In this document: positions 1 through 64,000 of the stretch, one piece after another
Layout: the number at the start of each line of letters is the position of its first letter
Position numbering within the stretch: the stretch's first letter is position 1
Source: Methanothrix sp.
GTDB lineage: Archaea > Halobacteriota > Methanosarcinia > Methanotrichales > Methanotrichaceae
NCBI RefSeq assembly: GCF_030055635.1
Contig: NZ_JASFYM010000013.1
Coordinates: 1-64,000 of the forward strand
Direction: 5' to 3'
DNA: 64,000 nucleotides
Position numbers and translations under genes: made by a program
Notes under the pieces: generated by a model
Seen by the model: only the letters and a program-made list of their open reading frames with translations
Database searches by the model: none
What the model was told of the DNA's origin: nothing

Positions 1-651
1 CAGAAGGTGGCGGGGAATGGTGTTATTGACATAAGCACATCGATCGTGGACAAGAAGATCGCTCTCGAGTACTACAACGTGATGGCCGGCGACGGCGATT
101 TCGAGCTCGACTCCGAGCACCTGCTCTCGGAGAACGCGAGCAAGCTGATGAGACCAGGGCCTTCCAGCAATGTGAGTGATAAGAAGCCTCTCAACCTGTA
201 TGAGACATCGAAGATGACCTACTCAGGGAGCACACCGCTCGTCGGTGGCAAGTACCTCCACTCCAAGGCCTTCTACGGAGGCATCGGTGCTGAGGTGCAG
301 GAGGTCTTCGCTGTAACGGAGATGGAGAAGGATCAGACCGTGTACTTCGCATCGACTGATCCCACAGGCCACTGGACCGAGAACCCGCTGAATTCGAGTG
401 AGAAATGGGATGATAAGGCCAAGAACAATCTCAAGTACAACGTGAGCCCGACGCATCTCGTCGGATTCGAGACCAGGAACTACTTCAACGGCACATGGGG
501 CACCGACTCCAAGTGGCACAAGATATTCTACAAGGACATAAAGGATCACCAGTCGTTCACAGGCACATTCGAGGTCGAGAAGCTGATCAAGTTCCACGAG
601 GCGCCGTTCGCTGAGGAGAAGCCCAGCCCGTGCGCAGGCGTCGACTGCTGA
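1..651 (+). CDS. Exported/surface-type protein, C-terminal part (5' end outside window)
   Basis: The reading frame is open from the first base, so the true start lies upstream and only the last 216 codons are visible. I do not recognise a named family. The segment around GGIGAEVQE, followed by an aromatic-rich stretch and a final GTFEVEKLIKF, matches in order the C-terminal half of the next gene (GGIGAKVRE, then GSFEIMRKILF), so the two are paralogues sharing a C-terminal domain. It ends with two cysteines (CAGVDC). The next gene begins about 30 bases after the stop, which suggests an operon. An envelope role is inferred from the exported neighbour; the N-terminus is not visible. Confidence 0.6.
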   Translation, partial: QKVAGNGVIDISTSIVDKKIALEYYNVMAGDGDFELDSEHLLSENASKLMRPGPSSNVSDKKPLNLYETSKMTYSGSTPLVGGKYLHSKAFYGGIGAEVQEVFAVTEMEKDQTVYFASTDPTGHWTENPLNSSEKWDDKAKNNLKYNVSPTHLVGFETRNYFNGTWGTDSKWHKIFYKDIKDHQSFTGTFEVEKLIKFHEAPFAEEKPSPCAGVDC

Positions 652-683
652 TCTCCTCTCTTTTTTTTTTTGAGGTGGTTCCA

Positions 684-1769
684 TTGATCTGGATTCTGAT
701 CCTGGCGCTGATAATTCCAGCATCAGCGACGGTGGAGGAGAGCCCGACAGGCCCACCGTACACAGGTGACTCAGTGTATCCATCGTACCCATCGAGCTCT
801 TTTGCCGTTCCCTCTGCTCCCCCCGCGCCCATCGCTCCCGGAAAGCTTGCCGTCTACGTGAGGCAGACCGGACCACTCCATGAGCGGGACAGGGAGTACA
901 CGACTCCTGGGAGAACTTTAGATTACATTGTGACCGTGAGGAACGAGGGTTACACGAACGTGACCGCCACCCTCACAGTCAGCCCTGAGACCTGCGGCAT
1001 GGACTGGTTCAGCTGGACCTCCACGGAGGTGTTCATACCCGCCGGCGGCGAGGTCTCGGAGCCGCTGCAGGTCACGCCGGCCACAAACGCGCTTGGCGGG
1101 GATTACAGGTTCAGGGTCACCGCGACAGCACCAGGCGCAGAATCCTCATCGTATACAGGAAAGTTCAAGGTCCAGGGATTCGATTACGCATCCGAGACGA
1201 TGATCAGCGGGAGCGGCCAGTTCCAGCTCAGCAAGGATGTCAGGTCGATGAACTCGGGGATAAAATCCAACAAGGACGTCTACTTCAGCGGCAGCGTCGA
1301 GGCGCTGGTGAAGAACGAGTACCTGGTCGACCGTGCTAAGGGCAGGAATCCAAACTTCGAGGAGCAGGACGCTGTCGATGACTACGTTGCTCTGGCGCCC
1401 GGGGACACGCTCATGGGGAGCGAGAGCTTCAGAAGCTCCATAGCCTTCGGCGGTATCGGCGCGAAGGTGAGGGAGAGCTACAACCTCCAGGCGATGGAGT
1501 TCAAGAACCAGAACTTCAACCTGTACCAGACGGGCACTCTGGGGAGAAGCGCCGAGTTCAGGACAGCCGACAACTTCACAGGCTACCTCATGCTCGACGC
1601 ACGGCAGTCCAAGCCGGGACAGAGGAGCATGAAGGAGCACGAGGAGTATCTGGGGTCGTTTGAGATAATGCGCAAGATTCTGTTCAGAGACCAGCCGCTC
1701 AGGAGAGGGTGCATCGGCGGTGCATGCGACTTCATGGAGAACATAAATCTCAGGCTCAAATCGAGCTGA
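684..1769 (+). CDS. Exported protein with CARDB/NEW3-like domain, paralogue of the preceding gene
   Basis: I chose the TTG at 684 because GAGGTGGTT (672-680) sits just before it and the product then begins directly with a signal peptide (hydrophobic run ending PASA); upstream frame codons only overlap the previous gene. After a Pro/Ser-rich linker, residues of about 60-160 look like an Ig-fold domain (TVRNEGYTNVTATLTVSPE), as in CARDB or NEW3 domains of archaeal surface proteins. The C-terminal half repeats the domain of the preceding gene (GGIGAKVRE, GSFEIMRKILF) and ends in a short Cys-containing tail. Probable location: outside the membrane. Function unknown. Confidence 0.65.
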   Translation: MIWILILALIIPASATVEESPTGPPYTGDSVYPSYPSSSFAVPSAPPAPIAPGKLAVYVRQTGPLHERDREYTTPGRTLDYIVTVRNEGYTNVTATLTVSPETCGMDWFSWTSTEVFIPAGGEVSEPLQVTPATNALGGDYRFRVTATAPGAESSSYTGKFKVQGFDYASETMISGSGQFQLSKDVRSMNSGIKSNKDVYFSGSVEALVKNEYLVDRAKGRNPNFEEQDAVDDYVALAPGDTLMGSESFRSSIAFGGIGAKVRESYNLQAMEFKNQNFNLYQTGTLGRSAEFRTADNFTGYLMLDARQSKPGQRSMKEHEEYLGSFEIMRKILFRDQPLRRGCIGGACDFMENINLRLKSS

Positions 1770-1770
1770 T

Positions 1771-1796
1771 GCCCTGCGGGGCGTCGGCAATTTTTT
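1771..1796 (+). terminator. Short hairpin followed by T-run
   Basis: GCCC-TGCG-GGGC (1771-1782) forms a 4-bp stem two bases after the stop of the exported-protein gene and is followed by six T at 1791-1796. This fits termination of the surface-protein pair before the transporter promoter. Confidence 0.45.
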
Positions 1797-1902
1797 ATAC
1801 CCATTTTCAGGCGCCCCCATTGAGACACCAGCGGGGTTCTTCTGGGTGCTGATTTTCCCAGAGCCTCTGAAATCGAGCATCGGCTTTTGAAAACCAAAAC
1901 CA

Positions 1903-1916
1903 TTTAATAGATAAAA
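1903..1916 (+). promoter_or_regulatory. TATA box for the DUF1646 transporter gene
   Basis: An AT-rich element (tttaatagataaaa) lies about 60 bases before the ATG at 1971, leaving room for a short leader with the clear ribosome binding site GAGGTGATT at 1960-1968. Confidence 0.45.
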
Positions 1917-1970
1917 ACCATCTGGCAACAGACTTTCAGTCTTGTGGGTGTAGAATAAAGAGGTGATTCA

Positions 1971-3113
1971 ATGGCATTACAGCCGACGCCCGTTGATATC
2001 GGGCTATTTGCGATAGTTCTGATTGTGCTCGTTGGTCCATTCATGGTGAGAAAGATAGAGCACAACCTGGAGGCGTTTCTTTTCGTGATGGGCGTGCTCG
2101 CAGTGACCCTATCTGGATTCGAGAGCAAGGAGGTTCTTGAGCAGATATACATCAACAACCCTGAGGCAGTGGAGAAGATAGGCTGGCACATGGAGCTCGT
2201 CATGGAGGCCATAAAGGAGCCGATCATAAAGGGCATCGTGCCTGCTGTCCTGGTTGCGGGTCTGCTCTTCCATTATGGGAGAACAACTGCTCAGAGGGCC
2301 ATGGCCAGGATCCTTGAGGTAGTTCCCCTGAAGGTTATTGTCTTCCTGATGGTCGTGATACTCGGCCTCTCGTCAAGCATAATAACCGCGATCATAGCAT
2401 CCCTTCTCCTAGTCGAGCTCGTCAACTGCATGCCTCTTGACAGGAAGACGAAGATAAACGTAGTGATCATCGCGTGCTTCTCGATAGGCCTCGGCGCTGT
2501 TCTCACTCCTGTAGGCGAGCCGCTCTCGACCATAGCGATCACCAAGCTTCAGGGCCCGCCATACAATGCTGGGTTCTTCTTCCTCTTCAACAGGCTCGCG
2601 GTGTACATAATTCCAGGCTGCCTGGCGATGGGACTTCTCGCGATGTTCTTCACAGGGAAGGCGGCGAAGGAGGCATGTGCAGTTGCAGCTGAGGAGGGCG
2701 CAGGCCTGAGGGACGTCTTCGTCAGGGCTCTTAAGGTCTACATCTTCGTCATGGCGCTGCTTCTCCTGGGCGGGGGCATGAAGACCGTCATAGATAAATA
2801 CCTGCTGACAGTACCGCCCCAGATCCTGTACTGGGTGAACATGATCTCTGCGATCCTCGACAACGCCACACTCACTGCAGCTGAGCTGAGCCCCTCGATG
2901 GATATAGTTCAGATCCAGGCTGTGCTGATGGGACTCCTGATATCCGGAGGCATGCTGATCCCCGGGAACATCCCGAACATCATATCGGCAGGCAAGCTCA
3001 ACATCACGAGCAAGGAGTGGGCGAAGCTAGGCGTACCGCTCGGCCTGATACTGATGGTGCTCTACTTCATCTGGGTATTCTACATACCGTTCCACATAGA
3101 GTTCCATCTGTAA
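1971..3113 (+). CDS. DUF1646 family predicted cation transporter
   Basis: A 380-residue polytopic membrane protein, about ten hydrophobic segments. The motifs TPVGEPLSTIAITKL (about residue 183) and SAILDNATLTAAELSP (about residue 300) are typical of the DUF1646 family, which belongs to the ion transporter superfamily with NhaD-like antiporters and is common in methanogens. The expected role is sodium or other cation movement across the cytoplasmic membrane; the substrate is not established. The start is fixed by a strong ribosome binding site (GAGGTGATT). It stands alone, converging on a minus-strand gene that begins two bases after its stop. Confidence 0.8.
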   Translation: MALQPTPVDIGLFAIVLIVLVGPFMVRKIEHNLEAFLFVMGVLAVTLSGFESKEVLEQIYINNPEAVEKIGWHMELVMEAIKEPIIKGIVPAVLVAGLLFHYGRTTAQRAMARILEVVPLKVIVFLMVVILGLSSSIITAIIASLLLVELVNCMPLDRKTKINVVIIACFSIGLGAVLTPVGEPLSTIAITKLQGPPYNAGFFFLFNRLAVYIIPGCLAMGLLAMFFTGKAAKEACAVAAEEGAGLRDVFVRALKVYIFVMALLLLGGGMKTVIDKYLLTVPPQILYWVNMISAILDNATLTAAELSPSMDIVQIQAVLMGLLISGGMLIPGNIPNIISAGKLNITSKEWAKLGVPLGLILMVLYFIWVFYIPFHIEFHL

Positions 3114-3115
3114 TT

Positions 3116-3322
3116 TCATTTTTTATTTATATTTGCTGTCAGATACCATCTTCCCTTCTTTCCCTTCATGAACTCGATCGCATCGTGGTACGAATCGAAG
3201 CTCCAGCGCTCTCCGGTGCTGAGGTTCACCAGGAGAACCCCTCCCTCAGGCTTCACGTTTAATGATTCTATCTCATCCCTGAGCCGGCTGTGCTTTCTGT
3301 ACATCGCATCCTCCAGCGGCAT
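3116..3322 (-). CDS. Small hypothetical protein (68 aa)
   Basis: A 68-residue soluble, charged protein of unknown function. It contains a strand-like pattern (GGVLLVNLSTGERWSFDSY) and a basic C-terminus, resembling a small beta-sheet domain, but I cannot name a family. It converges with the DUF1646 gene: the two stops are two bases apart and share a T-rich stretch (about 3119-3130 on the plus strand) that may terminate both. Codon use matches the neighbourhood, which supports it as real. Confidence 0.55.
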   Translation of the reverse strand: MPLEDAMYRKHSRLRDEIESLNVKPEGGVLLVNLSTGERWSFDSYHDAIEFMKGKKGRWYLTANINKK

Positions 3323-3381
3323 GACGTGACTCAGACAATTTTGTTAAGGCTCAAGATCTCTCCGTCGGGCCGCGCAGAAAT

Positions 3382-3942
3382 TCACACGATCTTCGATGGC
3401 TTCCCCTTCGAGATCACATATCTCACAAAATCCACTGACGGAAACTCATGGATTGAAGTGATGAAAATCATGCCCTCGCCGTACCTGCCCGCGCACAGGA
3501 CCGGTCGCCCTGCAGGGTCCCTGGCGAGCACCTCGAAATCCGCTCCGGGCTCCAGGTATCCGTCGCAGTCACCCGACCCGCCGCAGAGCGGCGCCTCTTC
3601 GCAGGAGAAGTTTATCTGTGCAGCCTCGGTGTACTCGCCCCTGTATCTTATCGCGAGCGGCAGCCAGTCATAGTCGTGCTCCGGAACGAGCGGGCCGAAT
3701 ACGACGATGACGCCACCGGAGCGCACGAAGTTCTTTATCCCATCCCTGCAGGCTCTCAGGTGTCTCAGGGCTCTTGAGTACTGCTGGTTCGCGAATCCAG
3801 TCGGGATTATCAGAGCCCTGAACCTGGGGAGGAACGGACTGCATAGCATCTCAGGTTTTATGAAGTGAACATCAGCACCCGCCTCCTCGAAGAGCTTCTC
3901 GTAGAGAAACGACCTGTCGCAAAGGATCACCGCATCTGGCAT
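3382..3942 (-). CDS. Class I glutamine amidotransferase-like fold protein
   Basis: The frame is open to 3993, but the ATG at 3942 (MPDAVILCDRSF) begins the first beta strand of the fold and an AT-rich tract lies just upstream, so I start there (186 aa). The order of elements, ALIIPTGFANQQYS, then FVRSGGVIVVFGP and GEGMIFITSIHEFPS, resembles the flavodoxin-like class I glutamine amidotransferase fold often found in uncharacterised archaeal proteins. I see no standard nucleophile-elbow Cys with His-Glu, so amidotransferase activity should not be assumed. A Cys-rich insert (CEEAPLCGGSGDC) is odd and could bind metal. Confidence 0.5.
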   Translation of the reverse strand: MPDAVILCDRSFLYEKLFEEAGADVHFIKPEMLCSPFLPRFRALIIPTGFANQQYSRALRHLRACRDGIKNFVRSGGVIVVFGPLVPEHDYDWLPLAIRYRGEYTEAAQINFSCEEAPLCGGSGDCDGYLEPGADFEVLARDPAGRPVLCAGRYGEGMIFITSIHEFPSVDFVRYVISKGKPSKIV

Positions 3943-4159
3943 GTGGTACCGGTGCGCGGGTACGGTTAAAAATGTTTCACCAGCCCGGAGCACTGGTTGG
4001 CATGGCGCGACCCGGATCCGCTCTTCTGATGCTCAGCGATCGCGACTAATAGACCTGCTGCACAACAGAATCCAGCCGCGCAGAAACGGCCAGCGCTGGG
4101 CAGTTCCAGAGAGCTGTGGAGCCTGATTCCCTCATCTCTGATTCATCAAAAAGAGAGGA

Positions 4160-4279
4160 TCACTTTGGAGGAACCACGTAGTTCCATCTCCATACCTTGA
4201 AGCCAGCTGCCACTATCAGTATGAATATCGCCAGCACGATCAGGGACTGCAGGTATTCCAGAGCTGTAGCTGTATCCAT
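4160..4279 (-). CDS. Single-pass membrane microprotein (39 aa)
   Basis: The longer frame to 4390 has no good start. The ATG at 4279 follows GGTGG with a four-base spacer and gives a 39-residue protein: a short polar N-terminus, one transmembrane helix (LIVLAIFILIVAAGF) and a short C-terminus with aromatic and proline residues. This is typical of small membrane subunits or regulators. No partner is evident: neighbours are a glutamine-amidotransferase-like protein and a phosphoesterase. Function unknown. Confidence 0.5.
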   Translation of the reverse strand: MDTATALEYLQSLIVLAIFILIVAAGFKVWRWNYVVPPK

Positions 4280-4442
4280 AAAACCACCGCGTGGATGTAC
4301 CAAACTGATCGCTGATAAACATTTTGGTGTCTGGGGGAGTTGTGGCGTGTGACCTCGCTGGGTGGCAGCTGGCCCCATGGAATCACGCATGCGGTCGAGC
4401 TGCGGTTTCTGTGGGCTTCGAGAATCAGCAGCTTCCTTTCGC

Positions 4443-4988
4443 TCATCCTTCTGGTGGATCCCTCGACCCGTTCAGGTAAAGCGTCTCAGCAAACTGGAGG
4501 TAGCTGCACATCGGCCTTCCCACAGGGACGATCCTGAGCGATGCCCGCCCCTCCTCGATAAGAAGCTCTGCCACCGACGGCGGAGAGAGCCTGGGGGAGG
4601 TGGGGCTTCCGGGGCATACCATCACCCGCCGCCCATCGCGCTCGAAGATCGGCCTGTGGAAGTGGCCGAAGACGAGGAGATCCACATCCATCTCCTTGGC
4701 CATCAGGGCTATGCCGGGGGAATCGGGCGAGTGGGATGGCCTGTGGATGAGACCCACACGCATCCCCTCAACATCAAGCCTCAGACGCTCTGGAAGTGTC
4801 CTCCTTACATCCGGATGATCTGAGTTCCCCGCCACTGCGTGCGTCTCCCCAAGAGTCTCAAGATCTGTGTAGACATCCATGCTGACGAGATCGCCCGCAT
4901 GGAGTATCATGTCATATCCGGACAAAATCTCCAGGAGGCTTTCCGGAATGTGATCAAGATGTGTGTCAGATATCAGTAGTATCTTCAT
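4443..4988 (-). CDS. YfcE/MJ0936-type metallophosphoesterase
   Basis: A 181-residue calcineurin-like phosphoesterase. Visible metal-ligand motifs are SDTH (Asp8, His10), HAGD (Asp33), GNSDH, and GHFHRP near the C-terminal part. Length and layout match the YfcE/MJ0936 family of Mn/Ni-dependent phosphodiesterases; the physiological substrate is unknown for the family. It reads away from a stand-alone region; the tail after LRIVPVG is longer than in typical members. A second phosphoesterase of another subfamily lies at 50.2 kb. Confidence 0.85.
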   Translation of the reverse strand: MKILLISDTHLDHIPESLLEILSGYDMILHAGDLVSMDVYTDLETLGETHAVAGNSDHPDVRRTLPERLRLDVEGMRVGLIHRPSHSPDSPGIALMAKEMDVDLLVFGHFHRPIFERDGRRVMVCPGSPTSPRLSPPSVAELLIEEGRASLRIVPVGRPMCSYLQFAETLYLNGSRDPPEG

Positions 4989-5024
4989 GATGCCTCAGCA
5001 TGAAGAGAGGGCTTCAGCCACCTG

Positions 5025-6218
5025 TTACACATGAAGCCTGCGCATCCCGGCCTCGACTATGCCCAGGAACTCGGCGCCGACTGCGACGACGCTGTTCGTG
5101 AATATGGATGTGTTTATCTCGAATATCGGGTATCTGTACTTCGTGAACTCGGATACAAGCCAGCTTGTGGTGCTTCTATTGCCCTTAAAAAGGCTCTGGT
5201 AGTCCTTCTTCACGGGTATGAAAACAGCATCATCGAGCCTGCCCTTCTCCCTCACAAGCGCCATCAGGTTCGACTCCCTGTTCGCCGTGATCGGCATAAC
5301 GTCCGCGCCGTTCCTGAAGGCGTTCCTGGCGCCCTCAAGCGCCTCGTAGGTGTTGCCTCCTCCCGTTATTGGTATGTACACATCCCCTATCTGGAAGCTC
5401 GGCGTGTTGAAGTCCCGCTCCCAGTAGCTTATCTTGTTCAGATGCGTGAACCTCATCTCGAATGCCCTTGCGACGAGCCCGGATCTTCCGACTCCGCCGA
5501 TGACATAACGTCCCGATCTGGGAAAGAGCCTGCCGAACCATCTCTCCAGATGCTCCTGGTCCATACCGGCTATGAGCCTTCCGTTCTCCTCGAAGTCCTG
5601 TATTGTGGAGCAGTACTCGGGACATCTATCATCATGGTGACCATCCAGCCTGGCCTGTATATCTTTGAAGAGAGCATTGAGGAACGCCAGGACCTCGAGC
5701 TCGAACTCGGTGCCCAGTGGCGATAGCCGGGAGCGCCTCTCCTTGTCGGTGCTGTACTTCGTCCTCCCCTCTATCACGAGTATGGTGCCGTTCTCGTAAT
5801 CCTCCACGAGCCTGTATGCGGTGCCGTTCCTGTTGGCTGTGATCAGCTTGATCTCTCCCTTCTGCCCTATGACATCCTCGATGTACTTGTTCACGGACGG
5901 GGTCTCTCCAGAGCCCGAGACCGCTATCCCCAGATTCATCTTTCTCGGATTGAAGTGTCTCTGGACGGGATCCTCCAGGGTGCACGGGAAGACGTTATCG
6001 AAGTGGTTCTGGAGGAGCTGAAGGAAGCTGTACAGCGAGAGCGCGCTTCTGCCCGCAGCGAGCCCGTAGACGAACTTGTTTCTCTCTGTATCGCTGAGAA
6101 AAGATGCCAGCGACTCTGAGAAGGCTGCGACCTCAGACATATCGAGGCGAAGCAGCTTCTCCAGAAACCCGCACTGTAGCAGTGTTGCCTCCCTGAATAT
6201 CTCGAACAGGCTGGACAT
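5025..6218 (-). CDS. Double SIS-domain protein, related to 6-phospho-3-hexuloisomerase
   Basis: I start at the ATG at 6218 (MSSLFEIFREATLL), where protein-like sequence begins; this gives 397 residues. There are two consecutive SIS (sugar isomerase) halves. The first carries GLAAGRSALS (about 51-60) and AVSGSGETPSV (about 99-109). The second carries GGVGRSGLVARAFEMRFTHL (about 241-260) and ITGGGNT (about 284-290). These pairs correspond to the GAGRSGLV...SGSGET pattern of single-domain 6-phospho-3-hexuloisomerase (PHI). A phosphosugar-binding or isomerase role is therefore likely, but the duplicated form is nearly twice PHI length and its substrate is unknown. No hexulose-phosphate synthase gene is adjacent. 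Confidence 0.75.
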   Translation of the reverse strand: MSSLFEIFREATLLQCGFLEKLLRLDMSEVAAFSESLASFLSDTERNKFVYGLAAGRSALSLYSFLQLLQNHFDNVFPCTLEDPVQRHFNPRKMNLGIAVSGSGETPSVNKYIEDVIGQKGEIKLITANRNGTAYRLVEDYENGTILVIEGRTKYSTDKERRSRLSPLGTEFELEVLAFLNALFKDIQARLDGHHDDRCPEYCSTIQDFEENGRLIAGMDQEHLERWFGRLFPRSGRYVIGGVGRSGLVARAFEMRFTHLNKISYWERDFNTPSFQIGDVYIPITGGGNTYEALEGARNAFRNGADVMPITANRESNLMALVREKGRLDDAVFIPVKKDYQSLFKGNRSTTSWLVSEFTKYRYPIFEINTSIFTNSVVAVGAEFLGIVEAGMRRLHV

Positions 6219-6354
6219 GGTGGGTCGTGATATGAGAAGGTCTGAAGATAAGCTTTTCCGGTGCTCAGAGGTCAGAGAAGATATCAGCCATATGCCCTGT
6301 GCGGCATGTGAGAGATCTGCAGGACGCACGCTGCATCTCAGAGACAGAGCGTAA

Positions 6355-6395
6355 CAGGGCGCAAGCTCCTGTCTACACTCCGGAGATGAGGTCAC
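6355..6395 (+). mobile_element. Degenerate IS200/IS605-type right-end remnant, copy 1
   Basis: A 41-base stretch, cagggcgcaa...ggtcac, aligns without gaps to 22646-22686 with 8 mismatches. In this copy the central hairpin is eroded, but an outer inverted repeat GCTCCTGT (6365-6372) / ACAGGAGC (6394-6401) is present. The layout (GCAAnCTCC, hairpin, GGAG..GAGGTCAC) resembles right ends of IS200/IS605 elements that carry tnpB. No transposase or tnpB frame is nearby, so it is a relic at most. It lies in the 314-base gap 6219-6532, in which I see no gene. Confidence 0.4.
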
Positions 6396-6532
6396 AGGAG
6401 CATATGGGCACCGATCAGCTATCGCTTGCTCCTGCGCCTATGCAGCAAGGGGAAAAACAAAGGCAGATGCATCTCTGACCTGTTGCTCTGCATCCTGCAC
6501 ATGCCCGGGATGGATCTCTCCTGAGGATCCAT

Positions 6533-7603
6533 TCAGCTTATGACCTCTCCCAGCGCCCCCATGCTTCTCGCGAGCGCGATCTCCTGGGCGATTCTCCTTC
6601 CTGTGGATAGGCCTTTCTCTATTAGATCGGAATACGGCGAGCCGCTTATGAAGAGGTTCGTGCCGGCGACGATTCTTGCAGATATCTCGAAGACCTTGAA
6701 GTCCAGGTCATCCGTTACTATCGTCTCGAGGCTGAAAGGACCTATCATGCCGCCGAAGAGCTCTATCGACGTCTCGACGACCCTCTCTCCCAGATCGAAG
6801 ACCTTCGGAAGAAGCGACTCCCTAAGAACAAGCGGCAGATTTCCTGTCACCACAAAGCTCGGGTATATCCCCGCGGCCTCGAGCTCGTTCACGGATCCTA
6901 TCCTGAAGATCTCATCAGCGTTGGATTCCACGCGCCTGTCGATCCCGAGCATGTCGAGCGTCCCTCTCCGCAGACGGTAGCCCTTCTCCCTTATTGGGGA
7001 GTAGAAGAAGTGGATGTAGTACCTCGTTCCCAGGATGAACTCCTGTATTGTGTATTTCTGTCCCCTCTGGATCTTCGACTGGAACTCCTCCTTGTTCTTG
7101 GCTATGAAGAAGCCCTTCCCGCCCTTTGCGCCGTGGTACTTGACTATGACAGGCCTGTCTATCAGCTCTGCGCTCTCGAACCTCATGGGGACGTTCACAC
7201 CCGCCCTCAGGAGCCACTCCCGCTCCATCTCGCGGTCGCTCTCCCAGGCGAGGCACCTTCGATTCCCGAATGTCGGGACGGGCAGTGCCTCGAAGTTCTG
7301 GATGCCGAGATACTCGACCATCGAGCCGTGTGGTATTATTATGGCGTTCTCATCGATCAGACGGTCGCTCTCATCCAGCATGCCCTTATAACTGTCCAGC
7401 GACAGAAACGCATCCGGCTTTGCAAGCGGGAAGGCATCATAGAACCTCGGAGGCGGCCCTATGCATATGCCGAGCGTCCGGAAGCCCTCCTGTTTCGCGC
7501 CGTGAAATATCTGGAGGCTGCTGTGTGAGCAGACCGTGGCTATGGTGATGTTCTTCAGATCATACCCTTTCAGTATCTCCAAGATCTCCTCTTTCGAAAT
7601 CAT
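6533..7603 (-). CDS. purP: PurP, formate-dependent AICAR ligase
   Basis: 5-formaminoimidazole-4-carboxamide ribonucleotide synthetase: uses ATP and formate to formylate AICAR in archaeal purine synthesis, replacing the folate-dependent PurH step. The frame is open to 7852, but the ATG at 7603 (MISKEEILEIL) gives 356 residues, the usual PurP length. Diagnostic parts are IATVCSHSSLQI near the N-terminus, PHGSMVEYLG, an ATP-grasp region with VKYHGAKGGKGFFIA, and FEISARIVAGTN near the C-terminus. It is divergent from the exported-protein gene at 7842 with a 238-base spacer. Confidence 0.93.
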   Translation of the reverse strand: MISKEEILEILKGYDLKNITIATVCSHSSLQIFHGAKQEGFRTLGICIGPPPRFYDAFPLAKPDAFLSLDSYKGMLDESDRLIDENAIIIPHGSMVEYLGIQNFEALPVPTFGNRRCLAWESDREMEREWLLRAGVNVPMRFESAELIDRPVIVKYHGAKGGKGFFIAKNKEEFQSKIQRGQKYTIQEFILGTRYYIHFFYSPIREKGYRLRRGTLDMLGIDRRVESNADEIFRIGSVNELEAAGIYPSFVVTGNLPLVLRESLLPKVFDLGERVVETSIELFGGMIGPFSLETIVTDDLDFKVFEISARIVAGTNLFISGSPYSDLIEKGLSTGRRIAQEIALARSMGALGEVIS

Positions 7604-7783
7604 GACTACGACCTTTTCTCCCCTCGATTCAATCCTTTGAAACATGCAGGTTGGCGTCCCACTAGATAATCTCTTCGTTTGGGGAGCGGGAGTATGGAAC
7701 ATCCCGGCCTGCGCATGAGTCCTGGACTTTGGTTGCATCCACATGACCGAAATCTTCAGGGCATCCCTGACACCAGATACTGT

Positions 7784-7792
7784 TTTATATCT
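7784..7792 (+). promoter_or_regulatory. TATA box upstream of the exported CWB2-like gene pair
   Basis: ttttatatc at 7784-7792 is the clearest TATA-like element in the 238-base divergent spacer and lies about 55 bases before the ATG at 7842. It probably drives the two coupled genes up to 13723. Confidence 0.45.
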
Positions 7793-7841
7793 TGATGGAA
7801 AGAGTGAACCAAAAGAAAATAGTTGCCACTGTGTGGTCCTG

Positions 7842-9401
7842 ATGAAGCCCATTTACCTCATGCTCATTGTGCTGCTTCTGAGCGGGATCGCCTCCGCCCA
7901 GCTTAAGCCGGATCGGGAGCGTTTCGATATCGAGATCCACCCTGGAGAGGTCATACACAAGACTCTGACCCTGACAAACACAGGTGAGGAGCCGGTATCG
8001 AGGATAAGAGCCACCTCTGTGGGTGGGGATGCAAAGGATATGATTATGATCGATATACCGAAGAAGAAGATCGATCCGGGCGATGATATGGATGTGGACA
8101 TCTTTTTCATGGCACCTCCTGAGACGAAGCCCGGACTGTACACGGGATTCTTCTACATCTTCGATGAGACTGCGCCTCCTGTTCTTCCGATAGCCATAAG
8201 CTTCAACCTGAACGTCATCGAGAAGGACAGCTACAATGTCGGGCTCTACATAAACGATGCCAGGGAGGCAGGCGGAGAGGTCACCCCTGATGAGCCTGCG
8301 GAGTTCGATCTCGAGGTGAGAAACACCGGCAGGTTCAGGGATCTCATCGAGATATACATTCCCGAGGTTCCCGAGGGCTGGCACCCGAAGCTCTTCGATG
8401 GGGATAAGGAGATAGATCTTCCATACTCGCTCCCGCTCCCCTCCGGATCGAGCCGTGTTCTGAGCCTGGAGGTCGAGGTGGATGAGAGCGCAAGGAGCGG
8501 GTCAATGAGGATCGTGGCAGAGTCACAGGGCAACAGATCGAAGAACGCAAGTGTTGCTGTGAATCTAGATGTCGGGGTTGTGGTCAAGGGTTACAATGTC
8601 AGGATAGATATCCCGAAGCGCGTGGTCGTGAACAGGAGCTATGAGGGAAGGATGACGCTCTTCCTGGAGAACAACGTCAGGGTGATGGTCGATGCCATAT
8701 CAGATCCATCTCTGCTGATCGTGCCATCGAGCATGGTTCTGGACATCAACGGCAAGCTCGGATCCGCGAACTTCACGCTGATCGCGACAGAGCCCTCTGG
8801 ATACGCGATAGTCTTCAAGATGGTTGATTCGAACGGGGTGCCGTTCCCGCCTGAGATCGTGTATCTGGAAGCGATAGAGCCGTCTGGATTCGCGATGATC
8901 ACATCGACTGATCCACGGTACACGGCGATGGCCTCTCTGCTATCAGGAAACAACACGACCGTGCCTGTGATTCAGGTCGAGGACAGGGTGAGCAGGGATA
9001 TCAGGGACAGGCTTCTCCCGTACAGGGATCTGATCATACTGGGCGATGAATCTGTTGTAAGCAGCAGGATCGAGTCTGAGCTCTCTGGCTTCAACGTCTC
9101 GAGGATCGCGGGCGCGGATCTCGCCGAGACCTCCTGGATGTTCGCGGACAGGATGTGGTCAAACCAGACTGCAGTTGTCGTCTCAGGGCCAGGCGAGGTG
9201 GATGTCTTCAGATCTTATCAGATCGCGAAGCGCTCAGGTCTTCCACTGGTCGTTTGTGGCGATGAGCTCACCGATTCGATCAGGTCGTCTATTGAGAATA
9301 TGATGGCGAGGGGCCTGGAGAAGGCGATCATCGGGAGCGGGGTGAGCAGTTCAGCGGTGGAATCGCTCAGGGCCATCGGCCTCACCACGGAGGTGTCGTG
9401 A
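7842..9401 (+). CDS. Exported protein with NEW3-like Ig domains and a C-terminal CWB2-like domain
   Basis: I start at the ATG at 7842 because it opens a signal peptide (MKPIYLMLIVLLLSGIASA); the 33 codons before it are not protein-like. The 519-residue product has two or three Ig-like domains (IEIHPGEVIHKTLTLTNTGE, then EFDLEVRNTGRFRDLIEIY), as in archaeal NEW3/COG1470 proteins. The last ~130 residues include SRIAGADLAETSWMFAD, a readable match to the RI(S/A)GADRYET start of cell-wall-binding repeat 2, then alternating strands and helices ending KAIIGSGVSSSAVESLRAIG. It is likely anchored at the cell surface. Its TGA overlaps the next gene's ATG by one base, so they are probably made together. 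Confidence 0.7.
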   Translation: MKPIYLMLIVLLLSGIASAQLKPDRERFDIEIHPGEVIHKTLTLTNTGEEPVSRIRATSVGGDAKDMIMIDIPKKKIDPGDDMDVDIFFMAPPETKPGLYTGFFYIFDETAPPVLPIAISFNLNVIEKDSYNVGLYINDAREAGGEVTPDEPAEFDLEVRNTGRFRDLIEIYIPEVPEGWHPKLFDGDKEIDLPYSLPLPSGSSRVLSLEVEVDESARSGSMRIVAESQGNRSKNASVAVNLDVGVVVKGYNVRIDIPKRVVVNRSYEGRMTLFLENNVRVMVDAISDPSLLIVPSSMVLDINGKLGSANFTLIATEPSGYAIVFKMVDSNGVPFPPEIVYLEAIEPSGFAMITSTDPRYTAMASLLSGNNTTVPVIQVEDRVSRDIRDRLLPYRDLIILGDESVVSSRIESELSGFNVSRIAGADLAETSWMFADRMWSNQTAVVVSGPGEVDVFRSYQIAKRSGLPLVVCGDELTDSIRSSIENMMARGLEKAIIGSGVSSSAVESLRAIGLTTEVS

Positions 9402-12400
9402 TGCGCGCCATATGTATAGCAGCAATTCTAGTGCTCCTGGTATCCCAGGCAGGCGCCGTGTTCGAGAGGGGGGCGAAATCAGATTTCGATGAGATGATAC
9501 TCGTCGGAGGACAGGACTGGCATGCTGTTGTGGCATCCGTGCCGCTCTCGACATGGAGTGAGGATAACACCACAGTGGTGAAGCCGATGCTGATACTCCC
9601 GAGGGAGGTGAAGACCGGAAGGCGCCTCGGCTGGGTGGAGGGCACGGATCTCGAGAGGTACGGCATGGATGCGATCCTGCAGTCCATGACCTCGGGCAAC
9701 GTCTCCGCGATGATAATCCACGGCTCAGGCGAGGACGTCAAGACCCTTGTCAAAACAGCTCAGAAGCAGGGAATCAGGGCGTACATGACCGTATCCCTGG
9801 AGCCGGAAAAAGATGAGGAGAAGTGGACGACGACCACACCGGTGGAGGCGAACGACTCGACCCTGGCCGGAATGATCCGCGATGCATTCAGAGGTGTCGA
9901 GCTCAGGAAGAGCGTGGAGGAGGGGAACGATACAGAGATCGGGGGATACTCTCTGGACGCAAACGGAAACCGTGGATCTCTCCTGTGTCCTGTGAATCCC
10001 AATGTCAGAGAGGATCTCTACGCCAGGATCGAGGAGATCATAGATGATTACAAGGTTGATGGCGTTGTGCTCTACAGGTTCGGCTTCGAGGGAGCAGACT
10101 ACTGCTTCTGCGATGTCTGCAAGGAGGAGTTCTACAGAGATACAGGGCTGGACCTGACGAGGATAAGGTCCTCGGGATACAACTATCAGAAGTGGCTCTC
10201 TTGGAGGGAGCAGAAGGTCCTGGAGATCGCCCGAGAGGCGCGGAACATAACCAGAAATCTGGGACCGGTCGAGCTCGGTGTCGCCATAGACGAACCTTTT
10301 GACAAATCGAAGGGCTACAATCTCTATGATCTCTCCAATATCTCAGACTTCGTCGTCGTGTCCTCGGTGCCGGTGCAGGATGCGGAGCTTGCCGCAAGGG
10401 TGACTGATACACCGATATATGTGAGGCTCAGCGATGATTACGTCGAGTACATGCTCTCCACGCAGAACGTCGAGGGTGCGTTGAACTACATCGAGAGTCT
10501 GGTAAGAGCGGCATGCGATGGTATTGTGTTCGAGTACAACGTCGTTTACACGCCACTCTGGTCGGAGCTCGAGCCGCCCTCGAGGGCCGCGCAGTGGTTG
10601 ATAAAAGAGCTCGGCATGAGGACGCTTGGCATCGGAGATGTCTCATGGGCATGCAATGATACCTTGAGATACAACAGCAGCGAGGAGCTCGCAGTGCTTG
10701 TGAGCAGCCGGTGGAGTTCATCTCCAGGAGCGGTTCTGGTCGGGGATAACTACACAGCTGGGATCCAGGCAGCGACAATAGCCTCTTACCTGAACTGGCC
10801 TGTTCTCTTCTTCACCTCCAACATATCGAACACCACGCTCTCGGAGATCGAGAGGCTGGGATGCAGTGATGTGATCATCACAGGAGATGCGCCATCTGCT
10901 GTGGTCAAGAGGTTGGAGGAGATAAACGTCACAGTCCACAGAGGCGATCTGGATCTCCTGCTGAACGAGATGAAGGCGCGCAACGATTCTGTCAGATCCA
11001 TAGTGCTGACAAACAGCCATGACATATCCCTGATACCCCCAAAGCCGGAGAGCAGAATAAAGCGAGCCATCGTCAGGGATCTCTGGGTCACTGTTGAGAT
11101 GACGCCCGCGAGCATACCCTCCGAGGAGGCCGGTGAGGTTGTGAGGATGAACATAACGCTCAAGAACACCGGCACGGAGCCCCTGGAGGGGATCAGCCTC
11201 GTCGACATGTTCGCTAACGGTCGTTATGTGAGAATGCCGATATACTACAAAGGAAAGCTCGCGATAACCGATCCGATATCCAAAGAGCCATCTGATCCGG
11301 CAGGCGCATTCTTCAACGGCTCGATACTCACATGGGACCTGGAGAAGCTTGAGCCAGACGAGTCGGTATCCCTGAATCTGGAGGTGGTGGTGTTACACCC
11401 GCTGGATGCCGGCTGGGTGCAGCCTCTCGACAGGGGCATGACCGTCAGGTACACCGGCCTGGAGGATAACGTCACGGTGAAGACCGAGAACGATGGGCCG
11501 GTCTCTGAGATCACGTATCCGGGAGAGATGCCCGTTGGGACCGCGATAGTCACATGGAACGTCACCGAGCCGCACACCTACACAGCCCTCCGGCTCTTCA
11601 GCCCGCACGGTCTTATCGGCCACGTCCGGTTCAGTGCCAGCTCCAGAGGATACCGCGCGGTGCTTCCGATGCCCGAGCCTGGAAGGTGGCTATTCAACAT
11701 CGAGGTTGGAGGCGGCACAGAGTACCGGACGAAGAACATGAGCATAGAGGTGAAGTCCACGCTGCCGCCGAACAACGTGACGGCTTTCAGCCACACAAAG
11801 ATACCGAAGCTGTCGCTGGCATCGATGCAGGTCGCAGCTGCAAAGCATGCCATTGTGATGGATGTGGTCAGGGACCCGCAGTACGTGGATCCGAAGGATG
11901 TGGAGGAGTGGCTGCGCGAGAGCGTGGAGGAGATGGAGCTAAAGCCGGAGTACCTCCTTGTGGTTGGAGACCCCGGAGCACTTCCGTTCCCGACCACCGG
12001 CGTGAAGCAGGAGTTCGAGGGGGATCCCTTCTCCTATGATGTTTACAGGGACTACAGGATAGACATGGACGATGACAACTACACAGAGGTATCTACAGGT
12101 AGGTTCATAGGTCTCAGCGTTTACGACGTCTCGCAGATGGTCGCCAGGACGCTGAGCTACGGGAGGCTTCAGGGCAACTGGAAGAACACATCGCTCGTAG
12201 TGGCCACGCCTGTGGAGTGGCCGTGGAGCCCTGTACCGATAAGGATAAAGGAGTATCTTGCAGATGCCGGCCTCAACTCAAGGGACCTGCGATGGGAGGA
12301 GGCGACCTTCCAGAGGGTCTCGGCGTTCCTGAATAATGGTGTGGGCATAGTCCACTTCGATCACCATGGCTCTGAGAAAGGCTGGGCCCTCTCGAGCTGG

Positions 12401-13723
12401 GCCATGACAGACTCGTTCCTCGATGAGACCCAGGTCAAGCAGTTCATTCTCGCTCCGCAGTTCACGACGAGCAACTCCTGTCTGAGCTCACGCCTGAAGG
12501 GGTTCACGATCAACGTGAGCGGCACCGAGATGTACATACCCATGAGGCTCGACGACTCGATAGCCCTCGCGTTCGTCAGGGCTGGCGCAGTGGGCTATGT
12601 GGGCTCATCCGCGCTTGTGTGGATATACGTCTCAGAGGACTACAACAAGCGCTTCTACCAGGCGCTGGTATTCGAGAATGCAACCGCCGGAGAGGCGCTG
12701 AGCCGGGCTGAGAACCTGTACATCATGAAGATGAAGGGTGCGGAGAAGATATCCTTCGAGAGGATAGAGGAGATGCTGCCACCCTGGGAGTACTCGATGA
12801 AGGAGATGATGAACCAGACCGCGAGCAGCTTCATGCTCTTCGGCGATCCTGAGTTCAGGCCGTATCTTCCAAAAGTGCCGGAGCTTCCGTACAGGGTAGA
12901 TGCGGTGGCGGGCAACGATACCGTTTCGGTCTCCGTCTCCCCGATCTCAGAGCAGGCCACGGACTGGCTCTACTGGCTCGGCGTGGACAGCACCGACGGG
13001 GAGGTCAGCCTCAACGCGCCCCCTGCGATCGTAGCGGAGGTGCTGCTTCCAAGGGATGCAGAGGATGTTGTTGTTAAGGAGGGTTCAAGGGTCATATGGC
13101 ATACGGAGGATGTCTCAGGAGAGCACAAGCGTGTGATGTGGCCCCTCATCAATCCACGCCTCGGAGATACGCGAAGCTTCTCAGTGGAATACCGCGTAAT
13201 CCCCGAGGAGGTCCAGATCATAAACATCACAGCCGGCTGGAACGCGGTCTCCATCTACGTCAAGCCAAAGGATCCGCGCGTGGAGAAGTACATCAAGGGC
13301 AAGCCGTACCGCGGTATATTCACGGTGTCTGATGACGCGTGGAGCTACTCGCTGAAGGACTCGGCGATTACGAACATAACGGCCCTCGAGCCCGGAATGG
13401 GCTACATAATCGACAGCTACGATGATTTCACCATTAAGATATCCGGTAAGCCTGTTGAGCGACCTTACAGGCTCAAGCTGAGACCCGGCTGGAACCTGAT
13501 AGGGCTGCCTGTGAACGAATCGCTGGCTCCCATGAACATCACCGTCAACACAGAGCACCGGCGGTACAGCTTCTCCGAGGCTGTCGAGAAGGGACTCATC
13601 TCAGCATTCATGTGGAAGTATGAGGATGACGACTGGAAGCCGCTGAAGATGGATGAGCAGATGGAGCCGGGGAGGGCGTACCTGATGGAGGTCACGAAGG
13701 AGTGCAGGCTGGAGTTCAGGTGA
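9401..13723 (+). CDS. Giant exported protein: glycosidase-like, CWB2-like and C25 (gingipain-type) peptidase regions
   Basis: The ATG at 9401 has GGAGGT at 9389-9394 and overlaps the previous stop by one base; 1,440 residues. A signal peptide (RAICIAAILVLLVSQAGA) leads into a region resembling GHL10-type putative glycosyl hydrolases (VDGVVLYRFGFEGADYCFCD, Cys235-x-Cys237-xx-Cys240). About residues 420-530 look CWB2-like (VLVGDNYTAGIQAATIASYL), followed by an Ig-like segment. About 800-1160 resembles peptidase family C25: STGRFIGLSVYDVSQ, HHGS with His989, SNSC with Cys1027, and AGAVGYVGSS, the order and spacing of the gingipain catalytic pair. Two GWN motifs (AGWNAVSIYV, PGWNLIGLPV) mark C-terminal repeats. 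Peptidase activity is an inference. Confidence 0.72.
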   Translation: MRAICIAAILVLLVSQAGAVFERGAKSDFDEMILVGGQDWHAVVASVPLSTWSEDNTTVVKPMLILPREVKTGRRLGWVEGTDLERYGMDAILQSMTSGNVSAMIIHGSGEDVKTLVKTAQKQGIRAYMTVSLEPEKDEEKWTTTTPVEANDSTLAGMIRDAFRGVELRKSVEEGNDTEIGGYSLDANGNRGSLLCPVNPNVREDLYARIEEIIDDYKVDGVVLYRFGFEGADYCFCDVCKEEFYRDTGLDLTRIRSSGYNYQKWLSWREQKVLEIAREARNITRNLGPVELGVAIDEPFDKSKGYNLYDLSNISDFVVVSSVPVQDAELAARVTDTPIYVRLSDDYVEYMLSTQNVEGALNYIESLVRAACDGIVFEYNVVYTPLWSELEPPSRAAQWLIKELGMRTLGIGDVSWACNDTLRYNSSEELAVLVSSRWSSSPGAVLVGDNYTAGIQAATIASYLNWPVLFFTSNISNTTLSEIERLGCSDVIITGDAPSAVVKRLEEINVTVHRGDLDLLLNEMKARNDSVRSIVLTNSHDISLIPPKPESRIKRAIVRDLWVTVEMTPASIPSEEAGEVVRMNITLKNTGTEPLEGISLVDMFANGRYVRMPIYYKGKLAITDPISKEPSDPAGAFFNGSILTWDLEKLEPDESVSLNLEVVVLHPLDAGWVQPLDRGMTVRYTGLEDNVTVKTENDGPVSEITYPGEMPVGTAIVTWNVTEPHTYTALRLFSPHGLIGHVRFSASSRGYRAVLPMPEPGRWLFNIEVGGGTEYRTKNMSIEVKSTLPPNNVTAFSHTKIPKLSLASMQVAAAKHAIVMDVVRDPQYVDPKDVEEWLRESVEEMELKPEYLLVVGDPGALPFPTTGVKQEFEGDPFSYDVYRDYRIDMDDDNYTEVSTGRFIGLSVYDVSQMVARTLSYGRLQGNWKNTSLVVATPVEWPWSPVPIRIKEYLADAGLNSRDLRWEEATFQRVSAFLNNGVGIVHFDHHGSEKGWALSSWAMTDSFLDETQVKQFILAPQFTTSNSCLSSRLKGFTINVSGTEMYIPMRLDDSIALAFVRAGAVGYVGSSALVWIYVSEDYNKRFYQALVFENATAGEALSRAENLYIMKMKGAEKISFERIEEMLPPWEYSMKEMMNQTASSFMLFGDPEFRPYLPKVPELPYRVDAVAGNDTVSVSVSPISEQATDWLYWLGVDSTDGEVSLNAPPAIVAEVLLPRDAEDVVVKEGSRVIWHTEDVSGEHKRVMWPLINPRLGDTRSFSVEYRVIPEEVQIINITAGWNAVSIYVKPKDPRVEKYIKGKPYRGIFTVSDDAWSYSLKDSAITNITALEPGMGYIIDSYDDFTIKISGKPVERPYRLKLRPGWNLIGLPVNESLAPMNITVNTEHRRYSFSEAVEKGLISAFMWKYEDDDWKPLKMDEQMEPGRAYLMEVTKECRLEFR

Positions 13724-13953
13724 GTTCATGGGGCATACATCCCCACACAGGAGTCTGCTCGTATAACTCCTGCTGGAGGACAGCGGGCGCTTCTCTATTC
13801 AGTCGGATCAACAGCACCGAGCTCTGCATCTTATGCTCACGAGATGCTGAGGCAATTCAGAGAGTCTGGCTCCCGACCTACAAGAGCACAGGAGACTCAT
13901 CGCCACACTGTCTGCAGCATAAATTTGCCGGACGCGCGCATCGGATACTAAGA

Positions 13954-13962
13954 CTTATAAAC
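13954..13962 (+). promoter_or_regulatory. TATA box for rpl10e operon
   Basis: cttataaac lies about 50 bases before the TTG start of rpl10e. The rest of the 286-base spacer 13724-14009 shows no gene that I can support. Confidence 0.6.
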
Positions 13963-14009
13963 CATTGGGTGGCAGGTAGCAGGTATCAAGCTCATCGGAG
14001 GAGTATTAT

Positions 14010-14507
14010 TTGGCGCGAAAACCTGGAAGCATGTACAGAAGGATCGAGCGGCCTTACACGCGCAGGGAGTACATCGGAGGCGTCCCTGGGAGCAAGGTCG
14101 TTCACTACGACATGGGGAATCTCACGGAGGACTTTCCCGTGAAGCTCTCTCTTGTAGTTAGAGAGCCATGTCAGATAAGACACACTGCACTTGAGGCAGC
14201 AAGGGTTGCTGCAAACCGTTATCTCCTTAAAACACTGGGCAGGAACGATTTCCATCTCAAGCTAAGGGTCTACCCGCACCATGTCATAAGGGAGAACAAG
14301 CAGGCGACAGGCGCAGGCGCGGACCGCGTCTCCAGCGGCATGCGTCGCGCATTCGGGAAGCCTGTCGGCACAGCGGCCCAGGTCTACCCTGGACAGCGGA
14401 TATTCACGCTGGGTGTGCACCCGGAGCATATCGAGGAGGCCAAGACGGCTCTGCGAAGGGCAGGTCACAAGCTGCCCTCGCCGGTCCAGATCATCGTAGG
14501 CTCCTGA
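14010..14507 (+). CDS. rpl10e: Ribosomal protein L10e (uL16)
   Basis: Large-subunit ribosomal protein of the L16/L10e family, binding near the A site and 5S rRNA. The 165-residue product has the full family pattern: [19 protein letters not shown] at the N-terminus, [20 protein letters not shown] in the conserved loop, and [11 protein letters not shown]. The start is a TTG at 14010, supported by GGAGGA at 13997-14002 with a seven-base spacer and by the family N-terminus. Fourteen bases separate it from the aIF2-beta gene, so both translation genes are probably one transcript. Confidence 0.96.
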
Positions 14508-14520
14508 ACGGTGACCAGGC

Positions 14521-15147
14521 TTGGAGGACTATCTAGCGGGACTCGAGCGGGCGATGAGGTCCATGCCCGCCACCAAGGGCACAAAGGAGAGGTTCCAGAT
14601 CCCTATGCCCAAGATATTCTACGAGGGCAAGACCACTGTGCTTGACAACTTCGCATCAATAGCTGACGCTCTTAACAGGGATCCGGATCACCTGATGAAG
14701 TTCCTTCTCCAGGAGCTGGGCACCGCGGGGAAGATCGAAGGGCATCGCGGAGTATTTCAGGGGAAGTTCACAGAGCAGGCGATCCAGAACCAGATCGAGG
14801 CCTATGTGGATGAGTATGTGATATGCACAGAGTGCAAGCTCCCTGATACGCATCTCATAAAGAGCGATCGCGTTCTTATGCTGAAGTGCGACGCGTGCGG
14901 AGCCCACAGGCCGGTAAAGAAGAGGAAGGCCAAGGCGGTCGTGGCGAAGGATGTCATAGAGGAGGGCGAGACCTACGAGCTCAGGATCGAGTCCGTGGGA
15001 AGCAAGGGTGACGGCATAGCAAAGGTGGACAAGTACCTGATCTTTGTGCCGAACACATCGAAGGGCGAGATCGTCAAGGCCAAGGTCAAGAAGATAAGCG
15101 GGACGCTTGCTTTTGCGGAGATCGTTGAGCGGAAGGGCAAGGCATGA
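14521..15147 (+). CDS. eif2b: Translation initiation factor aIF2 beta fused to a C-terminal TRAM domain
   Basis: The beta subunit of the factor delivering initiator tRNA. Residues 1-135 are standard aIF2-beta: helical N-terminus, core ([20 protein letters not shown]) and a zinc ribbon (CTEC...CDAC). A basic linker ([10 protein letters not shown]) leads to a TRAM domain at about 145-205 ([39 protein letters not shown]), an RNA-binding beta barrel found in TrmA/MiaB enzymes and small archaeal RNA chaperones. The fusion is seen in some methanogens; here it is one uninterrupted frame. Start: TTG at 14521 after GGTGA. The stop overlaps the next gene's ATG by four bases. Confidence 0.93.
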
Positions 15148-15377
15148 GTGATAAGAGGATACACCTCAGCTTCACAGACAGGCATAAATACAGGATGGAG
15201 TTCGAGCCGGCCGAGTTCTGGAGGCCTCTCGCGGATGCCTATGAGGGGGTAGAGTGGTCGGTAGGCGATGACTGCCTCTCTGTGGTCGCGGAGAACTACT
15301 CGTACCTCCTGGACCTGCTGGTCCATGCCAGGCAGTTCTACCTCAGGTCCATGCCGTTCGAGGAGCGGTTCCGGTAG
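15144..15377 (+). CDS. Conserved small hypothetical protein (77 aa)
   Basis: The ATG lies in an ATGA overlap with the aIF2-beta-TRAM stop, so translation is probably coupled. The 77-residue soluble protein is acidic and aromatic ([38 protein letters not shown]), with beta strands followed by a helix. I do not recognise a named domain. The position points to a translation-related job, but this is only context. Confidence 0.65.
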
Positions 15378-15643
15378 CTTTCGACCTCCTCTCCGGCCCG
15401 AAGACTAAAGCCTGCGTTTGTGGTTCTCTCACATCAATGAGATCACCGGCATGCGACCTCTACGGCTCCTCTTTGAGGGGATGGTCCTGAGGCTTGTTCT
15501 CCAAATCCCTTCAGCCGGCTTCTACAGAGCTTCTTTGTTTTCCCGGGGTCTGCGCCGGCAGCGTCATCCGGATAGTTATATTACCCAGGAGATCCACATG
15601 CCGGCATGGCCTGTGGTCTTTACACTTCGGATGTGGGGATACC

Positions 15644-15925
15644 ATGATCACCATCAAGGATGTCGAGCACATAAGCTGGCTTGCCAGCATCAGGATCTCC
15701 GAGGAGGAGAAGGAGGAGCTTGTCGCGCAGTTCAACACGATCCTGGAGTACTTCCAGCAGATGGATGAGGTGGATACAGAGGGTGTCGAGCCGACATACA
15801 GGGTTGTGGACCTGGCAAACGTCTTCAGGGATGATGTGTCAAGGGACTCGCTCTCACAGGAGGAGGCTCTGAGAAACGCGCCGAGAAGGGAAGATGGATA
15901 CTTCAGAAGCCCGAGGATAGTGTGA
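15644..15925 (+). CDS. gatC: GatC, Asp/Glu-tRNA amidotransferase subunit C
   Basis: Small subunit of the tRNA-dependent amidotransferase GatCAB; stabilises GatA and bridges it to GatB. The 93-residue product starting at the ATG at 15644 shows the family pattern: an N-terminal helix (ISWLASIRISEEEKEELVAQ), FNTILEYFQQMDEVDTEGVEPTYRV split over two helices, and the C-terminal NAPRREDGYFRSPRIV tail. A TATA-like element (gttatatta) at about 15575-15583 gives a short leader. The 266 bases before the start hold no gene I can support. Its stop overlaps the GTG of gatA. Confidence 0.93.
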   Translation: MITIKDVEHISWLASIRISEEEKEELVAQFNTILEYFQQMDEVDTEGVEPTYRVVDLANVFRDDVSRDSLSQEEALRNAPRREDGYFRSPRIV

Positions 15926-17343
15926 GCATGCTATTGCAGCTTAAGGATGAGATCAGGTCAGGCTCTGCTGAGGAGTATCTCCATAAACTCTTCGAGAGGA
16001 TAGAGCGCAGCAGGCTGAACGCATTCACCACGCTTGCGAGGGAGAGCGCCCTCGAAGCGGCAAGAGAGTTCGATGCCAGGCCGTGGAGTGGTGCGCTCGC
16101 CGGGATTCCGATCGCGATAAAGGACAACATCTGCACAAAGGGCATAGAGACGACATGCAGCTCCAGAATACTCAGAGGATTCGTACCACCGTATGATGCC
16201 CATGTGATAGAAAGGCTCAGGGCGGAGGGCGCCATAATCATCGGGAAGACGAACATGGATGAGTTCGCCATGGGGACATCGACAGAGACGAGTTGTTTTG
16301 GGCCGACAAGAAACCCCTGGGATCTGGAGAGGGTGCCGGGGGGATCGAGCGGCGGATCTGCAGCAGCTGTTGCAGCGGGCGAGGCGCCATGCGCCCTTGG
16401 TTCTGACACGGGCGGATCTGTCAGATGCCCTGCATCCTTCTGCGGCACGGTCGGGCTGAAGCCCACCTACGGACTGGTCTCGCGCTACGGTCTGATCGCC
16501 TATGCGAACTCGCTCGAGCAGATCGGGCCGATCACAAAGACCGTTGAGGATGCAGCCCTTCTCCTGGAGGTCATAGCAGGCCACGATCCAAGGGATTCCA
16601 CGTCTGTCGCCTCTGAAAAGAACTATCTCGATGGCATGAATGGGGATATCAGAGGCATACGCATCGGTGTTCCGGAGGAATACTTCGGCGAGGGTGTCGA
16701 TCCGGGGGTGGAGCGGGCTGTGCGGGACGCTGTCTCAGTTCTGGAGGACCTGGGCGCGAGCTGGATGAAGATAAGCCTGCCGCACACGAGGTACGCGCTG
16801 CCGGCGTATTACATAATAGCGATGTCTGAAGCATCATCGAACCTTGCCAGGTTTGATGGGTTGAGATACGGCTTGAGGGTCGGCGAGGACAGGGACTGGC
16901 ACACGACATTCTCTGAGATCAGGGCTGAGGGATTCGGGAAGGAGACGAAGCGCAGGATACTGCTCGGCACGTATGCCCTCTCCGCCGGCTACTACGGGCG
17001 GTACTACCTGAAGGCTCTGAAGGTGAGGACTCTCATAAGAAGAGATTTCGAGCATGCGCTTAAGGAGGTCGATATCATAGCATCCCCCACGATGCCCTTC
17101 CCCGCCTTCAGGATCGGTGAGAGGATAACGGATCCACTATCGCTTTACATGTCAGATGTGTTCACCGTTCCCATAAATCTGGCAGGAATTCCCGCGATAT
17201 CAGTGCCATGCGGCTTCTCGGATGGACTTCCTGTAGGGCTGCAGCTCATGGCAAGGCCTTTCGACGAGGCTCTGCTTCTCAGGGTCGCCAATGCCTATGA
17301 GCAATCCACTCCGCATCATCTGAGAGCCCCGGAGGTGGTCTGA
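15922..17343 (+). CDS. gatA: GatA, Asp/Glu-tRNA amidotransferase subunit A
   Basis: The glutaminase subunit of GatCAB, releasing ammonia from Gln or Asn. The amidase-signature Ser-cisSer-Lys triad is in place: IKDNICTKG carries the Lys, PGGSSGGSAAAVAAG the cis-Ser, and GSDTGGSVRCPAS the nucleophile. Length 473 is normal. Translation may start at the GTG at 15922, overlapping gatC by four bases, or the ATG at 15928. In many archaea GatCAB serves Asn-tRNA formation while GatDE makes Gln-tRNA; GatDE is not in this window. Confidence 0.95.
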   Translation: MSMLLQLKDEIRSGSAEEYLHKLFERIERSRLNAFTTLARESALEAAREFDARPWSGALAGIPIAIKDNICTKGIETTCSSRILRGFVPPYDAHVIERLRAEGAIIIGKTNMDEFAMGTSTETSCFGPTRNPWDLERVPGGSSGGSAAAVAAGEAPCALGSDTGGSVRCPASFCGTVGLKPTYGLVSRYGLIAYANSLEQIGPITKTVEDAALLLEVIAGHDPRDSTSVASEKNYLDGMNGDIRGIRIGVPEEYFGEGVDPGVERAVRDAVSVLEDLGASWMKISLPHTRYALPAYYIIAMSEASSNLARFDGLRYGLRVGEDRDWHTTFSEIRAEGFGKETKRRILLGTYALSAGYYGRYYLKALKVRTLIRRDFEHALKEVDIIASPTMPFPAFRIGERITDPLSLYMSDVFTVPINLAGIPAISVPCGFSDGLPVGLQLMARPFDEALLLRVANAYEQSTPHHLRAPEVV

Positions 17344-18761
17344 TGGACGATGTGATAATAGGCCTGGAGATACACGTCCAGCTGAACAAGCTCAGGTCGA
17401 AGATGTTCTGCGGCTGCTCTACGGATTATCACGATGCACCTCCGAACACTCACACATGTCCTGTCTGTCTGGGCCTTCCAGGCTCGCTTCCTGTCATCAA
17501 CAGGAGGGCGGTCGAGTTCGGGATAAAGGTCGCACTCGCGCTGAACTGCAGCATAGCAGAGGAGACGATGTTCTACAGGAAGAACTACTACTACCCGGAT
17601 CTGCCAAAGGGATTCCAGATAAGCCAGTACGATTATCCGCTGGCCACCGGCGGGTATGTCCTGATCAAGGGTGATGATGGGCAGGAGCGGAGAATAAGGA
17701 TAACCAGGGTCCACATGGAGGAGGATCCGGGAAGGCTGGTGCACGCGGGCACAATAGACCGAGCAAGGTACACCCTGGTCGATTACAATCGATGCGGCAT
17801 GCCGCTTCTCGAGGTCGTCACAGAGCCAGATCTCCGGTCCCCCAGAGAGGCGAGGCTCTTTCTGGACAAGCTCAGGACGATCCTGGAGTACCTGGATGTG
17901 TTCGATGGCAACCTCGAAGGTGCTTTAAGAGTGGACTCGAACATATCGCTAGCAGGCGGGGACAGGGTGGAGGTCAAGAACATCTCGAGCCACAAGGGCG
18001 TGGAGAAGGCGTTATCGTACGAGATAACGAGACAGAGGAACCTGAAGCGGAGGGGGATTGAGGTCGTCCAGGAGACCAGGCACTACGACGAGCTCCGCGG
18101 AGTGACGGTATCGATAAGAACAAAGGAGGAGGCCCACGACTACAGGTACTTCCCAGAGATGGACCTCGTTCCTCTCAGGATCGCTGACTGGGTTCCCAGG
18201 ATAAGGGCCGAGCTTCCAGAGCTTCCGGATGCGAAGAGGGAGCGCTTCAGGGAGCAGTACGGCATCAGCGATGATCACGCGAAGTCCCTCACCTCTGAGA
18301 TAAAGGTCGCTGACTTCTACGAGTGGGTTGCGGCTCGAGCCGACCCGAGGCTTGCTGCTGTTTGGATCGCAGATGTTCTTAAAGGGGAGCTGAACTACAG
18401 GGATCTGACAATTGATAGCTTCAGGAGAGAGAGCATGCTCGAGATAGTCAGGATGCTCTCCGAGAAGGAGATCACAGACGAGATCGCAGTCAGCCTGATA
18501 AGAACCATACTCGACAGGGGCGGATCGCCCAGGGAGATCGTGGAGAGCATGGGCCTGAAGAGGGTGGATGATGATTATGTCGTCCAGGCGGTCAGGGAGG
18601 CGGTTGCTGATTCACATGAGGCGGTCAGGGACTACCTGAGCGGAAACGCGAGAGCGATAAACTACATCGTAGGGCAGGTCATGAAGAGAACAAAGGGCAG
18701 AGCAGATCCATCGGTTGCACACAGGCTTGTGAAGGAGGAGATCGAGCGGCAGAGCCGCTGA
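17343..18761 (+). CDS. gatB: GatB, Asp/Glu-tRNA amidotransferase subunit B
   Basis: The kinase and tRNA-binding subunit of GatCAB: phosphorylates the mischarged Asp/Glu side chain before amidation. The 472-residue protein has VIIGLEIHVQLN at the N-terminus, zinc-binding cysteines (CGCSTDY, then CPVCLGLPG), VTEPDLRSPREA, and the C-terminal helical YqeY-like tail that binds tRNA. The ATG overlaps the gatA stop by one base. The three genes form a tight operon in order C-A-B. Confidence 0.96.
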   Translation: MDDVIIGLEIHVQLNKLRSKMFCGCSTDYHDAPPNTHTCPVCLGLPGSLPVINRRAVEFGIKVALALNCSIAEETMFYRKNYYYPDLPKGFQISQYDYPLATGGYVLIKGDDGQERRIRITRVHMEEDPGRLVHAGTIDRARYTLVDYNRCGMPLLEVVTEPDLRSPREARLFLDKLRTILEYLDVFDGNLEGALRVDSNISLAGGDRVEVKNISSHKGVEKALSYEITRQRNLKRRGIEVVQETRHYDELRGVTVSIRTKEEAHDYRYFPEMDLVPLRIADWVPRIRAELPELPDAKRERFREQYGISDDHAKSLTSEIKVADFYEWVAARADPRLAAVWIADVLKGELNYRDLTIDSFRRESMLEIVRMLSEKEITDEIAVSLIRTILDRGGSPREIVESMGLKRVDDDYVVQAVREAVADSHEAVRDYLSGNARAINYIVGQVMKRTKGRADPSVAHRLVKEEIERQSR

Positions 18762-18860
18762 TCCGCTCGACCCCTTCTGATGAAATGTTGGTCGCCATTC
18801 TCAGAGCGCCGAGCCGCTTTTTCCCCTGACACCACACCGGACTCTGCATCACAAATCTTT

Positions 18861-18870
18861 AACATATAAT
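18861..18870 (+). promoter_or_regulatory. TATA box for the symporter pair
   Basis: aacatataat is centred about 26 bases before the ATG at 18892, the usual TATA-to-start-site distance, so the message may begin at or near the start codon without a leader. Confidence 0.55.
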
Positions 18871-18891
18871 CCTGACCGTCACCCTTATATC

Positions 18892-19143
18892 ATGATACTG
18901 TGTAACATGCTGTCACTGTACATTCTTTGGGAGATCTGCAAAGAGGGTGCCGATGTGCTTGGAATAGATGATCCTTGGATATGGGGAGTTTATATTTTAT
19001 GCATTTTGAGCACAGTTCTGTGTGTCTCATACGGCATCGCCAACTGGAACAAAGGCGAGGAGCTTGAGAAGCAGGAGATCATGGAGGAGGCTTCCTGGGA
19101 GGCCCAGGAGCTGGAGATGCAGGAGAAAGAGCTGGGCATGTGA
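18892..19143 (+). CDS. Small membrane accessory protein of the adjacent symporter (83 aa)
   Basis: A 83-residue protein with an amphipathic N-terminus, one clear transmembrane helix (IWGVYILCILSTVLCVSYGI) and a charged C-terminal coiled-coil-like tail rich in Glu and Met. The stop overlaps the start of the symporter gene by four bases. This arrangement parallels small accessory subunits encoded just before sodium:solute symporters, for example the YjcH-ActP pair of bacteria, although the sequence itself is not DUF485. Role in assembly or regulation of the symporter is inferred. Confidence 0.7.
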   Translation: MILCNMLSLYILWEICKEGADVLGIDDPWIWGVYILCILSTVLCVSYGIANWNKGEELEKQEIMEEASWEAQELEMQEKELGM

Positions 19144-20735
19144 TAACCATGAATCTGTTACTTCTCAACGTGATAGTTCTGGTCTATCTGCTTGTCACAC
19201 TCTACCTGGGCTACAGGGGCTGGGCGACGACCAGGGACACTGAAGGGTACATGGTGGCGGGCAGAAAGATCCATCCATACATAATGGCGATGAGCTACGG
19301 GGCAACCTTCATCAGCACCTCTGCGATCGTGGGATTCGGTGGGATGGCAGGGCTCTTCGGCATGGGTCTCCTCTGGCTGACATTTCTCAACATCTTTGTG
19401 GGAATATTCATAGCGTTCATAATTTACGGAAAGCGCACCAGGCGGATGGGATATAACCTGGGGGCAATGACTCTTCCAGAGCTCATGGGCAGGAGGTTTG
19501 ACAGCCACTTCATCCAGTGGTTCAGCGGGCTTGTGATCTTTCTCGGGATGCCTCTCTATTCATCGGTTGTCCTGATCGGAGCTGCCAGGTTCATGGAGAC
19601 GACGCTCTCCATAGACTTCAACCTCGCGCTGCTTCTCTACTCCATCATAATCGCCGCCTATGTGGTATGGGGTGGCCTGAAGGGGGTCATGTACACAGAC
19701 GCGATGCAGGGCACAATAATGTTCCTGGGGATGATATTCCTTCTCATCATGACCTATCTCCATCTTGGAGGTGTGACAGCTGCACACCAGGCGCTAACAG
19801 ACATGGCAGGCCTGGTCCCACAGAACCTTGCGGCTCAGGGTCACAGGGGATGGACGAGCATGCCAGCGCTCGGAAGCGCATGGTGGTGGACCCTGGTCTC
19901 GACCGTGGTTCTCGGTGTGGGTATTGGGGTTCTGGCGATGCCGCAGCTCGCGGTGCGCTTCATGACGGTGAGATCGAGCAGGGAGCTGAACCGTGGAGTC
20001 CTGATCGGGGGCGTTTTCATACTTGCAATGACCGGCGTCGCATTTGATGTCGGGGCACTCTCAAACGTCTTCTTCTACACCACACAGGGCAAGATAGCGA
20101 TAGAGGCCGCAAAGGGGAACGCGGACAGCATAATACCCGTTTACATCAATGCGGCGATGCCGGAGTGGTTTGTGTACCTCTTCATGCTGACACTCCTTGC
20201 AGCCGCGATGTCCACATCGAGTTCCCAGTTCCATGCCCAGGGCACTGCGATCGGCAGGGATATCTATGAGACGCTGACAGGGAGAAAGGGGACGGGGTCA
20301 ATACTGGTGACCAGAGCAGGTATCATAGCTGCAGTGGTTATCGCGGTCGTCCTCGGATACATACTTCCTGAGAACATAATCGCCCGGGGAACTGCCATAT
20401 TCTTCGGACTCTGTGCGGCTGCGTTTCTCCCGATGTACACGTGCGCCCTCTTCTGGAGGCGTGCCACAAGAGCGGGCGCGATCGCAGGGCTCGTGACCGG
20501 AACCCTCTCAAGCGTGCTCTGGATGGTCTTCGTGCACAAGAAGGAGGCCGAAGCTCTGGGCATATCCAGATTCATCTTCGGCAGGGATGTGCTGATAACC
20601 CAGATGCCCTGGCCGGTTGTGGATCCCATAGTCGTCGCGCTCCCACTGGCATTTCTCGTCACGATCGTTGTGAGCATGCTCACGAGACCGCCGGACAGCT
20701 CGCATATTGAGAGATGCTTCAAGGGCATCAAATAA
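19140..20735 (+). CDS. Sodium:solute symporter (SSS) family transporter
   Basis: A 531-residue protein with about thirteen hydrophobic helices. The N-terminal half has the family pattern: GYMVAGRKIHPYIMAMSYGA, STSAIVGFGGMAG, and VVWGGLKGVMYTDAMQG in TM6. The C-terminal half has STSSSQFHAQGTAIGRDIYE, the conserved region contributing to the second sodium site. The solute is not readable from sequence. Given an acetate-using methanogen, acetate is a reasonable candidate (ActP belongs to this family), but pantothenate, proline or other solutes are also possible. Start is GTG at 19140 or ATG at 19149. Confidence 0.85.
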   Translation: MITMNLLLLNVIVLVYLLVTLYLGYRGWATTRDTEGYMVAGRKIHPYIMAMSYGATFISTSAIVGFGGMAGLFGMGLLWLTFLNIFVGIFIAFIIYGKRTRRMGYNLGAMTLPELMGRRFDSHFIQWFSGLVIFLGMPLYSSVVLIGAARFMETTLSIDFNLALLLYSIIIAAYVVWGGLKGVMYTDAMQGTIMFLGMIFLLIMTYLHLGGVTAAHQALTDMAGLVPQNLAAQGHRGWTSMPALGSAWWWTLVSTVVLGVGIGVLAMPQLAVRFMTVRSSRELNRGVLIGGVFILAMTGVAFDVGALSNVFFYTTQGKIAIEAAKGNADSIIPVYINAAMPEWFVYLFMLTLLAAAMSTSSSQFHAQGTAIGRDIYETLTGRKGTGSILVTRAGIIAAVVIAVVLGYILPENIIARGTAIFFGLCAAAFLPMYTCALFWRRATRAGAIAGLVTGTLSSVLWMVFVHKKEAEALGISRFIFGRDVLITQMPWPVVDPIVVALPLAFLVTIVVSMLTRPPDSSHIERCFKGIK

Positions 20736-20879
20736 TTTTATATTTTATTATTTTCTTTACTTAATTGCGAGCTGTTCTGTGTCTGAATTTTTATTTCTGA
20801 ACATTGTATTTCAGTATGTTAACACTGTGATGCTTTCCCTGGAAATCTATTAATACCCTGAGATGCTCTAAGCTCCTGA

Positions 20880-22031
20880 ATGCAGAGGAAAAGGCCTTTT
20901 CATGTTATGATCATTCCCACTCTGGGATGTCCTTCCAAGTGCAGCTACTGCTGGAGCTCTGAGGAGGGCTCTCCTGTGATGAGCATTGATACCGTCAGAG
21001 AGATCGTCGAGTGGCTGAAGGTTTTTCGTGATGATCCTGTGACATTCACATTCCACGGCGGGGAGCCGCTGCTTGCTGGCGTTGAGTTTTACAGGGAGGC
21101 GCTGCCGCTGCTTGCAGATGGTCTTTCAAACCTCAAGCCATCTTTTGCTTTGCAGACGAACCTCTGGAGGCTCACGCCTGAGCTGGCAGAGGTGCTTAAG
21201 AGGTATGATGTGCCGATCGGCTCGAGCCTCGACGGCCCGAAGGAGATAAACGATTTTCAGAGATCCGAGGGCTACTACGATCGGACCATGCGCGGCTACA
21301 GCATCGCCCGTGCTCACGGCCTGAGCGTGCAGTTCATATGCACCTTCACCTCTCACTCCATAAAGTACAGGGAGGAGATCTTCGATTTCTTCATGAGCAA
21401 CGGGCTGACATTAAAGCTCCACCCTGCGCTCCCATCGCTCCGCAGCGACGAGCCGGAGAGTTGGGCTCTCGATCCATCTGAGTACGGAGAGCTTCTCGTT
21501 TATCTCCTCGATAGATACCTGGAGAACATGGACAGGATTGAGGTGAGGAACATCAACGATCTCTGCAGGTGCGTCTTCAGCGGTCGCGGGACTGTTTGCA
21601 CGTTTGTGGACTGCATTGATAACACATTTGCTGTGGGCCCTGATGGAAGCATATATCCGTGCTACAGGTTCGTCGGGATGCCTGATTACGTCATGGGCAG
21701 CGTCTACGATCGCCCATCCATGGACGACATCAGAAAATCAGACGCATGGAGGCGAATGAACCGCTTCAGGGAGTGCGTGGAGGTTCACTGCAAGAAATGC
21801 AAGCATCTCAGGTACTGCAGGGGCGGATGCCCTTACAATGCGATATCCCACACAGATGGAGAGATAAGAGGCGTGGATCCATACTGCGTCGCCTACCGTA
21901 GGATCTTCGACGAGATCTCCGATAGGTTCAACAGAGAGCTTCTCAGCTCCTTAGGACTGCAGGGCAACAAGCCTGGCATAATGGCACTCATCCGCAAGAT
22001 CGCATCCAAGGAGGAGCCGAGAGGGCTTTGA
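20880..22031 (+). CDS. Radical SAM enzyme with SPASM domain (peptide/protein-modifying type)
   Basis: A 383-residue enzyme. CPSKCSYCW near residue 17 is the CxxxCxxC radical SAM cluster site; TFTFHGGEPLL is the GGEP SAM-binding motif. The C-terminal cysteines (CYRFVGM, CKKCKHLRYCRGGCPYNAIS, then CVAYRR) form a SPASM domain holding auxiliary Fe-S clusters. This architecture is used by anaerobic sulfatase maturases and peptide-modifying enzymes, so a protein or peptide substrate is expected. I searched both flanks by eye for a short Cys-rich precursor and found none; the next gene is an exported protein without Cys. A TATA-like element at 20845-20855 suggests a near-leaderless message. Confidence 0.85.
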   Translation: MQRKRPFHVMIIPTLGCPSKCSYCWSSEEGSPVMSIDTVREIVEWLKVFRDDPVTFTFHGGEPLLAGVEFYREALPLLADGLSNLKPSFALQTNLWRLTPELAEVLKRYDVPIGSSLDGPKEINDFQRSEGYYDRTMRGYSIARAHGLSVQFICTFTSHSIKYREEIFDFFMSNGLTLKLHPALPSLRSDEPESWALDPSEYGELLVYLLDRYLENMDRIEVRNINDLCRCVFSGRGTVCTFVDCIDNTFAVGPDGSIYPCYRFVGMPDYVMGSVYDRPSMDDIRKSDAWRRMNRFRECVEVHCKKCKHLRYCRGGCPYNAISHTDGEIRGVDPYCVAYRRIFDEISDRFNRELLSSLGLQGNKPGIMALIRKIASKEEPRGL

Positions 22032-22145
22032 TATTTTATGTTCATCTAACCGATAAATCTATACGTCATCAATCACATCTCCACTTTCGATCAGAGGATG
22101 TCTTTATTCGGGTGAGTCTGTGGTATCAGTTCATGGGGGTTGTGC

Positions 22146-22616
22146 ATGGTAGCGTTCATCAGAATGCTCGTTCCTTTAATCATGATTGCTCTGGTTGCCG
22201 GGGTTGTTGCAGCGCAGACTGTGTCCGAGGGGGCGTTCGTTCCGGTGTCCGGGCAGCAGGTGGGCGGAGAATTTGGGCGGGCCTGGCTCCAGAACTTCCT
22301 CAGGTACAACGAGCCGCCCGTGAAGGCGGATCAGGTGAACGACCTCTGGAGCTGGGGTGGAGCTCCCAAGGGGAAGAAGATCGTCGGGGGCAAGCTCGTT
22401 CCGGATATGACCGTGAACTACACGAACATAACCTCAGACTGGCTCGGCGAGATGCCGCTCGGGACGATCGTTAACCTGAACGGGAGCAGGTACGCCACCC
22501 TGAAGGAAGGTCTCCCGCTCTCGCCGCTGTACCTATCCGATGACCCATGGGTTAGGGCGCAGCAGCTCGGCACGATAGTGAGAACGCCCACCGATTACTA
22601 CTACCCGCTGATCTGA
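22146..22616 (+). CDS. Exported orphan protein (156 aa)
   Basis: The ATG at 22146 follows GGGGGT by five bases. A signal peptide (LVPLIMIALVAGVVAAQ) precedes about 130 residues rich in Trp, Tyr, Gly and Asn (NDLWSWGGAPKGKKIVGG, NYTNITSDW with possible N-glycosylation sites), ending in DYYYPLI. No cysteine is present. I do not recognise the family. It lies 114 bases downstream of the radical SAM/SPASM gene on the same strand and could be its substrate or simply a neighbour. Confidence 0.6.
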   Translation: MVAFIRMLVPLIMIALVAGVVAAQTVSEGAFVPVSGQQVGGEFGRAWLQNFLRYNEPPVKADQVNDLWSWGGAPKGKKIVGGKLVPDMTVNYTNITSDWLGEMPLGTIVNLNGSRYATLKEGLPLSPLYLSDDPWVRAQQLGTIVRTPTDYYYPLI

Positions 22617-22645
22617 TGCCTGCCAGCCCATGTGATAGAGAGCAT

Positions 22646-22686
22646 CAGGGCGCAAACTCCGGCCTTCAGGCCGGAGAGAAGGTCAC
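22646..22686 (+). mobile_element. IS200/IS605-type right-end remnant with perfect hairpin, copy 2
   Basis: CTCCGGCC-TTCA-GGCCGGAG (22657-22676) is a perfect 8-bp stem with a four-base loop, preceded by GCAAA and followed by AGAAGGTCAC ending at 22686. This matches the usual right end of tnpB-carrying IS200/IS605 elements (GC-rich hairpin with CCTTCAGG apex, then a GTCAC terminus), which also forms the 3' end of the omega RNA. There is no tnpA or tnpB frame beside it. It could also act as a hairpin terminator for the exported protein gene. Confidence 0.5.
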
Positions 22687-22775
22687 GAGCAGAATCGATA
22701 CGCCTGGCACTGATACCATCGAGGTCACCACAGGCATGCTCTTGAGGGCATGCGCCATCTCATCTGGAGGCAGCA

Positions 22776-25700
22776 TTGCATATCAAGGAGATCGAGCTCA
22801 GGAACTTCAAATCGTTCGGCAGAAGGGCTCTCGTACAGCTTAAAAAGGACTTCATAGTCATCACGGGGCCCAACGGGAGCGGAAAATCGAACATCATAGA
22901 TGCCCTTCTCTTCTCGCTCTGCCTCACGAGCTCCAGGGCTATGCGCGCCGAGAGGCTGACTGATCTCATATACCGCGGCGATGACGGCAAAGCCCCTGAC
23001 TTCGCAGAGGTGACCGTGAGGCTCGACAACAGCACCAGGGCCATGCCTGTGGACAGCGATGAGGTTGTTATAACGAGACGCATAAAGGTCAACGGCGACA
23101 GGTACCACGCGCAGCACTACCTGAACGGCAAACCCTGCACCCAGGCCGAGCTTCAGGAATACCTGGCGAGAGCTGGGATAACGCCGGAGGGATACAACGT
23201 TGTGATGCAGGGGGACGTCACAAGGATAATCGAGATGGGCCCCACGGAGAGGAGAAGGATCATCGATGAGATAGCCGGAGTCGCCGAGTTCGAGGAGAAG
23301 AAGCAGCGGGCCATGGAAGAGCTCGATGTTGTCAGGGAGAGGATCGCCCGGGTGGATGTCATCCTGGAGGAGGTCGGCCAGCAGCTCAGGCGGCTCCAGG
23401 CAGAGCGCGACAGGGCTCTGAGGTACAGGGCATGTCGGGAAGAGAGGAAGAGGCAGGAGGCCTACCTTCTGCTTGCAAGATTAAAAGAGTCTGAGGCCGA
23501 GCTCAGCGGGCTGGATGGCGAGATCGCATCCATCACATCAGAGAAGTCCCGGCTTCTAGAGATTCTTGAAGATAGAAGAGAGGAGCTGAGGGCGCTGGAG
23601 GAGCGGCTGAAGGCTGTTGAGGGCGAGATCAGCCACAAGGGAGAGGATGAGCAGCTCAGTTTGAGGCGCGAGATCGAGGAGATCAGAGGGGAGATCGCGA
23701 GGAAGGAGACCAGGATCGAGGCCGCGGATGCTGATATAAAGGAGGCTGAGAGATCCCTGAGCCAGTGCTTCATAGAGATGGACAAAGTGCGAACGGAGAT
23801 CGCTGCGATCTCAGAGCAGCTCAGCGATAAGGCTGTGAGAAGAGCCGGCCTCCAGGGGGAGCTGGAGGAGCAGAGATCACGGCTTTCATCGCTCCGATCA
23901 ACCATCTCCGATGCTGATAGCAGGTTCGCAAGATACAGGGAAGAGCTGGCCCGGGTGCTAAAGGAGATCGAGGAGATACGCTCACAGATCGGGGAGAGGG
24001 TCAGAGAGAGGGATCGGCTTCTCGATGCTATCAGAAGGGCATCGATGGAGAAGGAGGAGATAGCCACAGAGATCACCGAGGCGCTGAGCAGCATCTCCGC
24101 GGCATCCACAGAGTCTGAGAGGCTCGAGGCCGAGGTCGAGTCTCTCGCCTCAGAGGCGATGGCTCTCGATAAGAGGAAAGACGAGCTGGAGGCGAGGAGG
24201 CTAAGCCTCCGCAGGGAGCTGGCAGAGCTCGACAGGAGCCTTCAGAGGCTGCAGAGCGAGTACGCCAGGGTCGAAGCCCAGGTCAGGGCAGCCGAGGAGA
24301 GGTCCGGCTACAGCAGAGCGGTGGAGGCGGTGAGATCTGCGATGAAGCGGGGCATACTCCAGGGCCTCTGCGGGACGATCGCGGATCTCGGGGAGGTGGA
24401 CAGGCGGTATGCCGCAGCGCTTGAGGTCGCAGCCGGTTCAAGGCTCCAGAGCGTGGTCGCGGAGAGCGATGATGATGCAGCAGCCGCGATAGATTACCTG
24501 AAGAGATCCCAGATAGGCAGGGCGACATTTCTGCCGCTCAACAAAATGGAGTTCGGCTCCCTGCCTGAGGTTCCAAGAGCTCCAGGCGTCATAGACTTCG
24601 CCCTGAACCTGATAAGGTTCGATGATCGCTTCTACCCTGCCTTCTGGTACGTCTTCCGGGATACGCTTGTCGTTGAGGATCTCGATACCGCCAGGAGGAT
24701 GATCGGTAGATACAGAATGGTGACCCTCGATGGGGATCTTATAGAGCGGAGCGGCGCGATGACGGGCGGCCACTACACATCACGCCTAAAGTTCGCGGCA
24801 GAGGAGAGCAGGAGGCTTGTGGGGATATCAGAGCGCATATCAGCCACAGAGACAAGCAGGAGCGAGCTGCTCGAGAAGCTCGATTCCACCGAGGAGGAGA
24901 TAGCATCAATCAGCAAAAAGCTCGAGACCCTGGACAAGGAGATCTCCAGGAGGACATTCCTGCTTGAGGAGAGGCGATCGCTTAGAGGCAGAATGGAGCG
25001 GTACATCGAGGAACGCAAGTCCAGGCTCTCGGAGATCGAGAAAGGCGGCGAGGAGCACAGGAGCAGGCTCACAGCGCTGGAGCGGGAGGTGCAGGAGCTG
25101 GAGTCCCTCCTCTCGGAGAAGGATGAGGCCAGGGAGAAACTGGAGCGGGAGATGCAGGGCTCCAGGATACCTGAGATGATGGAGCGTGCGGAGCAGATAG
25201 AGGGAGAGATCAGAAGGCTCGAGTCGAGGATCATGGATCTGGACTCCGAGATCATGCGCTCCAGGCTGAGGGAGGAGAGCCTGAGGAGCAGGCTGGATGA
25301 GCTCGCGCGGACGAGGGAGCTCATGGAGCTCAAGAAAAACGATGCAGTTACAAGACGCAGCACAGCGCTCTCGAGCATAGAGGAGCTCAAAGGTGCACTG
25401 GATGAGCTGCTCAGGAGAGAGATGAACCTCGACCTGGAGCTCAGCGGCCTGAAGGGGGAGAGAGGGTCTCTCCTGGAGAGCATAATCGGCAAGGAGCGCG
25501 AGATAGGCGGTATGGAGAGAAACATTGAGCGTCTCGATGCGAGGCTACTTGCAGTATCGGGAGCCAGGGATGAGATCTCCAGGAGCATGGAGGCGCTCAG
25601 ATCCGAGATAGAGGGTGCAGGCATCGATCTCTCAGAGGCTCCTCCGAAAAGCGAGACGATCGCTGCGAAGATCAGAGCGCTGGAGGAGGAGATGGCAGCT

Positions 25701-26291
25701 CTCGAGCCAGTCAACATGCTCGCCATCGATGAGTACGATCGCGTTGATAAGAGATTCCGCAATCTGAGCGATCGCAGGGAGGTCCTCCACAGGGAGAGGG
25801 AGGGGATCATGGAGAAGCTTGAGCAGTACGACCGCATGAAGAAAGATGCCTTCATGAGCTGCTTTGCGGCCGTGAACCAGAACTTCAGGGAGATCTTTCA
25901 CGAGCTCTCAGGCGGAGATGGAGAGCTCGTGCTCGAATGTCCTGACGATCCGCTTAGCGGAGGTATGACCATAAGAGCGAGACCAGCTGGCAAGGCGTTC
26001 CACAGGCTTGAGGCGATGTCGGGCGGGGAGAAGAGCCTTACCGCGCTCTCTCTGATTTTTGCGATCCAGCGGTTCAGGCCTGCCCCGTTCTATGCCATGG
26101 ACGAGATCGACATGTTCCTTGACGGGGCGAATGTGGAGCGCGTGGCCAAGATGATTCGCAGAATCTCCAGGGATGCGCAGTTCATAGTGGTCTCGCTGAG
26201 GCGCCCCATGATACAGCAGGCCAGCTACACAATCGGAGTCTCGATGCAGGATAAGAACATCAGCAGCGTGACCGGCATATGTCTGAGCTGA
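22776..26291 (+). CDS. smc: Chromosome segregation protein SMC
   Basis: Structural maintenance of chromosomes ATPase, 1,171 residues, the usual size. Head: Walker A GPNGSGKSN near residue 32, and at the C-terminus the signature AMSGGEKSLTALSLIFAI and Walker B FYAMDEIDMFLDG. Two long Glu/Arg-rich coiled coils flank a hinge at about 505-650 (GILQGLCGTIADLGEVDRRY). Start: TTG at 22776, with GGAGG at 22766-22770 and the typical N-terminus MHIKEIELRNFKSFG. It overlaps the kleisin gene by 13 bases, giving the SMC-ScpA module for DNA loop extrusion and chromosome organisation. Confidence 0.97.
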   Translation: MHIKEIELRNFKSFGRRALVQLKKDFIVITGPNGSGKSNIIDALLFSLCLTSSRAMRAERLTDLIYRGDDGKAPDFAEVTVRLDNSTRAMPVDSDEVVITRRIKVNGDRYHAQHYLNGKPCTQAELQEYLARAGITPEGYNVVMQGDVTRIIEMGPTERRRIIDEIAGVAEFEEKKQRAMEELDVVRERIARVDVILEEVGQQLRRLQAERDRALRYRACREERKRQEAYLLLARLKESEAELSGLDGEIASITSEKSRLLEILEDRREELRALEERLKAVEGEISHKGEDEQLSLRREIEEIRGEIARKETRIEAADADIKEAERSLSQCFIEMDKVRTEIAAISEQLSDKAVRRAGLQGELEEQRSRLSSLRSTISDADSRFARYREELARVLKEIEEIRSQIGERVRERDRLLDAIRRASMEKEEIATEITEALSSISAASTESERLEAEVESLASEAMALDKRKDELEARRLSLRRELAELDRSLQRLQSEYARVEAQVRAAEERSGYSRAVEAVRSAMKRGILQGLCGTIADLGEVDRRYAAALEVAAGSRLQSVVAESDDDAAAAIDYLKRSQIGRATFLPLNKMEFGSLPEVPRAPGVIDFALNLIRFDDRFYPAFWYVFRDTLVVEDLDTARRMIGRYRMVTLDGDLIERSGAMTGGHYTSRLKFAAEESRRLVGISERISATETSRSELLEKLDSTEEEIASISKKLETLDKEISRRTFLLEERRSLRGRMERYIEERKSRLSEIEKGGEEHRSRLTALEREVQELESLLSEKDEAREKLEREMQGSRIPEMMERAEQIEGEIRRLESRIMDLDSEIMRSRLREESLRSRLDELARTRELMELKKNDAVTRRSTALSSIEELKGALDELLRREMNLDLELSGLKGERGSLLESIIGKEREIGGMERNIERLDARLLAVSGARDEISRSMEALRSEIEGAGIDLSEAPPKSETIAAKIRALEEEMAALEPVNMLAIDEYDRVDKRFRNLSDRREVLHREREGIMEKLEQYDRMKKDAFMSCFAAVNQNFREIFHELSGGDGELVLECPDDPLSGGMTIRARPAGKAFHRLEAMSGGEKSLTALSLIFAIQRFRPAPFYAMDEIDMFLDGANVERVAKMIRRISRDAQFIVVSLRRPMIQQASYTIGVSMQDKNISSVTGICLS

Positions 26292-26944
26292 ACCCCGATC
26301 CTTATGCAGGTCTGGAGATGAGCGACCCGGCTGAGGTGCTGGTCGAGCTTGCCAGGCGGGGAGAGCTCGACCCCTGGGACGTGGATATAGTCAGGACCAC
26401 CGAGAGGTTCCTGGAGTATGTCGAGTCGCTTGCTCAGAGGGATCTCCGGATACCTGCCAGGACTCTTCTCTACGCCGCGATTCTTCTTAGAATGAAATCA
26501 GATGCGATGGAGGAGCAGGAGGAGGAAGAGGAGATCGTTGAGGCTCCTGTGGAGACCCCGGAGGAGGTGGCGTACACCCTGCCGCAGCCACCGGTCCGCC
26601 GCCGCACCAGGCGCCCGGTCACACTTGACGAGCTGATAGCGGAGCTCAAAAAGGCCGAGATGATAGGGAGAAAGAGAGCGATACGTCAGCGACTGGAGGA
26701 GCCTGAGGAGGAGATACTCGACCTCTCCCACGAGGAGGGCGTCGAGGACAGGATAAAGATGCTCTCCCCTCTGATAGAGGATATGCTGAGCGTGAAGGAG
26801 AGGGTTGAGCTCAGGGATATCGAGGGCGACAGGGTAATGAACTATCTCGCTCTCCTCTTCATGGCCCAGCGGAAGCAGATATGGCTCGAGCAGGAGCAGC
26901 TCTTCGGGGATCTCTTCATCACACGCCCAGGAGGAAGCATGTGA
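26279..26944 (+). CDS. scpA: ScpA, kleisin partner of SMC
   Basis: A 221-residue kleisin that bridges the two SMC heads. The N-terminus has the family motif LVELARRGELDPWDVDIV, followed by RDLRIPARTLLYAAILLRMKS, a Glu-rich central linker (about 80-95) and a C-terminal winged-helix region ending FMAQRKQIWLEQEQLFGDLF. The start ATG lies 13 bases inside smc, so the two are co-translated. A separate ScpB is not encoded next door; the following 187 bases hold no gene I can support. Confidence 0.92.
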   Translation: MSELNPDPYAGLEMSDPAEVLVELARRGELDPWDVDIVRTTERFLEYVESLAQRDLRIPARTLLYAAILLRMKSDAMEEQEEEEEIVEAPVETPEEVAYTLPQPPVRRRTRRPVTLDELIAELKKAEMIGRKRAIRQRLEEPEEEILDLSHEEGVEDRIKMLSPLIEDMLSVKERVELRDIEGDRVMNYLALLFMAQRKQIWLEQEQLFGDLFITRPGGSM

Positions 26945-27092
26945 GCACGCGGCACGACATCTGCAAATATGCATCTCACAGATTGTTGCTGATTCGTATC
27001 GCCTTAGATCTGTCCATCCGGTCCAAGCCCATGAGATGTGATGTGTTCATCGGAGCATCTGCATAAAATGGGACCGGACCTCCACAAGCGTA

Positions 27093-27101
27093 AAGGCTAT
27101 A
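27093..27101 (+). promoter_or_regulatory. TATA-like element for the Lrp-aminotransferase pair
   Basis: gctataatc lies about 35 bases before the ATG of the Lrp/AsnC gene at 27132. Confidence 0.35.
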
Positions 27102-27131
27102 ATCAGATCGTGCATCGTTATACAGGATTTT

Positions 27132-27611
27132 ATGAACGAGATTTTGCAGATACTCTCTGAGAACGCGAGGGCGACACCAGCGGAGATCGCGGCTCTTCTC
27201 GGCAGAACTGAGGAGGATGTGGCCCGCGAGATAAAGGAGCTGGAGGACTCAGGGGTCATAAGAAAGTACATCACGATCATAGACTGGGAGAAGGCATCTG
27301 AGGGCTACGTTTACGCGGTCATAGAGCTGAAGGTTGCACTCCAGAGGTCGACAGGCTACGATTCCGTGGCAGAGAGGATTGCAAGATTCTCCGAGGTTCA
27401 GTCTGTGCGGCTCATATCAGGTGATCATGACCTCTCGGTCACGGTCCGCGGAAAATCCATGAGGGATGTGGCATTCTTTGTGGCGGAGAAGATCGCGCCC
27501 CTGGAGGGCGTCCAGTCGACATGCACTCACTTCATACTGAAGAGCTACAAGGAGCACGGGGTCATTCTGACAGATAGAACCAAGCCCAGGAGACTGGTGA
27601 TAACAGCATGA
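27132..27611 (+). CDS. Lrp/AsnC family transcriptional regulator
   Basis: A 159-residue feast/famine regulator. Residues 1-50 form the helix-turn-helix (LSENARATPAEIAALLGRTE, then IKELEDSGVIRKY). Residues 65-140 form the RAM effector domain (VYAVIELKV...VQSVRLISGDHDLSVTVRGK...VQSTCTHFILKSYKEHG). Such proteins sense amino acids and control their metabolism. The ATGA overlap with the aminotransferase gene strongly suggests that the pair is one unit and that the regulator responds to an amino acid linked to that enzyme; the ligand is not known. Confidence 0.9.
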   Translation: MNEILQILSENARATPAEIAALLGRTEEDVAREIKELEDSGVIRKYITIIDWEKASEGYVYAVIELKVALQRSTGYDSVAERIARFSEVQSVRLISGDHDLSVTVRGKSMRDVAFFVAEKIAPLEGVQSTCTHFILKSYKEHGVILTDRTKPRRLVITA

Positions 27612-28798
27612 CTATCCTCAGAGAGGTTCCAGCATGGAATGCCGAGGCCCACATCTCCCGGACGGTGAGGGATCTGCCACCATCCGGGATCAGGAGATTC
27701 TTCGACCTGGTGAACGAGATGGATGAGGCGATCAGCCTGGGGGTCGGCGAGCCGGACTTCGTCACACCATGGCATGTCAGGGAGGCCTGCATATACTCTC
27801 TCGAGTCAGGCTACACCTCATACACATCAAACAAGGGGATGCCTGAGCTGCGTGAGGCCATCGCAGATTTCACAAAGGAGCAGCTGGGCCTCGATTACGA
27901 TCCCGCCGAGCAGATACTCGTGACCACGGGCGTGAGCGAGGCTGTGGATCTTGCGTTCAGGGCGACGCTCAACCCGGGGGACGAGGTGATAGTTCCCGAG
28001 CCGTGCTACGTCGCATACGTTCCGGACATAATACTTGCAGGCGGCGTGCCCCGTCAGATCTCAACAAGAATAGACGATGGGTTCAGGGTCACTCCAGAAT
28101 CGATAATGCCAGCGATCACGGAGAAAACCAAAGCGCTGGTGCTGAGCTACCCGAACAACCCGACGGGCGCGATAATGACGCGCAGCGATCTCGAGAGCAT
28201 CGCAGACCTGGTTGTTGAGCACGATCTTCTCGTCATATCCGATGAGGTCTACGGCATGCTAACGTACTCTGGGATGCATGCGAGCTTCGCACAGCTCGAT
28301 GGGATGAGCGAGAGGACGATCATACTCAACGGCCTGTCAAAATCACACGCCATGACCGGCTGGCGGATCGGCTACGCGCTCGGAGATCCGATGGTCATAG
28401 GCGCCATGACGAAGATCCATCAGTACACCATGCTCTGTGCCCCGATAATGTCGCAGATGGCTGCCATCGAGGCACTCCTCCATGGAGAGGAGGAGATGCT
28501 CAAGATGAAGCACGAGTACAACCTGAGAAGGAGGCTCTTCGTCTCCGGTCTCAACAGAATCGGCCTGCCGTGCATAGAGCCGCAGGGCGCCTTCTACGCG
28601 TTCCCATCGATCATCGATACAGGTCTGTCATCAGAAGCCTTTGCAGAGCGCCTGCTCAGGGAGCAGAAGGTCGCGGTCGTCCCGGGGAACGTCTTCGGAC
28701 AGAGCGGCGAGGGATTCCTGAGGTGCTCCTACGCCACATCCAGGGAGGAGCTCATAGAGGCTCTGGACAGGATCGAGACGTTCCTGGATAAGCTGTAG
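27608..28798 (+). CDS. Class I/II PLP-dependent aminotransferase (aspartate/aromatic type)
   Basis: A 396-residue fold-type I aminotransferase. GVGEPDFVTPWHV near residue 45, YPNNPTGAIMT with the substrate-binding Asn, SDEVYGMLTYSG, and LNGLSKSHAMTGWRIGY with the PLP lysine (Lys245) are all present, together with the C-terminal arginine region (FLRCSYATS). It belongs to the subgroup containing archaeal aspartate, aromatic and alanine aminotransferases; substrate cannot be read from sequence. It is translationally coupled to the Lrp-type regulator. Confidence 0.9.
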   Translation: MTILREVPAWNAEAHISRTVRDLPPSGIRRFFDLVNEMDEAISLGVGEPDFVTPWHVREACIYSLESGYTSYTSNKGMPELREAIADFTKEQLGLDYDPAEQILVTTGVSEAVDLAFRATLNPGDEVIVPEPCYVAYVPDIILAGGVPRQISTRIDDGFRVTPESIMPAITEKTKALVLSYPNNPTGAIMTRSDLESIADLVVEHDLLVISDEVYGMLTYSGMHASFAQLDGMSERTIILNGLSKSHAMTGWRIGYALGDPMVIGAMTKIHQYTMLCAPIMSQMAAIEALLHGEEEMLKMKHEYNLRRRLFVSGLNRIGLPCIEPQGAFYAFPSIIDTGLSSEAFAERLLREQKVAVVPGNVFGQSGEGFLRCSYATSREELIEALDRIETFLDKL

Positions 28799-28809
28799 CA
28801 GGAGGGAGG

Positions 28810-29424
28810 ATGCTCAGATCCCGGCTTCTCCGGAGGGAGAGAACAGATGGGATTCTCAAGCCCTTCGCTAGGCTGGGTCTACATCCCATAACGTGGTCTC
28901 TGCTGTCACTGCCGTTCGCATTTGCGGGCATGCTGCTCCTGGGAAGGGGTGATCTCGTCCCAGGACTGCTGATGTTTCTCGCAGCTGGAGCGATGGATGT
29001 CATCGATGGAGCTGTTGCGAGGGCGACCAGCACGGTCACCCTTCTCGGCGCATACATAGATGGAGTCCTCGACAGGTACGTGGAGCTGCTGCTCATCCTG
29101 GGGCTGATGCTCCACCTCGGCGATCGCATCGACCTGAGACTCTCCCTGATCTTCTCGCTGCTCATCTTTGGTTCTCTGATGACGAGCTTCGTCAGGGCCT
29201 ATGCAGATCACAGAGGACTTGTCAGAGACCAGGAGGCGCTCAGGAGGATGGGGGGGCTCCTTGAGAGGGCGGAGCGTCTCATGCTCCTATACACATGCAT
29301 AATCGCAGGGCTGTACAGCACGGATATTCTGCTGGTGATATTGACGATAACAGCGCTGCTCGCGAACCTGACCGTGATCCAGAGGATCTTTCTGGTTCTG
29401 AATCATGCGAGAAGATCGGGATGA
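28810..29424 (+). CDS. CDP-alcohol phosphatidyltransferase, probable archaetidylinositol phosphate synthase
   Basis: A 204-residue membrane enzyme with about six helices. The catalytic motif D-G-x2-A-R-x8-G-x3-D-x3-D is complete: DGAVARATSTVTLLGAYIDGVLDR. It transfers a polar alcohol onto CDP-archaeol to make an archaeal phospholipid headgroup. The basic N-terminus and lack of an extended C-terminal half favour the archaetidylinositol phosphate synthase group over archaetidylserine synthase, but this is a judgement from size and pattern only. It lies 11 bases after the aminotransferase gene with AGGAGGGAGG just before its ATG. Confidence 0.8.
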   Translation: MLRSRLLRRERTDGILKPFARLGLHPITWSLLSLPFAFAGMLLLGRGDLVPGLLMFLAAGAMDVIDGAVARATSTVTLLGAYIDGVLDRYVELLLILGLMLHLGDRIDLRLSLIFSLLIFGSLMTSFVRAYADHRGLVRDQEALRRMGGLLERAERLMLLYTCIIAGLYSTDILLVILTITALLANLTVIQRIFLVLNHARRSG

Positions 29425-29658
29425 TCCTGACCGGTTCGTGGCCCGAGTCGCTGAAAGCCTGATTGGGATCAGCAATCATTGCCGTAAAGCCTCCTGAATC
29501 CTGAGATACCATATGTTTTCGGTCTTAATGATATGGCAGAGACTGGCGCTGGACATCTGTGCAGCAGAACCATAGGCTGCCTCCAGCCTCAGATCGGATG
29601 GATGGGACCTGCAGCCCGCTCCGTTGACACATCGGTTTCTAAAACCATGCAGTAATAT

Positions 29659-29668
29659 TTTTAAATAC
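29659..29668 (+). promoter_or_regulatory. TATA box, probable leaderless start
   Basis: ttttaaatac is centred about 25 bases before the ATG at 29689, and no ribosome binding site is seen between them, pointing to a leaderless message. The 264-base spacer 29425-29688 otherwise shows no gene. Confidence 0.55.
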
Positions 29669-29688
29669 CAAAATAAGATTCGAGACGC

Positions 29689-30102
29689 ATGAGATGCCAG
29701 ATGTGCGGTCGGGATCTTGGGGAGGACGATGTTTACATCCATAATGGGGAGACGCTCTGCGAGGACTGCTATATCGAGGCGAGCCACAGGATACGCGTGT
29801 GCGATCCATGGGGCGAGTACTCAGCGAGGACATTCAGGAAGATGCATGGACTCAAGGGCGATGAGGGCCTCACAGAGATCCAGAAGAGGCTGTACAATCT
29901 GGTGTGCTCGAGAAAGGTCACGCGCGAGGATCTGCAGGCGGAGCTGGGGCTCTCTCCCCAGCAGCTTGAGAACGAGATCGCGATCCTGCGGCACTGCCAG
30001 CTCGTGAAGGGCAGGCGCGAGGGAGACAAGGTATACATAGTGCCGTGGGAATACACAGGCGGCGATGAAGCTCCCTCCAGTGAAGGTGCGCAGCGCATTT
30101 GA
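29689..30102 (+). CDS. Zinc-finger plus winged-helix DNA-binding protein
   Basis: A 137-residue protein. The N-terminal 30 residues hold two CxxC knuckles (CQMCG and CEDCY), a LIM-like or treble-clef zinc site. Residues about 60-130 look like a winged helix (LYNLVCSRKVTREDLQAELG as the helix-turn-helix; EGDKVYIVPWEY as the wing). A transcription regulator is the best reading; target unknown. Its 3' end overlaps the next gene by 38 bases if that gene starts at 30065. Confidence 0.7.
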   Translation: MRCQMCGRDLGEDDVYIHNGETLCEDCYIEASHRIRVCDPWGEYSARTFRKMHGLKGDEGLTEIQKRLYNLVCSRKVTREDLQAELGLSPQQLENEIAILRHCQLVKGRREGDKVYIVPWEYTGGDEAPSSEGAQRI

Positions 30103-30706
30103 TGTCAGGTGGCTCTGCCACAAGTTTTTCTCTCACATCTGCCTCGAAGAGAAGAGGCGCGGCGAGCATCTCTCTTTCCTCAGGGATCACTGGTCAGTCA
30201 GGGAGGAGGAGCAGAGGAAGATCGATCTCGGGGAGAGGGCTTCATTCGATATAGCCCTGCCCATACCCGCCCGGGACAGGGGTTTCGCTGAGACGTGCGA
30301 GGGCGTGGATCTCTTCTGGGAGATCTTCGAGTGCAGGAGATGCGGGCGGTGCTGCTACACCCCGGGCGCTGGCCTGGTGCTGGAGGAGGGTGACATACAG
30401 AGGATCTCTGAGTTTCTGGGCTCGAAGAAGCGCCTCAGATCGATGTGCAGGAAGGGTGAAGGGGGGACCTGGATACTGAAGCAGCCCTGCCCCTTCTACG
30501 ACAGCAGTGAGGGATGCAGGATCTACGAGGTCAGGCCGCTGACCTGCAGGCTCTATCCGCTGCATCCACCCCTCAGGGATATGCCGTTCAACCTCGCAGT
30601 CGATTCCTTCTGCCCTGCTGCAAGGGAGGTGGCGAAGAAGACACTGGGCTGGTGGGCGATCTGCGAGAAGCACTGGGCCGAGATAGTAAAAGCATATCAG
30701 AAGTGA
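30065..30706 (+). CDS. YkgJ-family cysteine cluster protein
   Basis: A 213-residue protein with the YkgJ pattern: CRRCGRCCYTPG in the middle, CPFYDSSEGCRIYEVRPLTCRLYPL and a late FCPA. The family is predicted to bind zinc or an iron-sulfur cluster; function unknown. The start at 30065 implies a long overlap with the zinc-finger gene; the in-frame GTG codons at 30080 or 30086 are alternatives. It has an extra N-terminal 90 residues, helical and charged, beyond the core domain. Confidence 0.75.
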   Translation: MKLPPVKVRSAFDVRWLCHKFFSHICLEEKRRGEHLSFLRDHWSVREEEQRKIDLGERASFDIALPIPARDRGFAETCEGVDLFWEIFECRRCGRCCYTPGAGLVLEEGDIQRISEFLGSKKRLRSMCRKGEGGTWILKQPCPFYDSSEGCRIYEVRPLTCRLYPLHPPLRDMPFNLAVDSFCPAAREVAKKTLGWWAICEKHWAEIVKAYQK

Positions 30707-30798
30707 TATCCAGTGGTCTCCTGAGATTGAAACTCTTCCGCGCTGGAGCCCGCCGCGCTCTGCTGCGCCCGCTGTGGTATAAAAACACCAGAACTGCA

Positions 30799-31467
30799 TC
30801 AGATCATGCCTGAAGAGCGCATGTGATCGATTATCTCAGCGAACCCATCTCCGAACGGGCGGTCTGCGACGTACCTGGCCGCGGATTTGACAGCAGGATG
30901 CGCATTACCGACAGCAGCCGGAAATCCCGAGATCTCCATCATAGGTATGTCGCTGGGGCTGTCGCCGATGGCCGCGATGCGTTTGGTTGGAATCCCCAGA
31001 CGCTCAGATATCCTCCTGAGACCAGTGCCCTTTGTTACTCCCCTGTTCTTTATGTGAATGGCAAAACCGGTATCCACAAGCTCCACAGGTATGTTCAGGG
31101 ACTCCAGGTACCTGGAGGCTGCATCCACATCAAAACCGCGGATGAGCACGAGATCTGTGAGACGGTACCTGGAATCGAATTTCTTAATGCCGAACCTCTC
31201 TTTGAGATGCTCATACGCCTCGTCGCACATCTTTCTGTCGCCAACGACCTCTATTCTGTCGTCCGAGGAGATGACCCCGCCATTCTCTGCGACGAAGTGT
31301 CTCACGCCTAAAAGCACAGCTGCGGCTCTGGTGAAGCAGTGGGTGTTGCCTGTCACGAGTATCACAGGCACATCGAGCTCCCTGATAACGCTGACAGATA
31401 CCGGGCTCAGAACCCTTCTCTCATCCGTGAGCGTGCCGTCGATGTCGACGGCCACAGCCTCAATCAA
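30799..31467 (-). CDS. Archaeal phosphoglycolate phosphatase (HAD superfamily)
   Basis: A 222-residue HAD hydrolase of the archaeal PGP group (Thermoplasma TA0175-like). Motif I is DIDGTLTDE with nucleophile Asp8 and acid Asp10, motif II is ILVTGNT, the motif III lysine is within GVTKGTGL, and motif IV is [11 protein letters not shown]. The cap between motifs II and III is of the C2B type. Expected reaction: phosphoglycolate to glycolate. It overlaps the radA stop by four bases, so it is co-transcribed downstream of radA. Confidence 0.88.
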
Positions 31468-32432
31468 TCCCTGAGACCCTCCATCGTCACGGAGAAGACA
31501 GCCTCGCCGTCCGGCAGGTTGGGGGAGTCGACGAGCCTGGCTATGCGCTTGTCGCCCTTCGACTTTCTGAGGTAAACCCTGAAGGTCGCTGTGTGGCCGA
31601 GGACGTGGCCGCCGACAGGCTTCGTGGGATCGCCGAAGAACGTGTCAGGCTTCGCCATCACCTGGTTTGTTACGAGTATCAGCGCGTTGTTCAGATCCGC
31701 GAACCTCATGAGATCGTGGAGGTGCTTGTTGAGCTTCTGCTGCCTGTCGGCCAGCGTTCCCCGCCCCACATACTCAGCCCTGAAATGTGCGGTCACAGAG
31801 TCGACTATCAGAAGCCTCACAGGGTGGTCGGTCTCCCTGAGGCTCTCTGCAAGCTCCATGGCGCTCTCAGCCAGCAGTATCTGATGGTTCGAGTTGTAGG
31901 CCCTCGCGACATGTATGTTCTTCAGGAAATCCTCGGGCCGCCAGTCCCGGTCATCTATCGCTCTCAGCCCCATCACCATCTGCGATATCCTCTCAGGCCT
32001 GAATGTGTTCTCCGTGTCGATGATGATCGCCGATCCATTCAGGCCGCCGAGCTCTGGCGGGAGCTGGACGTTTACAGCGAGCTGGTGGGCCACCTGTGTC
32101 TTGCCCGAGCCGAACTCGCCATACAGCTCCACTATCGCCTGGGTCTCCATGCCGCCGCCGAGCAGCTCATCGAAGTTTTTGCTGCCGGTGGTTATCTTGC
32201 CGACGAGCTTCCTGCGCTCAAGAACCTGATCTCCTGTCTCGAACCCTCCGATATCTGCGGCCTCCCTCGCTGCAGCGATTATCTTCGCAGCGGTGGCCTC
32301 GCCGATCTCAGCCACTGCCACAAGCTCCCCGGGGGAGGCGACTGCTACAGCCTCTATTGTTGTAAATCCCGCCTCCCTGAGCTTCTCCGCGGTGGCAGGC
32401 CCAACACCGGGCAGATCTTCCAACAGCTTCAT
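31464..32432 (-). CDS. radA: DNA repair and recombination protein RadA
   Basis: Archaeal RecA/Rad51 recombinase, 322 residues. An N-terminal helix-hairpin-helix domain ([20 protein letters not shown]) precedes the ATPase core with Walker [14 protein letters not shown], Walker [20 protein letters not shown] and the L2 region [20 protein letters not shown]. It forms filaments on single-stranded DNA. A TATA-like element (32451-32460, minus strand) about 25 bases upstream suggests its own promoter within the 33-base gap after the RPA gene. Its placement next to RPA is functionally sensible. Confidence 0.97.
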
Positions 32433-32465
32433 CCGATCCCCATACTCCTTACGAATATAACACGT

Positions 32466-33581
32466 TTATCCAGGCGGAGCGAAAGTGATCCTGCTCCTCC
32501 GGCCGCAGCTGATCTCCAGCTCGCCGTTCCAGCCGTTCTTAACCTGGCCGCCCGTTATCTCGACTCTGTAGCCGAGATCCGCGTTCTCCAGCAGCCGGTG
32601 AAGATCCCCCCAGAGGGAGACCCTCACACGTCCCGTCTCATCTGTGACATTTATGCTTGTGACGTATCCCTTTGTGCCATCATCCCTCTGAAACTCCCTG
32701 AGCTCGCCGATCCCAGTCAGGTAACCGGCTATGTTGCACACCTCTCCAGCTCTGAGATCTGCGATTGGCGTGAATCGCTCGTAGTACTTGATCTCAGTGG
32801 AACTCTTTCTTATCACAGTGTACCTGCTGGTCTGGAGCTCTACGAATCCGTATCTCTCCCGTGAGCTGCAGTTTATGAACTCGAGAACATCACCCTCTGA
32901 AACGTCGATGAGAGCATGATCGTTCCAGAGCGTGATGCTGATGCTCCCTGTATCATCTCCGAGGAGCATGCTCCTGACGAACCCCCTCGAGCCATCCTTT
33001 CTTGCGAACTCCCTCGCCTCTCCTGGATCGATGACCTTCGCGATTATGCTGATCTCACCCATATCAGGCTTTATCTCCGCGATCTTCAGAGGCTCGACCC
33101 TGACCTTTATGTCCCTGTCAGCCTCCTGTATGCTGCATCCTCTCCCGATGCTTATCTCCACTCCAGATCTTCCGAGCCTGGGAAAGCCTCTTATCTTGAG
33201 ACACTGGTCGACCCTGATATCCCCAGAGCTTATCAGATCTGTCGCATCATCCCAGAGTGTCACCTTTATCATCCCGGTCTCGTCGCCCATGGTGAGAGAT
33301 GCAACCCGGCCAGTGGAGCCATCCGACCGGCTGAACTCCCTCACCTCTGAGATCTGAACAACCCTGCCGATGAATGTGACAGCCCCTGACTCAGGCCTGA
33401 TATCCTTTATCTTCGTCAGTATCTCGCCAGCGCCGAGCTCATGTGCGACGAGCATGGCTGCTGTGATGGGATCGCATAGTCCGCCCATGAGGGAGACCTT
33501 CTCGTTCACCCTGGCCTCGAATTCCTCGATGCTTATCCTATCTGATACCTGCCTGAAGATCTCCTCGAGCTGTTCGTCCAT
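32466..33581 (-). CDS. Replication protein A-like single-stranded DNA-binding protein (three OB folds)
   Basis: I start at the ATG at 33581 (MDEQLEEIFRQ); 371 residues. After an N-terminal helical segment there are three OB folds, each with the same signature: EVREFSRSDGSTGRVASLTM, EAREFARKDGSRGFVRSMLL and ELREFQRDDGTKGYVTSINV, each followed by a DxTGxIxVxLW strand. No CxxC zinc finger is visible, which matches the RPA1-type proteins of Methanosarcinales rather than the RPA2/3 type. It protects single-stranded DNA in replication and in repair with RadA, encoded just downstream. Confidence 0.9.
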   Translation of the reverse strand: MDEQLEEIFRQVSDRISIEEFEARVNEKVSLMGGLCDPITAAMLVAHELGAGEILTKIKDIRPESGAVTFIGRVVQISEVREFSRSDGSTGRVASLTMGDETGMIKVTLWDDATDLISSGDIRVDQCLKIRGFPRLGRSGVEISIGRGCSIQEADRDIKVRVEPLKIAEIKPDMGEISIIAKVIDPGEAREFARKDGSRGFVRSMLLGDDTGSISITLWNDHALIDVSEGDVLEFINCSSRERYGFVELQTSRYTVIRKSSTEIKYYERFTPIADLRAGEVCNIAGYLTGIGELREFQRDDGTKGYVTSINVTDETGRVRVSLWGDLHRLLENADLGYRVEITGGQVKNGWNGELEISCGRRSRITFAPPG

Positions 33582-33601
33582 CCGACACCCTCTGATGATT
33601 A

Positions 33602-35305
33602 TCAATGCTCCTTCAGGTACTCCGCGCCGCATCTCTCGACGAAGATATCGCACACCTCTGCAGGATCCCCATCCGCAACTATCTCTCCGTTCTCGAAGAG
33701 GATCGCACGATGTGCAACCTCCTTCACAAGGTCCACGTGGTGGCTTACGATGATTATCGTTGTGCCGTACCTCGCCTGGATCCTCTTCATGGCATTCGCC
33801 ACATCTCTCAAAGTTATCGGATCTATATCCCCGAAGGGCTCATCCAGTATCAGTATGCTCGGATTCGCAGCGAGCAGTATCGCGAGCGATGCCCTGACGC
33901 TCTCCCCGCCGCTGAGCTGCTCCGGGTACTTGTCCAGGACAGAGGTGTCCAGGTCCATGATCCTGAACACCGGCTCCGCAAACCTCCTCGCCTCTGTATC
34001 AGGGAACTTCGGGAAGAGCTCTGATAGAACATCCCTCTCCACACCCAGCCTCTCAAGAACTGCCTTCGCCTCGTCCTCACGCATATCTGTGAGCGTGTAT
34101 AGCATGTCCAGGACGCGATCGCTTATCCCTATCTCTGCGGCGACCTCCCTCGCGTACTCGATCACATGCTGCCCCTTGACTCCGAGCTTGTACGCTATCT
34201 GCTCCAGTATGGTCTCGTGGGGCATCAGGGCGAACTCCTGGTACATTATGCCGAGCTTTCTCCTGATCTCCATCCTCGTTGGCGAGTATGTGGTTATGTC
34301 GACCCAGCCATCCTCGTGTCTGTAGTAGATATGGCCATCATCCGGCATCCGGAGGCCCTCGATCATCGTGAGCAGCGTGGTCTTGCCCGCGCCGCTCGAT
34401 CCTATTATGGCAGTCGTCTCCCCGCGGTTTATGTTCAGCCTCAGGTTCGAGATCCTGAGAACCTCGCCAGTTCCAACGAGATAGTTCCTCTTGAACAGAC
34501 GTCTCACCAGTATTTCCGCCTCCGGCCGCTCCGGCCTCTGCGGAAGCGGCACTGCCGGACCGATCTTGGAGAGAAACATCCTGAGGACCTCAGACGGCTC
34601 GCCGATGGTCCTGATGGAACCTCCATCGAGCCAGATCAGGCGATCTGCGAGGTACCTGTGTATCTCTGGCAGATGCGATACAACAAGCGTTGTCAGTCCG
34701 AGCTCCTCGTTGACCTTCTTTATTGTGTCCAGGACCTCCTGCTTCGTTTTCGGGCAGGCCATTGTGGCAGGCTCGTCGAGCAGGAGAAGCCTCGGCTTTT
34801 TGGCGAGCTGTCTCGCTATCAGCAGTCTCTGCTTCTCCCCGCCGCTCAGGATCGTTGCGAGATGGTTCGCCTTGTGCCCCAGGCCGACGAGCTCCAGGAA
34901 ACCCCTCGCCTCCTCGTAGTACTCCTCGTATTTCGCATCCTCGGGTATGGGAAGAGCCTCGTAGCCTGTCTCTCTGGAGTACACACGCCTCACGACGTTC
35001 TTTATCGCGGACTCTGTCCAGAGACCGAACTCACGCTGGAGGTGTATCGCTGTTATCCTTCGCTGCTGCATCCTGACGTCCTCGCTGGACTCAGGGGTGA
35101 TCTCGAGGCCGTCTATGACGATCCTGCCAGCATCGAAATCCTCTATGCCTCTGAGAATCCTCATGAGGGTGCTCTTGCCACCGCCGCTCTTCCCGACGAT
35201 ACCCAGGATCTCACCCTCATCTGCGCTGAAGCTGACATCCTTCAGAGCGAGAACCTTCCGCCCCTTCACATCGTATGTCTTGCAGACTCCCTCGACCTCA
35301 AGCAT
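33602..35305 (-). CDS. atwA: Methyl-coenzyme M reductase system component A2 (AtwA)
   Basis: A 567-residue soluble protein with two ABC ATPase cassettes and no membrane segment. First cassette: KSGGGKST, LSGGEKQRLLIARQL, LLLLDEPATM. Second: GSSGAGKTT, LSGGESVRASLAILLA, ILILDEPFGDIDP. This layout and length match AtwA, the ATP-dependent factor needed for reductive activation of the nickel cofactor F430 in methyl-coenzyme M reductase, and identify the host as a methanogen or relative. A spacer segment (about 370-440) between the second Walker A and signature is larger than in transport ATPases. It sits between metG and RPA on the same strand. Confidence 0.92.
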   Translation of the reverse strand: MLEVEGVCKTYDVKGRKVLALKDVSFSADEGEILGIVGKSGGGKSTLMRILRGIEDFDAGRIVIDGLEITPESSEDVRMQQRRITAIHLQREFGLWTESAIKNVVRRVYSRETGYEALPIPEDAKYEEYYEEARGFLELVGLGHKANHLATILSGGEKQRLLIARQLAKKPRLLLLDEPATMACPKTKQEVLDTIKKVNEELGLTTLVVSHLPEIHRYLADRLIWLDGGSIRTIGEPSEVLRMFLSKIGPAVPLPQRPERPEAEILVRRLFKRNYLVGTGEVLRISNLRLNINRGETTAIIGSSGAGKTTLLTMIEGLRMPDDGHIYYRHEDGWVDITTYSPTRMEIRRKLGIMYQEFALMPHETILEQIAYKLGVKGQHVIEYAREVAAEIGISDRVLDMLYTLTDMREDEAKAVLERLGVERDVLSELFPKFPDTEARRFAEPVFRIMDLDTSVLDKYPEQLSGGESVRASLAILLAANPSILILDEPFGDIDPITLRDVANAMKRIQARYGTTIIIVSHHVDLVKEVAHRAILFENGEIVADGDPAEVCDIFVERCGAEYLKEH

Positions 35306-35324
35306 CCTTCAACACCTCAGCGAA

Positions 35325-37334
35325 TTACCTGATCCCGGATCCAGCTGGAACCTCTCTATCAGGCTTGAGAAGCACAGCATTTCCATTTATGTCTGCCGCA
35401 AGCAGCATCCCCCTTGACTCCACGCCGAATATCTTCACAGGCTCAAGGTTTGCGACAACCACGACCTGCCTGCCCACGAGCTCCTCTGGACTGTACATCT
35501 TCGCGATCCCAGCCACAATCTGGCGCCTCTCGCCTATATCGACGATGAGCCTGAGGAGCTTATCAGATCCCTTTATCCGCTCCGCCTCGAGAACCGTGCC
35601 AGCCCTGAGGTCGAGCGCCTTGAAATGGTCGAACGGTATCAGTGGCTTCTCCTCCTTCCTCTCCTCAGCACCCTCTGCCCTGCGGATGCGCTCCCTGAAG
35701 ATCTCCTCCAGCCTCTTCACAGTCGAGTCCTCGATCCTGCTGAAGAGTATCTTCGGGGTGCCCAGAGCCTGACCCTCAGGTATGGGCTTGACCGCATCTC
35801 TGAACTGTATGTCATCAAGAGAATCCATACCGAGCTGGCTCCATGCAACTGCCATCTTCGACGGCATGAACGGCTCCATGAGTATGATCATCGCCTTCGC
35901 CATCTGGAGACAGTTCCTGAGGACAGAGCCGGCTGCCCTTCGATCAGAGCGTATCAGCTTCCAGGGCTCGTGCGACTGGAAGTACGTGTTCGCATAATCC
36001 GCGAGCGAGAGCACGGCATCCGAGGCCCTCTTGAACTCGTACTCCATAAGCGATGTGGACACATCCTCGACGCTCGCCTCTATCCTCTTCATGACCTCTG
36101 GATCCAGGTCCCCATCCGGAACCCGCCCGTCGAAGTTCTTCACCGCGAATGTCACGGCCCTGTTCAGGAAGTTGCCGAAGGCGCCCACGAGCTCTGTGTT
36201 GACCTTCTCCTGCAGGATCTTCCAGGAGAAGTTCACCTCCTTGGTGTGGGAGGTGTAGCTTGCCAGGTAGTATCTCAGATAATCGGGCTCAAGACCCTGA
36301 TCGAGGTAGTCGTCCTTCACCCAGACAACATATCCGCGGCTCTTCGAGAACTTCTTGTCATCGATCTTGAGCATGCCGCTCGCGACGACATCGCTTGGGA
36401 GCGTGTAGCCAGCGCCCTCGAGCATGGCGGGCCAGAAGATGCAGTGATGGTAAATTATGTCGCCGCCTATGAAGTGGATTATCCGGCTCTTCCCGCGCCA
36501 GTATCTCTCCCAGGGCACGCCATGCGATCTGCACCACTCCTCTGTGAATGAGATGTAGCCGATGGGCGCATCGACCCAGACGTAAACGACGAGATCCTCG
36601 CTCCCCGGAAATTTGACGCCCCAGCTCATGTTTCTAGTTATGCACCAGTCCTTGAGCTCCTGCCGGACCCACTCAAGAGCATAATTTCTCGCGCTGACAG
36701 TGCCGCCTAGCCTCTGGAGGTAATCGAGAAGGAAGTCCCTGAATGCGGAGAGCCTGAAGAAGTAGTGCGTCTGCTTTCTGTACTCCGCCCTGGAGCCGCA
36801 GATCTTGCATACCGCGTCCTTGATCTCCCCGGGCTCCAGGTGTCTCCCGCAGCCCTGATCGCACTCGTCCCCTCGCGCTGGCACACCGCAGTAAGGGCAT
36901 ATTCCCTCCACATATCTATCAGGGAGAAACCGCTCGCATCTAGGACAGTAGGCCAGCTCGATCTCTCTGGGATAAACATGCCCCCGCTCCATCAGGGCCC
37001 TCACAATCTCCTGAGTTCTGTGATGGTTCGATGGATCATCCGTGCATCCGAAGTAGTCGAACCTGACGTTGATGCTCCTGAAAACATCCTCGAAGTGTTT
37101 GTGGTAGAATTCCACAAGCTCCCTGGGGCTCATGCCCTTCGACTCGGCATTGACCACTATGGGAGTGCCATGGGCGTCTGATCCGCAGATGAAGAGGACA
37201 TCGCGGCCCATCCTCCTGAGAGCTCTCACGAATATGTCCGCAGGCACATATGTTCTCAGATGGCCTATGTGGGCCGGACCGTTCGCATAGGGCAGACCAC
37301 ATGTAACCAGAATGGGATCGTTATCTGTGGGCAA
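35325..37334 (-). CDS. metG: Methionyl-tRNA synthetase
   Basis: Class I synthetase, 669 residues. HIGH motif: [15 protein letters not shown]. Two zinc knuckles follow ([21 protein letters not shown] and CDQGCGRH...CKICG). KMSKS appears as KKFSKSRG. After the anticodon-binding helical domain, the last 105 residues form an EMAPII-like OB fold ([34 protein letters not shown]), used for dimerisation and tRNA binding and fused here as in many archaea. A minus-strand TATA-like element at 37368-37377 precedes the start. Confidence 0.97.
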
Positions 37335-37367
37335 CTATGAACACCTGGCTCCAGTATTGGGCTAAGG

Positions 37368-37377
37368 GAGATATAGG
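37368..37377 (-). promoter_or_regulatory. TATA box for metG
   Basis: Read on the minus strand, ctatatctcc is centred about 38 bases before the metG ATG. It probably drives metG and perhaps the closely spaced atwA. Confidence 0.4.
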
Positions 37378-37442
37378 TTTTCCTTCAGCAGTGGGTGAAT
37401 GACAATCCCCCGCAGCGCGCGTTACAATTAATTTCCACGAAA

Positions 37443-37453
37443 CATATATATAT
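37443..37453 (+). promoter_or_regulatory. TATA box for HTH regulator
   Basis: The run catatatatat gives an expected transcription start near 37472-37476. This excludes the upstream TTG at 37453 and supports the ATG at 37480 as start. Confidence 0.6.
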
Positions 37454-37479
37454 TGAACAATCTTGTATCTCCTGTGGTG

Positions 37480-37878
37480 ATGGGGTTGAAAAAGGTACCA
37501 CTGCCCGATCCCAGCGATGAGCAGGAGGAGTTTTCTTCCATACTGATGGAGATCGGCCTCAGGAGAAACGTCGCCAAGGTTCTCACGTATCTCGCAGGGG
37601 TGGTCGAGGCGACATCGAGGGATATAGAAACGAACTCCGATCTGAGGCAGCCTGAGGTTAGCATAGCCATGCGAGAGCTCCGGGAGCTGGGGTGGATCTC
37701 CGAGAGGGACGAGAAGAACCCGGGGAAGGGCAGGCCCTACAGGATCTACAGGCTCGAGAAGAGCGTCGACGAGATCATAAAATACCTGGAGGATCAGAAG
37801 CTGCAGGACATTGAGAGGACCATGCGCCAGATAGAGCGCCTGAAGGAGCTCAGGAGTGCGGGGGCTCGCGGGGCTTAG
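37480..37878 (+). CDS. Winged-helix transcriptional regulator (TrmB/MarR-like)
   Basis: A 132-residue protein from the ATG at 37480. Residues about 20-100 form a winged helix: RRNVAKVLTYLAGVVEATSR, LRQPEVSIAMRELRELGWI as recognition region, and GKGRPYRIYRLEKS as wing. The C-terminal 30 residues are a charged helix that may dimerise (IERTMRQIERLKEL). Family members are common in methanogens; targets are unknown. It sits alone between divergent metG and ftsZ. Confidence 0.75.
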   Translation: MGLKKVPLPDPSDEQEEFSSILMEIGLRRNVAKVLTYLAGVVEATSRDIETNSDLRQPEVSIAMRELRELGWISERDEKNPGKGRPYRIYRLEKSVDEIIKYLEDQKLQDIERTMRQIERLKELRSAGARGA

Positions 37879-38083
37879 CTCCATGCAGCGAGGACGGATC
37901 GCATGCAGATAAAATATCATAAAGATCGATTGCGATCGTGACAGGCACTTGCATGGCATGCATTTCGATTACATATAAAAATTATAACCTAACGCATAAT
38001 AGTTTTACCACACATCAGCAAGACGCTGTTAAATGCCACGTGGATATATTATCCGTGTAATCACAGCCTCACTATCAAAAAAT

Positions 38084-38092
38084 CTATATACT
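38084..38092 (+). promoter_or_regulatory. TATA box for ftsZ
   Basis: ctatatact lies about 45 bases before the ATG at 38134, in a markedly AT-rich 255-base spacer (37879-38133) that holds several other TATA-like runs. Ribosome binding site gagggga at 38123-38129. Confidence 0.55.
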
Positions 38093-38133
38093 AATTGCAC
38101 AGTAAAAGTAGACAAGCACGTAGAGGGGATGGC

Positions 38134-39240
38134 ATGAAGTCCATAATCGACGAGGCCCTGAGCAGGGCCGAGCGGGAGGGAAGGGCTGAGCCCACAAGCG
38201 CCACAGACGAGGATCTGGTCTCGATCCTCGAGGGGCTCACCACAGTCATAAGGGTGATAGGCTGCGGTGGAGGGGGATCCAACACCATAGACAGGTTATC
38301 TGAGGCGGGCATCCAGGGAGCTGAGCTTTATGCGATAAACACAGATGCCCAGCACCTTCTCCACATCAACGCCGACCGCAGGTTCCTGATCGGCAGGAGG
38401 ACGACCAGAGGTCTGGGAGCTGGAAGCCTGCCTGCCATCGGGGAGGAGGCCGCTCAGGAGGATATCGAGCAGATAAAGGCTGCTGTACAGGGCGCTGACA
38501 TGGTGTTCATCACATGCGGCCTTGGTGGAGGAACGGGAACAGGTGCGTCGCCGGTGGTTGCTGAGGCCGCCAGGGAGGCCGGCGCACTCACCATAGCGAT
38601 AGTGACTCTTCCGTTCAGCGCGGAGGGCTCGATAAGGATGGCGAACGCAGAGGCGGGGCTGAAGAGGTTGAGGGAGTCGGCGGACACGGTCATAGTCGTT
38701 CCGAATGACAAGCTCCTCGAGGTCGCGCCAAATCTCCCCCTGCAGGCAGCGTTCAAGGTCGCTGACGAGGTCCTGATGAGATCCGTGAAGGGGATAACGG
38801 AGCTAATCACCAGGCCAGGGCTGATAAACCTTGACTTCGCAGATGTCAAGACCGTCATGTCTCACGGCGGCGTGGCGATGATAGGCCTCGGAGAGGCAGA
38901 TGGGGAGGAGAGGGCCCGGGACTCGGTGATGAGGGCCCTGCGCAGCCCGCTGCTGGATGTGGATGTATCCGGCGCCACGTCTGCGCTTGTCAATGTCGTT
39001 GGCGGGCCGGACATGACCATAGCCGATGCAGAGATGGTCGTTGAAGAGGTCTACAGCAGGATCAACCCCGATGCGAGGATCATATGGGGCGCTCAGATCG
39101 ATCCTGAGCTCAAGGGCACGATAAGAACAATGCTTGTGGTGACAGGTGTCTCATCCCCGCAGATACTCGGCAGGGACGAGGGAAGGCGCGTGGTATCGAA
39201 GCACGGGATCGACTTCCTGAGCAGGCGCGCGCGGTACTGA
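38134..39240 (+). CDS. ftsZ: Cell division protein FtsZ
   Basis: Tubulin-like GTPase forming the division ring, 368 residues from the ATG at 38134 (GAGGGGA spaced four bases). Key motifs: [13 protein letters not shown], the tubulin signature [19 protein letters not shown], and the T7 loop [13 protein letters not shown] that completes the neighbour's active site. The C-terminus ends soon after the core ([12 protein letters not shown]) with no long linker. The next gene, a small HTH protein, follows after 20 bases and is probably co-transcribed. Confidence 0.96.
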
Positions 39241-39260
39241 GCCAGAGGGCGTGAAGATCG

Positions 39261-39575
39261 ATGTTGTCCGAGAGGGTGACCAGCGAGCTTGAAATGCTCA
39301 AGAGGCATCTGACGATCCTGAAGTGCGTGGTGGAGAACGAGCCCATAGGCATACTCAAGCTGGCAGAGGAGACGAAGATACCGAGCCACAAGGTGCGCTA
39401 CTCTCTCAGGGTTCTCGAGCAGGAGGGGCTCATAGCAGCCTCTGCTCCGGGGGCGATCACCACCTCAGCGACCGGTCCGTTCCTGGAGGGGCTGGATGCG
39501 ATGATAGATGAGATAGTGAAGGCGACTCTGGAGCTCAAGCGCATCGAGATGCCACGCAGGCGCAGGGAGGCCTGA
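39261..39575 (+). CDS. Small winged-helix protein downstream of ftsZ (104 aa)
   Basis: A 104-residue protein. LTILKCVVENEPIGILKLAE and PSHKVRYSLRVLEQEGLIAA form a readable helix-turn-helix with recognition helix, followed by a short wing and a C-terminal helix (FLEGLDAMIDEIVKATLELK) suited to dimerisation, ending in a basic tail. Likely a DNA-binding regulator. The 20-base spacing after ftsZ suggests shared expression, which makes a link to division or cell-cycle control possible but unproven. Confidence 0.75.
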   Translation: MLSERVTSELEMLKRHLTILKCVVENEPIGILKLAEETKIPSHKVRYSLRVLEQEGLIAASAPGAITTSATGPFLEGLDAMIDEIVKATLELKRIEMPRRRREA

Positions 39576-39637
39576 CTCAGAGAGACCAGCAGCGCTATCT
39601 CTCTGACCGTAGGTTTAAACGAAACAGCTCACCGAGC

Positions 39638-39787
39638 TCAGCGCTTCGACTGGAGCTTCGGCTGGAACATCCTCATCGGGCACCGGTCAGAGTCCCTGCC
39701 CGCCTGGGTCTCGCTTCCCAGAGTTGTGCACATCCCCTTGATTTTATCCATGGGCTGGTAGAACCTGCAGTCTCCACACGTTGGCAT
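39638..39787 (-). CDS. Cys-rich microprotein (49 aa)
   Basis: Too short for simple gene calling. On the minus strand an ATG at 39787 opens 49 codons: CGDCRFYQPMDKIKGMC near the N-terminus and RCPMRMFQPK near the end, giving four cysteines (CxxC plus two more) that could bind zinc or an iron-sulfur cluster. GGAG lies seven bases before the ATG, and a TATA box (39811-39819) lies about 28 bases upstream. Small CGxC proteins of this type occur in methanogens, but no function is assigned here. Confidence 0.65.
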   Translation of the reverse strand: MPTCGDCRFYQPMDKIKGMCTTLGSETQAGRDSDRCPMRMFQPKLQSKR

Positions 39788-39810
39788 ATCGATCTCCAAC
39801 TATCACCGAC

Positions 39811-39819
39811 GATATAAAG
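39811..39819 (-). promoter_or_regulatory. TATA box for the 49-aa Cys-rich protein
   Basis: Reads ctttatatc on the minus strand, centred about 28 bases before the ATG at 39787, which supports the small gene being expressed. Confidence 0.5.
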
Positions 39820-39944
39820 GTTCATCCCGGCGCGCTATGATATGCGCACCGGTGTCGTGGCATGTCAGGTTGAACCCGGGCAGACTTCCGGTTGCGGGAC
39901 TGCTTTCGTCATGCTTCCCCCGGAGTCAGCTGGATTTGCTCAGA

Positions 39945-40736
39945 TCAGATTCTAAGCGTGTACGACCTCCCTGCGGCGAAGTATCTCGTCTGGACGTAGC
40001 GGTAGCCGCCCCTGTAGACCGCGATCTTGTGGTTCATGTTGCCCAGAACCGTGAAGCTGATGGTGCCATCGATCGCGCCATCATCGACATCTCTGTATCT
40101 ATACGTATCATCGACAACGACATCAAACCCCCTGAGCGCACCTGAGGTGACTGTGATCAGGGCAAGACCGGCGTAAGCCGGAGGAATGTATCTGCCGCCG
40201 GTGACGTCAATGATAACAGCGCTGCTCGGGAGGTTGTCCTTCACAAAGAGCAGTATGTGCCGTCCCGGTGTATCACCGTAGAATCTCAGATAGCTGTATG
40301 TGCTGAACCAGTACCTCCTGGTGTTCGTGCTTCCGCTCGGGTATATCTCGATGAGGTCTCCTGGTCCTGCATAAGGCGTTGTCGCAACCAGTGAGACCGT
40401 GCCGCCCAGAGGGCAGGTCGTGTACTGCCTCCAGAAGCGACCATCTGCGATCCAGAGCGTGTTCGCGCCTGATATCATCGGCCTGTACGAGGAGAAGCTC
40501 ACCGCCGTGCTTCCAAAGTAGACGGCCTGAGGCTGATTCTGCTCCAGATCAAAGCTCATGAGCGCCTCTGGGGCAGAGTCGCTGGCAGGCTGCCCCCCGC
40601 TTACGCCCTGCGCATACGATACCTCCCCTGAAATCGGTATCTCTCCATCAATCTGCCCTTCGATCCACTCCTCGGCCAGCCCGCCTGAGAGCAAAAGCGA
40701 GAGAAGGACAGGAACAAGCATCTTCCACGGTAGCAT
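39945..40736 (-). CDS. Exported beta-rich protein of unknown function
   Basis: A 263-residue protein. A signal peptide (MLPWKMLVPVLLSLLLSGGL) is followed by an acidic linker and about 200 residues with strong beta-strand alternation and many aromatic residues (NTLWIADGRFWRQYTT, RYWFSTYSYLRFYGDTPGRH, YRGGYRYVQTRYFAAGRSY). I do not recognise a family. It ends right at the frame end with no membrane anchor. An AT-rich promoter region lies just upstream (minus strand, about 40745-40775). Confidence 0.6.
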   Translation of the reverse strand: MLPWKMLVPVLLSLLLSGGLAEEWIEGQIDGEIPISGEVSYAQGVSGGQPASDSAPEALMSFDLEQNQPQAVYFGSTAVSFSSYRPMISGANTLWIADGRFWRQYTTCPLGGTVSLVATTPYAGPGDLIEIYPSGSTNTRRYWFSTYSYLRFYGDTPGRHILLFVKDNLPSSAVIIDVTGGRYIPPAYAGLALITVTSGALRGFDVVVDDTYRYRDVDDGAIDGTISFTVLGNMNHKIAVYRGGYRYVQTRYFAAGRSYTLRI

Positions 40737-41109
40737 GATATGTGATTATAATTTTATGTTATAAAAATTTTTTGTGACTTTTCCAGGTTCTTTGGTCCCG
40801 GAACCCCTGCGCCCTCATCGTATTATTTCCCAGAGATACATCGGTCGTCTGTCCGCTCCTGAAGGATGAATTGGGATCATCCAGCGTGCATGGCCTCCAG
40901 GTTGCTGTGTGTATGAGCAAAATCCAGAATTTATACACCCAATCGTCCTTTGCGAGAAATCGTAACACTGCAGTGAAGCTGAACCGTAAGGTTCGGTTGT
41001 TGTCAAAGTTTTCAGGACCGAACACCAGCAAATCGGCCCGCGATACATTGAAATAGAATCCTGTAAAAAACTATGCTGCTGTTCTGTTGCAGAGTGGGGT
41101 TTGAGTTCC
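40737..41109. other. Intergenic region, 373 bases, with promoter elements and hairpins
   Basis: No gene is supportable. The left part is AT-rich and serves the minus-strand exported protein. A TATA-like element atttatacac (40929-40938) on the plus strand would give a leader of about 150 bases for the sulfur-transfer operon. Within that leader is a small hairpin, GAACC-GTAA-GGTTC (40981-40994); GGTTC/GAACC also pair at 40786-40805. A leader RNA role is possible but only suggested. Confidence 0.35.
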
Positions 41110-41985
41110 ATGAGAGAGTATCCGTATCCCTCAAAGAGCGAGGTCAGATGGGTATCTCCGGAGTGGCTGGACGAAAACATGGATGATGTGCGAATAATTG
41201 ATGCTCAGCCGAATGTGCACGACTACATAATGGGCCACATTCCAGGGGCTGTTTACATGAACGAGGGCCTCCTCAGGGCTGCACGCAGAAGGCAGCCTGC
41301 CAGCTTCGTGCCTGCAGAGTCGATAGAGGCTGTGTTCAGAAGCATTGGGATATCTGGAGATATGCCGGTGGTTGTCTACAGCGGCCCAGGCGTTTACAGC
41401 AAATGCACCGCAGGGCTGGGCGATGGCCTGGAGCAGACGATGGTCGCGTACGCGCTCGTGCGCTTCGGCCACCGCATGGTGCACATCCTCGATGGCGGAA
41501 TAGAGGGATGGATGGAGTCCGGCCGGAAGCTGACGAAGGAATTTCCTGACGCCCAGGAGAGCGGATTCAGAGCGGAGATAAGGCGTGAGCACTTCGTGGA
41601 GATGGAGGAGCTCAAGAGCATGATGGGGAGGGATGATGTTATAATATTCGATGCGAGGCCGACGCCATCGTATGAGGGCCAGGCCGTGTGGATCAAGCCC
41701 GGGCACATTCCCGGCGCACACAGCCTCCCATGGAGGCGGCTGATGACAGAGAAGAACAGCCGCCTTCTCAGAGATGATGAGGAGCTGCGGTCTCTGGTGA
41801 GCGGCTTCGACCTCGAGGGCAAGAGGATAATCGTATACTGCGGAACAGGCAGAGAGGCCACAAACGAGTATCTCTTTTTCAGATACTATCTCGGACATCC
41901 AGATGTGAGAATCTACGAGGGATCCTTCACAGAGTGGTCCTCCTACCCAGAGAACCCGACGGTCACAGGCCCCAATCCGAGGTGA
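41110..41985 (+). CDS. Thiosulfate sulfurtransferase-like protein, tandem rhodanese domains
   Basis: I use the ATG at 41110, since the TTG at 41101 sits directly on the GTGGGGT ribosome binding site; 291 residues. Two rhodanese domains. The first (GHIPGAVYMNEG, VVVYSGPG) has Ser where the catalytic Cys would be and is structural. The second has the active loop CGTGREAT with Cys244, which would carry the persulfide, and PGHIPGAHSLPW. Expected role: sulfur transfer from thiosulfate or persulfide donors. It begins a three-gene operon; the next gene follows after four bases. Confidence 0.88.
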   Translation: MREYPYPSKSEVRWVSPEWLDENMDDVRIIDAQPNVHDYIMGHIPGAVYMNEGLLRAARRRQPASFVPAESIEAVFRSIGISGDMPVVVYSGPGVYSKCTAGLGDGLEQTMVAYALVRFGHRMVHILDGGIEGWMESGRKLTKEFPDAQESGFRAEIRREHFVEMEELKSMMGRDDVIIFDARPTPSYEGQAVWIKPGHIPGAHSLPWRRLMTEKNSRLLRDDEELRSLVSGFDLEGKRIIVYCGTGREATNEYLFFRYYLGHPDVRIYEGSFTEWSSYPENPTVTGPNPR

Positions 41986-41989
41986 GATC

Positions 41990-43342
41990 GTGCTCTTTGA
42001 GAGGATCGTCTCCGAGGGTCTGGCGCATTACTCGTACATCGTGGGTGACCGCGGAAGCGCGGTTGTCATAGATCCGAGGCTGGACTGCGACGTGTATGTT
42101 GAGATCGCCTCCAGAAACAGCATGCGCATAACAGACATCCTGGAGACGCACAGGAATGAGGACTACGTAATAGGCTCTGTGGAGCTCTCCGCCCTGACGG
42201 GAGCATCCATCTGGCACGCGGATCCTGAGCTCGATTACAGGTACGGCGCGCCCGCCAGAGATGGGCAGGTATGGATGATAGGCTCCTGGCAGATCGAGGC
42301 GATATCAGCGCCAGGACACACGCTCGGCTCGATGTCCTATGTCCTTAAAGATCGATCCGGAGTTCCGCACGCGGTCTTCACCGGAGACGCGCTCTTCGCA
42401 GGAGATGTCGGGCGGGTTGATCTCCTCGGGATGGACCGCGCTGAGGAGCTCGCTGGCATGCTCTACGAGAGCATCTTCCAGAGGATACTACCTCTGGGTG
42501 ATGGAGTGCTGCTGTGTCCGGCGCACGGTCCGGGCTCTGTGTGCGGGTCTGCGATAACCGACCGCCCATGGACTACGATAGGGTTGGAGCGTCTCCACAA
42601 CCCGAAGCTGAGGGCAGGGAGCAGAGACGAGTTCGTCAAAAGTGCTGCTGCTGAGCTAGAGAGGCCCCCGTACTTCAGGCGGATGGAGGAGCTGAACATA
42701 AATGGTTACAGGCTCAGGAGACGCGCGGTACCTCCACTCTCCCCGGAGGAGGTCGCAGACGCGCTCGATGAGTGTGTGATTCTCGATACCAGATCTGAGG
42801 TGGCTTATGGCGGTGCCCACATACCGGCATCGCAGTTCATATGGATGGATGGGCTCTCCGCACTCGCAGGATGGTATCTCTCTTACGATAAGCCGGTGAT
42901 CCTGGTGGGCGATGAGATCGACAGGGCCACTAGAATCCTCATGCGAATGGGCTACGATGATATCTCCGGATACCTTGGGGGAGGAATGCTGGCCTGGCAT
43001 ATGTCAGGACTGGAGAGCAGCTCTGTAAGAACCGTGACAGTCCAGGAGCTATGCAGGCATCTGGACCAGGGCGGCCAGGCATGGATACTGGATGTGAGAT
43101 CGGATGAGGAGGTGTCAGGAGAGAGAATTAGTGGGGCGCATCACATCCACGTCACACAGCTGCCCGGCAGGATGGAGGAGGTGCCGAGGGAGAAAGCGGT
43201 CTACATATTCTGCGGCAGTGGCATGCGCTCCATGGTGGCGGCATCGTTCCTGAAGAGGCATGGATGGAGAAACATAGCTGTTGTTCTCGGAGGCCTGGCG
43301 GGCTGGAAGAGCGTGACGTGCCCTGTTGTGAGGCGGGTGTGA
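41990..43342 (+). CDS. Metallo-beta-lactamase fold plus two rhodanese domains (persulfide dioxygenase-like)
   Basis: GTG start at 41990 with AGGTGAG overlapping the previous stop; 450 residues. Residues 1-230 are an MBL-fold domain of the ETHE1/CstB type: ETHRNEDYVIGS replaces the usual THxHxDH (second His absent; His54 and Asp58 remain), then APGHTLGSMSY, FTGDALFAGDVGR and CPAHGPGS. Two rhodanese domains follow; the first lacks the catalytic Cys (LVGDEIDRATR), the second has CGSGMRSM with Cys408. Such fusions oxidise or relay persulfide sulfur. Activity in a strict anaerobe is unclear, because classical members need oxygen. Confidence 0.82.
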   Translation: MLFERIVSEGLAHYSYIVGDRGSAVVIDPRLDCDVYVEIASRNSMRITDILETHRNEDYVIGSVELSALTGASIWHADPELDYRYGAPARDGQVWMIGSWQIEAISAPGHTLGSMSYVLKDRSGVPHAVFTGDALFAGDVGRVDLLGMDRAEELAGMLYESIFQRILPLGDGVLLCPAHGPGSVCGSAITDRPWTTIGLERLHNPKLRAGSRDEFVKSAAAELERPPYFRRMEELNINGYRLRRRAVPPLSPEEVADALDECVILDTRSEVAYGGAHIPASQFIWMDGLSALAGWYLSYDKPVILVGDEIDRATRILMRMGYDDISGYLGGGMLAWHMSGLESSSVRTVTVQELCRHLDQGGQAWILDVRSDEEVSGERISGAHHIHVTQLPGRMEEVPREKAVYIFCGSGMRSMVAASFLKRHGWRNIAVVLGGLAGWKSVTCPVVRRV

Positions 43343-43345
43343 TCC

Positions 43346-43762
43346 GTGCCCATTCTGAGGGGTGATGAGGAACTGGAAAAGGTGCTGAAGGGGTCCAGGA
43401 CCGTGGCGGTCCTGGGCGCATCCACAGATCCCCGCAAACCCAGCTTTTTCGTATCGCTTGTGGTAAGGACTTACGGCTTCAGGATGTTCTTCGTCAACCC
43501 GGACCATGCGGGAGAGGAGATCCTCGGGGAGCGCGTCTATGCATCACTCAGAGATGTGCCGGTGGACATAGACATAGTGGATGTCTTCAGGAGGCCGTCT
43601 GCGGCCCGTGATGTGGCGGAGGAGATCAGGGCGAAGGGCTGCAGGACCGTCTGGTTCCAGCCAGGGACAGAGGACATGAGAGTGGCAAGGGAGCTCGCAG
43701 ATGAGGGATTCAACGTTGTGGTGGGCCGCTGCATGAAGGTCGAGTGCAGAAAGCTTCTGTGA
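43346..43762 (+). CDS. CoA-binding (YccU-type) Rossmann protein
   Basis: A 138-residue single-domain protein with the CoA-binding fold: VAVLGASTDPRKPSFFVSLV near the N-terminus, FVNPDHAGEEILGERVYASL, and VWFQPGTEDMRVARELADEG. It matches the YccU family; the ligand may be CoA or another nucleotide. Start: GTG at 43346, three bases after the previous stop. Position as third gene of a sulfur-transfer operon suggests that a CoA or thiol carrier may be involved, which is inference. Confidence 0.82.
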   Translation: MPILRGDEELEKVLKGSRTVAVLGASTDPRKPSFFVSLVVRTYGFRMFFVNPDHAGEEILGERVYASLRDVPVDIDIVDVFRRPSAARDVAEEIRAKGCRTVWFQPGTEDMRVARELADEGFNVVVGRCMKVECRKLL

Positions 43763-43885
43763 GGGGCTGGATGGGGCTGTATTTGCAGTCTGCTACGAGG
43801 ATAGGCGCAAGAGCGATAACTTCAGGAGATCCAGAGTCATCAACCAGGCTGCAGGTGTCGGAGAAATATCAACGCTAGGATCCAG

Positions 43886-44635
43886 ATGGCGATGATGGTG
43901 AACCTCGGCGGCATCGTTCCACTCTCCACGGTCGACTGGCCCGGAAGGGTCTCCGCAGTGATCTTTCTGAGAGGGTGTTCATTCAGATGCCCGTTCTGCC
44001 AGAATGCGGAGCTCCAGAGCGGCTGGACACCTGTGGATATCTCAGAGCTGATGGAGCGTTTGTTTCCGAGAAGGGGTTCAGGCCAGAGCATACTCCATGA
44101 GTTCAGCGGCTCTCTGGGCATCGACTCTGTCGTTCTCTCGGGGGGTGAGCCGCTCGCGCAGGGTGAGGCAGCCCTTGCGATCGCACGGCATGTAACAGCA
44201 CGCGGCCTAGATCTGGGGGTTGAGACGAACGGTTACCATCCGGAGGCACTGGAGGCCCTGATATCAGAGGGATATCTTGGCATGGTCTTTCTCGACATCA
44301 AGGCAGCTCCTAGAGAGGATGCGTATCTGAGGGCCACAGGGGTCATAGACGCTCTCCCGCGGGTTCTCCGGAGCATGGATGTGATAATGCAGCACGACAC
44401 ACCCTTCGAGATAAGGATCACGGTCTTCCCAGGGATGCCCTCAGAGGATGAGCTGAATGAGATCTTTGATCTTCTGCAGCGCCTCAAGCCCCGCTCCCTC
44501 ATATCGGTCGTCCTGCAGCAGGGGATCCCTCCGCGCGGCGGGTTCGAGCCCGTGTCCGAGGAGAATCTCAGGAGGCTTGCGCAACCGTTAAAGTTTAACG
44601 TAAGGATCAGATCCGTGAGGAGGAGCGTTCCTTGA
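43886..44635 (+). CDS. Radical SAM activase, NrdG-like (anaerobic ribonucleotide reductase activating protein)
   Basis: A 249-residue enzyme. CSFRCPFCQN is the CxxxCxxC cluster site and VVLSGGEPLAQGE the SAM-binding GGE motif; the N-terminus GGIVPLSTVDWPGRVSAVIF is characteristic of the archaeal NrdG-like group (TIGR02495). It generates a glycyl radical on a partner enzyme, most likely class III ribonucleotide reductase, which is not in this window. The last codons overlap the next gene by four bases. The ATG at 43886 or 43895 may be used. Confidence 0.82.
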   Translation: MAMMVNLGGIVPLSTVDWPGRVSAVIFLRGCSFRCPFCQNAELQSGWTPVDISELMERLFPRRGSGQSILHEFSGSLGIDSVVLSGGEPLAQGEAALAIARHVTARGLDLGVETNGYHPEALEALISEGYLGMVFLDIKAAPREDAYLRATGVIDALPRVLRSMDVIMQHDTPFEIRITVFPGMPSEDELNEIFDLLQRLKPRSLISVVLQQGIPPRGGFEPVSEENLRRLAQPLKFNVRIRSVRRSVP

Positions 44636-45180
44636 GGATCATCGGGTTCGTGGGAATGCCCGGCTCCGGAAAGAGCGTGGCATCTGATGTGGCGCGGGAG
44701 ATGGGCATCAGGGTCGTGGTTATGGGTGACGTGATAAGGGCGGAGGCCAGAAGAAGAGGACTGGAGCCGACGGATGCGAACCACGGGATGGTCGGGGATG
44801 ATCTCAGGAGATCAGAGGGGGAGGATGCGATCGCTAAAAGGTGCCTCGAGGGTGTGAGCAGGGATGAGACGATCGTGGTCGATGGAATAAGGAGCGTTGC
44901 AGAGGTGGAGCACTTCAGATCGGTGGCGGATCGGTTTCATCTCATCGAGATATTCGCCCCTCCGGATCAGAGGATGAGGAGAATCGCATCCAGGGGCAGG
45001 CCTGATGACAGTAACTGTGAGAACATCTCTGAAGCGATGGAGAGGCGCGATGCCCGGGAGCTCGGCTGGGGGATGGGCGAGGCGATAGCTGCAGCGGAGA
45101 TGAGAATATGCAACGACTGCCCCCTCGAAGAGTTCAGGGAGCGCATCAGGGCGGTTCTGGAGGAGCTCTGCAGGTCGTGA
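44632..45180 (+). CDS. UPF0200 P-loop kinase-like protein
   Basis: A 182-residue P-loop NTPase: Walker A GMPGSGKS near residue 8, then VMGDVIRAEARRRGLEPT and DGIRSVAEVEHFR. This pattern is that of the archaeal UPF0200 family, related to dephospho-CoA and adenylate kinases. Substrate is not established. TTG start at 44632 overlapping the previous stop (TTGA), so it is translated with the radical SAM activase. Confidence 0.85.
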   Translation: MRIIGFVGMPGSGKSVASDVAREMGIRVVVMGDVIRAEARRRGLEPTDANHGMVGDDLRRSEGEDAIAKRCLEGVSRDETIVVDGIRSVAEVEHFRSVADRFHLIEIFAPPDQRMRRIASRGRPDDSNCENISEAMERRDARELGWGMGEAIAAAEMRICNDCPLEEFRERIRAVLEELCRS

Positions 45181-45341
45181 ACATCACTAAAAGCATGACT
45201 TCCGTACATCGTCGAAGAACCACTGAGGTCTCCAGGCCAGGACTCCCCAGATGTGGCTTCCCTGAACAAGGAGACCCCCTTATCTCCACTCCCGCAAGTT
45301 AAATATGTTTGCAGCAAACAGATCCCTGGAGGTGAGATCGA

Positions 45342-45500
45342 ATGTGCACAGTTGGAGGCGGTCCGGATCTCGGCGCGATAGAGGAGGGTATTTCCGCGAA
45401 GGATTACATATGCCTGGACTGCGGGAACAAGTTCAAGGGTATGGGCAAAAGGCCGATGTGCCCCTCATGCAAATCCAGAAACGTGAAGCTCGAGAGATGA
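45342..45500 (+). CDS. Small zinc-ribbon protein (52 aa)
   Basis: A short gene hidden under a longer spurious frame. The ATG at 45342 has a perfect GGAGGTGA ribosome binding site at 45328-45335 with a six-base spacer. The product has a Gly-rich N-terminus (MCTVGGGPDLGAIEEG) followed by YICLDCGNKFKGMGKRPMC and CPSCKSRNVKLER: a CxxC...CxxC zinc ribbon typical of small archaeal RNA- or protein-binding factors. The stop overlaps the next gene in ATGA. A TATA-like aatatg lies just before it at about 45301. Confidence 0.8.
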   Translation: MCTVGGGPDLGAIEEGISAKDYICLDCGNKFKGMGKRPMCPSCKSRNVKLER

Positions 45501-45949
45501 GGATCAGTATCGCAGATGATGAGATAGCGTACCTCCGTGGCAGCACAGGAACGCTCGCACTGGCCAGAACGCTTGGCAGGCATTTCTTTCTTGAGACCGA
45601 GCAGGAGGAGATCGTCTTATTCACAGATCCGGACGATCTGATAGTCGCATCATCATTCGGCACCGGCGGGACGGTTGAGCGGGGGTTGAGGTGCACGATA
45701 TTCCACATCCGCGAGCTCGGCTCCCCGCTCATAGTGCTCCCGAAGGGCCATCCGGCGTCCCCCAGGCTCAAGGTTGTCGTATCAGTGGGACGGAGGACGC
45801 GTGTGAGCTGCAGAATACAGCCCGGAACCCATCCGGAGCAGGATGTGCTCTGCGGGGCTGAGGAGATGGACGGGCTTGAGATCCACGGAACAAACGATGG
45901 TGCAGAGATCATCGGGTTTGATGGGGAGGTATGCATAGAGAAGCTATGA
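45497..45949 (+). CDS. Conserved hypothetical protein (150 aa)
   Basis: The frame is open from 45305, but that part lies over the zinc-ribbon gene in another frame. The ATG at 45497 overlaps the zinc-ribbon stop by four bases, so I start there. The product (MRISIADDEIAYLRGSTG) is rich in short strands with Gly turns (ASSFGTGGTVERGLRCTIF, VVVSVGRRTRVSCRIQPG), an all-beta protein. I do not recognise the family. It is translationally linked at both ends. Confidence 0.65.
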   Translation: MRISIADDEIAYLRGSTGTLALARTLGRHFFLETEQEEIVLFTDPDDLIVASSFGTGGTVERGLRCTIFHIRELGSPLIVLPKGHPASPRLKVVVSVGRRTRVSCRIQPGTHPEQDVLCGAEEMDGLEIHGTNDGAEIIGFDGEVCIEKL

Positions 45950-46482
45950 CGCTATCAGCACGCCGAACCACACTCGAGACGGACGTGGATGCTCGCATCG
46001 ATCTCCATGGCAAAGGGGAGGCCGAGGTCTCCACAGGCGTCGAGCTTCTTGATGACATGCTCAGGATACTAGCAGCATCTGGCAGTTTCGATATCAGGAT
46101 CAAAGCCAGAGGCGATGCTACAGGAGATCACCATCTCGTCGAAGATGTCGGGATAACCCTTGGGAGATGCCTTTCAGCAGTGAAGAGCGGCACCGGCAGC
46201 GCAGTGGTTCCTTACGGGGACTGCACGGCTCTTGCTGCAGTGAGCTTCGGCTCTACTGGATTTAAAGCGAATCTGAACCTCTCCGCGAAGAACATCGGCG
46301 GAATGGCTCTGGAGAATCTTGAGCACTTCATGAGATCGATGGCATACAGCGGGTCGTTCACGCTTCACGTTATCACAGATGGCGGCGATGACAGAGAGAA
46401 GATAGTCTCATCGATGAGGGCTCTCGGAGTTGCGCTCAGAAATGCGATAAGAGATGGCGGATTCGAGGAGAGGATTCCCTGA
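45946..46482 (+). CDS. Divergent HisB (imidazoleglycerol-phosphate dehydratase) homologue lacking several metal ligands
   Basis: I start at the ATG at 45946, a four-base overlap with the previous stop; an ATG at 45931 is possible. The 178 residues follow HisB order: STGVELLDDML, GDHHLVEDVGITLGRCLSAV, FMRSMAYSGSFTLHVI, ALGVALRNAI. Canonical HisB has FFDHML, GDxxxDxHHTxED, a PMDE segment and GxNxHHxxEAxFK, whose His/Glu residues bind two Mn ions. Here the first His is Asp37, PMDE is absent and the late HHxxE is GGDDREKIVSSM; only His62-His63 and Glu66 remain. It is unlikely to be a normal dehydratase. Whether the genome has another hisB is unknown. Confidence 0.72.
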   Translation: MTLSARRTTLETDVDARIDLHGKGEAEVSTGVELLDDMLRILAASGSFDIRIKARGDATGDHHLVEDVGITLGRCLSAVKSGTGSAVVPYGDCTALAAVSFGSTGFKANLNLSAKNIGGMALENLEHFMRSMAYSGSFTLHVITDGGDDREKIVSSMRALGVALRNAIRDGGFEERIP

Positions 46483-46504
46483 CTTTGATGTTCGGGTCTG
46501 TGCC

Positions 46505-46610
46505 TGAATCACTGAATGGAATTTCCGGAGTCAGCACCCACTAGCACATCAGATCACAAATCATGCAGTGCCACTTGCTGCTGGGGTCGGTGATCAGAGC
46601 ACACAACCGA
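46505..46610 (+). repeat. Dispersed intergenic repeat, copy 1 (about 105 bp)
   Basis: Aligns along its whole length with 49086-49189: both begin TGAATCACTGAAT, share ATCATGC..TGCCAC.TGCTGCTGG in the centre and end GAGCACAC.ACCGA, with many point differences between. No coding frame. It occupies part of the 382-base gap 46483-46864 before cobZ; I see nothing else there besides AT-rich sequence near 46730. Confidence 0.7.
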
Positions 46611-46864
46611 TGTTCGGGTCTCATTTGAACTCCTTCTGCGCGCTGAGCGTTTTCTCTTCAAGCTCAAATTTCGCGGTCTGGAAGCATCTTGTAACTCAGC
46701 ATCACCGGCCGAAAGATGGAAATCCTGGATTTTAGTGTCTGAGAAAGCATAACGAATAGATGCATGAGTCTGCAGCTTTGAGGGATGCATGGCGAAAGGT
46801 GCTGCCTGGCGCAGCTGTTCTTAGGGACGGCTGGAGTTCTCGCCACCCTGCAGCAGGAGGTATT

Positions 46865-47323
46865 ATGAGGGATATCGTGGATGTTCTCAGGGAGGAAGGT
46901 ATAACAGTTGACGATATAGTCGCGACCGCTCTGGAGCTTTACGTCCCGCATCCGGGCGTCGAGACCCGCGAGAAGGCGGATGCTGTGTTCCGGAGAGAGC
47001 TGCAGATAGCGCTCTCGGATCCGAACCTTGCCCTTCTCATATACGCGGGGGTTCTTCTGGAGGAGAGGGGGAGGATGAGGATGCTCCCGAACCTGAGAGG
47101 AGAGGACTACGAGAGGGATCTCACATATCTCATAGCAGATGAGGTGCTGGGGATGAGCATAGCGAAGTACATCGGCGGGTACAAGGGGACGTTCGAGTAT
47201 GTCAGATACGACAGGGCAAAGCCCGGGATCCTCGCAAGGCTCGGGCCGTTCATGGACGATGTGATCGGCGGTCTCATCGGTGGCGTCTCCTCGAACATGT
47301 ACACCAGGGCGGGATTCAGCTGA
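46865..47323 (+). CDS. cobZ: CobZ, alpha-ribazole-phosphate phosphatase (PgpA fold)
   Basis: The frame is open from 46760, but the ATG at 46865 has a strong GGAGG (46856-46860) and begins the conserved part (MRDIVDVLREEGITVDDIV); 152 residues. The sequence is of the phosphatidylglycerophosphatase A superfamily (ELYVPHPGVETREKADAVFR, DEVLGMSIAKYIGGYKG). In Methanosarcina, CobZ of this family removes phosphate from alpha-ribazole phosphate, replacing bacterial CobC. The adjacent cobS and cobY genes support this assignment over lipid metabolism. Confidence 0.85.
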   Translation: MRDIVDVLREEGITVDDIVATALELYVPHPGVETREKADAVFRRELQIALSDPNLALLIYAGVLLEERGRMRMLPNLRGEDYERDLTYLIADEVLGMSIAKYIGGYKGTFEYVRYDRAKPGILARLGPFMDDVIGGLIGGVSSNMYTRAGFS

Positions 47324-47340
47324 GGGATCTGCTCTTCGCG

Positions 47341-48081
47341 ATGAGATCGGGCTTCGGATTTCTCTCCACGATACCTGTGGGGATATCCATGGAGGGGATC
47401 GAGGCACTGATGAGGCATGTATATGTCTTTCCTGTAATTGGAATGGCACTCGGCCTGATCTTCGCAGCCGTGGCATATCTTCTCGGCCTCTTTCTGCCCG
47501 GGGATATCACCGCGATCTGCATCCTGATCGCGATATACTGGGTCTGCGGCATAAATCACATAGACGGCCTCGCAGACTTCGGCGATGGTGTGACCGCGCA
47601 CGGGAGCACCGAGAAGAAGATCAGGGCGATGAAGGACGTGAACCTCGGATCTGGAGGGGCTGTGTTCGTGATAGTAACCCTCCTCGCGCTCTTCTCCGCG
47701 ATCAGATCCATGGATAATGCGGTTCTGCCAGCCGCCCTTGTCGTCTCTGAGATATCAGCAAAGCAGTCAATGCTGGCGTTTGCGGCATTCACAGAGCCGT
47801 TTCATTCAGGCCTGGGCCAGATCATGATAGACAGGACGGGAAAGAGGGAGTTCATCATAGCGCTGATCATCTCCTCAACTGCATCCGCTTTGATATTGAA
47901 GACAGCCGGGCTGATCATGCTGATCTTCTCCATAATATCAGCGCTCTATCTGGCGCGTGTCTCCAGGAGAAACTTCGGCGGAGGATCTGGTGATGGCATA
48001 GGCGCATCGAATGAGATCGGCAGGGCTGTAGCGCTGTGCTCAGCACTCGTGCTGGGGGTGAGGGGCTGGACTGTGTTTTGA
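47341..48081 (+). CDS. cobS: CobS, adenosylcobinamide-GDP ribazoletransferase
   Basis: Integral membrane enzyme joining adenosylcobinamide-GDP and alpha-ribazole to make the cobamide. 246 residues with about six helices; MRSGFGFLSTIPVG at the N-terminus and the conserved NHIDGLADFGDGVTAHGSTE loop and VNLGSGGAVFVI are diagnostic. It lies 17 bases after cobZ. Cobamides are required for methyl transfer in methanogenesis, so this is core metabolism. Its 3' end overlaps cobY. Confidence 0.93.
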   Translation: MRSGFGFLSTIPVGISMEGIEALMRHVYVFPVIGMALGLIFAAVAYLLGLFLPGDITAICILIAIYWVCGINHIDGLADFGDGVTAHGSTEKKIRAMKDVNLGSGGAVFVIVTLLALFSAIRSMDNAVLPAALVVSEISAKQSMLAFAAFTEPFHSGLGQIMIDRTGKREFIIALIISSTASALILKTAGLIMLIFSIISALYLARVSRRNFGGGSGDGIGASNEIGRAVALCSALVLGVRGWTVF

Positions 48082-48674
48082 TGGCCGGTGGCAGGGGCAC
48101 CCGGCTCGGGATGGGCGAGAAGCCGATGGTCCGGCTCTACGGAAGACCGCTGATCGATTATGTCGTATCGGCTCTCAGACCATCGGTGGAGAGGATAATT
48201 GTGGCCACCACCAGTGCAACACCCGAGACAAGAGTATGGTCTCTGGAGAAAAATCTGGAGGTTGTGGATACCTCGGGGTCAGGCTACATTCCAGATATGA
48301 TAGAGGCTGTGGAGAGATCGGGGATATCCGGACCTGTCATGGTGATTATGGCAGATCTCCCTCTAATCACAGAGGAGATCGTAAGAGAGGTGATTGGTGT
48401 GTATGAATCCAGGCCAGAGCCCGCTCTTTCCGTCCACACTCCACTGAGCCTGCACAGATCTCTCGGAAGAAGGCCTGACGTGATCTTCAACTACATGGGC
48501 CAGCTCATAGTGCCGGCAGGCGTGAACATTCTCACGGGCTCGAGGATCTCAGAGGAGCAGGAGGATTTCCACCTCATCATGAGCAGGATCGAGCTCGCGA
48601 TCAACATAAATACACCTGAGGATCTCAGGATCTGCGAGGGCATCATCAAAAGACGCATGGAATCCGCAGGGTGA
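48036..48674 (+). CDS. cobY: CobY, GTP:adenosylcobinamide-phosphate guanylyltransferase
   Basis: Archaeal replacement for bacterial CobU: transfers GMP from GTP to adenosylcobinamide phosphate. LDCVLMAGGRGTRLGMGEKP is the nucleotidyltransferase signature; VMVIMADLPLI holds the metal-binding Asp; NINTPEDL is near the C-terminus. The start is uncertain: the ATG at 48036 gives a 46-base overlap with cobS and no ribosome binding site, the ATG at 48081 (overlapping the cobS stop by one base) would cut into the first beta strand, and GGTGAGG lies just before a CTG at 48066. About 197-212 residues. Confidence 0.85.
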   Translation: MLSTRAGGEGLDCVLMAGGRGTRLGMGEKPMVRLYGRPLIDYVVSALRPSVERIIVATTSATPETRVWSLEKNLEVVDTSGSGYIPDMIEAVERSGISGPVMVIMADLPLITEEIVREVIGVYESRPEPALSVHTPLSLHRSLGRRPDVIFNYMGQLIVPAGVNILTGSRISEEQEDFHLIMSRIELAININTPEDLRICEGIIKRRMESAG

Positions 48675-48680
48675 TATGGC

Positions 48681-49046
48681 TTGAACGAGGAGATCATCAG
48701 CATAGATGGAGCGGTCTACAGGATCTCAGAGCTTGAGCTTCTCACAGGCGAGAGAAATCCAGAGAACGTAAAGGACTACATACTCCTGCTCGCAAAGGTG
48801 CTTCAGAACCCGATGAGGCTTCCGGAGCTGCTCAGGGAGTTCTGCACGCTGAGAAACACGCTCAGCGATCCCGAGAAGGAGGAGCTGCGCATGGCACTGC
48901 TCAGGGTGCAGATAGACAGCGAGCTCAGGATGCATGAGGACATCCTGCGCTTCCAGCAGAGGCGCTATGTGGCCCAGGTGATAGAGATTCTCATCTTCAA
49001 GGAGCTCCTGCTGGCACCGAAGGAGATAGAGGCCGACTTCGAGTGA
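48681..49046 (+). CDS. Hypothetical all-helical protein downstream of cobY (121 aa)
   Basis: TTG start at 48681, with GGTGA just upstream within the cobY stop region. The product is 121 residues, mostly helical and acidic (NPENVKDYILLLAKVLQNPM, LRMALLRVQIDSELRMHEDI), ending in DFE. I do not recognise a domain. It is seven bases after the cobY stop and probably the last gene of the cob operon; a link to cobamide metabolism is positional only. Confidence 0.6.
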   Translation: MNEEIISIDGAVYRISELELLTGERNPENVKDYILLLAKVLQNPMRLPELLREFCTLRNTLSDPEKEELRMALLRVQIDSELRMHEDILRFQQRRYVAQVIEILIFKELLLAPKEIEADFE

Positions 49047-49085
49047 GTTGAGACGGGACGCATCTAGAACAACGAGTCACGTACT

Positions 49086-49189
49086 TGAATCACTGAATTG
49101 AAATACAGGAATCGGCATCCACAGGCACAACAGATTAAAATCATGCGATGCCACATGCTGCTGGTTCAATGATCTGAGCACACGACCGA
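49086..49189 (+). repeat. Dispersed intergenic repeat, copy 2 (about 104 bp)
   Basis: Matches copy 1 (46505-46610) from TGAATCACTGAAT to GAGCACAC.ACCGA. It lies in the 296-base gap between the 121-aa gene and the next conserved gene. The remainder of that gap shows no gene. Confidence 0.7.
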
Positions 49190-49342
49190 ACAGCACTCAT
49201 GATCTGCCAAGGCGGTTTGCCCACACTCTGGGGCTGCCCTTCAACGCGGCTGTGGCATAGATGCGCAGCACCGCTTTGGCGAACGCTGACATGACACTTC
49301 AACCTGAGGGAACTTTTTTCAGCAGGATGCCTATCTGAGATC

Positions 49343-50110
49343 ATGGGCCAGTTTGTCGTAACGCCGGCGGCTGGAAAACGTCTGATCGCCAGGGCGGTTG
49401 CTGCGCATCCCGCGGTCCGCGAGGCGATGCGATCCGGCACTTTGGTTATCGTCGCAGGAACCACGAACGGTTACGTGGCAGAGGAGCTGCTTGATCACAT
49501 CGGCCAGAGGGATGGATTCACGAGGCAGAGATTCTTCAGGGGCATCACGCTTCCTCCCTGGAAGGAGACCACGGAGACGGGCCGGATTCCAGATGAACGC
49601 AGCTTCCCGGGGGATGTGGTCATAACAGGAGGGGAATGGAGGAGGGGTCTGACGCTCTTTGATGTTGTCGATGGTCTCTCAGAGGGTGATGTGATAATAA
49701 AAGGCGCGAACGCTCTCGACCTCAAACGCAGGCAGGCCGCGGTCCTCGTCGGGCATCCGAGGGGAGGAACGATTGTTGCCGCGCTCCAGGCCGCAGTTGG
49801 TCGAAGGGTCGGGCTTATGATACCCGTGGGCCTCGAGAAGCGCGTCGATGCGGATCTAATGGATCTCTCGCGAAGGCTGAACGCGCCTGGATCGAAAGGC
49901 CTGCGCCTTCTTCCAGTGCCCGGTGAGATAATAACTGAGATCGATGCGATACGCATGCTCACAGGCGCAGAGGCTGAGATCATGGCAGCTGGCGGCGTCT
50001 GCGGGGCGGAGGGCAGCGTGTGGCTGCATGTGCATGGAGATGGAGAGGAGGCTGCCTCAGAGCTCATCAGATCGATCGCCTCTGAGCCGGCCTTCGATCC
50101 CTGCCTGTAG
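49343..50110 (+). CDS. Conserved archaeal protein of unknown function (255 aa)
   Basis: A 255-residue protein with a clear alternating strand-helix pattern: MGQFVVTPAAGKRLIARAV, SGTLVIVAGTTNGYVAEELL, FPGDVVITGGEWRRGLTLFD, GHPRGGTIVAALQAAVGRRV, and a late VCGAEGSVWLHVHGDGEEA that resembles a ferredoxin-like strand pair. It reads as a Rossmann-like or sugar-isomerase-like enzyme but I cannot assign a family. Upstream lies the dispersed repeat; the phosphoesterase gene follows after about 50 bases. Confidence 0.65.
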   Translation: MGQFVVTPAAGKRLIARAVAAHPAVREAMRSGTLVIVAGTTNGYVAEELLDHIGQRDGFTRQRFFRGITLPPWKETTETGRIPDERSFPGDVVITGGEWRRGLTLFDVVDGLSEGDVIIKGANALDLKRRQAAVLVGHPRGGTIVAALQAAVGRRVGLMIPVGLEKRVDADLMDLSRRLNAPGSKGLRLLPVPGEIITEIDAIRMLTGAEAEIMAAGGVCGAEGSVWLHVHGDGEEAASELIRSIASEPAFDPCL

Positions 50111-50162
50111 CCCTGAGGTGTATGCTACACAGCAGAGGTCCAGAGCATATGGGTGGGTTCGT

Positions 50163-50894
50163 GTGAGGTTTCTCCCGGTCGCAGGAGAGGCTGTCCTCAT
50201 TGCAGAGGGCAGACACAGGGTTATGGTGGTCGCAGATGTTCATCTTGGCATCGAGTACGAGCTTTGGCTCGGAGGTGCGAACGTTCCGAGCCAGACCGGA
50301 AAGCTGCTCAACCATCTTTTAGCCCTGATGAAAGCACATGAGCCAGACAGGCTGGTCGTGCTCGGCGACCTGAAGCACAACGTTCCCAGAACGAGCTGGC
50401 AGGAGCGGGTCGAGGTGCCGGATTTTCTCAACGCGCTATCCCAGATCTTGGAGGTCACCGTGGTCCCGGGAAATCACGATACAGGTCTGCGGGATCTTGC
50501 GGGAGGAGCAGAGGTGTGCGAGCCTGAGGGCACGGTGATCGATGGAATCGGCTACTTCCACGGCCACACCTGGCCAGGCCCCGAGGTGCTCTCAGCTAAA
50601 AGCCTCGTCACCGCTCACCTTCACCCATCGATCAGGCTCGTGGATCCCCTGGGGGCATCGAGGAGCGAGCGGGTTTGGGTCAGGGCATTCTCGAACGAGC
50701 ACGGAAAAGAGATCGTGGTCATGCCTGCCTTCAACCCGCTCTGCGGCAGCCTGCCCCTGAACGAGATGAACGATGAGAAGGGGCCGATCATGAAGCTGGT
50801 TGATCTGAGCCGTTCCATGATATACCTTCTCGACGGCACATATCTGGGAAGGCTTGGAGAGATAATTGCAACTCAGAGGTACAGAAAGAGATGA
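50163..50894 (+). CDS. COG1407-type metallophosphoesterase
   Basis: The frame extends back to 49944 over the previous gene, but the GTG at 50163 follows GGTGGG by five bases and opens the family N-terminus (MRFLPVAGEAVLIAEGRHRV); 243 residues. Calcineurin-like motifs are VADVHLGIEYEL, VVLGDLKHNVP, VPGNHDTG and FHGHTWPG with HLHPS. It matches the archaeal ICC-like phosphoesterase group, often linked to DNA repair helicases or nucleases in other genomes; substrate unknown. Confidence 0.83.
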   Translation: MRFLPVAGEAVLIAEGRHRVMVVADVHLGIEYELWLGGANVPSQTGKLLNHLLALMKAHEPDRLVVLGDLKHNVPRTSWQERVEVPDFLNALSQILEVTVVPGNHDTGLRDLAGGAEVCEPEGTVIDGIGYFHGHTWPGPEVLSAKSLVTAHLHPSIRLVDPLGASRSERVWVRAFSNEHGKEIVVMPAFNPLCGSLPLNEMNDEKGPIMKLVDLSRSMIYLLDGTYLGRLGEIIATQRYRKR

Positions 50895-50906
50895 GCAGAA
50901 GGGTTC

Positions 50907-52226
50907 TCATATGGCCAGGCCCTTAGCGTATGCAGGCACGCATCCGGGGATAGGCCACACGAACCTCACATACATGAACCCTTCATCCCAGGAGCTCAGC
51001 GGGAATCTGTCCATGCTGTTTATCTCCTCGCCGCTAGGTATTTCATACGCACCGCATAACTCCTGGCAGACGTGATCGCTGTAGTAGTTGCCCTCGCTGC
51101 CGTTGTCCCAGATGTTCCTCCCGTAGTGCACCGAGCCATCCAATGCGCTCTGCCTGTTATCGATCATAGCGTTGTGGTAGAGCGTGTTGTCCGTGCTGTA
51201 GATGTCCAGATGAATGCCCACACCATTCATCACCACACGGTTGCCACGGATGGTATTGTTTTCAGAGCGGGATATGTCTATGCCCACCGCGTTGCTGTGC
51301 ACAGTGTTTCCGATCACCATGTTATCCTTTGATCCCTCTATCCTCACGCCCGCCCCATGGTTCTGGCTTGCGTTGTTCTTATGAACTGTGTTACAGCTGC
51401 TCTCATCTGAGATGATTATGCCGTCCTCCACGCTGCCCTGTACTCTATTGCCGGATATCAGGTTGTTTGTTGCACGCTCTGTTTTTATCCCAAAACCGTT
51501 TCCAATGAGGCTGTTCCCGGAGATGTTATTTTCGTATGACTCTATGACCTCTATGCCGCACTCTTCACTGCCATAGATGGTATTGCCCTCTATCATATTC
51601 CCGCTGGACATGTTCAGCAGCTCTATCCCTGCGCCACGGGTCATCGAGATGTTGTTACCTGAGATCATGTTGCTGGAGCCCTCCACCTCCATTCCGTCAT
51701 GGACGTTCTCGAGAAGCGCATTGCTCTCTACTACATTACCATCACCGTACACTATGATTCCACAATCATCGTTTGCGCTGATTCTGTTCCACTTCACTGT
51801 GCTGTTGCTGCCCAGGATCTCGATGCCTGCAAAGCTGTTTCTGGTTATGCTGCTGTTAATGATGGTGTTGCCGGCACCTTTTATCACCACGCCAGATCCG
51901 TTGCACAAGCTCACGTTGCAGCCCTCGATCCTGCTGCCATTTGACTCGATGGTTATTCCGGAACCTCGGATGGTGATACCGCTCAGAACCACGCCATCTG
52001 CAAGTATGGTGATGCCTCCCGGAGGCTCAATTATCGCATTTTCTGGCCCTCTGATGGTCACCGTTTTGTTTACGATCAGGCTCTCGCGGTATGTTCCTGG
52101 CTGGAGGTAAATTGTGTCTCCATCTGATGCGGAACCGAGCGCATCTGCTAAAGATCCCGTGGGCCGAACATCGATATCTGCAGCACTGGCAGATATAGCG
52201 AGCAGTATGAGGACTATAAACCTCAT
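50907..52226 (-). CDS. Exported right-handed beta-helix protein (NosD-like)
   Basis: A 439-residue protein with a signal peptide (MRFIVLILLAISASAAD), an N-terminal PbH1 cap (ASDGDTIYLQPGTYRESLIV), and about fifteen rungs of roughly 22-24 residues built on patterns such as NSTVKWNRISANDDCGIIVY and GNTIYGSEECGIEVIES. This is the parallel beta helix of NosD/carbohydrate-binding proteins. Many Asn-x-Ser/Thr sites could be glycosylated. The start ATG follows GGTGAG. It lies four bases after the pentapeptide-repeat gene, so the two form an operon of exported beta-helix proteins. Confidence 0.85.
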   Translation of the reverse strand: MRFIVLILLAISASAADIDVRPTGSLADALGSASDGDTIYLQPGTYRESLIVNKTVTIRGPENAIIEPPGGITILADGVVLSGITIRGSGITIESNGSRIEGCNVSLCNGSGVVIKGAGNTIINSSITRNSFAGIEILGSNSTVKWNRISANDDCGIIVYGDGNVVESNALLENVHDGMEVEGSSNMISGNNISMTRGAGIELLNMSSGNMIEGNTIYGSEECGIEVIESYENNISGNSLIGNGFGIKTERATNNLISGNRVQGSVEDGIIISDESSCNTVHKNNASQNHGAGVRIEGSKDNMVIGNTVHSNAVGIDISRSENNTIRGNRVVMNGVGIHLDIYSTDNTLYHNAMIDNRQSALDGSVHYGRNIWDNGSEGNYYSDHVCQELCGAYEIPSGEEINSMDRFPLSSWDEGFMYVRFVWPIPGCVPAYAKGLAI

Positions 52227-52230
52227 GATC

Positions 52231-53349
52231 TCACCCGCTCAGGTCGGACTTCAGGCGGTCGTCCATTGTGGCGCGATCGAGATTCGCCTTTTTGAGCGAT
52301 CTCAGCGTGAACTCATCGTACTCGATGTTCCGCAGGCTTGCACCGCTCAGATCCACGTTGGTCATCTCGACCATGTGCATCGTCACATCGTTCAGCACCG
52401 CACCTGCGAGGTTTGAGTTTGTGAGGAAGACCGTGTCCATCTTTGCCTTCTTTATCTGCACTCCACGCATATCGATGTCCCTCAGATCCAGGTTGAACAG
52501 CGATGTCTTGTACAGGTTCGCGCCGCTCAGGTTAACTCCAGTCGTCTTCACAGAATCAAGCACCACCTCTGAGACGTCCGCGCCTGCCAGGTTCGCCCCG
52601 CTGAGATCAGCATAGCGCATCCTGCAGCTGCTCAGGTCCGAGTCCCTCATATCTGCCTCAGTCAGGTCTGCATAATCCAGGCTGGCCCCCCTCAGATTTG
52701 CGCCAGCCATTCTTGCCCTCATCATGTATGATCGCGTGAAGTCTGAGCCGCTGAGATCTGTGCCTGTCAGATTCGCTCCGTAGAGCTCGGCCCTGGAGAA
52801 CTGGCTCTCCTTGAACCTGCCATTGCTCAGGTCAGCCCAGCTAAGATGTGCGCCGACGAAGTTCGCATGGCTCAGCGACGCACCGGAGAAGACCGCGCCT
52901 GTCAGATCCGTGCGGAAGAACCTAGTGCTCGTCATCTCTGCATCCGTCAGAGAGACATCATCCATCATGGCCTCCGTGCAGTCTGCCATTGTCAGATTTG
53001 CATTGACAAGAGTTGCGCCGCTGAGCCGCGCGTTCCTGAGCTTCGCCCTGGAGAGATCCGAGCCGTTGAGGTTCGCACCGCTGAGATCCGCCATGCTCAG
53101 GTCAGCGCCTGCCAGCGACGCCCCCTCGAGGTTTGCGTTGACAAGCCATGCGGATCTCAGATAGGCTCCACTCAGGTTCGCGCCCCTGAGATCCGCGCCC
53201 GTCAGGTCTGACTGGTTGAGATGCGCACCGCTGAGATCCCGGCCGCGCATGTCGGATAAGCGGAGATCCGATCGATCGCAGATATCCAGTGCACATGCAG
53301 TACTCATTAAAATCGTAAAAATTATTATCATTTTATAACCTGGGCTCAT
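52231..53349 (-). CDS. Exported pentapeptide-repeat protein
   Basis: A 372-residue protein. The ATG at 53349 has an ideal AGGAGGT four bases upstream. A signal peptide (MIIIFTILMSTACALD) is followed by a continuous run of about 60-65 pentapeptides with the A(D/N)LXX pattern (SDLTGADLRGANLSGAYLRS), folding as a square right-handed beta helix. Most pentapeptide-repeat proteins are cytoplasmic; an exported one next to another beta-helix protein suggests an extracellular structural part, possibly of the envelope or sheath. That role is inference. Confidence 0.87.
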   Translation of the reverse strand: MSPGYKMIIIFTILMSTACALDICDRSDLRLSDMRGRDLSGAHLNQSDLTGADLRGANLSGAYLRSAWLVNANLEGASLAGADLSMADLSGANLNGSDLSRAKLRNARLSGATLVNANLTMADCTEAMMDDVSLTDAEMTSTRFFRTDLTGAVFSGASLSHANFVGAHLSWADLSNGRFKESQFSRAELYGANLTGTDLSGSDFTRSYMMRARMAGANLRGASLDYADLTEADMRDSDLSSCRMRYADLSGANLAGADVSEVVLDSVKTTGVNLSGANLYKTSLFNLDLRDIDMRGVQIKKAKMDTVFLTNSNLAGAVLNDVTMHMVEMTNVDLSGASLRNIEYDEFTLRSLKKANLDRATMDDRLKSDLSG

Positions 53350-53409
53350 AATACCTCCTGGGCGAGGAATGCATTTGGCCGCTTGGGGCAGAGTTGTGAT
53401 ACTCTCAAA

Positions 53410-54090
53410 TCACGCATACCTCCACTTTGGATTCAGAGAATCGAGATACTTTATGTCGGGGAAGCTGTACGGCGCCTTGTAGTAGTTGCTGTCCGTAACA
53501 ACGCCGTAGTAGCTGTCGACTGCAAGCCACCTGTCGCTGTTATCAGGATCTTCGACGATTATCCACAGATGTCCCTGGTTCTCAAACCCGCTCGGGTCGT
53601 ACATATATTTTATGTTGTACCCGAACTCTGTATAAAGATTTGCCAGCTTCTGGGAGCCGTCGTAGCACATGCCCAGAGGGGTTACAGGAAACATCGTAAG
53701 CCTGCTCACAGATTTGATGAACTCCTGGTTTGTTGTTATGTTGTAAGATCTGTCCTTCTGGATCTCCGCGATGGGTATCACCTGCATGATCCCTGTGCTC
53801 TTGGGCGGCTCCATCCAGAGATCTGCCAGTCTCGGCGCGCCTCCGTTGGGAGTGAGGTAAACACTCTTGCCGCTCGGCAGCTTGACAGTTACATATGAAC
53901 GCTCAGGGGTCGCGTCGTATCCATGGGAGACGAGAAAGAACGCGAGATCCTGTACTGTTATGCCGATATCCTCATAGCTGGAGATCAGCAGCCACAGATC
54001 ATTGACATCATCTGCCGACGAATGGCCGATGCTCAGCACGATCAGCAAAACGATACACATCGCCCGGCTGCTGAGCGGCATATCGGCCAT
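53410..54090 (-). CDS. Exported transglutaminase-like (papain-fold) protein
   Basis: The TATA box on the minus strand at 54112-54123 makes the frame's first ATG (54123) unlikely; I use the ATG at 54090 (54081 and 54060 are alternatives). A hydrophobic signal segment (MCIVLLIVLSIGHSSA) is followed by about 190 residues. MCYDGSQKLANLYTEFGYNI, then GHLWIIVEDPDN and RWLAVDSYYG match the order Cys-His-Asp of transglutaminase-like cysteine enzymes. Function could be peptide cleavage or crosslinking outside the cell; activity is not shown. It lies just upstream of the pentapeptide-repeat gene on the same strand, separated by 60 bases. Confidence 0.6.
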   Translation of the reverse strand: MADMPLSSRAMCIVLLIVLSIGHSSADDVNDLWLLISSYEDIGITVQDLAFFLVSHGYDATPERSYVTVKLPSGKSVYLTPNGGAPRLADLWMEPPKSTGIMQVIPIAEIQKDRSYNITTNQEFIKSVSRLTMFPVTPLGMCYDGSQKLANLYTEFGYNIKYMYDPSGFENQGHLWIIVEDPDNSDRWLAVDSYYGVVTDSNYYKAPYSFPDIKYLDSLNPKWRYA

Positions 54091-54111
54091 CCCATAATAC
54101 CGTCGGCGGCA

Positions 54112-54123
54112 TGTATATATCAT
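54112..54123 (-). promoter_or_regulatory. TATA box for the transglutaminase-like gene
   Basis: Read on the minus strand, atgatatataca is centred about 28 bases before the ATG at 54090. It may drive the whole minus-strand set down to 50907. Confidence 0.5.
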
Positions 54124-54229
54124 CTTTCGTCAAGGCGTGAATTCCTCACTGGATGTAGGATCTCCCGCCTGCTCATGTGGCCGTGTACTTTTATCAATCA
54201 GTTCAGATTCATGCGATTCTGTGGATGGA

Positions 54230-54284
54230 TCATGCATTGCGCACGGTGTTCCCACAGCGGTTCAGCTATTCGAGCACACAACCG
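54230..54284 (+). repeat. Dispersed intergenic repeat, truncated copy 3
   Basis: Shares TCATGC..TGC.CAC, GGTTCA and GAGCACACAACCG with the 3' half of the copies at 46.5 and 49.1 kb, more diverged. It lies in the 243-base divergent spacer before tfs. Confidence 0.5.
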
Positions 54285-54335
54285 CCCTTGACTGCTTGGT
54301 TGTGTTTCGGACACAATTACCTCAGCCATCGCAAC

Positions 54336-54346
54336 CTTTAATATAG
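54336..54346 (+). promoter_or_regulatory. TATA box for tfs, leaderless start
   Basis: ctttaatatag is centred about 26 bases before the ATG at 54367 and no ribosome binding site precedes that ATG, so the transcript probably begins at the start codon. Confidence 0.6.
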
Positions 54347-54366
54347 CACGGGTCGACCAGCTGGCG

Positions 54367-54675
54367 ATGGAGTTCTGCCCTGCGTGTAAGAGCATGATGA
54401 TCCCCAGGGAGGGGATGATGGTATGCAGAAAGTGCGGTATGAGGATACCGAAGAGCTCGAACAACCCGATCGTCTCGGTGACAAACAAGCTCGAGAGGTC
54501 TGTGCCCGTGCTTGAGCAGGAGTCTGCAGGCCTGCCGACAACAAAAGCGAAATGCCCTGAGTGCGGGAACGATACTGCCTACTGGTGGCTCAGACAGCTG
54601 AGAGCCGCTGACGAGTCTGAGGTCCGCTTCTTCAGATGCACAAAGTGCGGGAATACCTGGAGAGAGTATGACTGA
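54367..54675 (+). CDS. tfs: Transcription factor S (TFS)
   Basis: Archaeal homologue of TFIIS that helps RNA polymerase cleave backtracked RNA. 102 residues with an N-terminal zinc ribbon (CPACKSMMIPREGMMVCRKCG) and a C-terminal one (CPECGNDTAYWWLRQLRAAD...CTKCGNTWREYD). The C-terminal acidic loop reads RAADESEV, with the Asp-Glu pair needed to stimulate cleavage. It is followed after 62 bases by the PCNA gene with its own promoter. Confidence 0.95.
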   Translation: MEFCPACKSMMIPREGMMVCRKCGMRIPKSSNNPIVSVTNKLERSVPVLEQESAGLPTTKAKCPECGNDTAYWWLRQLRAADESEVRFFRCTKCGNTWREYD

Positions 54676-54694
54676 ATGATGGATCACATGGAAA

Positions 54695-54707
54695 ACTATA
54701 TTAAATA
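54695..54707 (+). promoter_or_regulatory. TATA box for pcn-priL
   Basis: actatattaaata lies about 37 bases before the pcn ATG at 54738; ribosome binding site GGAGG at 54726-54730. Confidence 0.5.
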
Positions 54708-54737
54708 CTAGATACTTTCTTTTCTGGAGGCGCTAGG

Positions 54738-55469
54738 ATGCTGAAGGCAGTTATTGATGCAGAAACCCTGCGGGATGCGATCGAGGCAGTATCTTCCTTG
54801 GTCGATGAGGTCAAGTTTACGATATCTGAGAAAGGTCTCGAGCTCAAGGCGGTCGATCCGGCGAATGTCGCAATGGTCTCACTCAGGATCGATGCATCCG
54901 CATTCGAGTTCTATCAGGCAACCCCTGGGGAGATCGGGGTCGATCTCGTGCGTCTGAGCGATCTGCTGAGCATGGCTGACAGGGGAGAGCGTGTGAGGCT
55001 CGAGCTCCTGGAGGATGAGAGGAAGCTCAGGATAGGCGTCGGATCTCTGTCATACACACTGAGCCTGATAGATCCGAGCGCGATACGTAAGGAGCCCAGG
55101 ATTCCCGAGCTCGATCTCCCAGCGCATGTGACGATCCCCGGTGCGGAGTTCAGAAGGGCTATCAAGGCTGCGGAGAAGGTGAGTGATCATGTGGTGCTTG
55201 GTGTTAAAGATGACGTCTTCTACATGGAGGCGAAGGGCGACATAGACGCGCTGAAGCTCACGATGCCGAGCTCCGAGCTTCTCGACATGAAGCCTGGGGA
55301 GGCAAGATCTCTGTTCTCGCTGGATTACCTCTCCGACATGAGCAAATCCATAGGAAAGGCACCTGAGGTGAAGCTTGAGATAGGCATCGATTATCCGCTG
55401 CGGATCAGCTTCAGGCTGAACGAGGTCTATGTCAGCTACCTCCTGGCGCCCAGAATAGAGCAGGAATGA
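54738..55469 (+). CDS. pcn: DNA polymerase sliding clamp (PCNA)
   Basis: Homotrimeric processivity clamp, 243 residues, normal length. MLKAVIDAETLRDAIEAVSS, SEKGLELKAVDPANVAMVSL and the interdomain segment with LDLPAHVTIPGAEFRRAI are typical; the C-terminus ends VYVSYLLAPRIEQE. It recruits polymerase, ligase and nucleases through PIP motifs. ATGA overlap with priL couples clamp and primase translation. Confidence 0.97.
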   Translation: MLKAVIDAETLRDAIEAVSSLVDEVKFTISEKGLELKAVDPANVAMVSLRIDASAFEFYQATPGEIGVDLVRLSDLLSMADRGERVRLELLEDERKLRIGVGSLSYTLSLIDPSAIRKEPRIPELDLPAHVTIPGAEFRRAIKAAEKVSDHVVLGVKDDVFYMEAKGDIDALKLTMPSSELLDMKPGEARSLFSLDYLSDMSKSIGKAPEVKLEIGIDYPLRISFRLNEVYVSYLLAPRIEQE

Positions 55470-56473
55470 GGACGTTCTGGTACCCATTCACACATGCAGC
55501 AGCACAGGATATCAGGCATATAGATGCGCCCCTTGAGGACGTGCTCAGGAGCAGGGCGTTTCAGCCTGTGAGGCGCAGGGCGCTCGAGCGTGTCCGCGGA
55601 GCGCTCCAGGGAGAGATACCGGAAGCGGACACATCAGACAGCGTGAAGCAGAACGTCGAGCTCCTGTCATATCCTCTCGCCAGGCTGATCGTCTCCTGCA
55701 TCGATGACGATTATCTTCTGAGGCGCTATGTCCTGGCTGAGTCGAAGCTTGCCCACAGGAGGCTGAGGGTCTCCGATACAGAGGAGGTGCTGGAGATCGC
55801 CAGGGACCTGGGGATGAGCCCACTCTCTGAGGGGGAGAACTTCAGAGTACACTTTGTGGATTTTGTTGTATCCGCTGCGAGGTTCAGGAGCCAGAAGTGG
55901 AAGCTGATCAACAGAAACCTGGAACGCGGCTATCTCACAGTCACCCGCGAAGAGCTGCTCCGCCTGATGGAGGAGAGGATCAAGGACAGGATACAGGAGG
56001 GGCTTCCGCTCGATGCTGGAGGCATATGCGAGAGCCTCTCGGATCAAATTAAATCCATAAGAGATGAGCTCGAATCGTCGAAGCAGAGCGCGATGGTGGA
56101 GCTCGGCGAGTTCGACAGGGACGCACTGCCGCCGTGCATGAGATCGCTGCTGGAGCAGCTCGCTGCCGGCAGAAACCTGGCCCACACAGCGAGATTCGCG
56201 CTCACAAGCTTTCTTCTCAACATAAATCTGAGTGTCGAGGAGATAATCGGCATTTTCAACAACAGCCCAGACTTTGATGAGGAGATGACAAGATACCAGA
56301 TCGAGCACATCGCTGGATCTACAGGGACTAGATACACCCCGCCGTCCTGCTCCACGATGCTCACATACGGAAACTGCCCCGGGGGCGATGAGCTCTGCAG
56401 GCGCATCAGGCACCCGATAAGCTACTACAGGCGCCGCCTGAGGGAATCGCCGAAGTCAACAGCTCCCTCCTGA
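55466..56473 (+). CDS. priL: DNA primase large subunit PriL
   Basis: Regulatory, iron-sulfur subunit of the archaeal replicative primase, 335 residues. The N-terminus has FWYPFTHAAAQDI and RPVRRRALER-like basic helices; the C-terminal domain has four cysteines for a 4Fe-4S cluster (PPCMRSLLEQL, PPSCSTMLTYGNCPGGDELC) and the HPISYYRRRLRE end. It partners the catalytic PriS, which is not in this window. The start overlaps pcn by four bases. Confidence 0.95.
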   Translation: MRTFWYPFTHAAAQDIRHIDAPLEDVLRSRAFQPVRRRALERVRGALQGEIPEADTSDSVKQNVELLSYPLARLIVSCIDDDYLLRRYVLAESKLAHRRLRVSDTEEVLEIARDLGMSPLSEGENFRVHFVDFVVSAARFRSQKWKLINRNLERGYLTVTREELLRLMEERIKDRIQEGLPLDAGGICESLSDQIKSIRDELESSKQSAMVELGEFDRDALPPCMRSLLEQLAAGRNLAHTARFALTSFLLNINLSVEEIIGIFNNSPDFDEEMTRYQIEHIAGSTGTRYTPPSCSTMLTYGNCPGGDELCRRIRHPISYYRRRLRESPKSTAPS

Positions 56474-56634
56474 GGATGTGCCGCCATCCCTGCGCCCCGG
56501 GGAGTTTTGGTCAGGATCTTGCGATCCGGCCGGGATTACGGGGTGCATCGATCTGTTTTCAAATTGCACAGAACATCAGTCTCGGTATAGATGCGGTTTT
56601 TAACCTAACGTCAAACTGCTCAGTTCAGAGAATT

Positions 56635-57900
56635 TCACGGAGATGTGCTCAGATTCACTCCAAGCCTTCTCATATCATCAAAGAACCCCGGATAGGATAC
56701 CTCTACAGATTCGGCTGTATCGATCCTTGTATCGCCTGCAACGATTCCTGCAAGCGTCAGTGCCATCACAATCCTGTGGTCGTGGTATCCGTGAAGATCT
56801 GCTCCATGCAGTTCTCCCCCGACAATCTCCAGGCCATCAGGTCTCTCCTCTATCTTTGCGCCCATCTTCTTCAGCTCGACAGCCATCGCATGGATCCTGT
56901 CGGTCTCCTTGTGGCGCACGTGCTCCGCGTTTTTTATAACTGTATGCCCCTCGGCCACCGCTCCAAGAACAGCAAGCGTTGGCACAAGATCCGGGGTCAG
57001 GCTCGCATCTATCTCTGTGCCTTCCAGATCTGACGCTGATACGCTAACCTCTCCTCTCTCTGTATCCCAGGAGACGTCCGCTCCCATCTCTCTGAGAATC
57101 GCAACTATCGCAGAGTCGCCCTGCCTTGAGGGTAACAGGCCCTGCACTCTAGCAGAGCCTGCAAGCGCGGCTGCCGCGAGCGGATACGATGCAGATGAGA
57201 AATCCCCCGGCACCGTGTACTCCTGAAGCCTGTACCTCTGGTCTCCATGCATGTGGAAAACACTTCCATCAGCATGTATCTCAGCCCCGGCCTCTCTCAG
57301 TATGTCCAGAGTGATCTCAGCATACGGCCTGGACTTCAGCTCACCCTTTATCGAGATCGTCGTATCGCCGCTGGATAGCGGGCATGCTATCAGGAGTGCT
57401 GAGAGGAACTGCGAGCTCACGCTGCCATCCAGGGATGTTGATCCGCCCCTGAGCCGCCCTCTTATGACCAGAGGAGCGCGATCGTTTCCCCTTATGGAGA
57501 AAGCCTCAGCGCCCAGCTCGTTTAACGCCTTGAGAAGCGGGCCGTTGGGCCTGCTCCGTATCGAGCTGTCGCCTGTTAGGACCGCGCCATCGGTGAGCGC
57601 TGCAACCGCTGACATGAACCTGAGCGTCGTCCCTGAGTTCAGAACATCTATTATGTTCTCAGGGGTTCTGGGCCTGCCCGAGACTCCCTGGATCTCGAGA
57701 GAACCTCCCAGTAACTTCACCTCAGCCCCGAAGGCCTCGCATGCCGATATCGTGGCACGGGTGTCTGCGGATATGAGCGGCCTGTGGACGCGTCCTGAGT
57801 CAGAGAGGGCTGTGATGAGCACAGCCCTGTGCGTGTAGCTCTTCGATGGCGGTGCGCGTACAGTTCCTGAGATGGAGGAGCGTGAGACAGATACTATCAT
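56635..57900 (-). CDS. aroA: 3-phosphoshikimate 1-carboxyvinyltransferase (EPSP synthase)
   Basis: Sixth shikimate-pathway step: transfers the enolpyruvyl group of PEP to shikimate-3-phosphate. Start at the ATG at 57900 (MIVSVSRSSISGTVRAPPSK); 421 residues. Key motifs: APPSKSYTHRAVLI, NSGTTLRFMSA, DGSVSSQFLSALLIA, PDLVPTLAVLGA, KETDRIHAMAVELKKMGA, YHDHRIVMAL. A minus-strand TATA box at 57921-57930 about 25 bases before the ATG suggests a leaderless message. It converges with priL across a 161-base gap without a gene. Confidence 0.96.
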   Translation of the reverse strand: MIVSVSRSSISGTVRAPPSKSYTHRAVLITALSDSGRVHRPLISADTRATISACEAFGAEVKLLGGSLEIQGVSGRPRTPENIIDVLNSGTTLRFMSAVAALTDGAVLTGDSSIRSRPNGPLLKALNELGAEAFSIRGNDRAPLVIRGRLRGGSTSLDGSVSSQFLSALLIACPLSSGDTTISIKGELKSRPYAEITLDILREAGAEIHADGSVFHMHGDQRYRLQEYTVPGDFSSASYPLAAAALAGSARVQGLLPSRQGDSAIVAILREMGADVSWDTERGEVSVSASDLEGTEIDASLTPDLVPTLAVLGAVAEGHTVIKNAEHVRHKETDRIHAMAVELKKMGAKIEERPDGLEIVGGELHGADLHGYHDHRIVMALTLAGIVAGDTRIDTAESVEVSYPGFFDDMRRLGVNLSTSP

Positions 57901-57920
57901 GTGAGATAGAACCACGGGAT

Positions 57921-57930
57921 GGTATATTAA
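57921..57930 (-). promoter_or_regulatory. TATA box for aroA, leaderless start
   Basis: ttaatatacc on the minus strand, centred 25 bases before the start codon. Confidence 0.55.
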
Positions 57931-58113
57931 GAATGCGTGAGGCCCTGCCTTAAAAGATCTCGCTGGCATGCAGAGTCAGAAGATGCAGGTCGTGGGTTTG
58001 GATCGCCGAAGAGACTTCCGGAAATCAGATGACGCTGAACGACAGATAAATTAGGGATTGCTGCATGCTTCTGAGCTCAGCGATAAATGCATAACACACG
58101 CATGCAACCGGTA

Positions 58114-59643
58114 TCAGAGAGATCTCACCCAGATCAGAGCTGAGATCAGCAGGAGGATCACCATCTCGAATCCGAAGGGATGTGCTTCAAAATTCCTCAG
58201 CTGTATGGGTTCGTCGACCACTGTGCTCTCTGTGATCCTGCTCATGTTCGGGATCTCTGGGGATCTCTTCTCTAGCTTTAGGGGCGAGACCTCGCAGCGG
58301 AACATATTGTTCTCTGAGTCGAAGTAGACCAGATCGACCGGTGGAAGCATGCAGGAGCCGTTCGGGCAGCGGACCAACCAGGAAATGGTTCTGGATGCGC
58401 CAGCTGCAAGAGCGAAGCTGAGGTCGTTACTCCCGTTCAAAATCTCGATCCCTTCCGGAAATATGCTGTATGCACGTATGCCTGCATAACGGTTGCCGAT
58501 GTTTTTGACATCCATGCAGACCTGCAATACATCCGTATCCCCTGGTGCATCCCCCACATAACGTTTCGCCTCGATCAGCGGCCCGAACACATCGACTATC
58601 GGGCTCTCAGAGGTCACGGTGTAGGTGCTGCCTGCTATAGAGTAGGTGCATCTTGCAGGTGGCAGAACCAGACCCTCACCAGGGCGCCTGGCCTTCACAG
58701 CGTAGCTTACAATCCTCATCTCACGTGGAGCGAGCTCAAAACTCTCTTCAGTCACACTCTCAGACTGGAACTCATCTACAGCAGCATCCCTGAAGCTCAG
58801 ATTCAGACGAACATCTCCCGTGTTTCTGACCGTATCGATAACGTAGTATGTCCTGCCGAAGGTCTGTGTATCATGCACATGCTTGTGCAGCTCCACCGGC
58901 CCGAGCACTGTTAGCGGCAGGGCAGATTCAGATCTGTAAAGGTTGCCGTCTGCATCCAGATATTCTGCCGTCGCCACAAGCTCGATACTCCTTGTCTCGG
59001 GAAGGCTTGGGGCCATGAGGCTGAACCTCTCCATCCACACCTCCCCCGATCTAAGAAGGGATGCGCGCATATCTTTGCTGGGATCTTTCTGCGGTTCGGT
59101 CGGTGTATCTGAGCGAAAATCGCTGAGACCAAGATGCAGGTGTATGTTCTCCGCATCACCATCCCCTCTGTTCTCCACAAACACATCCACCCTGATCTGA
59201 TCGCCAATGTGGTAAACATTCCTCTCAGAAGCCATGCTGATTACAATCTCAGGTCGCGATCTCATACTGATCTCAATAATTGCCCGGGATTCATTTGAGA
59301 GGTAGCTCTCCCTGTAGACCTCCTCTAGCTTGATCCCAAGCCTCTCCCTGTTGCGCTCATCCTTCAGGACGAAAAACTCCCCCTCACTCATGACAGTTGA
59401 GGATATGCTGCCATTGCGGTAAATGCTGAGAAGAACAGCTGGATTGCCGGGCGTGACAGAGATATCTGAGAGTTCTATCGAGTAACCATCAGCTTCAATT
59501 CTCTCCCCCGGCTGGAGTTCTGCCTGGATGCTCTCACCCCAGCTCGCTGATGCAGGAATTAATAGAAGGGCAAAGATGAAGAGCGCAGCAAGGGATCTAG
59601 CTCCTGAAGAGGAGATAAACCGCAAGGGCGATGATGAAGGCAT
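58114..59643 (-). CDS. Exported, membrane-anchored protein with CARDB-like Ig domains
   Basis: The frame is open to 59919, but that part lies over the upstream gene. The ATG at 59643 gives 509 residues with a signal segment (ARSLAALFIFALLLIPASAS); the exact start is uncertain and overlaps the upstream gene by about 47 bases. The body has three or four Ig-like domains (IRVDVFVENRGDGDAENIHL, VIDTVRNTGDVRLNLSF, VCMDVKNIGNRYAGIRAYS), as in archaeal CARDB/COG1361 S-layer-type proteins, and the C-terminus is a transmembrane helix (FEMVILLLISALIWVRSL). A cell-surface role is likely. Confidence 0.7.
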   Translation of the reverse strand: MPSSSPLRFISSSGARSLAALFIFALLLIPASASWGESIQAELQPGERIEADGYSIELSDISVTPGNPAVLLSIYRNGSISSTVMSEGEFFVLKDERNRERLGIKLEEVYRESYLSNESRAIIEISMRSRPEIVISMASERNVYHIGDQIRVDVFVENRGDGDAENIHLHLGLSDFRSDTPTEPQKDPSKDMRASLLRSGEVWMERFSLMAPSLPETRSIELVATAEYLDADGNLYRSESALPLTVLGPVELHKHVHDTQTFGRTYYVIDTVRNTGDVRLNLSFRDAAVDEFQSESVTEESFELAPREMRIVSYAVKARRPGEGLVLPPARCTYSIAGSTYTVTSESPIVDVFGPLIEAKRYVGDAPGDTDVLQVCMDVKNIGNRYAGIRAYSIFPEGIEILNGSNDLSFALAAGASRTISWLVRCPNGSCMLPPVDLVYFDSENNMFRCEVSPLKLEKRSPEIPNMSRITESTVVDEPIQLRNFEAHPFGFEMVILLLISALIWVRSL

Positions 59644-60514
59644 AGATGTACAAATCATTTGAAGTGCGATTCTGCCACTCTTCAACCCTATCAACGGCCT
59701 GCCTGGTTGTTTTGAGGGTGCTGAGCTCAACGGTCTTTGGAGAAGTAATCGAAGAGCGGGTCTCAGAGCTGTTAGTGGATAAATTGTTGGCAGCTTCTTT
59801 TTTCGGGGAGCTCTGAGAGGGCTGGGAAGGCGCCTGAGAAGCATCAGATATCTGAGCTCTGCTGCTTGCACCCTTCTTGAATGCGACCCCCTTCGGAGCA
59901 TATAGCACAACAGCGTCATCCCTGATCAGATCCACTCTCCTGCTCTTCCGGTACTCGATCTCAGTCTCAGGATCCCTCCAGTGCACTGATATGTTGTGCA
60001 TCCCTCTCTCGAGCTTGATCTTGCCGGCCTCGGTCATCGAGCTCTTCTTGGCGTTTGTGCACCGCTCGAACTTATCGTCAATGTAGAGGCAAACATCTAG
60101 ATCCCTCTCATTATCGTTCTTGACCAGGACAGTCAGGTAGAACTTCTCTGGTGCGTCATTCTTCTCTGTGTAAAGCGTCACTGGTGTGGCATTCTTCACA
60201 ACCATCACGACAGAGGTCTCATAGCTCTTGCGCGTATCCTCATCCCACCAGGTTATCGTGAAACTGTGCTCACCTTCTAGATTATAGATGCCGAATTCAG
60301 CCTCACTCTCAGATGAGACCTCCCGGGAATCGACAAACTCGCCATCTATGAACAGTGCTACCCGAAGACGATCGTCGTCTCTGTTGAATACATATACGTG
60401 TGCTGCGCTACTTTCTTCTCCACCAGTGTGGTTCCAATGATCTGATGCATTAACTGCGCCGCTCAGAAGAGCGATGCATGCAATAAAGGCGTGCCATAGC
60501 ATTTTATTACTCAT
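59597..60514 (-). CDS. Exported membrane-anchored protein with low-complexity stalk
   Basis: A 305-residue protein: signal peptide (MLWHAFIACIALLSGAVNAS), two related beta-rich domains (RLRVALFIDGEFVDSREVSS and DLDVCLYIDDKFERC), a Ser/Pro/Gln/Thr-rich stalk (about 210-275) and a C-terminal transmembrane helix (LYIYAFIIALAVYLLF). This is the shape of a surface protein held by its C-terminus. The two repeats of the pattern L-x-V-x-L-(F/Y)-I-D-(G/D)-(E/K)-F suggest an internal duplication. It overlaps the next exported protein gene, so they are made together. Confidence 0.65.
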   Translation of the reverse strand: MSNKMLWHAFIACIALLSGAVNASDHWNHTGGEESSAAHVYVFNRDDDRLRVALFIDGEFVDSREVSSESEAEFGIYNLEGEHSFTITWWDEDTRKSYETSVVMVVKNATPVTLYTEKNDAPEKFYLTVLVKNDNERDLDVCLYIDDKFERCTNAKKSSMTEAGKIKLERGMHNISVHWRDPETEIEYRKSRRVDLIRDDAVVLYAPKGVAFKKGASSRAQISDASQAPSQPSQSSPKKEAANNLSTNSSETRSSITSPKTVELSTLKTTRQAVDRVEEWQNRTSNDLYIYAFIIALAVYLLFRS

Positions 60515-60614
60515 TTACTATATCTTATGTCATTCAGCATGCATAAAAATTTATTTGTTCTATTAAGTGACACTGTTAATATTAATAATAGATTTTAATT
60601 CATATTACAAAAAG

Positions 60615-60623
60615 ATTATATAC
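60615..60623 (+). promoter_or_regulatory. TATA box for small membrane protein gene
   Basis: attatatac gives an expected transcription start near 60644, which makes the TTG at 60632 unlikely as start and supports the GTG at 60653. Confidence 0.5.
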
Positions 60624-60652
60624 CGCAGCTGTTGATATACATACGTGAGATC

Positions 60653-61057
60653 GTGAACGACTGGATCCTCGGCTTGCTGGTCGCAGAGGGCATACCTCTT
60701 TTGGCGCTCATATACTACCTGGAGCACAGGAGAAGGATGTATCTGCTCGAGAAGGGGTGTCTGATCATGGAATCCCCAGAGAAACGGACAGAGCGCAGGT
60801 TGTGCAACGGTCTGTTTCTCATGCTCGTCGGGGCTTTTGTTCTATCGATGCCTGCCCTTGCAAACATTTTCAGAATTGAAATGAGACCAACTATTGAGCA
60901 GGTCCTTACAGGGTTTTTGATCGTCTCTGCTGGACTCTCGCTGATCCTGGGCACGATTCTCCTCCAGAAGGCACGAACGCCTCTCAGGCAACATGAGAGT
61001 TACGAGCCACAGGATCATACCGTTCCGGATGCAGGCAGAGGGGCAGTTTGGAAGTGA
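60653..61057 (+). CDS. Small membrane protein (DUF6249-like, 134 aa)
   Basis: From the GTG at 60653: about 134 residues with three hydrophobic helices (DWILGLLVAEGIPLLALIYY, LFLMLVGAFVLSMPALANIF, LTGFLIVSAGLSLILGTILL) separated by a basic segment (EHRRRMYLLEKGCLIM). The layout, an N-terminal helix, a basic turn with EKG and two further helices, resembles DUF6249-type proteins. Function unknown. It stands alone between a divergent exported pair and the ABC transporter cluster. Confidence 0.55.
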   Translation: MNDWILGLLVAEGIPLLALIYYLEHRRRMYLLEKGCLIMESPEKRTERRLCNGLFLMLVGAFVLSMPALANIFRIEMRPTIEQVLTGFLIVSAGLSLILGTILLQKARTPLRQHESYEPQDHTVPDAGRGAVWK

Positions 61058-61123
61058 TATGAGCGCAGCATTGAGGATCATTGAGTTCAGATACATGCGA
61101 TGTAGTGGGTGGCATTATGCCGG

Positions 61124-61157
61124 TGCACTCTGACTCCTGATGCACTCTGACCCCTGA
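61124..61157 (+). repeat. Tandem 17-bp direct repeat
   Basis: TGCACTCTGACTCCTGA and TGCACTCTGACCCCTGA follow each other directly with one mismatch, eight bases before the stop of the minus-strand ABC ATPase gene. Probably a local duplication; a role in termination is possible but not evident. Confidence 0.6.
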
Positions 61158-61164
61158 CAGTCTG

Positions 61165-61962
61165 TTACCGATCGGAGCTCACAAGGATATTCGAGCATGA
61201 GTTCGTGCAGAGGCTGTGGGAACCATGCGGCCCAGAGATCCTGTTGCTTATCGGCTCCCATTTTTCGACCGGTCCTGTGAAGACAACCCTGCCGTTGTGC
61301 AGCTCGCAGACACGATCCGACATGAATCTCATCACAGCAGGATGGTGCGAGATGTAGAGGTAGCCTATGCCCCTTTTACGCTGTATATCCTTCAGCAGAT
61401 TCAGGATCTGTGCCTGGATCGAGACGTCCAGCGATGCTGTGGGCTCATCCAGTATCATTATCCTCGGATTCAGCAGAAGAGCTCTGGCGAGCGCGATCCT
61501 CTGGTTCTGCCCGCCAGAGAGCTGCCTCGGAAAGCGACAGAGCACCTCCTCAGACAGACCCACCCCCTCCAGAACCTCTCTTATGATCGCCGCCTGCTCT
61601 TCCCCGGGTATCTTCAGCAGATCCAGTACCTCCCTGAGCGATCTCTCGATGGTCTTCAGGGGGTTCAGCGATGACTCCGGGTCCTGGAACACCATCTGCA
61701 CAGCTCTTCGGAATTCTGTGAACTCATGACCCATGATATCGCGCAGGTCTCTCCCCTTGAAGATCACTGCACCGGACGATGGGTGCTCCAGCCCTGCGAG
61801 TATTCTCGCCAGAGTCGTCTTTCCAGATCCGGATGGGCCGAAGAGCCCGATAGTCTGCCCTTCCCCTACCTCAACTGTGACATCGCGGAGCACGCATCGC
61901 TCTCTGCGGAATAGCAGCCCCTCATGGTATATCTTGCTCACGTTCTGGGCCCTCAGATACAT
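61165..61962 (-). CDS. ABC transporter ATP-binding protein (DppF/NikE-like)
   Basis: I start at the ATG at 61962, preceded by GAGGTG at a six-base distance; 265 residues. Walker A GPSGSGKTT, Q-loop VFQDPESSLNPL, signature LSGGQNQRIALARALL, Walker B IMILDEPTASLD. Length and FQDPxxSLNP place it in the dipeptide/oligopeptide/nickel subgroup, second ATPase position. The C-terminal tail (SHSLCTNSCSNILVS) has two Cys. It overlaps the preceding ATPase gene by ten bases. With the genes upstream it forms a Dpp/Nik-type importer at the cytoplasmic membrane. Confidence 0.9.
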   Translation of the reverse strand: MYLRAQNVSKIYHEGLLFRRERCVLRDVTVEVGEGQTIGLFGPSGSGKTTLARILAGLEHPSSGAVIFKGRDLRDIMGHEFTEFRRAVQMVFQDPESSLNPLKTIERSLREVLDLLKIPGEEQAAIIREVLEGVGLSEEVLCRFPRQLSGGQNQRIALARALLLNPRIMILDEPTASLDVSIQAQILNLLKDIQRKRGIGYLYISHHPAVMRFMSDRVCELHNGRVVFTGPVEKWEPISNRISGPHGSHSLCTNSCSNILVSSDR

Positions 61963-62882
61963 CTCCAGCACCTCACGGATCTTCCGCATGATGTGGTGAG
62001 AGAAGGTCTATCACGTGAGCATATGCTCATCCTCTGCTGGCACCTTGGATGGAACCTGCACCCCTTGGGGGGATCGATCATCGATGGGGTGTTTCCAGGT
62101 ATGGGCCTGAACCCGCGCTCCGGCATGCTATCGCAAAGCGCTTTTGTGTATGGATGCCATGGGTTATGCAGCACATCCTCTGTTCTTCCCATCTCCACGA
62201 TCTCACCGCAGTACATCACAGCGATTCTATCTGAGCTCGAAAGGGCAACATCGAGATCGTGAGTTATAATGATAAGAGACGCACCGCTTTCGTCCCTCAC
62301 AGATCCGATCAGCTCAAGCGCAGCATTCACCATGCTCTGATCCAGACCCTTGGTTGGCTCATCTGCTATCAGTACTCTGGGCCTGAGGATCGAAGAGCAT
62401 GCGATCATAGCCCGCTGGTTCATCCCGCCGGAGAGCTGGAATGGATACATCCCGCCGGCTCCGTTCAGCCCAAGGGCCCGGAGAAGCCTCTCAGCATCAT
62501 TCATTGCCCGACGTTTTGGGATATTGAGATGAACACGTAGCGGCTCAGATACCTGATACAATATCCGATGGACAGGGTTGAGCGCTGCGGATGGGTTCTG
62601 GAATATGATCGAGATCTCTCTGCCCCGTATGCGGGAGATCTCCCGCTCACTGAGCTTCAGCAGATCCATCCCCCTGTAGATCACGCTGCCTGTGACCCTA
62701 GCATTCTCTGGAAGAAGTCTCAGGATGGCATTTGCAACCACAGATTTCCCGCATCCGGTCTCGCCCACGATCGCTACTGTCTCATGCTCTTCGAGCATAA
62801 TGGAGATACCGGACGCTGCCTTAACAGATCCAGCAGGTGTATCGAACTTTACTGACAGTTCACGCACCTGGAGAAGCGACAT
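61953..62882 (-). CDS. ABC transporter ATP-binding protein (DppD/NikD-like)
   Basis: Start at the ATG at 62882, with GGAGGGG upstream; 309 residues. Walker A GETGCGKSV, Q-loop IFQNPSAALNPV, signature LSGGMNQRAMIACS, Walker B VLIADEPTKGLD, and the C-terminal oligopeptide/nickel extension GCRFHPRCQQRMSIC...C, which often binds a 4Fe-4S cluster. Its start lies 23 bases inside the permease gene. First ATPase of the importer. Confidence 0.9.
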   Translation of the reverse strand: MSLLQVRELSVKFDTPAGSVKAASGISIMLEEHETVAIVGETGCGKSVVANAILRLLPENARVTGSVIYRGMDLLKLSEREISRIRGREISIIFQNPSAALNPVHRILYQVSEPLRVHLNIPKRRAMNDAERLLRALGLNGAGGMYPFQLSGGMNQRAMIACSSILRPRVLIADEPTKGLDQSMVNAALELIGSVRDESGASLIIITHDLDVALSSSDRIAVMYCGEIVEMGRTEDVLHNPWHPYTKALCDSMPERGFRPIPGNTPSMIDPPKGCRFHPRCQQRMSICSRDRPSLTTSCGRSVRCWRCI

Positions 62883-63705
62883 GCACGCCCCTCCTCTCCT
62901 CAAGCATGAGACTCATGGTCACAAGTGAGAGAACCGAGAGCGTTATGCATATCCCAGGGGGCATGTACCACCACCAGCATCCATTTAAGAAACCACCCCT
63001 GGAGAACGCGAAGTTTATTATCATCCCCCAGCTCTTCGAGTTCGGATCCCCAAGCCCCAGAAATGACAATGAGGCCTCGGCGATCATCGCTGAGGCGACT
63101 GTCAGCATGAACTTGGGCATGATCACGTGAATTGTATTTGGGAGAACATCTGTAAGAATTATGTGCATATCAGAGAAACCCGTGACCTTCGCAGCCTCCA
63201 CAAATGCCATCTCCCTCACCTGGAGAACCCTGGCGCGCACGATCCTGGCGAGCGAGGTCCACCAGAGCAGGCCCATTATCAGGGTTATGGTTATAGAACT
63301 CGGCTTCAGGAATGCGGCAACCACAATCACCAGAGGTATCTGGGGTATCATTAGAAATATGTCCGTGATACCCATGAGAATATCATCCACCCATCCCCTG
63401 AAGTAGCCGGCAGATGCGCCAACGATGGTGCCTATCAGGGTGGCGATGATCGCAGATCCAAGACCGACGCCGAGAGAAACCCTAGAGCCGAATATGATCT
63501 CGGACAGGATGTCATTGCCCATGTCGTTCGTTCCAAGAGGATGATCCCAGCTCGGACCCAGGTAAGGCTCATACCGCTTCCAGGGATCGTGTGGGGCGAG
63601 GTGGGGGGCGAAGAACGCCATCATCAGAAATGCAAGAAATACCAGAGCTCCTGGATTCGATAGCAATGATAATTTCGTGCGTGATGCCTGCACTTCGCAT
63701 CTCAT
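62860..63705 (-). CDS. ABC transporter permease (DppC/NikC-like)
   Basis: A 281-residue inner-membrane permease with five or six helices after a short cytoplasmic N-terminus. DHPLGTNDMGNDILSEIIFG is the DppC signature; the EAA loop is EAAKVTGFSDMHIILTDVLP; AEASLSFLGLGDPNSKSWG follows. It pairs with the DppB-like permease upstream, whose stop overlaps this ATG by three bases. Substrate (peptides, nickel or other) is unknown because the binding protein lies outside the window. Confidence 0.92.
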   Translation of the reverse strand: MRCEVQASRTKLSLLSNPGALVFLAFLMMAFFAPHLAPHDPWKRYEPYLGPSWDHPLGTNDMGNDILSEIIFGSRVSLGVGLGSAIIATLIGTIVGASAGYFRGWVDDILMGITDIFLMIPQIPLVIVVAAFLKPSSITITLIMGLLWWTSLARIVRARVLQVREMAFVEAAKVTGFSDMHIILTDVLPNTIHVIMPKFMLTVASAMIAEASLSFLGLGDPNSKSWGMIINFAFSRGGFLNGCWWWYMPPGICITLSVLSLVTMSLMLEERRGVHVASPGA

Positions 63706-64000
63706 CGGCTCCTCACCCTTGGATCGAGAATGCCGTAGAGCACATCCGCGATCATGTTCGCTGTTATCACCATTATGGTTATTATGAGAAAGGAGCCCTG
63801 CAGCACCGGATAATCCCGGTAGAGAAGCGCGCTGTAGATGAGGTTGCCCATCCCGCGCATCGAGAATACCATCTCTATGAACAGCGCCCCGCTGAATATG
63901 AAGCCGAAGTCCAGTGCGATCAGCGTTATTATCGGCAGAGCTGCATTTCTGAATACGTGCCTGAACAGGATCTGGGTGTCATACAGCCCCTTGGCTCTCG
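63702..64000 (-). CDS. ABC transporter permease (DppB/NikB-like), C-terminal part
   Basis: Only about the last 98 codons are in the window; the 5' end lies beyond base 64000. The visible end (about ...FIFSGALFIEMVFSMRGMGN, then ADVLYGILDPRVRSR) is typical of DppB permeases: the periplasmic loop GMG segment and the final YGxLDPRVR motif. The stop overlaps the DppC start, confirming the usual B-C-D-F gene order. Confidence 0.88.
   Translation of the reverse strand, partial: RAKGLYDTQILFRHVFRNAALPIITLIALDFGFIFSGALFIEMVFSMRGMGNLIYSALLYRDYPVLQGSFLIITIMVITANMIADVLYGILDPRVRSR

Follow-up and report, generated by a model that had tools for sequence, protein, structure and literature searches.

A translationally coupled gene pair encoding a predicted C25 peptidase with CWB2 modules is conserved across the Methanotrichaceae

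The archaeal family Methanotrichaceae carries, as a core trait, a gene pair whose second member encodes a giant secreted protein. Its domains are individually known, but their combination and the operon are strongly conserved and have not been described before. We characterized this pair within a 64,000-nucleotide stretch of DNA from Methanothrix sp. (hereafter ‘the window’; assembly GCF_030055635.1, contig NZ_JASFYM010000013.1, positions 1 to 64,000, forward strand). Judging from sequence comparisons, we propose, with a probability of roughly 0.45, that the giant protein is a CWB2-tethered C25 endopeptidase that operates with its partner to process proteins of the cell’s own envelope, most likely those of the sheath. 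Nothing on the giant protein emerged from literature searches for C25 proteins or gingipains of archaea, Methanosaeta and methanogens, and viral contigs yielded no relative. Methanothrix is a globally important methanogen genus, and the candidate envelope peptidase described here is single-copy, operon-paired and family-wide, with homologues in ANME-1.

Architecture of the coupled gene pair

The giant gene occupies positions 9401-13723 of the window (all features of the pair lie on the + strand) and is an intact open reading frame of 1,440 residues, confirming that the reading frame recognized in a first-pass annotation of this DNA is a real gene. The residues and motifs named in that annotation are likewise found where it placed them, namely His989, Cys1027, a CxCxxC motif at residues 235-240, AGAVGYVGSS at residue 1061 and GWN at residues 1279 and 1363. 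The protein begins with a predicted signal peptide read from the sequence (MRAICIAAILVLLVSQAGA; 9401-9460), with cleavage expected near residue 19-20. The N-terminus is hydrophobic in all orthologues, and inspection of the C-terminus revealed no hydrophobic anchor. Residue conservation was evaluated in an alignment of 37 sequences, four ANME-1 homologues included, and Pfam domains were counted in 30 orthologues.

Immediately 5ʹ of the giant gene sits the gene for its partner, a secreted protein of 519 amino acids with Ig/NEW3-like and CWB2 regions (7842-9401). The partner open reading frame is listed from position 7743, and its start was placed at MKPIYL after comparison with orthologues. The ATG of the giant gene overlaps the TGA stop of the partner by 1 nucleotide, and the two genes constitute a translationally coupled pair with the giant gene second. 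The partner stop lies 0-4 nucleotides from the giant start in 33 of 33 Methanotrichaceae loci (some genomes being counted twice), and the partner is directly upstream of the giant gene in every locus checked. The surrounding gene neighbourhood differs between genera, with only the pair remaining constant, and the partner is present in all four ANME-1 loci despite changes in the other neighbours. The ANME-1 partner is shorter and, at the threshold applied, lacks a CWB2 match. Near the two genes, no known RNA families or tRNAs were found, and promoter and terminator matches occur at chance level.

Both proteins carry CWB2 sequences. The module of the giant protein (residues 424-541; 10670-11023) was delimited with a family profile and Pfam. 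It matches Cwp6 (5j72) at E 3e-8 when the family profile is used and weakly from the single sequence. Pfam CWB2 is recovered in 22 of the 30 orthologues (best 1.1e-7) and above cut-off in the ANME-1 homologues, and together these matches substantiate the CWB2-like segment noticed earlier. The partner region (residues 374-509; 8961-9368), which comprises about one and a half modules, matches Cwp8 (5j6q) at E 4e-13, and the CWB2 sequences of partner and giant protein are homologous to each other (hhalign 94%). An initial CWB2 family search of the window genome had returned two candidates only, neither of them significant alone. SlpA, Cwp6 and Cwp8 contain three CWB2 motifs per chain, whereas our count gives one module in the giant protein, fewer than the three that make up a triangular prism, and no more than two further modules in the partner. 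It can be speculated that a three-module prism is formed in trans by the two proteins. Residues 28-135 of the giant protein were considered as an additional CWB2 module and not accepted (hhalign probability 14%).

The N-terminal region of the giant protein (residues ~85-400; 9653-10600) is a probably non-catalytic barrel resembling the hypothetical glycosidases GHL10, GHL6 and DUF4015. The giant protein itself scores below the Pfam cut-off for GHL10 (E 0.013; 15.1 of 27.9 bits), whereas the ANME-1 homologues pass the cut-offs for all three families. With 29 of 30 orthologues also matching GHL10 (best 1.4e-6), the initial description of this region as GHL10-like finds support among its homologues. 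Relatives in the GHL families are expected to present an acid at the end of barrel strand 4. The corresponding position, 225, is occupied by Tyr in 33 sequences (Tyr225 in the window), by Ser in three and by Phe in one, and position 226 varies. Since none of the 37 sequences retains an acid at position 225, the glycosidase activity implied for this region is unsupported, although the modular map and the C25 assignment that accompanied it both hold. That earlier interpretation implied a bifunctional glycosidase-peptidase, which could draw on the significant GHL10, GHL6 and DUF4015 matches of the ANME-1 homologues and on position 378, acidic in 36 of 37 sequences. However, the residues at the strand-4 site speak against it and the GHL families are themselves hypothetical enzymes, and we regard a second, glycan-cleaving activity as highly improbable. 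Cys196 (9986-9988) and the three cysteines of the CxCxxC motif (Cys235, Cys237 and Cys240; 10103-10120) show no variation across the 37 sequences and could constitute a metal or disulfide site.

The remaining modules flank the peptidase. A DUF11 domain (residues 563-664; 11087-11392; Pfam), matched in 28 of 30 orthologues (best 7e-7), accounts for the part of the protein previously described as Ig-like. At the C-terminal end, the two GWN repeats first seen as motifs correspond to paralogous domains (hhalign probability 96%) that were delimited by motif and hhalign at residues 1271-1352 (13211-13456) and 1353-1440 (13457-13720).

The predicted C25 peptidase domain

The Peptidase C25 domain (residues 844-1153; 11930-12859) matches Pfam PF01364 at E 1.2e-44, with a score of 153.5 bits against a curated cut-off of 23 bits, and is recovered in 30 of 30 orthologues. 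In addition, the family profile of the giant protein matches the structure of gingipain RgpB (1cvr) at E 3e-5. His989 (12365-12367), the predicted catalytic histidine, aligns with RgpB His211, and Cys1027 (12479-12481), the predicted nucleophile, follows 38 residues later in an Ala/Ser-Cys context. Both residues are invariant in 37 of 37 sequences, which upholds the gingipain-type region and the His/Cys pair proposed in the first-pass annotation. Gly990, which follows His989, is kept in 36 of 37 sequences, and Ala or Ser precedes Cys1027 in 35. The conserved residues of clan CD are His-Gly and Cys (PMC12445089), and on these grounds the domain is very probably a cysteine peptidase of that clan.

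The giant protein and RgpB share a homologous domain with His-Gly and Ala/Ser-Cys motifs. Unlike RgpB, the giant protein is archaeal, is 1,440 amino acids long and has its peptidase set among GHL-like, CWB2 and GWN modules. The two proteins also appear to differ at RgpB Glu152 and at the S1-pocket residue Asp163, whose equivalent columns (938/939 and 946, respectively) are variable in an alignment that is gapped at this point and deserves limited trust. In this same gapped alignment, the giant protein lacks the combination of Glu152 and Asp163 that characterizes the Arg-specific gingipain R. Because neither RgpB residue has a conserved counterpart, Arg specificity must not be assumed for this C25 domain. 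An RgpB-like specificity conferred by Asp909 was also considered and rejected, given that RgpB Asp163 aligns elsewhere. AlphaFold2 predictions for residues 775-1170 and 22-545 have mean pLDDT values of 31 and 36, respectively, each obtained with an input of only four near-identical sequences, from the window and three closely similar loci.

Among the segments of the giant protein, the C25 domain is the most conserved towards the ANME-1 homologues, with 46% identity compared with 14-36% elsewhere. Both this conservation and the invariance of His989 and Cys1027 argue against a non-cutting C25 domain within a protein that serves envelope structure or adhesion. Such a protein would have a precedent within the same chain, where the GHL-like barrel has seemingly lost its acid, an instance of an enzyme fold reused for binding, and we nevertheless give this explanation little credence.

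The C25 family also includes PorU, the type IX secretion sortase, and the giant protein might instead be a sortase-like transpeptidase that links the surface proteins it cleaves either to an envelope polymer or to one another. A glycan acceptor could in that case be held by the CWB2 and GHL-like modules. The PorU model (NF033707, NCBIfam) is matched partially and weakly (E 0.32), but at 8.5 of 420 bits this match falls far under the cut-off, and a search short of systematic identified neither a type IX secretion system nor a C-terminal sorting signal. A joining reaction of this kind therefore seems improbable to us, and a cutting enzyme remains our preferred reading of the domain.

The giant protein is the sole C25 protein of the window genome. 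Extra, different C25 proteins, with open frames of 364-1,565 amino acids, are encoded by four relatives (G008, G011, G035 and G037).

Distribution in Methanotrichaceae and ANME-1

Searches for the giant protein gave a match in 49 of 50 Methanotrichaceae genomes, and the match in one of these (G037) is only to a different C25 protein. Orthologues are thus present in 48 of the 50 genomes, and the two that lack one are incomplete, at 58% and 81%. The gene occurs in every one of the 33 complete genomes and in all 11 genera of the family, with protein identities of about 45-55% between genera. Comparison with three orthologues that are 91-95% identical yields dN/dS values of 0.07-0.11, and the gene is under purifying selection. 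Its occurrence in every genus, combined with these ratios, excludes chance as an explanation for the open reading frame.

This distribution also bears on whether the protein could be a general secreted peptidase, employed for feeding on, or defence against, proteins from outside the cell. In favour of such a role, gingipains digest foreign protein, and a few relatives sporadically carry further C25 proteins. However, Methanothrix lives on acetate, and a single-copy, family-universal gene tied to a CWB2 partner is unlike an optional scavenging enzyme. We judge a role in feeding or defence to be unlikely.

The giant architecture was found in none of the remaining 188 genomes of the class. Outside Methanotrichaceae, a phylum-wide sample of 394 genomes contained it only in four, all from a single family (f11). 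The McrA sequences of all five f11 genomes tested contain CCX4CX5C, which we take to be the ANME-1 signature, and this family is therefore assigned to ANME-1. Overall, the giant gene is present in 4 of the 51 ANME-1 genomes of the sample. In one of these (G422, genus g100; locus L059, contig C90), a single in-frame TAG near positions 11,311-11,330 splits the gene between its CWB2 and DUF11 parts, which may reflect either decay or pyrrolysine read-through.

Proposed envelope role and relationship to sheath genes

From these sequence relationships we infer an activity, a complex, a location and a substrate for the pair. The coupled genes would yield a secreted two-protein surface complex in which the giant protein, a cysteine endopeptidase of clan CD and family C25, would cut by means of a His989-Cys1027 dyad. 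Its CWB2 module, aided by the CWB2 region of the partner, would anchor it in the extracellular envelope, and the probably inactive GHL-like barrel together with the Ig and GWN domains would provide binding and spacing modules. The peptidase would then cut or mature envelope proteins of its own cell. The most likely setting is the proteinaceous sheath around Methanothrix filaments and certain ANME-1 cells, when it is assembled, plugged or broken or when hoops are inserted into it.

Envelope remodelling, already suggested in the first-pass annotation, is the best available reading of the giant protein. The odds that its target lies among envelope proteins are about even, and its assignment to sheath proteins in particular is more tentative. 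To our knowledge, no enzyme of sheath assembly has been reported so far. The giant protein offers a concrete candidate for a factor in the insertion of hoops into the highly resistant archaeal sheath and in the division of sheathed filaments.

An analogue that would work in a similar manner is Cwp84 of Clostridioides difficile, a cysteine peptidase located in the cell wall that processes the surface-layer protein SlpA to its mature form (PMC12445089). CWB2 is the defining feature of the Cwp family (PMC8881574). However, Cwp84 belongs to clan CA, family C1, and its peptidase domain is not homologous to the C25 domain of the giant protein. If the proposed role is correct, the archaeal protein would be a convergent counterpart of the clostridial CWB2-linked S-layer peptidase.

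A bolder version of the proposal, which we consider rather doubtful, holds that the pair is a first non-structural component of the archaeal sheath machinery. A CWB2 prism assembled in trans would dock a C25 domain that matures or cuts the amyloid SH proteins, and the pair would have been transferred along with the sheath between Methanotrichaceae and ANME-1. Cleavage of SH would, in this arrangement, allow hoop insertion and filament division.

The sheath-forming SH proteins have been reported in all Methanotrichales and in part of ANME-1, and a survey published in 2024 found them in 40% of ANME-1 and tied no additional protein specifically to sheath or plug formation (PMC11576556). That share contrasts with the 4 of 51 ANME-1 genomes in which the giant gene was found here. 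In our collection, SH genes are present in 50 of 50 Methanotrichaceae genomes. Among the 380 genomes of the phylum sample from outside the family, six have strong SH matches, four have the giant gene and three have both (hypergeometric 9e-6, uncorrected for kinship). The three genomes with both all belong to ANME-1 genus g81; together with Methanotrichaceae, this makes just two lineages that support the co-occurrence. SH genes are found without the giant gene in G441, G414 (86% complete) and G410 (81% complete), and a sheath can therefore apparently be encoded without the giant protein. Conversely, the genome with the TAG-interrupted giant gene has no detectable SH genes. Taken together, the link between SH and the giant gene is no more than suggestive. 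G441 (family f10, genus g124) encodes SH-like proteins with matches at E 7e-47, and the giant gene was found in none of the 55 genomes of family f10 searched.

Within the window, the giant/partner pair is found 6 kb downstream of two SH genes. This arrangement recurs in L034/G044 and G045 but is absent from Methanothrix thermoacetophila (G046) and from other genera, and thus represents synteny at the level of a single genus (g1). SH genes were located in M. thermoacetophila, a genome recognized by its gene order near the S-layer gene Mthe_0677; a first SH match in this genome proved to be a CRISPR-like repeat array and was replaced by the right SH cluster.

The first SH gene of the window (1-651, + strand; E 1.7e-39) is truncated at its 5ʹ end, where the contig begins, and is likely an orthologue of Mthe_0667. 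A second SH-like gene (630-1769, + strand) shares the core motifs, by inspection, and adds an N-terminal Ig/NPCBM-like cap. SH copies are repeated in the genome, which may have caused the assembly to break at the contig start. Directly downstream of the SH genes is the gene for a DUF1646 membrane protein (window positions 1971-3113), and this position is kept in relatives from genus g1.
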